Source: Gammaproteobacteria bacterium (GTDB lineage Bacteria > Pseudomonadota > Gammaproteobacteria > GRL18). Taken from it: a DNA stretch of 32,300 nucleotides. Below the pieces are notes generated by a model. It had not been told where the DNA came from and did not search any database. It was given only the letters and a program-made list of their open reading frames with translations. The translations under genes and the position numbers were made by a program. Location: positions 1 to 32,300 of the forward strand of contig WFNB01000086.1 of the NCBI GenBank assembly GCA_015488755.1, written 5' to 3'. This document shows, piece after piece, positions 1 through 32,300 of this stretch. The first letter of the stretch is position 1, and each line of letters begins with the position of its first letter.

Positions 1-147
1 GGCGTAGAAATGGTTATGCCAGGTGATAACGTTCAAATGGTTGTTACTTTAATTGCACCAATTGCAATGGAAGAGGGTTTACGTTTTGCTATTCGCGAAG
101 GTGGCCGTACTGTTGGTGCGGGTGTTGTTGCTAAAGTTATTGAATAA
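1..147 (+). CDS. tuf: Elongation factor Tu, C-terminal end (partial)
   Basis: The window opens inside this gene; 48 codons and the TAA stop are visible. EF-Tu is the GTPase that brings aminoacyl-tRNA to the ribosomal A site. The visible part is the end of domain 3, with the family-typical stretches [22 protein letters not shown] and the terminal VVAKVIE. It lies directly upstream of rpsJ, the usual place of one tuf copy (tufA) at the end of the str operon. The start and the GTPase domain lie outside the window. The stop codon overlaps a candidate promoter for the S10 operon. Confidence 0.97.
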
Positions 148-168
148 GAGCTTAGCTACCACTATACA
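140..168 (+). promoter_or_regulatory. Candidate sigma-70 promoter for the S10 operon
   Basis: TTGAAT (140-145) and TATACA (163-168) are separated by 17 bases; each matches the sigma-70 consensus at four of six positions. The -35 box overlaps the tuf stop codon. A start near 176 would give a leader of about 87 nt before rpsJ, which begins almost at once with the hairpin at 186-214. The position is what an S10-operon promoter should have, but the match is moderate. Confidence 0.45.
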
Positions 169-185
169 CTCACATGTTTTTCATT

Positions 186-214
186 CTTTAAATACTCATT
201 TTGGGTATTTAAAG
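186..214 (+). promoter_or_regulatory. Leader hairpin upstream of rpsJ
   Basis: CTTTAAATACTC (186-197) pairs with GGGTATTTAAAG (203-214) through 12 pairs including one G-U, with the loop ATTTT. No U-run follows, so it is not a simple intrinsic terminator. In E. coli the S10 leader folds into hairpins through which L4 represses the operon. This hairpin is in the right place for such a role, but its sequence does not by itself identify an L4 target. Confidence 0.45.
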
Positions 215-262
215 GATAGAAAATACTATTAGAAAAGTTAACAATTGGACAGGACAAACTCT

Positions 263-580
263 ATGTCAACTGAAGATCAAACTATCCGCATCCACTTAAA
301 AGCATTTGATTATCGTTTAATCGACATCAGTGCAAAAGAAATTGTAGAAACAGCTAAACGTACAGGCGCCCAAGTAAAGGGACCTATTCCTTTGCCTACA
401 CGTAAAGAACGCTTTAATGTATTAACTTCTCCACATGTTAATAAAGATGCTCGTGATCAGTATGAATTACGTACCTATAAGCGTCTGATGGACATTGTAA
501 AGCCTACAGATAAAACAGTTGATGCATTAATGAAGCTGGATCTTGCAGCAGGTGTTGATGTTCAGATTAAATTGAACTAA
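263..580 (+). CDS. rpsJ: 30S ribosomal protein S10
   Basis: S10 (NusE) of the small subunit; it also acts in transcription antitermination with NusB. The 105 residues include family landmarks [27 protein letters not shown] and the loop [28 protein letters not shown], and E. coli S10 is 103 residues. I chose the ATG at 263 because AGGA at 251-254 lies eight bases upstream; an in-frame TTG at 245 would add six residues not seen in the family. It is the first gene of the S10 operon, followed by an unusually long 278-bp gap before rplC. Confidence 0.97.
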
Positions 581-858
581 AATACCGCCTCTTGTATTTT
601 TGATCGAAGCAAGTTTTTTTATGACATGAATCAAGTTTTTGTTGAAAAACAATAAATTAGCTTTATGACTGAAAGCCTGCTTTGCTTTGGCCTTTATCAG
701 ACTCTTCATTTTGAATGAGTTTTCTACCCTTAAGAATTCAAATGATAAGGCTTTTACATTTAAAGAAGCTGAATATGGATCAACCGAAATCCATATAAAA
801 TTGTATTTTGCTGGATAAGTTAAAAAATATTAATAAGCAAAGTGCAGAGGAAATTAAA
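581..858 (+). promoter_or_regulatory. Long rpsJ-rplC spacer with a hairpin
   Basis: This 278-bp AT-rich spacer replaces the short rpsJ-rplC junction found in E. coli. I see no conserved coding frame in it. ATATGGAT (773-780) pairs perfectly with ATCCATAT (789-796) around the loop CAACCGAA. A T-rich stretch with no strong stem lies near 600-650. It could hold an internal promoter, a processing site or a ribosomal-protein target; the sequence does not decide between these. Confidence 0.4.
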
Positions 859-1512
859 ATGAGTTTAGGTTTAATAGGCCGTAAAGTGGGTATGACCCGT
901 ATCTTTACGGAGCAGGGAGAGTCAATCCCTGTAACAGTACTTGAAATGGAACCTAACCGTATCACACAAGTTAAGACCTGTGATACTGATGGTTACAATG
1001 CAATTCAAGTTACCGTAGGAAGTCGGCGCGCATCACGAGTGAACAAAGCTGCCGCTGGACACTTTGCTAAGGCTGGTGTTGAAGCAGGACGTAAAACAGT
1101 TGAGTTTCGCTTAGATGCTGAAAGTGACTTAACAATGGGTTCTGAAGTTAAAGCTGATATTTTTGAAGAAGGTCAGATTGTTGATGTAACAGGCACTTCA
1201 ATTGGTAAAGGGTTTCAGGGCGGTATTAAACGTCACAATTTTCATCGTCAAGATATGACTCACGGTAACTCTATTTCTCACCGTTCAAATGGTTCAATTG
1301 GTCAGAACCAAACACCAGGTCGCGTATTTAAAGGCAAAAAAATGTCTGGTCACATGGGTGCAAAAAAATGTACCATCCAGAACACTGTCGTGGTACGTGT
1401 TGATGTTGATAAAAATTTAATTTTAGTTCGTGGCGGTGTGCCAGGATCTAAGAATTCAAATATTATCATTAAGCCTGCTGTTAAAGCCAAGCCTGCATCT
1501 AGTGCACAATAG
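859..1512 (+). CDS. rplC: 50S ribosomal protein L3
   Basis: L3 is an early assembly protein of the large subunit whose central loop reaches toward the peptidyl-transferase centre. The 217-residue product starts [16 protein letters not shown] and carries the signature [23 protein letters not shown], which contains the glutamine methylated by PrmB in E. coli. The C-terminal tail ([13 protein letters not shown]) is a little longer than in E. coli (209 residues). The ATG at 859 was chosen because AGAGG lies at 846-850 and the family N-terminus starts here; an upstream in-frame TTG at 808 has no such support. Confidence 0.97.
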
Positions 1513-1523
1513 AGGATATTTAA

Positions 1524-2144
1524 ATGGAACTGAATTTAACAACAGCTTCAGGTAGTGCCTCTAAAAAGACGGTAGAAGTATCTGAAGAAACATTCAATAA
1601 AGAATTTAATGAAGCATTGATTCATCAAGTTGTTACAGCTTATATGGCGGGTGCTCGCTCTGGGACTAAAGCTCAGAAAAATCGTTCTGCAGTTAGTGGT
1701 GGTGGTGCTAAACCATGGCGTCAGAAGGGTACAGGTCGTGCTCGTTCTGGTACTATTAGAAGCCCAATCTGGCGTAGTGGTGGTACTACCTTTGCTGCCA
1801 GTAATCGTGACTTTTCACAAAAAGTAAATCGCAAAATGTATCGCAGTGCGATGACCTCAATTGTCTCTGAGCTTGTGCGTCAAGAACGCCTTGTTATCTT
1901 GTCTGAGTTAAAAATGGATGGACCTAAAACGAAAGACTTAGCAGAGCAATTGAAAAAGTTAAACTGTGTTAATGCATTAATTGTTACTCAGGATTTTGAT
2001 CAAAATATTTACTTATCTTCAAGAAATTTGATTAATATCGAGTATACCGATGCACAACATATCAATCCTGTTAGTTTGGTGCGATATGATAAAGTAATCA
2101 TAACCGCTGATGCAGTTAAGAAAGTTGAGGAGATGCTCAAATGA
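1524..2144 (+). CDS. rplD: 50S ribosomal protein L4
   Basis: L4 binds 23S rRNA and lines part of the exit tunnel. In E. coli it is also the autogenous repressor of the S10 operon. The 206-residue product (E. coli 201) has the long internal loop [19 protein letters not shown] and then [14 protein letters not shown], followed by the family block [12 protein letters not shown]. The AGAGGA at 1511-1516 overlaps the rplC stop and precedes the ATG by seven bases. The gene overlaps rplW by four bases (ATGA), suggesting translational coupling. Confidence 0.97.
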
Positions 2145-2437
2145 ATCAGGAACGTATCTTTAACGTATTAGTTGCACCGCATGTCTCTGAAAAAAGCGCA
2201 TTAAATGCTGAATACAATAACCAATATGTATTTAAAGTTGCTATTGATGCTAAAAAACCAGAAATAAAAAAAGCGGTTGAAAGTGTTTTTGATGTAACAG
2301 TATCAAAAGTACAAACAAGCATTGCAAAAGGTAAAACAAAGCGCTTTGGCCAAAGAACTGGTCGTCGTAAAGACTGGAAAAAAGCGTATGTTACTTTAGC
2401 AGAAGGTTCAACCATTGAAATGATGTCGGGCGAATAG
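2141..2437 (+). CDS. rplW: 50S ribosomal protein L23
   Basis: L23 sits at the tunnel exit and is the docking site for trigger factor and SRP. The 98-residue product has the family pattern: [12 protein letters not shown] near the N-terminus, [19 protein letters not shown], and a basic loop [29 protein letters not shown] at 2127-2132 within rplD lies eight bases before the ATG, and the start overlaps the rplD stop as ATGA. Length agrees with the usual 95-100 residues. Confidence 0.96.
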
Positions 2438-2463
2438 CCGGGCTAAAGTTGAGGTAAAGAGAA

Positions 2464-3291
2464 ATGGCTGTAATTAAAAGCAAACCAACTTCAGCAGGGC
2501 GTCGTTTTGTAGTTCGAATTCAAACCGAAGGCCTTCATAAGGGCTCAGGCTATGCGCCTTTGCTTGCTAAGAAGTCAAAATCAGGTGGTCGTAACAATAA
2601 TGGTCGTATTACTACGCGCCATATTGGTGGTGGTCACAAACAACATTATCGTATCGTTGATTTTAAACGAAATAAAGATGGTATCCCTGGCACAATTGAG
2701 CGTCTGGAATATGATCCTAATAGAACGGCTCACCTTGCATTAGTGCTTTATGCTGATGGCGAGCGTCGTTATATTATTGCACCTAAAGGTGTGTCAGCAG
2801 GCACTCCTATTATCTCTGGTGCAGAGTCTGACATTAAACCTGGAAATGCCATGCAATTGCGTGATATTCCTGTTGGTTCAACCGTCCATTGCATTGAAAT
2901 GAAGCCAGGCAAAGGTGCACAAATCGCACGTAGTGCAGGCACTTCAGCTCAGCTTGTTGCTCGTGAAGGCTCATATGTTTCTTTGCGTTTACGCTCAGGT
3001 GAAATGCGCAAAATACATGTTGATTGTAAAGCGACAATTGGTGAAGTCAGTAACTCAGAACATAGTCTACGTAAGCTTGGTAAAGCGGGTGCGACACGTT
3101 GGAGAGGTATTCGTCCAACAGTCCGTGGTGTTGCTATGAACCCAGTTGATCACCCACATGGTGGTGGTGAAGGTCGTACATCAGGAGGCCGTCATCCGGT
3201 TTCTCCATGGGGTACTCCGACTAAGGGTTATAAGACACGTAGTAATAAACGTACTGACAAGTTTATTGTACGTCGTCGTAACAAAAAATAA
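2464..3291 (+). CDS. rplB: 50S ribosomal protein L2
   Basis: L2 is a highly conserved large-subunit protein needed for subunit association and for peptidyl-transferase centre assembly. The 275-residue length fits the family. Visible landmarks are [20 protein letters not shown], the OB-fold/SH3-like core, and the C-terminal signature [13 protein letters not shown], which includes the histidine long implicated in peptidyl-transferase function. The basic tail ends VRRRNKK. GAGG at 2451-2454 precedes the ATG. Confidence 0.98.
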
Positions 3292-3313
3292 TCGTTATTA
3301 AGGAGTATTAATC

Positions 3314-3586
3314 GTGCCACGTTCAATCAAAAAAGGCCCATTTATTGATGGGCATTTACTGAAAAAGGTGCATAAAGCTATTGAAACAAATGATCGTAAG
3401 CCAGTGAAAACTTGGTCGCGACGTTCAATGGTTATGCCTGAAATGGTTGGTTTGACTATCGCTGTACATAACGGTCGTCAACATGTACCTGTATTAATCA
3501 ATGAAAACATGGTTGGTCACAAATTAGGTGAGATGGTTCCTACCAGAACCTATAGAGGCCACGTTGCAGACAAGAAGGTTAGGTAA
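3314..3586 (+). CDS. rpsS: 30S ribosomal protein S19
   Basis: S19 is a head protein of the small subunit that contacts S13 and the A-site finger of 23S rRNA. The 90-residue product begins [18 protein letters not shown] and contains the signature NGRQHVPV and [16 protein letters not shown]. The start is GTG, supported by AGGAG at 3301-3305 eight bases upstream and by the family N-terminus. Only five bases separate it from rplV. Confidence 0.97.
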
Positions 3587-3591
3587 GCATT

Positions 3592-3924
3592 ATGGAAGTT
3601 TCAGCAAAATTAAGAAATGCTATGATTTCTGCTCAAAAAATGCGCCTGGTAGCTGATCAGATCCGCAACAAACCAGTAGAAGCAGCACTCGATCTATTAG
3701 CATACAGCCCTAAAAAAGCTGCAGTTATTATCAAGAAAGTGCTTGAATCAGCTATTGCCAATGCTGAGCACAATGAAGGCGCAGATATTGATGAGTTAAA
3801 AGTATCAACAATATTTGTGGATGAAGGGCCTACATATAAACGTATGCAGCCTCGTGCAAAGGGTCGTGGTAATAGAATTTTAAAACGCACTAGTCACGTT
3901 GTCGTGAAAGTTACTGATAGATAA
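3592..3924 (+). CDS. rplV: 50S ribosomal protein L22
   Basis: L22 contacts all 23S rRNA domains, and its long beta hairpin lines the exit tunnel near the macrolide site. The 110 residues equal the E. coli length. The signature [24 protein letters not shown] is the tunnel-loop region; [21 protein letters not shown] marks the N-terminal helix. The ATG follows rpsS closely, so coupled translation is likely. No macrolide-resistance-type loop deletion or insertion is evident by eye. Confidence 0.97.
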
Positions 3925-3939
3925 TAGCGGAGCAGAATA

Positions 3940-4623
3940 ATGGGACAGAAAGTACACCCAATTGGCATTCGCCTGGGAATAATCAAGGATTGGACATCTA
4001 AATGGTATGCCAGTTCTAAAGACTATGCAGATTTTTTGAATAAAGATATTGAAGTAAGAGCCTTTTTAAATAAGAAGCTTGCTCATGCGTCAGTCAGTCG
4101 TATTCAAATTGATCGTCCAGCACATAATGCTCGAATTACTATTCACACTGCCCGTCCAGGTATTGTGATTGGTAAAAAAGGTGAAGATATTGAAAAGCTA
4201 AAGCGTGAAGTTGCTCAAATGATGGGCATTCCCGTACACATCAATATTGAAGAAATTCGTAAGCCTGAAGTAGATGCTACACTTGTTGCGCAAAGTGTTG
4301 CTCAGCAGTTAGAACGTCGTATCATGTTCCGTCGTGCAATGAAGCGCTCAGTAACTAATGCGATGCGTTTAGGAGCTGAGGGGATCAAAATCAATGTTTC
4401 TGGTCGCTTGAATGGCGCTGAAATTGCTCGTGCAGAATGGTATCGTGAGGGTCGTGTCCCTTTGCATACATTTCGTGCAGATATTGACTATGGCACAGCA
4501 GAAGCGAATACTACCTATGGCATCATCGGTGTTAAAGTGTGGATATTCAAAGGTGAGATACTGGACACTGAGTCTCTGATGAAAGAAAAACTGCTTTCCA
4601 AAAAGTCAGCAGATTCTAAGTAA
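3940..4623 (+). CDS. rpsC: 30S ribosomal protein S3
   Basis: S3 forms part of the mRNA entry tunnel and has helicase-like function with S4 and S5. The 227-residue product (E. coli 233) starts [13 protein letters not shown]. It carries the KH-domain GXXG loop as [12 protein letters not shown], and the C-terminal domain signature [32 protein letters not shown] at 3928-3932 precedes the ATG. A 58-bp spacer follows before rplP. Confidence 0.97.
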
Positions 4624-4681
4624 CTCATAGTTATTTATAATAACAGTAACTTATCCGGAACAAACAAGATAGGGTTAGACA

Positions 4682-5095
4682 ATGCTTCAACCAAAAAGAA
4701 CAAAATTCCGTAAACAGTTTAAAGGCCGTAACCGCGGACTTGCTGCGACTGGAAATAAAGTGAGTTTTGGCGAATACGGTCTAAAATCAATGTCGCGTGG
4801 TCGTTTGACCGCACGTCAGATTGAGGCCGCACGTCGTGCAATGACTCGTCATATTAAACGTGGTGGTAAAATTTGGATTCGAGTCTTTCCAGACAAACCG
4901 ATTTCAAAGAAACCACTTGAAGTAAGACAAGGTAAAGGTAAAGGTAGTGTGGAATATTGGGTTGCACAAATCCAGCCAGGTTCCATGCTCTATGAAATGG
5001 AAGGTGTCTCTGAAGAGTTGGCACGTGAAGCTTTTGCATTAGCTGCCGCCAAATTACCTTGTGCTACAACATTTGTTAAGCGTACGGTGATGTAA
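4682..5095 (+). CDS. rplP: 50S ribosomal protein L16
   Basis: L16 organises the A-site region of the large subunit. The 137 residues (E. coli 136) start [19 protein letters not shown] and contain the family blocks [26 protein letters not shown] and [22 protein letters not shown]. The family arginine hydroxylated by RoxA in E. coli lies in the region [10 protein letters not shown]. The stop codon directly abuts the rpmC start. Confidence 0.97.
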
Positions 5096-5296
5096 ATGAG
5101 CAATGAAAATAAATTGAAAGCAACTGATTTGCAAGCTAAGTCACCAGAAGAGCTGACTGAAACTTTGCATGAATTGCGTAAAGAACAGTTTAATCTGAGA
5201 ATGGGACAAGGCAGTGGCCAACAGGTCAAACCGCACCTTTTTAAATTGGTTAGACGTAATATTGCACGCGTAAAAACCGTTCTAAGTTCAAAGTAA
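5096..5296 (+). CDS. rpmC: 50S ribosomal protein L29
   Basis: L29 is a small two-helix protein at the tunnel exit next to L23. The 66 residues contain the family features ELTETLHELRKEQFNLRMGQGSGQ and the C-terminal helix VRRNIARVKTVL. The ATG at 5096 directly follows the rplP stop at 5093-5095 with no spacer, so reinitiation or coupling is likely. A further start was not considered because the family N-terminus fits here. Confidence 0.95.
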   Translation: MSNENKLKATDLQAKSPEELTETLHELRKEQFNLRMGQGSGQQVKPHLFKLVRRNIARVKTVLSSK

Positions 5297-5320
5297 CCAG
5301 CATTAATCGAGATCGAAAAA

Positions 5321-5578
5321 ATGAGCGAAGATAAAAAACAAAGAACGGTAAATGGTGTAGTCCTAAGTGATAAAATGGACAAAACTGTAACCGTAATGAT
5401 TGAACGTAAAGTTAAACACCCACTTTATGGTAAATATATAAGACGTTCGACTAAATTGCATGTTCATGATGAAAAGAATGAATGTAATGTTGGTGATACG
5501 GTAAGTATTGCGGAGTGCCGTCCAATGTCCAAAAGTAAATCATGGACACTTGTCGAAGTAGTCAATAAAGCCGGCTAA
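5321..5578 (+). CDS. rpsQ: 30S ribosomal protein S17
   Basis: S17 is an OB-fold assembly protein that binds the 5' domain of 16S rRNA. The 85-residue product shows [44 protein letters not shown] and [24 protein letters not shown], the core of the family, and E. coli S17 is 84 residues. It is the last gene of the S10 operon; a 187-bp spacer with a promoter follows. Confidence 0.97.
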
Positions 5579-5657
5579 ATACACTATCCATGTCGGTAAT
5601 GATGTGGTTAATGTGACAATCCGAAAGCACTTTAATTAAATGCTATCCAAGATTAGC

Positions 5658-5687
5658 TGTACAAGCTAAAAGAAGCCATGCTATAAT
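5658..5687 (+). promoter_or_regulatory. Internal promoter of the spc operon (extended -10)
   Basis: A perfect TATAAT (5682-5687) is preceded by TGC, giving an extended -10 element. TGTACA (5658-5663) stands 18 bases upstream as a four-of-six -35 box. It lies in the 187-bp gap between rpsQ and rplN, where the spc promoter is expected. The -10 box lies between the arms of an inverted repeat, AAGCCA (5673-5678) and TGGCTT (5691-5696). A start near 5694 gives a leader of about 70 nt. Confidence 0.7.
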
Positions 5688-5765
5688 GTTTGGCTTTCTT
5701 GGCTATGCTTGTAAAAAAGTGCCGAGTTGGTTTTAGCCCCGAATTAGCATTGTTGGAGATTAACA

Positions 5766-6134
5766 ATGATTCAGATGCAAACGGTACTTGATGTTGCCGA
5801 TAATAGTGGTGCTCGAAGAATCCAGTGTATTAAGGTTCTTGGTGGTTCCCACAGAAGATATGCACGAGTTGGTGATATCATCAAATGCAGTATTAAAGAA
5901 GCGATACCTCGCGGTAAAGTAAAAAAAGGTGATGTTTATAATGCTGTCGTTGTTCGCACAACGAAAGGTGTTCGTCGCCCAGATGGTTCTTTAATTCGTT
6001 TTGATGGGAACGCAGCAGTGTTATTAAATGCTTCACATCAACCTATTGGTACTCGGATCTTTGGTCCTGTTACCCGTGAACTTCGTAATGAGAAGTTTAT
6101 GAAAATTATTTCATTAGCACCTGAAGTTCTTTAA
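5766..6134 (+). CDS. rplN: 50S ribosomal protein L14
   Basis: L14 sits at the subunit interface, forms bridge B8 and binds the silencing factor RsfS. The 122 residues begin [27 protein letters not shown]. They contain the signature region [24 protein letters not shown] and end in REKF-type [22 protein letters not shown] at 5755-5758 lies seven bases before the ATG. It is the first gene of the spc operon and follows its own candidate promoter. Confidence 0.97.
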
Positions 6135-6141
6135 TTAATGT

Positions 6142-6171
6142 TATTAAAGTAATGGATTGTGTACTTTAATA
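6142..6171 (+). other. Perfect hairpin between rplN and rplX
   Basis: TATTAAAGTA (6142-6151) and TACTTTAATA (6162-6171) form a perfect ten-pair stem with a ten-base loop, beginning eight bases after the rplN stop. No U-run follows. It is AT-rich and could be an mRNA stability or processing element in the 122-bp gap before rplX; a regulatory role is not demonstrated. Confidence 0.4.
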
Positions 6172-6256
6172 CTGATATCACCTAACGATAAATTTATAAA
6201 AATAGATTTATGAGACTGGGAGTGATCAGTGTTGAAAAGACGTAAGAGAGAAAGTG

Positions 6257-6571
6257 ATGCGCAAGTTAAGAACAGGCGATGAAATTATTGTAATCGCTGG
6301 AAAAGATAAGGGTAAACGCGGTCAAATTGATGCGTTTGTTGGCGATACTAAGGTGTTAATACCTAATGTAAATGTTGCCAAGAAACATGTTAAGGCTAAT
6401 CCAAATGCTGGAGAAACTGGTGGAATTGTTGACAAAGCAATGCCTCTGGAAATCTCTAATGTAGCAATTTTTAATGCTGCCACAGGTAAAGCTGATCGAG
6501 TTGGTTTTAAATTTCTGGAAGACGGAAAAAAAGTTCGTTTTTACAAGTCAAATAGTGAAGTAATTGCATAA
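6257..6571 (+). CDS. rplX: 50S ribosomal protein L24
   Basis: L24 is an assembly initiator that binds the 5' end of 23S rRNA. The 104-residue product has the KOW motif early ([18 protein letters not shown]) and the family C-terminus [32 protein letters not shown], nearly as in E. coli. I prefer ATG at 6257 over the in-frame GTG at 6254, because GAGAG at 6246-6250 then sits at a normal distance. Unusually long spacers flank the gene on both sides. Confidence 0.96.
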
Positions 6572-6655
6572 ATTTATTTTATGTAACAACTTACAGTGAC
6601 TAAAACAGGTTTTAAAATAACTCTTGCTGAATAAGAGAAGTAGGATAAGTTCAAA

Positions 6656-7207
6656 ATGGCAACTTTACAAACGTTTTATAAAGATACAGTGGTAGCTCAG
6701 CTACAAAAGGAATTTAATTACAAAAGTGTAATGGAAGTTCCTAGAATCACTAAGATAACCCTTAATATGGGTCTTGGTGAAGCAATTGGTGATAAAAAAA
6801 TTATCGAACATGCAGTCGGTGATATGACTAAAATTTCAGGTCAAAAGCCAGTTGTAACAAAAGCAAGAAAATCAATCGCAGGTTTTAAAATCCGTGATGA
6901 CTATCCAATTGGTTGTAAAGTGACTCTACGAAGAGAAAGAATGTATGAGTTTCTTGAGCGATTAATCAGTATTTCAATCCCTCGTATTCGTGATTTTCGT
7001 GGTTTAAACCCAAAATCATTTGATGGTCGTGGTAACTTTAGTATGGGAATAAAAGAACAAATTATTTTCCCTGAAATCGATTACGATAAAATTGATAAAT
7101 TACGTGGTATGGATATTACTATTACTACAACTGCAAAAACCAATGATGAAGCTAAGGCCTTATTAAAGGCATTTAGTTTTCCATTGAAATCAGAATCAAA
7201 AGGATAG
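6656..7207 (+). CDS. rplE: 50S ribosomal protein L5
   Basis: L5 binds 5S rRNA in the central protuberance and contacts P-site tRNA. The 183-residue product (E. coli 179) contains [41 protein letters not shown] and the signature [41 protein letters not shown] at 6642-6645 precedes the ATG by ten bases. In E. coli the rplX-rplE junction carries the S8 repressor site. Here that junction is 84 bp and I could not recognise the S8 fold by eye. Confidence 0.97.
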
Positions 7208-7211
7208 TCAA

Positions 7212-7517
7212 ATGGCAAAACAGTCAATGATTCAACGTGAGCTTAAGCGCGAAAAAATGGTTGCTAAATATGCAGCTAAACGAGCGGCACTAAAGCTTGC
7301 CATGTCAGATCCAAATGCCTCTTATGAAGAGCAAATGGCTGCGCGTGAGAAATTCAATGCTCTTCCAAGAAATTCTTCTCCAGTACGTCTACGTAATCGT
7401 TGTCGTATCACTGGTCGTCCTCATGGTTATTTCCGTAAGTTTGGTATGTCAAGAAACAAACTGCGTGAGCATACAATGAATGGCGATGTTCCAGGTCTAC
7501 GTAAAGGTAGCTGGTAA
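7212..7517 (+). CDS. rpsN: 30S ribosomal protein S14 (zinc-free form)
   Basis: S14 is a head protein of the small subunit. The 101-residue length and the absence of CXXC pairs identify the long, zinc-independent form typical of proteobacteria. The signature [25 protein letters not shown] is present. It starts four bases after rplE, with AAGGA at 7200-7204. Downstream, a 62-bp spacer repeats the short string CTAAGTGA before rpsH. Confidence 0.97.
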
Positions 7518-7579
7518 GAGTCAGTGATGACACTAAGTGATTATCGCTAAGTGACTACAGATAGTATTAGGAGAAATTT

Positions 7580-7972
7580 ATGAGTATGAGTGATCCAATT
7601 GCAGATATGCTGACTCGCATCAGAAATGCATTAGCTGCAAATAAAGTAAGTGTATCAATGCCTTCGTCTAAAATGAAGGTTGCTATCGTAAAAGTATTAG
7701 AGCAAGAAGGTTATGTTCTTTCTCATAGTGTGAATGATAGTGTTAAGCCAGTTCTAACAATTGACCTTAAATATTTCAAGGGCAAGCCTGTTATTGAACT
7801 AATCAAAAGAGCCAGCAGACCTGGTTTGAGACAATATAAAGGTGCCAATGATATTCCTGCTGTTTGGGATGGCCTAGGTGTTTCTATTGTTTCTACTTCA
7901 AAAGGTATTATGACGAATACAGCTGCTAAAAATATTGGGCAAGGTGGCGAAGTATTGTGTTATGTAGCGTAG
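7580..7972 (+). CDS. rpsH: 30S ribosomal protein S8
   Basis: S8 binds the central domain of 16S rRNA and in E. coli represses the spc operon post-transcriptionally. The 130 residues equal the E. coli length and begin [34 protein letters not shown] and the C-terminal signature [24 protein letters not shown] confirm the family. AGGAGA at 7569-7574 supports the ATG at 7580; a second in-frame ATG follows two codons later. A 140-bp spacer follows. Confidence 0.97.
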
Positions 7973-8112
7973 TGATAAGTTACGTCTGAGGAAACTGGAG
8001 TTTATATTTTATAGTTAAATTAGTAATTATTAATTTGATTTATGAAGTAAATATAAGGCTTTAAGTCTTCTTAATATATTAACCAAGAATTATGACACTA
8101 TAAGGTGAAAAT

Positions 8113-8646
8113 ATGTCTAGAGTAACACAACCGGTCGCTATTCCTGCCGGTGTTGAAATTTCCCAAAATGGGCAAGAGATTTCAGTAAAAGGAAGCAAAG
8201 GTCAGTTGCAAATGAATTTAAATTCTGCAGTGACGCTATCAGTTGAAGATGGAAATGTAAGCTTTACACCAGTCAACCCTGCCGATAAAAAAGCGGGTGC
8301 AATAACTGGAACTATGAAATCTATTGTTACCAATATGATGAATGGTGTGAGTAATGGTTTTGAAAAAAAGCTTACTTTAGTTGGTGTTGGTTACAGAGCT
8401 AAAGCACAAGGCAATAAAGTTGACTTGAGTTTAGGTTTTTCTCATCCTGTGGTACATGAATTGCCAGAAGGGATTACTGCTGAAACACCGAGTCAGACTG
8501 AAATAATTATTAGAGGCATTGATAAACAGATTGTTGGTCAAGTTGCTGCTGATATCCGATCTTATCGTCCACCTGAACCATATAAGGGAAAGGGTGTGCG
8601 TTATACAGATGAGCATGTTGTTCGTAAAGAAGCTAAGAAGAAGTAA
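8113..8646 (+). CDS. rplF: 50S ribosomal protein L6
   Basis: L6 has two similar domains and contacts the sarcin-ricin region near the factor-binding site. The 177-residue product equals E. coli in length. It carries [15 protein letters not shown] at the N-terminus and the C-terminal signature [18 protein letters not shown] at 8102-8107 precedes the ATG. The mid-region [21 protein letters not shown] is the usual start of domain 2. Confidence 0.97.
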
Positions 8647-8664
8647 CTGATAGAGGCTGATGTA

Positions 8665-9018
8665 ATGGATAAGAAAGAAAAACGTTTACGTCGCTCTCGT
8701 AGAGCACGTGCAAAGATTAAAGAGTTAGCGGTTAACCGTCTGACTATTCATAAAACACCAAGACATATTTATGCTCAAGTAATTGCGCCTAATGGTTCTG
8801 AAGTAATTGTTGCAGCAAATACTGCTCAAAGTGCAATTAAATCAGAGGTTAAATATACCGGTAATTGTGATGCTGCTACTGCGGTCGGTAAAGCGATAGC
8901 TGAGAAAGCTAAAGAAGCGGGTGTCACAAAAGTTGCTTTTGATCGCAGTGGTTTTAAATACCACGGTCGTGTCAAGTCACTGGCTGATGCAGCTCGTGAA
9001 AATGGTCTGGAATTTTAA
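8665..9018 (+). CDS. rplR: 50S ribosomal protein L18
   Basis: L18 binds 5S rRNA together with L5 in the central protuberance. The 117 residues equal the E. coli length. A very basic N-terminal arm ([19 protein letters not shown]) precedes the core [18 protein letters not shown], and the C-terminus shows [29 protein letters not shown] in the 18-bp spacer after rplF serves as ribosome site. rpsE starts 10 bases after its stop. Confidence 0.97.
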
Positions 9019-9028
9019 GGGTAATATC

Positions 9029-9541
9029 ATGGCTGGAAAAAACCAAGCAAAAGAAAAAGCGCAAGATGATCTGATCGAAAAATTAATCAATGTCAATCGT
9101 GTTGCTAAAGTTGTCAAAGGCGGTCGTGTTTTCGGTTTCGCTGCTCTAACAGTTGTTGGTGATGGAAATGGACGAGTTGGTTTTGGACGTGGCAAGGCAA
9201 AAGAAGTGCCCGCCGCAATTCAAAAAGCAATGGAAAACGCTCGTCGCAATCTAGTAAAAGTACCTCTTAAAGACGGTACTTTACAATACGGTTTATATGG
9301 TGTTGAAGGTGCAGCTCGTGTTTACATGAAACCTGCATCTGAAGGTACAGGTATTATTGCTGGTGGTGCAATGCGTGCAGTTTTTGAAGCGGTAGGCATA
9401 CGTAATGTATTAGCAAAGTGTATCGGTACACAGAATCCAATTAATGTTGTACGTGCAACAATAACTGGTTTGTCACAAATGCGTTCTCCAGAGTTTATTG
9501 CTGCAAAACGTGGCAAAACTGTTGAAGAAATCAACGGCTAA
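9029..9541 (+). CDS. rpsE: 30S ribosomal protein S5
   Basis: S5 helps form the mRNA entry tunnel and affects decoding accuracy. The 170-residue product (E. coli 167) has the N-terminal dsRBD-like domain with [27 protein letters not shown] and [19 protein letters not shown]. The C-terminal domain contains [18 protein letters not shown]. The ATG at 9029 was chosen because the family starts MAGK-like here and AAGGGT lies just upstream. The same frame is open further upstream, but only by overlapping rplR. Confidence 0.97.
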
Positions 9542-9558
9542 ATAAGCAGGTAGTTAAT

Positions 9559-9738
9559 ATGTCAAAGACAATTAAAGTCACTCAAATTAAGAGTGTTAAT
9601 GGTCGACTGAAAGCACATAAAGCCTGTGTTTCTGGTCTTGGCCTAAGAAGAATAAACCATAGTGTTGAAGTAATTGATACCCCAGAAAATCGTGGTATGA
9701 TCAACAAGGTTTCCTATTTACTAAGAGTTGAGGAATAA
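9559..9738 (+). CDS. rpmD: 50S ribosomal protein L30
   Basis: L30 is a small large-subunit protein. The 59-residue product reads [20 protein letters not shown], then [20 protein letters not shown] and [15 protein letters not shown]. The [12 protein letters not shown] core and the [10 protein letters not shown] block are diagnostic, and the length matches E. coli (59). It was read directly from the DNA. GCAGG at 9546-9550 lies upstream of the ATG, and only four bases separate the stop from the rplO start, as expected in the spc operon. Confidence 0.95.
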
Positions 9739-9742
9739 GATC

Positions 9743-10174
9743 ATGCGTCTTAATTCACTAAAACCTGCAAAAGGTTCAAATAAAACTGGAAAACGTGTTG
9801 GCCGTGGTATTGGTTCCGGAACAGGTAAAACCTGTGGCCGTGGACACAAAGGTCAAAAATCACGTTCTGGTGGTACAGTAATGGTTGGTTTTGAAGGCGG
9901 TCAAATGCCTTTACAAAAACGCTTACCTAAAGTTGGATTTTCATCTCGTGTTAGCATCATTACTGATGAAGTACGCTTGCATGAGCTTAATCGTTTTGAT
10001 GACGTTGTTGATATTGCTGCTTTGCAAAAAGCCAATATAATTAACAAAAATATTAAGCGAGTAAAAGTCTTTGCCTCAGGTGAAATTACCAAGGCCGTTA
10101 CTTTGAAAGGTATTTCGGTTACCAAAGGTGCCCGTGCAGCGATTGAAGCTGCAGGTGGAACAATAGAAGAATAA
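9743..10174 (+). CDS. rplO: 50S ribosomal protein L15
   Basis: L15 is a late-assembly large-subunit protein. The 143-residue product (E. coli 144) starts [20 protein letters not shown] and has the glycine/arginine-rich extension [24 protein letters not shown], then [22 protein letters not shown] at 9731-9734, inside the end of rpmD, sets the ATG at 9743; an upstream in-frame start at 9728 would overlap rpmD and is not family-like. secY begins nine bases after the stop. Confidence 0.97.
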
Positions 10175-10183
10175 GGACGATTC

Positions 10184-11524
10184 GTGGCAGCATCAGCAGC
10201 ACAATTGGCCAGTTCATTAGGAGGCGGTAAGCTCACTGAGCTGAAAAACCGTCTCCTTTTTGTTCTTGGTGCATTATTAGTTTTTCGTATCGGAACGTAC
10301 ATTCCTGTTCCGGGTATTAATCCAGATGCTTTGGCAGCGCTCTTTGAGCAGCAACAAGGTTCTATCTTAGGCATGGTAAACATGTTCTCAGGTGGTGCAT
10401 TACAGCGTCTTTCTGTCTTTGCTTTGGGTATTATGCCGTATATCTCAGCATCAATTATCATTCAATTGATGACTAAAGTAATTCCAACTCTTGAGCAGTT
10501 AAGCAAGGAGGGGCAGGCAGGAAAACGAAAAATTACTCAATACACTCGCATTGGTACCGTATGTTTAGCAACTTTCCAGGCTCTAGGTGTTGCTCTAACA
10601 CTAGAGAGTCAAACAGCGGGTGTGGCTCATGTTGTTGTTGATCCTGGCTTTATTTTTAGAATGTCAACAGTTGCTACCTTGGTTACAGGTACTATGTTTT
10701 TAATGTGGCTGGGTGAGCAAATAACTGAACGTGGTATTGGTAATGGTATTTCTCTGATTATTTTTTCTGGTATCGTTGCCGGTTTACCAAATGCCTTAGG
10801 TGGTATTTATGCTCTGCAAGATAAGGGGACAATATCTTCTGGTATACTCTTGCTATTAATTCTAATTATTATTGCTGTTACTGCATTTGTTGTCTTTGTT
10901 GAACGTGCACAAAGACGAATTACCGTTAACTATGCGAAACGACAGCAAGGTAAAAAGATGTATGCGGCTCAGTCATCTCACTTGCCCTTAAAAGTGAATA
11001 TGGCAGGTGTTATACCCCCTATTTTTGCCTCCAGTATTATTTTATTTCCAGCAACAATTGGTAAATTGTTTGCAAGTCATGAAGGTATGGAGTGGATGCA
11101 ATCTATGGCAGATGCTATCTCACCAGGGCAACCACTTTATGTACTATTTTATGCTTTAGGGATTTTCTTCTTCTGTTTCTTTTATACTGCAATTATGTTT
11201 AATCCAAGAGAAACAGCTGATAATTTGAAAAAATCGGGTGCCTTTATTCCAGGGATAAGACCAGGGGAAAATACTTCTCGTTTTATCGATGCTATTATGA
11301 GTCGCTTAACTCTAATTGGTGCTGTTTACATAACAGGGGTTTGTCTGCTACCAGAATTTTTGATTTTAAATTGGAATGTACCGTTTTATTTTGGTGGAAC
11401 ATCATTGTTGATTATTGTTGTTGTCACTATGGACTTTATGGCTCAAATTCAGACATATATAATGTCTCATCAGTACGAAGGCTTGATGAAAAAAGCGAAC
11501 CTTAAAAGCTCCAAGAAAAAATAA
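10184..11524 (+). CDS. secY: Protein translocase subunit SecY
   Basis: SecY is the channel of the SecYEG translocon in the inner membrane. The 446-residue product (E. coli 443) has about ten membrane segments. Landmarks are the TM2/plug region [27 protein letters not shown], the [15 protein letters not shown] block, and the cytosolic loop [47 protein letters not shown]. The start is GTG with AAGGACG ten bases upstream. Its place between rplO and rpmJ is canonical. Confidence 0.98.
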
Positions 11525-11561
11525 CCAATTCAAATATTATGATTTATTTTAGAGGTGTATT

Positions 11562-11675
11562 ATGAAAGTACGTGCTTCAGTAAAAAAGATTTGCAGAAAT
11601 TGCAAAATTATTAAGCGTAAAGGTGTTGTAAGAGTTATCTGTTCAGATGGCCGTCATAAACAGCGTCAAGGTTAA
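11562..11675 (+). CDS. rpmJ: 50S ribosomal protein L36
   Basis: L36 is the smallest large-subunit protein. Read from the DNA, the 37-residue product begins [20 protein letters not shown] and ends [17 protein letters not shown]11, C14, C27 and H32 form the zinc-binding set of the C+ form. This contrasts with S14 in the same operon, which is the zinc-free form. AGAGG at 11551-11555 precedes the ATG. It closes the spc operon; the next 129 bp carry the alpha-operon promoter. Confidence 0.96.
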
Positions 11676-11732
11676 AACCTAAGCTTTAATCAAGTTAAGT
11701 AATAAAAATAACTTGTAAAAATGTCAATAAGT

Positions 11733-11761
11733 TTGACAGAGTCCGTAAGAGCGCGTATAAT
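11733..11761 (+). promoter_or_regulatory. Perfect-consensus sigma-70 promoter of the alpha operon
   Basis: TTGACA (11733-11738) and TATAAT (11756-11761) are both exact consensus hexamers, separated by the optimal 17 bases. A start near 11768 gives a leader of under 40 nt to rpsM. The -10 box overlaps the loop of the perfect hairpin at 11747-11772. Such a strong promoter fits the demand for S13, S11, S4, RNA polymerase alpha and L17. Confidence 0.88.
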
Positions 11762-11772
11762 TACGCGCTCTT
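11747..11772 (+). other. Hairpin straddling the alpha-operon -10 box
   Basis: AAGAGCGCGTA (11747-11757) pairs perfectly with TACGCGCTCTT (11762-11772) around the loop TAAT. It is GC-rich in an AT-rich spacer and is followed by TTGTATT. In RNA reading through from the spc operon it would fold, perhaps as a weak terminator. RNA starting at the alpha promoter would contain at most a few bases of its 3' arm. Confidence 0.6.
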
Positions 11773-11804
11773 TGTATTACTAATAAATTGATGGGAGAGC
11801 CTTT

Positions 11805-12161
11805 ATGGCCCGTATTGCTGGTGTAAATGTTCCAGATAGAAAACACGCAGTTATTGCATTAACATCGATTTATGGAATTGGAAGAACCCGTTCTGCTAAA
11901 ATTTTAGAAAAAGCCGGTATTGCTGGTAATACTAAAATTGAAGCACTGTCTGAAGAACAACTTGATACTGTTCGTGGTCTGATTGCTGAGTTTACCGTTG
12001 AAGGTGACTTGCGTCGTGAGACTTCTATGAACATCAAGCGTTTAATGGATATGGGGTGCTATCGTGGTATAAGACATCGTAGAAGTCTTCCTCTACGCGG
12101 TCAACGTACTAAGACTAATGCTAGAACACGCAAAGGCCCAAGAAAGCCAATTCGTAAGTAA
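11805..12161 (+). CDS. rpsM: 30S ribosomal protein S13
   Basis: S13 sits in the head of the small subunit and contacts tRNA and bridge B1. The 118 residues equal E. coli. The helix-two-turn-helix region [23 protein letters not shown] and the C-terminal extension [31 protein letters not shown] are both intact. GGGAGAG upstream provides the ribosome site. It is the first gene of the alpha operon, and an unusually long AT-rich 181-bp spacer separates it from rpsK. Confidence 0.97.
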
Positions 12162-12342
12162 GCATTAACTCGTTAAGATAATTAACCATTCTATAAATCT
12201 GTTAGCAAAACTATTTGTTACGATTATTTGTAAAATTATAAAATAAAACGAACTGTTTGTTATTAAAGCTGCCATATAAATAATCTATTTTATATATAAA
12301 TGCTTTAATAAGATTCATTTTCAAACACAATGTAGGTACATT

Positions 12343-12729
12343 ATGGCTAAACCAAGTCGTTCACGTAAAAAAGTAAAACGCACGGTTGTTGACGGGATTG
12401 CGCACATTCATGCGTCATTCAATAATACAATTATAACCATTACCGATCGTCAGGGAAATGCTCTGTCATGGGCTACAGCAGGTGGTTCTGGTTTCCGTGG
12501 TTCAAGAAAAAGTACACCTTTTGCAGCACAGGTTGCTGCTGAAAGAGCTGGAAAAGTTACCCTTGAGATGGGTATGAAAAATCTTGATGTGAATGTCAAA
12601 GGTCCAGGTCCAGGTCGTGAATCTGCAGTTCGTGCTTTCAACGCTCTAGGCTATAAAATTAACAGCATCACTGATGTGACACCTATTCCACATAATGGTT
12701 GTCGTCCATCTAAGAAGCGTCGAGTTTAA
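12343..12729 (+). CDS. rpsK: 30S ribosomal protein S11
   Basis: S11 is a platform protein near the E site. The 128 residues (E. coli 129) show [17 protein letters not shown], the block [20 protein letters not shown], and the C-terminal signature [20 protein letters not shown]. The asparagine-glycine in PHNGC is the family site that can form isoaspartate. The 181-bp upstream and 118-bp downstream spacers are much longer than in E. coli, and I recognise no gene in them. Confidence 0.97.
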
Positions 12730-12847
12730 ATTTAAATTTATTAGCATTTCTTGTTGCAGTTATATTGCTTAATACGAGATATGTAATAAGGCAGAATATA
12801 TTAAATAAAAATTGGTATATGCCCAAGAGTTGAGAAGGAAATAGATA

Positions 12848-13468
12848 ATGGCTAGATATATTGGACCAACGTGTAAATTATCACGTCGTGAAAAGACAGA
12901 CTTAGGTCTTAAAAGTGGTCTGCGTTCACTAGACACAAAATGTAATATGGAACAACCTCCTGGTGTTCATGGTGCAGGGCGTGGTCGCTTAAGTGAATTT
13001 GGCTTACAATTACGTGAAAAACAAAAAGTTAAAAGAATTTATGGTGTTTTGGAAAAGCAGTTTAGAAATTACTATAAAAAAGCATCAGGCCAAAAAGGTG
13101 CGACAGGTGAAAACTTATTAAAATTATTAGAGCAACGTTTAGATAACGTTGTTTATCGCATGGGCTTTGGTTCAACCAGAGCAGAAGCAAGACAATTAGT
13201 GGGTCATAAAGCCATTAGTGTTAATGGTCAAACTGTCAATATTGCCTCCTTTACTTGTAACCCAGGTGATGTTGTTGCTATTCGTGAAAAAGCTAAAAAG
13301 CAGCAACGTGTGAAAGATGCACTGGAGTTATGTAAGCAACGTGAGCCAAATGAATGGATTTCTGTTGATGAAAAATCAATGGAGGGAACATTTAAATCGG
13401 TTCCCGAGCGTTCAGACTTGCCTACAGAAATTCAAGAAAATCTTATTGTGGAATTATATTCTAAGTAA
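12848..13468 (+). CDS. rpsD: 30S ribosomal protein S4
   Basis: S4 initiates 16S rRNA assembly and in E. coli represses the alpha operon. The 206 residues equal E. coli. The N-terminal part reads [24 protein letters not shown] and lacks the zinc CXXC set. The S4 RNA-binding domain follows ([31 protein letters not shown]), and the end [19 protein letters not shown] is typical. AGAAGGA before the ATG supports the start. Confidence 0.97.
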
Positions 13469-13574
13469 TACCACTATTTGTAAAGAGCATTTATTTCTTA
13501 TTCCACTCATTTTGATGATTAAGTAATAGATGCTTTTGCCGTTATAACAAACATATATGCTATGAGGACACTTC

Positions 13575-14570
13575 ATGCAGGACTCTGTATCTCAGTTTCT
13601 AAGACCTAAATTGGTTGATGTACAACAATATTCAGAAAATCATGCGAAAGTCGTTTTAGAACCTCTAGAACGAGGTTTTGGGCACACTTTAGGTAACTCA
13701 TTGCGTCGCATTTTACTTTCATCAATGACGGGTGCTTGCATCTATGAAGTTGAAATTGATGGTGTTTTGCATGAGTATTCGAGTATCGAAGGTGTTCAAG
13801 AAGATGTTATTGAAATACTTTTGAACTTAAAGGGTGTGGCAATTATTCTTAATAATAGAGATGAAGTGGAACTTTCTTTAACCAAGAAAGGAGCTGGTAT
13901 TGTCACTGCTGCAGACATTACATTGGATCACGATGTTGAAATCGTCAATCCAGATCATATCATTTGTAATTTATCCCGTGGTTCTGAAATTTCTATGAAA
14001 CTACGGATCAACAAGGGTATTGGTTATCAGCCATCAAATACTCGTAATAATTCAGACGAATCCGATACAATTATTGGTCGCCTGCAATTAGATGCCAGCT
14101 ATAGTCCTGTTATTAAAGTATCTTATGCAGTTGAAAATGCACGTGTTGAACAAAGAACCAATTTAGATAAGCTGATAATTGATTTGGAAACAAATGGAAC
14201 TATTGACCCAGAAGAAGCCATAAAGCATGCGGCAACAATTCTTTCTGATCAACTATCTTCTTTTGTCAATCTAAATGTTCGTGAAGCTGAGGCACCTGAA
14301 GAGAAAGAACCTGAAATTGACCCAATTTTATTACGCCCTATTGATGATCTTGAGCTAACTGTTCGTTCTGCAAATTGCTTAAAAGCAGAGCAAATTTACT
14401 TTATTGGTGATCTTATTCAGCGTACAGAAGTTGAATTGCTTAAAACACCTAATTTAGGTAAAAAATCCTTAACTGAAATTAAGGATGTCTTAGCATCTAA
14501 AGGTTTGAGCCTTGGTATTAAGCTTGAGAATTGGCCACCTGCCATTCTTAAAGATAGCACTAAGCTTTAA
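13575..14570 (+). CDS. rpoA: DNA-directed RNA polymerase subunit alpha
   Basis: The alpha subunit dimerises to start RNA polymerase assembly, and its C-terminal domain contacts UP elements and activators. The 331 residues (E. coli 329) begin with an N-terminal domain ([24 protein letters not shown]), ending near residue 235. An acidic linker ([12 protein letters not shown]) and a C-terminal domain from about residue 250 follow. There, [17 protein letters not shown] and [16 protein letters not shown] form the DNA-binding helices. TGAGGA precedes the ATG. Confidence 0.98.
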
Positions 14571-14682
14571 ATTCTTAGCTCTTTTTAAAGAGTAAAATCT
14601 ACTTAGGTAGTGTTTGCAGTAACTTTTATTCAGTAAACGTTTTTGTTCGCTGGGTGCTGTAAATTAGTAAAGGTATATTACT

Positions 14683-15087
14683 ATGCGTCATCGTAAGAGT
14701 GGACGTCAACTCAATCGAAATAGCTCTCATCGTAAAGCGATGTTTAAAAATATGGCTGTTTCTTTGTTGCGTCATGAAATTATTAGAACAACTTTGCCTA
14801 AGGCTAAAGAGCTACGTCGTGTTGTAGAACCTCTTATTACTAGAGGCAAGCAAGACTCGGTTGCTAATCGTCGTATTATTTTTGCTCGCACTCGTGATAA
14901 CGAGATTACAGCAAAACTGTTTACAGAAATTGGCCCTAGATATCAGGATAGACCGGGTGGTTATGTTCGTATTTTGAAATGTGGTTTCCGTAAGGGTGAC
15001 CGCGCACCAATGGCTTATGTTGAGTTGGTTGATCGTCCTATCATCGAAGATGAAGACGAAGATGATATTGAAGAAATAGATGAATAA
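14683..15087 (+). CDS. rplQ: 50S ribosomal protein L17 with acidic tail
   Basis: L17 lies near the tunnel exit on the large-subunit surface. The 134-residue product begins [20 protein letters not shown] and has the signature [20 protein letters not shown]. The C-terminus is longer than E. coli (127) and ends in about 15 residues that are mostly aspartate and glutamate ([14 protein letters not shown]), against the very basic body. It closes the alpha operon and is followed by a strong terminator. Confidence 0.96.
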
Positions 15088-15126
15088 GTTTCATTGACTT
15101 GTTTAGCTGATGATTCTATCAGACAT

Positions 15127-15155
15127 AAAAAACCGAGTTCATACTCGGTTTTTTT
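15127..15155. terminator. Bidirectional intrinsic terminator between rplQ and uvrA
   Basis: A-rich 15127-15132, CCGAG (15133-15137), the loop TTCATA, CTCGG (15144-15148) and a T-run (15149-15155) form a symmetric stem with A- and T-tracts. It reads as an intrinsic terminator on both strands, 40 bp after rplQ and 19 bp after the uvrA stop on the opposite strand. Confidence 0.9.
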
Positions 15156-15173
15156 ATGCCTGTCTTAATATTT

Positions 15174-17996
15174 TTATTTTAAAAAAGACTTTAAATAAGT
15201 GCCAGTGTAAGAGTGTTTATTTTTGCTTAACTCCTCAGGTGTTGCACAGTCAATAATTGTTCCACCCTTATTGCCTCCCTCCGGTCCCATATCAATGATC
15301 CAATCGGCTGTTTTAATGACATCAAGATTATGTTCAATAATAACAACGGTATTGCCATTATCTCTCAATCTAAAAAGTACCTGAAGTAATTGCTTAATAT
15401 CAAAGAAATGCAGTCCAGTTGTCGGTTCATCAAGAATGTAGAGTGTTTTTCCTGTATCGCGTTTAGAAAGTTCTTTTGAGAGTTTAACCCGTTGCGCTTC
15501 GCCCCCTGAAAGAGTTGTCGCACTTTGTCCTAGTTTTATATAAGATAAGCCGACATCTAATAAGGTGGTTAACTTTCTTTTTAAAGCAGGGATAGCACTA
15601 AAGAAATCATGAGCTTCTTCGATGGTCATATTGAGTATTTCAAAGATATTTTTCCCTTTGTATTTAATTTCTAAGGTTTCTCTATTGTAGCGTTTGCCTT
15701 TACAGACATCACAGGGGACATAGATATCAGGCAAAAAGTGCATTTCCACTTTGATAACACCATCTCCTTGACATGCTTCGCAGCGTCCGCCCTTAACATT
15801 AAAACTAAATCGACCGGGTGTATAACCCCGTGAGCGTGCTTCATTAGTTGCAGCAAATAAATCACGAATTGAGGTAAATAAGCCTGTATAAGTTGCAGGA
15901 TTTGAGCGTGGTGTTCGTCCTATTGGGCTTTGATCAATGTCGATAACCTTATCAAAGAGGCCAATTCCGGTAATTTTTTTAAAAGGGGCAGGTGATGTGT
16001 TGGCTCGGTTAAGTTGATGGGCTGAATATTTATATAAGGTATCATTAATGAGTGTTGATTTACCAGAACCAGAGACACCCGTAACGACTGTTAGCAAACC
16101 AACAGGAATGTTCACATGAATATTTTTTAGATTGTTACCACAGGCTCCAGTGATGCGGAGTAATTTCTTAGGATCAACAGGTGTTCTTCTTTTAGGAATA
16201 GTAATACCGTCAGTACCATTTAAAAATTGTGCAGTAAGTGAATTTTTATTGTTTAAAATATCACTTAATTGGCCTTGAGCAACAATCTGACCACCGTGAA
16301 CACCGGCACCGGGACCAATATCAACAATATAATCAGCGCAACGAATGGCGTCTTCGTCATGTTCAACAACAATGACGGTGTTGCCCAGATCACGTAAGTA
16401 TGTCAGAGTGCTTAATAATCGTTGATTATCTCGTTGATGAAGCCCGATAGAGGGTTCATCAAGTATATACATGACCCCCACAAGACCTGCTCCTATTTGG
16501 CTGGCCAAGCGAATACGTTGAGCTTCTCCACCAGAGAGTGTTTCTGCACTGCGATCCAAGCTTAAATAGTCTAGGCCAACATTGACTAAAAAATTCAGTC
16601 TCTGGTTGATTTCTGAGATGATCTTCTTAGCAATCTCACCACGTTTTCCGGATAGTTTCAGGTTGAGAAAAAATTCCTGAGTGTCGGCTATAGATAAAGA
16701 AGTAATATAGGGCAGGCTTTGTTTCTGGATAAAGACATTACGAGCAGTAAGATTGAGGCGACTGCCTTGACAGTCAGGACAGGTTTGCACTGTTTGATAT
16801 TTGCTTAATTCATCACGAACGGTATTAGAGTCTGTTTCATGATAACGTCTCTGCATATTGTTAATAACCCCTTCAAATGGGGTATTACGGGTGGTCTTTC
16901 GTCCCTTGTCATTGACATAGACAAAGTTAATTATTTCACCATTATTACCAAATAGTATGAGTTTTTGAATTTTTTTAGTTAATTTTTTAAAGGGTATTTC
17001 CAGATCGAAATCATAATGTTTTGCTAGTGATGTGAGCATTTGAAAATAATAAGCATTACGGCGATCCCAACCTCGAATAGCACCTGAAATAAGGGAATTT
17101 TCAGCATTGAGGACAACTTTATCGGGATCAAAAAATTGTTTCAGCCCCAGCCCATCACAGCTTGGACAGGCACCAGCAGGATTATTAAAAGAGAATAACC
17201 GAGGCTCTAATTCTGTTAAACTATAACCACACTCTGGGCAGGCAAATTTAGCAGAAAAGGTTATTTCTTCTTTTTCTGGATCGTCCATATAGGCAATTCG
17301 GACAATACCATTGGCAAGTTCTAGTGCGGTTTCAAATGAATCAGCAAGACGTTGTTTGAGATCAGGGCGTATTTTAAACCGATCAACGACTACTTCTATG
17401 GTATGTTTTTGATGCAACTTAAGCTCTGGAAGAGTGTCTAAATCGTATAAATGTTGATCAATACGTACACGGATAAATCCCTGTGTTCTTAGTTCATCAA
17501 AAAGGACATGATGTTCACCCTTTTTTTCCCGTATAACAGGTGCTAATAGCATAAGCTTTGTTCCTTCAGGTAAGGCCAAGGTTCGGTCGACCATTTGGCT
17601 GACGGTTTGAGCATCGAGTGTTGTGTGATGTTCAGGGCATTGTGGAATGCCGACACGGGCAAACATAAGACGTAAATAATCGTATATCTCCGTGACGGTT
17701 CCCACCGTTGAACGTGGGTTGTGTGATGTTGATTTTTGCTCAATGGATATAGCAGGTGATAGCCCTTCAATATGATCAATATCGGGTTTTTCCATCATGG
17801 AAAGAAACTGGCGAGCATAGCTTGAAAGAGATTCGACATAACGTCGTTGTCCTTCAGCATAAATGGTATCAAAAGCAAGTGAGGACTTTCCTGAGCCAGA
17901 TAAGCCAGTGATCACGATGAGCTTATTTCTGGGTAGCTCAATATCAATATTTTTGAGGTTATGGGTACGAGCACCCTGAATTTTTATTGTCTTCAT
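15174..17996 (-). CDS. uvrA: Excinuclease ABC subunit A
   Basis: UvrA is the damage-recognition ATPase of nucleotide excision repair, acting as a dimer that loads UvrB. The 940 residues equal E. coli. Walker A lies at 31-38 (GLSGSGKS), with a second GVSGSGKST in the C-terminal half. Zinc modules are at C253/C256/C277/C280 and at C739/C742/C762/C765, and two ABC signatures (LSGGEAQR) are present. It is divergent from the yajR-ssb pair. I saw no LexA-type CTGT-N8-ACAG box in the 131-bp divergent region. Confidence 0.98.
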
Positions 17997-18127
17997 AAAA
18001 AATGTAACAGGCCTTGGTAAAAACTGATAAAATACGCACTTGTGGCAAAGAAAACGTATGCCAGAATCAGCTATTGAACGGTTTTATTCTGGGTTATAGA
18101 GTAAATTTTAGAGAAACTATAGTATAA

Positions 18128-19525
18128 ATGAATGAACAAGAGATAGATAAACTAAATCCAACTGAAAAACGTGCAGCCATGTCTCTCGCTAGTATTTATT
18201 CACTGCGTATGCTGGGCTTGTTTATGATTTTTCCGGTATTTTCCCTGTATGGGCAACAACTTGAGGGTAATACCCCCTTCTTAATTGGTCTTGCTATTGG
18301 TGCCTATGGTCTGACTCAGGCGATTTTCCAAATTCCTTTTGGCATGCTCTCAGATAAAATTGGCCGTAAACCTGTTATTATTGCTGGCATGCTTATTTTT
18401 GCTATTGGAAGCATGGTCGCCGCGATGGCCGACTCTATCTATGGGGTTATTTTAGGGCGGGTTATACAAGGTAGTGGTGCAGTGGCTGCGGCGGTGATGG
18501 CATTGGCAGCTGATTTAACTCGTGAAGAACATCGCTTAAAAATTATGGCGACTATTGGTATGAGCATTGGTTTTGCTTTTGCTGTTGCTATGATTGCCGG
18601 TTCAGTCCTTAATGAGCTAATTGGTGTTAATGGCATGTTTTGGTTAACTGCAGTTTTTGCCTTAATGGGCGTAGCGGTTACCCTGTTTTGGGTGCCTGAT
18701 GCACCAAAAGCATTTCATAGAGAAACAGAGCCTGTACCTGAACAATTCAAATCTATATTAAAAGATCGGCAACTATTACGCCTAGATGCCGGTATTATGA
18801 TTCTACATATGGTGCTAACGGCTACCTTTTTAGTGATCCCCATTGCTTTAGTCAATGAACAACATGCTAATTTAGCGTCCTCAGAGCATTGGAAAATTTA
18901 TCTACCGGTTATGATCTTAGCAATGGGCTTAATGGTGCCCTTTATTATCATTGCTGAGAATAAGCGTCGCATGAAAGAAGTATTCAATATTGCCATCCTT
19001 GTTATTGCCTTGGCTGAGTTAGGTTTTTGGTTTTTTAATGATTCTATATTTGGCTTGGCTTTCTTTATACTGGTTTTCTTTACGGCATTTAACGTACTTG
19101 AAGCGTCTTTACCTTCTCTTATTGCCAAAGTTTCACCGACAGAAGCAAAAGGTACGGCAATGGGTGTGTATAGTACTAGCCAGTTTTTAGGGGCTTTTTT
19201 AGGTGGTGTTATTGGTGGTAAACTACTAGGTCTGTATGGCGTGAATGGGGTCTTTATTTTTGCAATGTCTATCACACTTATCTGGAGTGTTATTGCTCTA
19301 ACTATGAAAAGCCCACGTTATTTGAGTACCTTTGTTGTTAAACTGACAAGCGTAAAAACGGCAGATATTGCCCATATTAGTGCTGAATTGACGATGATCC
19401 AAGGTGTTGCTGAAGTCGTTGTTATTCCAGAAGATGGGGCAGCCTATTTAAAAGTAGAATTACATGCCTTGGATAAAGTAAAATTAAAAGAATTTTCAAA
19501 TAGATATTCACAAGAGGATGAATGA
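18128..19525 (+). CDS. yajR: YajR-like MFS transporter with C-terminal ferredoxin-like domain
   Basis: A major facilitator superfamily permease of 465 residues with twelve predicted inner-membrane segments. It resembles E. coli YajR throughout, for example [39 protein letters not shown] (motif A), [17 protein letters not shown] and [14 protein letters not shown]. As in YajR, about 65 cytosolic residues follow the last membrane segment ([14 protein letters not shown] to the end). They have the beta-alpha-beta pattern of the YAM domain. The substrate is not known. Its stop overlaps the ssb start region, so the two genes are probably cotranscribed. Confidence 0.88.
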
Positions 19526-20067
19526 TGGCTGGAGTCAATAAAGTAATTTTAGTAGGGCGATTAGGGAAAGATCCCGAGGTGAGATATACACCAGACAATA
19601 GAGCAATTGCTAATATTACCTTAGCAACCTCAGAGTCATGGAAAGATAAAAATACTGGCCAGAGACAAGAAAAAACCGAATGGCATCGTATCGTGTTTTT
19701 TGGTGGTGTTGCTGGTGTTGTTGGTGAATACCTTAAAAAAGGTTCACAAATTTATATTGAAGGAAAACTGCAAACCCGAAAATGGCAAGATAAAAGTGGT
19801 CAGGATCGTTACACCACGGAAGTTGTGGTTGATGGTTTTAGCGGTGTTATGCAAATGTTAGACACTCGTAGTGGCGGTGATACAGCCTTTGGGCAATCCA
19901 ATAATCAAGCACAAGGTAACCAGAATTTCCAGCAAAACCAAGTGCCACAGCAGTCTCAACAGCAACAACCTGACCAGCAAAACTCAGCACCACAACAACA
20001 GAATCCTCAGGCTGCACCTGCCAGTCAGCCTTTTGAAGATGAGTTTGATGATGATATACCGTTTTAA
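19525..20067 (+). CDS. ssb: Single-stranded DNA-binding protein
   Basis: SSB coats single-stranded DNA and recruits repair and replication proteins through its C-terminal tip. The OB fold spans roughly residues 1-110 ([54 protein letters not shown]). It is followed by a glutamine-rich linker and the canonical tip FDDDIPF. Two ATG codons are possible, at 19522 and 19525. I prefer 19525 because GAGG at 19514-19517 is then seven bases away and the protein starts MAGVNKV. The start overlaps the stop of the transporter gene. Confidence 0.96.
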
Positions 20068-20102
20068 AGGTTCATAGAGTGATTATGTAAAACATACCGA
20101 CT

Positions 20103-20131
20103 AAGCCTTTGTAATAACAAAGGCTTTTTTT
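20103..20131 (+). terminator. Intrinsic terminator after ssb
   Basis: AAGCCTTTG (20103-20111) pairs with CAAAGGCTT (20118-20126) around TAATAA, followed by a T-run. It lies 35 bp after the ssb stop. Confidence 0.92.
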
Positions 20132-20147
20132 ATTTTCACTGTAGTAA

Positions 20148-20285
20148 AAGTGTAAATTATTGTGGGGCTTGTTTTTAATAAAAATTACTGTTGATAAAGG
20201 GATTTTACGAAAGGCAAAGCAACTTGAAAATATTGTAGTGTGTAACCCAATAGAGTTTATTGATTTCTGGGAGGATAAAAAATGA
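20148..20285 (+). pseudogene. Possible C-terminal fragment of a lost gene, perhaps a PIN-type toxin
   Basis: An open frame without a credible start runs from after a TAA at 20145-20147 to TGA at 20283-20285. It ends ILRKAKQLENIVVCNPIEFIDFWEDKK, with a beta-strand followed by a polar loop and helix as at the end of PIN-domain toxins. Its TGA overlaps the ATG of the next small ORF (ATGA), the coupling expected of a two-gene unit. Only about 45 codons remain and no catalytic acidic residues can be assigned. The PIN link is inference from shape and context, not recognition. Confidence 0.3.
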
Positions 20286-20488
20286 TATCTGATACAGCAA
20301 TAAAACAAAAAGGTTTTGAGGCATTAAAAGACAAACTGGGAATAGTCAAAATGGAAAGATTTATCATGCTAATCAATCGTGAAAAATTTGACTATACCAA
20401 ATGGAGAAAAGATTTATTTGAAGATATGGATATTGAAGAATTATCCCGGAAAGCAAATGAATTCTCTCAGAGTTTAAAAAAATCTTAA
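20282..20488 (+). CDS. Small hypothetical protein, possible orphan antitoxin
   Basis: A 68-residue charged protein (MISDTAIKQKGFEALKDKLG, then VKMERFIMLINREKFDYTKW and ELSRKANEFSQSL). It has a good ribosome site, GGGAGG, at 20269-20274 and an ATG overlapping the stop of the upstream fragment. It is predicted to be helical, with no signal peptide or membrane segment. I recall similar small proteins accompanying toxin-like genes, but I cannot name the family with confidence. With the upstream partner reduced to a fragment, it would be an orphan. Confidence 0.5.
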   Translation: MISDTAIKQKGFEALKDKLGIVKMERFIMLINREKFDYTKWRKDLFEDMDIEELSRKANEFSQSLKKS

Positions 20489-20867
20489 ATCAATATTCTG
20501 TAAAGTTTTAGTGCTTATCTGAAGAAATAATTTACAGAAGATTTCACATTATTTCGTTTGCTTGATTTATTTAGGTTCAAACAGGCATGTTGGTTTGGGT
20601 GATTTTCTCGATGAAGTTTGTGGATTTTCTTAATGGGGGAAAATAGTAAGTTTTTATGCTATAGAGTGACTTGCGTAAGAATGTATTCCTTGTGAAACTG
20701 AATCAAAAGCTACGAGGGTACTTTTAAGTTTGCAATAAATGATTGAATTAAAGAATTTCCCGAGGTTGGCTGTCAAATATTGGGACGTCGATTATTTTTC
20801 CTTGTATAATTTCGAAGCTGCTTCCAGCTAATGGCAATTTAAAGTGTATTAAAAAAGGAACAACACC
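20489..20867. other. 379-bp AT-rich region without a recognisable gene
   Basis: I see no supported coding region here. A perfect TATAAT at 20805-20810 lies about 58 bp before the hsdM start and could be its -10 box; TTGGGA at 20780-20785 is a possible -35, but the 19-base spacing is long. AAAAGGA just before 20868 is a ribosome site. The rest is unassigned. Confidence 0.4.
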
Positions 20868-21480
20868 ATGACAAGCACCCAACAACGCGCCGAACTGCAA
20901 CGCCAAATATGGCAGATTGCCAACGATGTTCGTGGCTCGGTCGATGGGTGGGATTTTAAACAGTATGTACTAGGCACATTGTTTTACCTATTTATCAGTG
21001 AAAACTTTGCCATTTACATTGAAGGCGGGGATGAAAGCATCCATTATGCTGAGCTTACTGATGATGTGATCACGACCGATATCAAAGACGATGCCATTAA
21101 AACCAAGGGCTATTTTATTTACCCAAGCCAAGTTGTTTTCAAATATTGCTAACGACGCCAATAAGAACGACAACCTGAACACCGATTTAGCGGCGATTTT
21201 TACAGCGATTGAAAGCTCAGCCAATGGCTACCCATCAGAAGTGGATATTAAAGGCTTATTTGCCGATTTTGATACCATCAGTAACCGCTTAGGGAATACT
21301 GTTAAGGATAAAAACAGCCGTTTAGCCGCCGTATTAAAAGGCGTAGCGGGGCTGTCATTTGGTGCGTTTGAAAGCAATCAAATTGACCTGTTTGGCGATG
21401 CCTACGAGTTTTTAATCTCAAATTATGCTGCTAATGTGTATCAGCTTTGGCTCGACCTCAGCAGTCATTTTGTTAAATGA
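20868..21480 (+). pseudogene. hsdM: Frameshifted and truncated type I restriction methylase (hsdM remnant)
   Basis: HsdM is the adenine methyltransferase subunit of type I restriction-modification. The first frame (20868-21152) carries the family N-terminus ([52 protein letters not shown]). It then breaks near 21132, where one extra base shifts reading. The next frame continues the same protein ([23 protein letters not shown], then [29 protein letters not shown]). After NYAAN, near 21435, the expected GKSGGEFFTP stretch is replaced by unrelated codons and a stop. The methylase core with NPPY, and hsdS and hsdR, are absent. Base composition is less AT-rich than its surroundings, which suggests transfer. 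Confidence 0.93.
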
Positions 21481-21508
21481 CATCAAAAATATTTTTTTAG
21501 GAAAGCAG

Positions 21509-21856
21509 TTATTCTAAAATTGTGATTAAATGAGCTAAAACATCGTCAACAATATAATCAGGAACAGATTCAACTATTTTAGCTTTTCTTGCTTCTAAAT
21601 CTAATGTGCGAATACTGTTGATTAATACAACGCCTTGGGTATCAATGCCACAACCAGATAATGAAACGGTAAACCCTTTAACTCTGGAAAGGTTTCCTCC
21701 TTGAGTGATTGGAGCAATAAGAACGGTACCTAACTGATTAAATTCCGAAGTTGAAAGTACCAAACAAGGTCTAAAATCCCCTTGTAGTTCACGACCAGAA
21801 ATAGGATTTAAAGATACTTTAACGATGTCCCCGCGTTCGTATCTCTTTCGTTTCAC
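21509..21856 (-). CDS. chpB: MazF/ChpB-family mRNA interferase toxin
   Basis: Toxin of a type II toxin-antitoxin system, expected to cleave mRNA at specific short sequences when freed from its antitoxin. The 115-residue product matches E. coli ChpB along its length. Landmarks are YERGDIVKVSLNPISGRELQG, the RPCLVLS strand, FNQLGTVLIAPITQGGN and the VVLINSIRTLDLEAR block. The arginine-proline of RPCLVLS and the ITQGGN loop are typical of active members, and no disruption is visible. Its start overlaps the antitoxin stop by four bases, so translation is coupled. It converges on the hsdM remnant. Confidence 0.93.
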   Translation of the reverse strand: MKRKRYERGDIVKVSLNPISGRELQGDFRPCLVLSTSEFNQLGTVLIAPITQGGNLSRVKGFTVSLSGCGIDTQGVVLINSIRTLDLEARKAKIVESVPDYIVDDVLAHLITILE

Positions 21857-22110
21857 AATGATTCTCTGCCTACAGGTTGAATATCATCCCATTCTTTTAC
21901 CGCATTTGGCATTGGAGCATTTAAATCACACAGAGCAAGAAGCTCTTTAAGTGAGTATTTAGGTTTCATCTTCTTTGGGGTAATCACGATTTTATTTCCG
22001 CTTTCAGAAACATCAATTTCATCTCCCTCTGATAAATTAAGCTTCTTTAATATTATTGCTGGTAAAATCAGCCCTGAGCTATTACCTATTTTTCTAATGT
22101 TGGTTTTCAT
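21853..22110 (-). CDS. chpS: MazE/ChpS-family antitoxin
   Basis: Antitoxin that neutralises the adjacent toxin and represses the operon. An AbrB/SpoVT swapped-hairpin DNA-binding domain covers about residues 4-45 (IRKIGNSSGLILPAIILKKLNL, then IVITP). The C-terminal part (YSLKELLALCDLNAPMPNAVKEWDD) resembles the ChpS toxin-binding tail. The 85-residue length fits (E. coli ChpS is 83). AAGG precedes the ATG on the minus strand. The operator-like repeat at 22159-22179 stands about 50 bp upstream. Confidence 0.92.
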   Translation of the reverse strand: MKTNIRKIGNSSGLILPAIILKKLNLSEGDEIDVSESGNKIVITPKKMKPKYSLKELLALCDLNAPMPNAVKEWDDIQPVGRESL

Positions 22111-22158
22111 AAAAATACCTTTTTAAATCATTACAACTAGAGTAATACAAAACCCAGT

Positions 22159-22179
22159 ATGTTGCAACAATGTTGCAAC
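22159..22179 (-). promoter_or_regulatory. Operator-like tandem palindrome of chpSB
   Basis: GTTGCAAC, a perfect 8-bp palindrome, occurs at 22161-22168 and again at 22172-22179. It forms an 11-bp direct repeat (ATGTTGCAACA, ATGTTGCAACT). On the minus strand a weak promoter, TTGTTG-17-TATTAC, overlaps this block. Such placement fits autorepression by the antitoxin or the toxin-antitoxin complex, with repeats on one face of the helix. Confidence 0.65.
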
Positions 22180-22343
22180 TTTAAGTTGTTGTGTTAATAA
22201 TACATGTTAATGCAAGTTAAAAATGTCCTGTGTTCTAGAATTTAGAAATCTCCTATTTGAATTTTTGCTTTCAATTTTCCTTGGAAAATTAATAGCCCGT
22301 AGGAAAGATTTTGAGATGGAATTTGATTGTGGCTAGGTGGTGC

Positions 22344-22379
22344 AAATCAGAAGTGATGGTCACTGCCAATCTCTGATTT
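22344..22379 (+). other. Nested hairpin of unknown role
   Basis: AAATCAGA (22344-22351) pairs with TCTGATTT (22372-22379). Nested directly inside, AGTGA (22352-22356) pairs with TCACT (22360-22364), leaving a seven-base bulge. A short T-run follows. It could end an unseen short transcript, but no gene precedes it on this strand. Confidence 0.35.
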
Positions 22380-22538
22380 TTCCCTTCAGGTGTCAATGGA
22401 CAAATTTCAGCTGTATGGATTATTCTTGAAATAGTCACTGATTATCTTGATGTTTGACACAAACCAACTAATATTCAAATGCTTCATCAAAAATCGAAGT
22501 CTTGGACTTGTTATTATTTTATTTCATAAGGATATGTT

Positions 22539-23423
22539 ATGCGTATAAGACAGCTTGTGGTTTTCTTTTTCTTTTTATTATTATCATCTTATGCCTTCTC
22601 AGAGGTAACAGAATTAAACTGGGCGGGTTGTGGTATTACCAAAAAGGCTTTTATGGCTGAAATTGCTAAAGCCTATGAAGTTAAGTATGGGGTACACATT
22701 AATTTAGAAGGTGGTGGTGCAACGAAAGGCATTGTGAACACTAAAATTGGTCGATCACATATCGGTGGTACTTGTCGACTTCCTATTCATAATGTTAAAG
22801 AAGAGTCGCAATTAAATCACATTACTATTGTGGCATGGGATGCTTTAGTTGTTGTGACCCATCCAGAAGCGCCTATTGATAATATTACTCGAGATGAATT
22901 GATTGCTATTTTAGAGGGAAAACTAACAAAGTGGGATCAACTCAGTTCATGGAAGGGTAAAAGGAATAAAAAAATACAGCTAATTACTCGTGCTTCAAAT
23001 CTTTCGGGTGTGGGTTTTACCTATAGAAAAATGTTGTTTGGGGATGTTTATAAAGAAATTAACGCATATAAAGAATTTCCCTCATCAGGCCCTGTGGAAA
23101 AATATATAGAGAAAAATGAATATGCAATGGCCATTACCGGTGTTTCAAGTGCCAATAAACGAGATTTAAATATTCTTTCTTTTCAAAATATTAAGCCTTC
23201 GTTTGATAATATTAAAACGGGGGCTTATCAGTTTTATAGACCCTTATATCTGGTTGCAGGTGTGACTCATAAATTTACTAAAGAAGTGAGAAGAGAAATA
23301 GTTCGTTTTGTTAACTTTGTCAAGAGTGATGATGGCGCACAAGTGATCCGTGATAATGGTGTCGTTCCCTATATTGATGCTGTACATCTTATTGCCAAAC
23401 AACCTAATATTTTTGCCATGTAA
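22539..23423 (+). CDS. PstS-like periplasmic substrate-binding protein (orphan)
   Basis: A 294-residue protein of the phosphate-binding-like (PBP) family. Residues 1-21 form a signal peptide with a likely cut after AFS. Family landmarks are LEGGGATKGI, PIDNITRDELIAILEGKLTKWDQL, TRASNLSGVGFTYRKML and AMAITGVSSANKR. The N-terminal loop reads GCGI instead of the PstS GAGA. The motif corresponding to FGASD is IGGTC, so the ligand aspartate appears replaced by C79. The protein has just two cysteines, C31 and C79, both in ligand-loop positions. No pstCAB genes adjoin. The ligand is unknown; phosphate should not be assumed. Confidence 0.8.
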   Translation: MRIRQLVVFFFFLLLSSYAFSEVTELNWAGCGITKKAFMAEIAKAYEVKYGVHINLEGGGATKGIVNTKIGRSHIGGTCRLPIHNVKEESQLNHITIVAWDALVVVTHPEAPIDNITRDELIAILEGKLTKWDQLSSWKGKRNKKIQLITRASNLSGVGFTYRKMLFGDVYKEINAYKEFPSSGPVEKYIEKNEYAMAITGVSSANKRDLNILSFQNIKPSFDNIKTGAYQFYRPLYLVAGVTHKFTKEVRREIVRFVNFVKSDDGAQVIRDNGVVPYIDAVHLIAKQPNIFAM

Positions 23424-23519
23424 ATTCATATGAGATGTAGCATAAATGCTTTGTTCTTTTTTAGCTCACAGGTTAAAATGGTCAGTTAACCAAAAAAATA
23501 ATTTATTGGAAGACTGACA

Positions 23520-25274
23520 GTGAAAGATGCACTACAACAACTCATTTCGCAAGCAATACAATCCCTAATTGATAATAATACGTTAAATGTTGCGATGCCA
23601 GCAATTAAAATTGACCGCACCCGAGATAAAACTCATGGTGACTTTGCTGCGAATGTTGCTATGTTACTTGCCAAGCCTGCTCGAAAAAATCCACGCGAAA
23701 TTGCCTCTTTAATTATTAGTGCCTTGCCAGAAAGTGACTTTGTTGAAAAAGTTGACATTGCGGACCCTGGGTTTATTAATTTTTATGTCAGTGAGACATC
23801 ACGCTTGGATGTTGTTAGTCAAGTAATAGAACAGGGAGATGCCTTTGGGCGGTCTAATAAAGGAGCTGGGAAAAAAGTACAAGTAGAATTTGTTTCAGCA
23901 AATCCTACAGGGCCGTTACATGTTGGCCACGGACGAGGTGCTGCCTATGGTGCAACCTTAGCGAATTTATTAGATGCAATTGGCTATTCTGTGCATTGTG
24001 AGTATTATGTCAATGATGCGGGACGGCAAATGGATATTCTCGCAACGTCTGTGTGGTTGCGTTACCTTGAAAAAAAGGGAGTAGCCATCATCTTTCCTGC
24101 CAATGCCTATAAGGGGGGCTATATTCAAGATATTGTGGCGAATATAAATGATGTAGAAAGCTCTTATTTAGCGACTGCTGAAGAGGTGATGTCAGATCTA
24201 CCCTTGGATGAACCGCAAGGTGGTGATAAAGAAGAACATATTGATGCGTTGATCCAAAAGGCGAAAAAACTATTGGGTGAAGACTCTTATCGCTCTATTT
24301 TTGACTTGGCATTAAATTCAATTTTAGCGGATATTCGTGATGATCTCTCTGAATTTGGAGTGAATTATAATGAGTGGTTTTCAGAGCGATCCTTAATGGC
24401 TAAAGGCTTGGTCAGTCAAGCGATTGAGCGCTTACAAAGCGGCGGCTATATTTATGAACAAAAGGGTGCTTTGTGGTTCAAATCAACCGATTTTGGTGAT
24501 GATAAAGATCGAGTGGTGCAACGAGATAATGGTCAATCAACCTATTTTGCTTCTGATATTGCCTACCACATGGATAAATTTGATCGTGGTTTTGAGTCTG
24601 TTATTGATGTCTGGGGTTCTGATCATCATGGTTATGTGCCCAGAGTAAAAGCAGCCCTAAGTGCTCTGGATCATAATGCCGATGCCTTAGAGGTGTTATT
24701 GGTGCAGTTTGCCAATCTCTACCGAGGTGGGGAAAAAGTGCAAATGTCGACCCGCAGTGGTTCCTTTGTCACCTTAAGAGAATTACGCGATGAAGTGGGT
24801 TCAGATGCTGCTCGTTTCTTTTATGTGATGCGTAAATGTGAGCAACATTTGGATTTTGATTTAGAACTGGCAAAATCAAAGTCATCAGAAAATCCAGTGT
24901 ATTATATTCAATATGCACATGCTCGTATTTGTAGTATTTTTAGGCAATTGAAAGACAAAAATATAGTCTATGAGCAAGCACTTGGTTTGGCTAATTTAGC
25001 TTTATTGGTGGAAGAGCATGAATTAGATATTTTGCAACAATTAGCCAAATACCCAGAAGTTGTGGAAACCGCAGCTAGCCAGCATGAGCCACATTTAATG
25101 GCTCATTATTTACGTGAATTGGCCAATGCCTTGCATACTTATTACAATGCACATCAATTTATTGTTGATGATGAAAAGTTACGTAATGCTCGTTTGTTAT
25201 TGGTTGTCGCAACTCGGCAGGTGATAAAAAGTGGCTTGGAATTACTTGGTGTTTCTGCACCTAGTGAAATGTAG
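23520..25274 (+). CDS. argS: Arginyl-tRNA synthetase
   Basis: Class I synthetase that charges tRNA-Arg. The 584-residue product (E. coli 577) has the N-terminal additional domain with HGDFAANVAM and DPGFINFYV. The HIGH motif appears as HVGH at 134-137 within FVSANPTGPLHVGHGRGAA. The KMSKS region is degenerate (EKVQMSTRSG), as is usual for many ArgRS, and the C-terminal DALR anticodon domain is present. The start is GTG, chosen because GGAAG at 23508-23512 lies seven bases upstream and the N-terminus matches the family. Confidence 0.97.
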   Translation: MKDALQQLISQAIQSLIDNNTLNVAMPAIKIDRTRDKTHGDFAANVAMLLAKPARKNPREIASLIISALPESDFVEKVDIADPGFINFYVSETSRLDVVSQVIEQGDAFGRSNKGAGKKVQVEFVSANPTGPLHVGHGRGAAYGATLANLLDAIGYSVHCEYYVNDAGRQMDILATSVWLRYLEKKGVAIIFPANAYKGGYIQDIVANINDVESSYLATAEEVMSDLPLDEPQGGDKEEHIDALIQKAKKLLGEDSYRSIFDLALNSILADIRDDLSEFGVNYNEWFSERSLMAKGLVSQAIERLQSGGYIYEQKGALWFKSTDFGDDKDRVVQRDNGQSTYFASDIAYHMDKFDRGFESVIDVWGSDHHGYVPRVKAALSALDHNADALEVLLVQFANLYRGGEKVQMSTRSGSFVTLRELRDEVGSDAARFFYVMRKCEQHLDFDLELAKSKSSENPVYYIQYAHARICSIFRQLKDKNIVYEQALGLANLALLVEEHELDILQQLAKYPEVVETAASQHEPHLMAHYLRELANALHTYYNAHQFIVDDEKLRNARLLLVVATRQVIKSGLELLGVSAPSEM

Positions 25275-25286
25275 GATAAAACTAAC

Positions 25287-25916
25287 ATGGCAACTAAGAA
25301 AAAAACCAAGAAAAAAACTGGGGCAACTAGGAACACAGAAAAAAACACCTCCATTTTTCCCAAAGTATTACTTGTTCTGCTTGTGGGTGGTTTTGCTTCT
25401 TTTCTAGTGTATTTAGATCAAATACCAACAGAACATGGGATTACTCCAGAAACGATAGCGGATAAAGGACAGAAAAAAGAGCCAAAAATAAAAGCCATCC
25501 CCAAAAAGCCAAAGCAGAAATTTGATTTTTATACGGTATTGCCTGACCGAAAGGTAACGCAATCAGAGCGTTCCAAGGTGGTAGACAACAAGCCTAAAGT
25601 AGCAGTAAAATCACAAACAGTTCATGTGCAACCAGAAAAAGTCATTTCATCTAAGCAAAGCAAACAAAAAACAACCCCGTACTTTCTTTATCAGTTACAA
25701 GTTGGTGCATTTAAAGAATTGTCTAAGGCCGATGCAATGAAAGCTCGTTTAGCGTTTATTGGTGTGGAGTCTAATATTCAGGTGATGCAGAACAAGGGGC
25801 AGAAAATGTATCGCGTCAGAGTGGGGCCTAGCACGGATGAGAAAAAGATTAACACCATTAAAAAGCAACTTAAAGCACAAAATATTAATACCTTTGTGCA
25901 AAAGCTAAATGGCTGA
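25287..25916 (+). CDS. SPOR-domain membrane protein (FtsN-like)
   Basis: A 209-residue bitopic inner-membrane protein. A lysine-rich cytoplasmic tail (1-23) is followed by one membrane segment (about 24-43), a basic, proline-containing periplasmic linker, and a C-terminal SPOR domain from about 133 (YQLQVGAFKELSKADAMKARL, then RVRVGPSTDEKK). SPOR domains bind denuded peptidoglycan at division sites. It starts 12 bp after argS, the position in which FtsN-like SPOR genes are often found in gammaproteobacteria. It could be the division protein FtsN or a paralogue; the sequence alone does not decide. Confidence 0.85.
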   Translation: MATKKKTKKKTGATRNTEKNTSIFPKVLLVLLVGGFASFLVYLDQIPTEHGITPETIADKGQKKEPKIKAIPKKPKQKFDFYTVLPDRKVTQSERSKVVDNKPKVAVKSQTVHVQPEKVISSKQSKQKTTPYFLYQLQVGAFKELSKADAMKARLAFIGVESNIQVMQNKGQKMYRVRVGPSTDEKKINTIKKQLKAQNINTFVQKLNG

Positions 25917-25929
25917 TCTTAAATAAAAT

Positions 25930-26586
25930 TTAAGTGAGTGGTGTCAGTCTAATTTCAACGCGTCGGTTTTTTGCGCGACCCCATTCACTGCCATTGGATG
26001 CAATAGGGTAATCTTCCCCCATGCCTCGGGTTAGGATGCGTTGAGGTAACACTCGTCGAGTTTGTAGATAGCGAGCAACAGAACGGGCTCTTTTTTTAGA
26101 TAAGCTCATATTGTAGGATGCTTTGCCAATACTATCGGTATGACCATAGATATCAACATAGGTCTTTGGGTACTCATTAATAACCTTAGCAATGGATCCT
26201 AATACTGCGTAAAAATCAGCTGAAATAGCACTTGAACCCGTGTTAAAGGTAATGTTGCCCGGCATGTTTAGAATAATAGAATTTCCTTTGCGGGTAACAC
26301 TAACGCCTGTTGCTTCAAGTTCTTTACGTAATTTTGCTTCCTGAACATCCATATAGTAACCAATGCTACCCCCTGCCAAAGCACCAATGCCCGCGCCAAT
26401 AAGAGCAGATTTTCTATTATCTCCTGCTATGACACCCACAATTGCACCACTGACTGCACCAATAGCCGTACCTTTAACGACATTGCTGGTTTTTTCTTCC
26501 CGTGTATAAGGATCGATGGTTGAGCAGGCGTTAAGTAATAATACGGTTGTTAGTAGAATAAATTTGTATCTATGTTGTTCAAGCAT
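25930..26586 (-). CDS. OmpA-family lipoprotein with glycine zipper
   Basis: A 218-residue outer-membrane lipoprotein. The signal peptide ends in the lipobox LNAC with C21. Residues about 40-80 form a glycine-zipper stretch (GTAIGAVSGAIVGVIAG, GAGIGALAGGSIGYYMD), and about 105-216 an OmpA peptidoglycan-binding domain (ITFNTGSSAIS, YGHTDSIGKASYNMSLSKKRA, NRRVEIRL). It resembles the YiaD-type lipoproteins that link outer membrane and cell wall. It is convergent with the SPOR gene; a small stem CTTAAAT/ATTTAAG at 25918-25934 lies at the junction. Confidence 0.9.
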   Translation of the reverse strand: MLEQHRYKFILLTTVLLLNACSTIDPYTREEKTSNVVKGTAIGAVSGAIVGVIAGDNRKSALIGAGIGALAGGSIGYYMDVQEAKLRKELEATGVSVTRKGNSIILNMPGNITFNTGSSAISADFYAVLGSIAKVINEYPKTYVDIYGHTDSIGKASYNMSLSKKRARSVARYLQTRRVLPQRILTRGMGEDYPIASNGSEWGRAKNRRVEIRLTPLT

Positions 26587-26669
26587 ATGTCAGTCTCTAG
26601 TGGTGAAGAGCTAGCGAGTGTTCATCTATAATTTTTTTACTACAGTTTATGGATGGGTATTGTTAACTA

Positions 26670-27101
26670 TTACTGTGTTTTTGGATTACACCAGTAGCTG
26701 ACATCTTTCTCTGCACTGAGTAAGGTATCTTTAGTTTCTTGTTTTGATAAACGTATTTTTTGTTGTGTTTCTTCATCATAACGATATAAAAAGGGTGCTT
26801 TTTTATACTGTCTAAGAGATTTTTCTGCTGCTGTACACTGCTTTGCACGTTCTTTCTCAAGCTGTAGTTGACGACTGCTTTGCTTAGAAGAAACTTTATG
26901 AAACGTCTTGCTACCAAGATTCATCTTTTGGGCACTGGCTTCATTGGGTGGTCGAGCAGCGTAATGGATGCGACCATCAGCATCAGTCCACTTATAAATG
27001 TCTGTTGACTTGTCTGATTCAGCAAATAGCACCGTACTGAAAATCATGCTTAAGGCAAAGGTTAGAAAAATAGCACACGTTTTATTCATACTCAGCTTCA
27101 T
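26670..27101 (-). CDS. Secreted DUF4124-domain protein
   Basis: A 143-residue protein with a signal peptide (1-27, ending VLFA) and an N-terminal DUF4124 domain (DIYKWTDADGRIHYAARPP). The rest is a charged, helical region and an end with one cysteine (SYWCNPKTQ). The function of DUF4124 is unknown; it is common in gammaproteobacterial envelope proteins. The ATG at 27101 is supported by AGGAG at 27107-27111 on the minus strand; an upstream in-frame start at 27176 would put a poor N-terminus before the signal peptide. Confidence 0.82.
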   Translation of the reverse strand: MKLSMNKTCAIFLTFALSMIFSTVLFAESDKSTDIYKWTDADGRIHYAARPPNEASAQKMNLGSKTFHKVSSKQSSRQLQLEKERAKQCTAAEKSLRQYKKAPFLYRYDEETQQKIRLSKQETKDTLLSAEKDVSYWCNPKTQ

Positions 27102-27250
27102 TTGGGCTCCTAAAAAAATCAAAATACGGGTACGATTATAGTCGTTTTTATTAAGATAAAGAAAAAAAATAATCAATATTTACTTTAAACACTGTATTTT
27201 TTCTTATTTTGTGTTCTATGTCTCTATATTGCGGATAAGATAAAGTAGTA

Positions 27251-27290
27251 GGCAAAAAAAAGAGCATCCTTGTGATGCTCTTTTTTTGCC
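27251..27290 (-). terminator. Strong intrinsic terminator after amtB
   Basis: GAGCATC (27262-27268) pairs with GATGCTC (27274-27280) around CTTGT. The stem is extended by A/T tracts and closed by GGC/GCC, giving a hairpin of about 17 pairs. Read on the minus strand it lies 17 bp after the amtB stop and has a run of eight T's. Confidence 0.9.
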
Positions 27291-27307
27291 TGAATGAAGC
27301 TGAGAAC

Positions 27308-28576
27308 TTACTTGTTAGTAAACTCTGGGTAGGCTTCCATACCACACTCAGAAAGGTCAACGCCTTGATACTCGTCTTCTTCGCTAACACGAATGCCCAT
27401 AACCATTTTAATAACAAACCAAACGATTAAGCTAGTAGAGAATACCCAAGCAAAAATAGTTGCAGCACCGATTAACTGGCCAGAAAAACTGACATCACCG
27501 TTGGTGACAGGAACTAGCATTAAGCCTAAGAAACCACACACACCGTGTACTGAAATAGCACCTACAGGATCATCAATCTTCATTTTATCAATGGCTAAAA
27601 TACTAAAGACAACCAGAACACCACCCATGGCACCAAAGATGGTGGCTTGTAATGGACTAGGAGTTGAAGGCTCAGCAGTAATAGCAACTAAGCCTGCTAA
27701 TGCACCATTTAATAGCATGGTTAAATCTGCTTTACCGTATAAAATACGAGCAACCATAAGAGCGGCAATTGCACCACCAGCAGCGGCAGCATTGGTGTTT
27801 AAGAAGACCATAGCAACGGCATTTGCATTAGCAATATCGCCTAATTTTAGTACAGAGCCACCGTTAAAACCAAACCAGCCCATCCACAAAATAAAGGTAC
27901 CAAGGGTTGCTAAAGGTAAGTTTGCACCTGGAATTGCTTTAATTTCACCATTTTTGCCATATTTTCCCTTACGAGCACCCAGTAATAGAACACCAGCTAG
28001 TGCAGCAGCGGCGCCTGCCATATGAACAATACCAGAACCAGCAAAGTCAGAGAAGCCTAAGTCACCAAGGTTATATAAACCAAAGACATCAGCACCATTC
28101 CAAGTCCAAGCACCTTCCATTGGGTAGATAAAGCCTGTCATAACTACTGCAAACAATAAGAACGCCCATAATTTCATACGTTCACAAACAGCACCAGAAA
28201 CAATTGACATTGCTGTTGCCACAAATACGACTTGGAAGAAAAAGTCAGAAGCACCAGAGTAGATAGAATCGCCTGTAAAGTCAGCTTGTTCGGCAAAAGA
28301 TTTCAGTGTTTCACCTACATAGCCGTCACCAACGACAACGCTACTTAGAAATAAGCCACCGTCATACATGATGTCGTAACCAATGACTAAATACATAATA
28401 CAAGAGATTGCATAAAGAGCGACATTCTTAGTTAAAATCTCAGCAGTATTTTTAGTTCTGACAAGACCTGCTTCTAACATTGAGAAGCCTGCTGCCATCC
28501 ACATAACCAGTGCACCGCACATTAAAAAGTAAAAGGTATCAAGTGCATATTGTAAATGATAAATATTGTTTTCCAC
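27308..28576 (-). CDS. amtB: Ammonium transporter
   Basis: AmtB conducts ammonium/ammonia across the inner membrane and is gated by GlnK. The 422-residue product has about eleven membrane segments and starts directly in the first, without an obvious cleaved signal peptide. The twin pore histidines are H185 (GSGIVHMAG) and H344 (GAISVHGVCG), and family blocks such as MLEAGLVRTKN and WMGWFGFNGGS are intact. The start is GTG with GAGGAG eight bases upstream. It follows glnK by 23 bp and is driven by the glnK promoter. Confidence 0.96.
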   Translation of the reverse strand: MENNIYHLQYALDTFYFLMCGALVMWMAAGFSMLEAGLVRTKNTAEILTKNVALYAISCIMYLVIGYDIMYDGGLFLSSVVVGDGYVGETLKSFAEQADFTGDSIYSGASDFFFQVVFVATAMSIVSGAVCERMKLWAFLLFAVVMTGFIYPMEGAWTWNGADVFGLYNLGDLGFSDFAGSGIVHMAGAAAALAGVLLLGARKGKYGKNGEIKAIPGANLPLATLGTFILWMGWFGFNGGSVLKLGDIANANAVAMVFLNTNAAAAGGAIAALMVARILYGKADLTMLLNGALAGLVAITAEPSTPSPLQATIFGAMGGVLVVFSILAIDKMKIDDPVGAISVHGVCGFLGLMLVPVTNGDVSFSGQLIGAATIFAWVFSTSLIVWFVIKMVMGIRVSEEDEYQGVDLSECGMEAYPEFTNK

Positions 28577-28599
28577 GGGTAAATCTCCTCAATTTCAGC

Positions 28600-29012
<413 letters not shown>

Positions 29013-29104
29013 TTGGAATATTTCTTATAAAATACATAGCTTTATAGTAATTATAAGCTCTGAATGTAAGAAAAAACGCACCATAATAGAAATGAAATAT
29101 TGTT

Positions 29105-29134
29105 TGCACCAATTCAATGCACCAAATTGATGCA
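29105..29134 (-). promoter_or_regulatory. Two overlapping NtrC-type enhancer boxes
   Basis: Two 17-bp near-palindromes overlap by the shared TGCA: TGCACCAATTCAATGCA (29105-29121) and TGCACCAAATTGATGCA (29118-29134). Each has the TGCAC-type half-site and spacing of E. coli NtrC boxes. They stand about 100 bp upstream of the -24 element, a typical enhancer distance, so glnK-amtB is probably induced by nitrogen limitation. Confidence 0.82.
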
Positions 29135-29289
29135 GTAGTTTGATACTCTAAACCGGTGTGCATTATTGAGTCTCAGAATAAAAAAATGATAGACTGTGGT
29201 CTCTTGAATAACAAAAAATTGGCACAAATGCTTTTAAAGTAAATTTTATGTTATTTAAAACCATTCATGTCAACTTTTTTGGCTGTGGG

Positions 29290-29320
29290 CACTTATAAGT
29301 GATCACATTGTTTTTATAAT
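29290..29320 (+). promoter_or_regulatory. Candidate ubiK promoter with overlapping palindromes
   Basis: TATAAT (29315-29320) stands 24 bp before the ubiK ATG. The -35 region is occupied by a perfect 12-bp palindrome, CACTTATAAGTG (29290-29301), overlapping an 8-bp palindrome, GTGATCAC (29299-29306). A weak -35 (CTTATA, 29292-29297) lies inside the first. A repressor or activator site is possible. Confidence 0.45.
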
Positions 29321-29343
29321 TTACCTTTTTCCGAGCATACATA

Positions 29344-29610
29344 ATGAACAAACAGTTTTTTGATGATTTAGCAACTAAAATTACGAGCACTCTTCCCCCT
29401 GTTCCTAGTGGTATAAAAGGAGAGATGGAATCATCTATACGGCATGTGTTACATAATGCCTTTGATAAACTGGATTTAGTTACTCGAGAAGATTTTGATG
29501 TGCAATCTATGGTATTGCAAAAAACCAGAATAAAACTTGAATTGCTGGAGAAAAAAATAAAATCTTTGGAAGATAGCCTTCTTGAACAAAATAAAGAAGA
29601 AAAAAAATAA
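29344..29610 (+). CDS. ubiK: Ubiquinone biosynthesis accessory factor UbiK (BMFP family)
   Basis: UbiK (YqiC) assists aerobic ubiquinone biosynthesis by working with UbiJ and the Ubi complex. The 88-residue product has the family blocks FFDDLATKITSTLPP, the helix SSIRHVLHNAFDKLDLVTREDFDVQ, and a C-terminal coiled coil (VLQKTRIKLELLEKKIKSLEDSLLEQ, about 57-85). Similar small genes lie divergent from glnK in other gammaproteobacteria. Its own weak promoter is at 29290-29320, and the kinase gene follows after 29 bp. Confidence 0.87.
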   Translation: MNKQFFDDLATKITSTLPPVPSGIKGEMESSIRHVLHNAFDKLDLVTREDFDVQSMVLQKTRIKLELLEKKIKSLEDSLLEQNKEEKK

Positions 29611-29639
29611 TCACTATTACTATTTAATAGAATTGTGAA

Positions 29640-32042
29640 GTGAAATTTTTTAACCAACATTCCATTAAAAAGAAGTTATCACTAATGACCTTATTGATCT
29701 CTTCTATGGCGGTTGCTTTAGGCTGTCTCATTTTTATTTTTACAGAAATTTATTTTAATTGGCAGGAGATGAATCGTCACTATATGCTTCTTGCACAAAG
29801 TATTTCTTTAAATATTCGACCAGCTATTATAAGTAAGGGAGATAAAAAAATATCTAAAACAATTAATTCTGTACTGGCACATTCAGATATAGAAAGTATT
29901 TGTTTGTATTCGGATGATCAGCATTTTTTAAAGACCTACTATATAAAAGACATCCAGAAAAAGTCCTCTCTTTCTTACTTTCCATCCTCTAAGCATTCGA
30001 AAATAAGTACTTATACTCCAGCAATAGACTATCAAAATAATAAAATGATAATCACTATTCCTGTTGGCACAAATAAAAATAAATTAAACAATCTTGTTTT
30101 TGTTATTTCCTTACAGCCATTTTATATGCATACCATTTGGGTGGTTGCTATTGCCCTAATTGTCTTTATTTTAATCAATTTGTTCAGTGTGTCACTTTGG
30201 AAAAAACTTCATCAAGTTATTACCAAGCCTATTGAAAATATGATGAAACTGAGTCATAAAGTATCCCGAAATGAAGATTACTCATTACGAGTTCAAACAG
30301 AGGGTGAAGATGAGTTAGCACAGCTGGGTCATAGTTTTAATGAAATGTTGGCACAAATTCAACTCAGAGATATTGAGCTGGGTGAACATCAGGAGCATCT
30401 TGAGGGGCTGGTTAAGAAAAGAACAGCACAAGCAGAGCAAGCTAATAGAGCTAAAAGTGAATTTCTTGCCATTATGAGTCACGAGATAAGAACACCAATG
30501 AATACCGTTATTGGTATGAGCGAACTATTGCTAAGTACTCGACTTAATAGTAAACAAAGTCGTTATGCCAACATGATTTTAAATTCCAGTACCTTATTGC
30601 TAAAAATTATTAATGATATTTTGGATTTTTCAAAAATTGAAGCCAACAAGCTTAAACTAGAAAAAATTGCCTTTCAACCACAAGCGGTTATGCGTGAAGT
30701 GCAAGAGGTTTTTTTAAATGAAGCAAGCAATAAAAATATTGAACTACTTTTAGAATTAAATAGTAATAATGAAAGCTATGTTTTAGGTGATCCATTCCGT
30801 TTAAAACAAATTCTGAATAATTTGCTATCAAATGCTATTAAATTTACTGATCAAGGAAAAGTAACACTAGGTCTTGAAATTCTTAATGAATATGATACAA
30901 AAATTGAATATTTATTTTCTATTATAGACACTGGGATTGGCATTAAACAAACTATTATAAATGAACTTTTTTCTGTTTTTCACCAAGCAGATAATTCAAT
31001 TACACGTGAGTTTGGGGGGACTGGTCTTGGGTTATCTATTTCGCAAAATCTAGTAAAAATAATGGGTGGTAAAATTCAAGTTAGAAGTGAAGAAGGAAAA
31101 GGCAGTCACTTTTTCTTTAGTCTAACGCTAAAAAAAGCATTGCGAGAAAGTCATTCTAATCGAACATCATTAGATGAAGCGAATGAGAATATGTTATTAC
31201 AAGTGACAAAAACTCATGCAGACAAGGTAATTCTGTTAGTTGATGATGATGCCACTAATCTTGAAGTAATTCATGGCTTAATTTCTGTTTTAGGTTTTTG
31301 TGTTGAAACTGCCAATAATGGTATGGATGCTTTAGAGCAAGTCAAAGAGAAAGGAATTGATTATTTTGATATGATTTTCATGGATATTCAAATGCCTAGT
31401 ATGGATGGTTATGAAACCACCAAAAAATTAAGACAAATGCAACTTAGCATCCCCATTATTGCACTCAGTGCCCATGTTCGACAGGAAGCTTATAATATGG
31501 CCATAGAGGCTGGAATGGATGATTATTTAAGTAAGCCTATAGCAATGAATCAATTAAGTAAAACATTAAAGCAATATTTAGGGCTAACAAGTAGGATGAC
31601 ACCATCATTAATTGCTGAGAAGGATACCCAGTCTAATGTTCTTGGTCATCACTCATTAATAAGACCCACATCAGAATCTGAGTTAAAAAATTTATCCATT
31701 CTTAATTTGGATGAGGTACTCGGTCGTTTGAATAATAATTCAGATTTATTAAGAAAGCTTTTGGCAACGTACCATGAAACCTATGCGAATTTTTTTGAGG
31801 AAATAAAAGCAGCTTATGACTCTCAAAATCAGCCACTATTAAGTGAGCGGGTACATAAGATCAAAGGGGCTGCTCGTTCATTAGGTATTGAGCAAGTTAG
31901 CTCTGATGCAGAAGCATTAGAATCAAAAATAAAAAATGGCCTGCTTATCAATGATAAAATAGTCAGTCAATTAATCTTGCAATTAGGAAATAGTCTACAT
32001 ATTACTATGGCTAAATTAACTGATTTTTTAGAGTCTAAATAA
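29640..32042 (+). CDS. BarA/GacS-type hybrid sensor histidine kinase
   Basis: An 800-residue inner-membrane hybrid kinase. Order: membrane segment 1 (about 14-38), a periplasmic or CHASE-like sensor (about 40-160), membrane segment 2 (about 163-186), HAMP (about 187-240), and HisKA with the phospho-accepting H281 (SHEIRTPMN). HATPase follows with N398, D430 (DTGIGI) and the G-box at 459-465. The receiver has acidic residues D535-D537, acceptor D582 and K632, and the C-terminal HPt has H739 (HKIKGAA). This is the BarA/GacS architecture and all catalytic residues are present. The start is a GTG with a weak ribosome site. No response regulator adjoins, so its partner and signal are unknown. Confidence 0.9.
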
Positions 32043-32118
32043 GAATCGGTGAAAAATGAAGGAAAATGACTACAGACAATGAAGGATTTTACTGACAAGG
32101 ATGGCTTAAAAAATAGGC

Positions 32119-32124
32119 TATAAT
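32119..32124 (+). promoter_or_regulatory. Isolated TATAAT upstream of the terminal structured element
   Basis: A perfect -10 hexamer follows an A-rich stretch. No good -35 stands at 16-18 bases; CTGACA at 32092-32097 is 21 bases away, which is too far. If active, transcription would start near 32131, about 25 bases before the palindromic element. No GacA-type TGTAAG-N6-CTTACA box was found nearby. Confidence 0.3.
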
Positions 32125-32155
32125 TTTTTCTGTAATAACTAAATCAAGTTCATAC

Positions 32156-32297
32156 GTAGGTACTTAAGGATAACTCTGTGTTTACGGAGGAAGTTTTTGC
32201 CACATGGATGTGGCAATAAAGCCTCCAGGGATGGATTTACGGCGTCTTGCGTAGTAAATACAGAGTTATCCTGCCTCAGACATGCTTAAGTACCTAC
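32156..32297. repeat. GGA-rich palindromic element with terminal inverted repeats
   Basis: GTAGGTACTTAAG (32156-32168) is matched by CTTAAGTACCTAC (32285-32297), and GGATAACTCTGTGTTTAC (32168-32185) pairs with 32254-32271 at 17 of 18 positions plus one G-U. Inside lie GGAGG (32186-32190) with CCTCC (32222-32226), and a perfect stem TTGCCACA/TGTGGCAA with loop TGGA (32197-32216). A 13-base asymmetric bulge (32272-32284) interrupts the outer stem. Six GGA motifs lie within 32168-32235. The structure suits either a MITE-like repeat or a folded small RNA with CsrA/RsmA-type sites. The window ends three bases later, so the right border is uncertain. Confidence 0.7.
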
Positions 32298-32300
32298 CTA

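Follow-up and report, generated by a model that had tools for sequence, protein, structure and literature searches.

A PstS-like orphan binding protein with two cysteines in its ligand loops belongs to a conserved family associated with sulfur-oxidation genes

Introduction

The DNA analysed here (the window: 32,300 nucleotides, contig WFNB01000086.1 of the Gammaproteobacteria bacterium assembly GCA_015488755.1, forward strand) carries a gene for a PstS-like binding protein that stands apart from any transporter and whose only two cysteines lie in the loops corresponding to the phosphate-binding loops of PstS. A preliminary description had read one of these cysteines as a replacement of the ligand aspartate and had named a disulfide, a metal site or a different ligand as possibilities. 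What such a protein binds, and how it acts with no transporter beside it, are the questions addressed here. According to PMC11582611, it is poorly understood how the regulators of sulfur-oxidising bacteria sense external sulfur; the family to which this protein belongs, which is conserved, predicted to be exported and present in 53 of 369 genomes sampled from the class, is a concrete candidate for that task.

Results and Discussion

The gene and its locus

The features of the gene and the pair of genes upstream of it are as follows:

22539-23423, + strand: orphan gene for a type II periplasmic binding protein with two cysteines (ORF list, PF12849 match, fold match)
22539-22601, + strand: predicted Sec-type signal peptide, residues 1 to about 21 (hydrophobic N-terminus judged by eye; helix 2-17 in the model)
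22629-22631, + strand: TGT codon of C31, the single residue inserted into the loop that follows strand 1 (MAFFT alignment, conservation with C79)
22710-22724, + strand: GGGAT loop, residues 58-62, in which S38 of E. coli PstS becomes A61 (alignment; Ala in 72/75 members)
22773-22775, + strand: TGT codon of C79, at the position of D56 of E. coli PstS in the loop after strand 3 (alignment, conservation with C31)
22836-22841, + strand: W100-D101 pair near the hinge, invariant or nearly so (W 75/75, D 74/75)
23004-23015, + strand: SGVG loop, residues 156-159, in which S139-G140-T141 of E. coli PstS become S156-G157-V158 (alignment; Val in 72/75)
21509-22110, - strand: pair of MazE/MazF-like toxin-antitoxin genes, next to the binding-protein gene on its upstream side (Pfam)

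The open reading frame begins with ATG and encodes 294 amino acids, among which C31 and C79 are the only cysteines. Judged by eye, the N-terminus is typical of a signal peptide, and the protein is thus predicted to be exported. An arginyl-tRNA synthetase gene begins 96 bp downstream, and a gene for a SPOR-domain protein also lies on that side (Pfam). No transporter or pst gene adjoins the window's copy among the neighbours at 21509-25916 that were run through Pfam, and no sulfur or sensor gene is adjacent to it; the gene is an orphan, as first described. Elsewhere in the same genome are a second two-cysteine paralogue (contig C24) and, on contig C23, another PstS-like gene, which adjoins pstC.

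Two other parts of the window are recorded here as observations in their own right. At 20868-21480 (+), Pfam identifies a short N-terminal piece of HsdM (HsdM_N) that overlaps a second ORF with no Pfam match; the region resembles the remains of a type I restriction methylase gene. At 29640-32042 (+), approximately 6 kb downstream of the binding-protein gene, lies a gene for a hybrid histidine kinase with HAMP, HisKA, HATPase, receiver and Hpt domains; nothing ties this kinase to the binding protein as a partner. A phage or plasmid origin of the binding-protein gene was also considered and rejected: tblastn matches were all distant, at less than 60% identity (22.9-27.7% among the matches listed), and no relative turned up when viral contigs were scanned with the family alignment.

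Family assignment and fold

The product matches Pfam family PBP_like_2 (PF12849) with 73.1 bits (E 4.1e-20), well above the gathering cut-off of 27 bits. It falls below the NCBIfam cut-offs of both PstS families: it scores 109.2 bits against 206.6 for TIGR02136, and 17.6 bits against 205 for TIGR00975, a very weak profile match. TIGR00975 has no match anywhere in the window's genome at E <= 1e-5. PF12974, presumably the PhnD-like sequence family of AioX-type binding proteins, gave no match at E <= 1; the Pfam search returned PF12849, PF13531 and a chance-level PF18923. The top PDB sequence matches carry the names of phosphate binders.

An AlphaFold2 model built from a six-row alignment has a pLDDT of 77.9 and a pTM of 0.75, with residues 76-92, the loop that holds C79, below a pLDDT of 50. 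It has the two-domain type II periplasmic binding fold, matching 4gd5 with Z 26.6 and rmsd 2.6 over 241 aligned residues, followed by 4q8r (Z 26.2) and E. coli PstS entries at approximately Z 24. Structural matches were also sought with Foldseek, and the best matches of the model are phosphate-binding proteins. The PstS-like fold of the preliminary description is upheld. In the model the strands at 25-29 and 75-77 end two residues before C31 and C79, respectively; since we take these strands to be neighbours in the PstS-type fold, a C31-C79 disulfide is plausible.

The ligand pocket compared with E. coli PstS

E. coli K-12 PstS was used as the reference and aligned with the protein in three MAFFT modes, all of which give the same correspondences: T10 to I33, S38 to A61, D56 to C79, R135 to R151, S139 to S156, G140 to G157 and T141 to V158. 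All three also place C31 as a one-residue insertion beside A9/T10, where GAG-AT of E. coli PstS reads GCGIT. Both cysteines are thus in ligand loops, as the preliminary description had held. If the side-chain ligands of phosphate in E. coli PstS are, as we assume, T10, S38, D56, R135, S139 and T141, then four of the six (T10, S38, D56 and T141) are changed here, and R135 and S139 are kept. The same holds for the 75 two-cysteine proteins described in the next section, both for the lost ligands (Ile33 in 71/75, Ala61 in 72/75, Cys79 in 75/75, Val158 in 72/75) and for the retained ones (Arg151 in 72/75, Ser156 in 71/75).

Because the hydroxyls of T10, S38 and T141 have become Ile, Ala and Val, phosphate is unlikely to be the ligand. 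These three further losses go beyond the replacement first noticed and strengthen the suggestion of another ligand made then. A conserved aspartate elsewhere in the pocket had been named as an observation that would refute the first reading. D101 goes halfway towards it: the residue is Asp in 74/75 members (Glu in one) and in 28/29 cysteine-free homologues, so that an acid may remain near the hinge.

That the protein is an ordinary additional phosphate-binding protein, served by PstCAB encoded elsewhere, is very improbable. Its PBP_like_2 membership, the phosphate-binder names of its closest PDB sequences and the pstC gene on contig C23 would all suit such a protein, but four of the six ligands are changed, the score against TIGR02136 (109 bits) is little more than half the cut-off, and no pst family occurs among the neighbours run through Pfam.

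The cysteine pair is a family signature

Homologues were collected from relatives, 369 genomes of the class, 398 genomes of the phylum and a genome-contig collection. Among 108 distinct homologues, 75 have both cysteines, 29 have neither, and four do not cover both sites; no homologue that covers both sites has a single cysteine. One of the 75 (L006) is a fragment of 144 residues from a frameshifted gene; the next shortest member has 266 residues. The four that do not cover both sites are L015, whose N-terminus is missing as assembled, L017 and the second L006 piece, which cover neither site, and L159 (G059:C24), which keeps C79. As the C31 segment of L159 is missing in all three forward frames, this gene is probably truncated or degenerate; its genome has no aprA, dsrA or soxB match. 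The cysteine pair is therefore a conserved family signature and not a lone oddity, and can be written, with rare exceptions, as W-x-G-C-[G]-I ... G-G-G-A-T-x-G-I ... G-G-[STA]-C-R ... W-D.

Compared with E. coli PstS, the aspartate-to-cysteine replacement first described stands (D56 to C79). It does not stand against the cysteine-free homologues, in which column 79 is Ser in 23 of 29, Ala in three, and Leu, Phe and Gly in one each, with no Asp. The Phe belongs to G236 (L154, G236:C227), whose protein scores as a family member (250 bits) and has lost both cysteines together, in a genome where aprA, dsrA and soxB are all present; G236 is a natural test of the role of the cysteines. The conservation of the family, the Ser that is usual in this branch, the three additional lost ligands and the tie to sulfur oxidation presented below were all missed in the preliminary description.

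The phylogeny that it had called for was estimated by a fast maximum-likelihood run on 91 sequences, of which 28 are cysteine-free, with both cysteine columns removed. All 63 two-cysteine rows fall on the same side of one branch. Some outgroups are long and the support of this branch is only 66, for which reason a well-supported single origin of the pair was rejected. Members linked to apr genes are dispersed across several branches.

Some homologues have features of their own. L072-L074 are cysteine-free PBP_like_2 proteins that have RGD at one of the loops and GS[LA]R at the other; a pair of them share the VAWD motif. Two tandem copies of the gene occur in each of three genomes (L104, G260:C3; L105, G257:C7; L116, G042:C1), and G123 has three copies on three contigs (L094-L096).

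Distribution among genomes with sulfur-oxidation genes

Family members were found in 53 of the 369 sampled class genomes; 55 genomes were first matched, of which G055 and G387 were excluded, their proteins having no cysteines and low scores. The pair was not seen in three of the 53, namely G017 (a contig-end fragment), G059 (truncated) and G236 (both lost).

The family occurs mostly where genes of sulfur oxidation do. Within the class, aprA was matched in 40/53 family-bearing versus 69/316 other genomes (Fisher p 6e-14), and outside the class, where the association is weaker, in 5/7 family-bearing genomes (all but G393 and G399) versus 11/50 that were not among the matches (p 0.015); both p values are too optimistic, since the genomes share ancestry and sulfur oxidisers make up much of the class sample (aprA in 109/369 at E <= 1e-60, with 103 over the family cut-off). 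When genomes are collapsed to family codes, 26 of the 32 families that carry the binding protein include one or more genomes with aprA. Three further genes were sought in a panel of 80 genomes, comprising the 53 family-bearing ones and 27 picked at regular intervals from the family-negative ones (including G055). They were found in 39/53 versus 10/27 (dsrA), 45/53 versus 11/27 (soxB) and 46/53 versus 10/27 (Sulf_transp, at E <= 1e-20). At least one of aprA, dsrA and soxB is present in 49/53 family-bearing versus 12/27 family-negative genomes, as counted by hand. The four family-bearing genomes in which all three were unmatched are G353 and G357, which are less than 85% complete, and G017 and G059, in which the family gene is not whole. 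In the window's genome there are matches to aprA, soxB, one Sulf_transp protein and two dsrA genes, so the organism is very likely a sulfur oxidiser; the two dsrA genes lie on different contigs (G000:C68:15812 and C81:23913).

This distribution bears on whether the cysteines touch the ligand at all. They could be joined in a disulfide whose role is structural alone, stapling the domain I ligand loops to each other, while an ordinary oxyanion, sulfate or phosphate, is bound without thiols. The predicted export of the protein, the pairing of the cysteines wherever both sites are covered, their joint loss in G236 and their positions in the model, shortly after the strands at 25-29 and 75-77, which we presume to be neighbours, would all be expected of such a staple. 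It leaves unexplained the loss of the T10, S38 and T141 hydroxyls and the concentration of the family in sulfur oxidisers, and we regard it as rather improbable, though the least so of the alternatives weighed here.

Sulfur genes near the family genes

The neighbourhood survey covered 73 distinct places with 76 distinct copies of the gene, using a panel of sulfur genes within 10 kb. Qmo, Hdr, Apr, Sat or Soe genes were found at 12 places, and a YeeE/Sulf_transp gene was directly adjacent on the same strand at three others (G066, G159 and G366). The remaining 58 places, many of them on short contigs, have no credible panel gene within 10 kb; SoeB matches in G513 and G540 were left out as too weak (37-39% identity). 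No conserved transporter operon emerged from 45 neighbourhood loci clustered by BLAST.

The clearest order is qmoA, qmoB, hdrC, hdrB and then the binding-protein gene, all on the same strand, with the last beginning approximately 155-331 bp after hdrB. This arrangement is present in G178, G288, G260, G306, G058 and G169 (four family codes: f156, f124, f36 and f147), although in G306 only qmoB, hdrC and hdrB passed the filter. Downstream, aprA faces the binding-protein gene in G169, G280, G375, G288, G178, G260, G306 and G020; aprB is found at all of these loci except G306, and sat at all except G306 and G020. In G260, AprA and AprB are over their NCBIfam cut-offs and Sat passes both NF003166 and TIGR00339. 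The Qmo and Hdr proteins match only Hdr- and Qmo-type models, below cut-off, and QmoAB-HdrCB and SoeAB are named from arrangement and sequence. QmoABHdrCB and SoeABC are treated as components of sulfur oxidation in PMC6397845. G020 belongs to the window's own family, and in G013, of the window's genus, qmo/hdr genes lie 4-8 kb from the gene.

Among the 40 genomes with both genes, aprA lies within 20 kb of the family gene in eight (G375, G280, G169, G178, G288, G260, G306 and G154, from five families), compared with approximately 0.3 expected for a 12-kb limit. No family gene was found within 20 kb of dsrA (0/39) or soxB (0/45), counts that linkage hidden by draft contigs could lower; a dsr- or sox-linked role was rejected on this zero linkage despite the positive co-occurrence (39/53 and 45/53). 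We consider it highly probable that the two-cysteine family is real and linked to sulfur lithotrophy.

The three YeeE neighbours raise another possibility, that the protein is a periplasmic donor which loads a sulfur compound for a YeeE/SoxT-type (Sulf_transp) importer, with sensing secondary. Sulf_transp is enriched in family-bearing genomes (46/53 versus 10/27), and SoxT1A, according to PMC11582611, imports sulfur for oxidation. Adjacency at only 3/73 places and the seven of 53 family-bearing genomes with no Sulf_transp match at E <= 1e-20 make this a distinctly unlikely main function.

Signalling genes near the family genes

From 74 places (the 73 above and L006), 25 loci were picked by choice, not at random, for a Pfam scan of the neighbours. 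At nine of these an adjacent gene on the same strand encodes a signalling protein:

L006 (a Deferribacteres MAG): response regulator (RR) and hybrid kinase
L106 and L163: chemoreceptor (MCP) with hemerythrin
L107: SpoIIE
L108: MCP with dCache_3
L138: RR-kinase, 4-bp overlap
L145: GGDEF with PAS and dCache_3, 4-bp overlap
L162: CheW and MCP, with a 4-bp overlap with cheW and 14 bp to the MCP gene
L167: hybrid kinase

Kinases thus lie beside three relatives (L006, L138 and L167), and none lies beside the window's own copy. The neighbours at the other 16 chosen loci include HSP90, DnaG, Mfd, CsiV and a P-type ATPase, or have no Pfam match. No pst family was found among the neighbours run through Pfam. 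The signalling genes beside nine relatives suggest, by analogy, an AioX-like sensing role. As a separate observation, in L106 and L163 (genomes G393 and G399, which have no aprA match) the gene is followed by that of a chemoreceptor with a C-terminal hemerythrin domain, hinting at joint taxis towards sulfur and oxygen in these two organisms.

The analogy with AioX also draws attention to thiophilic metals and metalloids, such as arsenite or copper, which both cysteines together might hold; according to PMC5908839, AioX, whose fold is related, uses Cys106 to bind arsenite. Among the Pfam matches of 33 neighbour proteins, some of which had no match, there is no arsenic family, and no His or Met is invariant in a 14-row alignment of the family, M39 being nearly so. 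Such a ligand is the least probable of the alternatives weighed here.

A proposed role in sulfur sensing

Since the relatives are found mostly in sulfur-oxidising bacteria, it is probably a sulfur compound and not phosphate that is sensed or captured. Our preferred reading, which we hold at about even chances, is that the protein is a periplasmic sensor or capture protein for a reduced-sulfur anion, descended from PstS, with a pocket rebuilt from one for phosphate. The ligand would most likely be a sulfane or persulfide species or a small anion, for example sulfite or thiosulfate. R151 and S156 would grip its anionic end, the rest of the pocket being greasy, and C31 and C79, each lying shortly after one of two adjacent strands, would face it as a dithiol or a disulfide and contact or react with its sulfur.

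Once loaded, the protein would act with no ABC transporter of its own. In one route it would dock on chemoreceptors, histidine kinases and diguanylate cyclases and so report the sulfur supply; in the other it would hand the compound to a YeeE/SoxT-type importer. The signalling output is proposed from the sensor-linked members, and delivery to an importer from the three YeeE neighbours. The sensing role, taken separately, seems to us evenly balanced.

Thiol or disulfide chemistry with the ligand is a more tentative part of this proposal. In its most specific form, which we regard as unlikely, sulfite or thiosulfate would open a strained C31-C79 disulfide in the oxyanion pocket, giving an S-sulfonate or thiosulfonate on one cysteine and a free thiol on the other. 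The lobes would then close, and the closed form would signal the sulfur supply to chemoreceptors and kinases or pass the sulfur on. If true, such covalent capture would amount to a redox-chemical switch built on the scaffold of PstS, and several sulfur-oxidising lineages would have this periplasmic receptor for sulfur in common.

Whatever the chemistry, the gene lies within the qmoAB-hdrCB/aprAB-sat region in some genomes and next to chemoreceptors or kinases in others, and the automatic label "phosphate-binding protein" on genes of this family is probably wrong.

Comparison with known systems

The two-cysteine subfamily is not a named family in Pfam or NCBIfam, and no PstS-like protein of sulfur oxidisers was found described in our searches of an open-access library; the words "PstS" and "phosphate" are absent from the main text of PMC11582611. 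The nearest known proteins are of the PstS_2 type (TIGR02136; 4gd5, 4q8r and 1twy), which share the fold, R151, the SG loop, D101 and an RP motif. The present protein differs from them in having Cys for Ser at column 79 and the extra Cys31, in having lost other pocket hydroxyls, in scoring below the TIGR02136 cut-off and in having no pst genes beside it in the window. E. coli PstS (TIGR00975) likewise shares the type II fold and R135, S139 and G140, but the present protein has the equivalents of T10I, S38A, D56C and T141V and reaches 17.6 of the required 205 bits.

The SoxT/YeeE (TsuA) proteins occur in the same sulfur-oxidiser context and are encoded next to the family gene at three loci, but they are membrane transporters. 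The closest functional parallel may be the AioX/ArxX/ArrX sensors of arsenic oxyanions, which, according to PMC5908839, are type II binding proteins that use a cysteine in the pocket for signalling; nine relatives of the window's protein are encoded next to signalling genes. AioX itself belongs to another subfamily, with a PhnD-like topology, and differs in its single cysteine as against two here and in an arsenic instead of a sulfur gene context. Set against these systems, the fold and the superfamily are known, and what is new is the two-cysteine subfamily with its link to sulfur oxidation.
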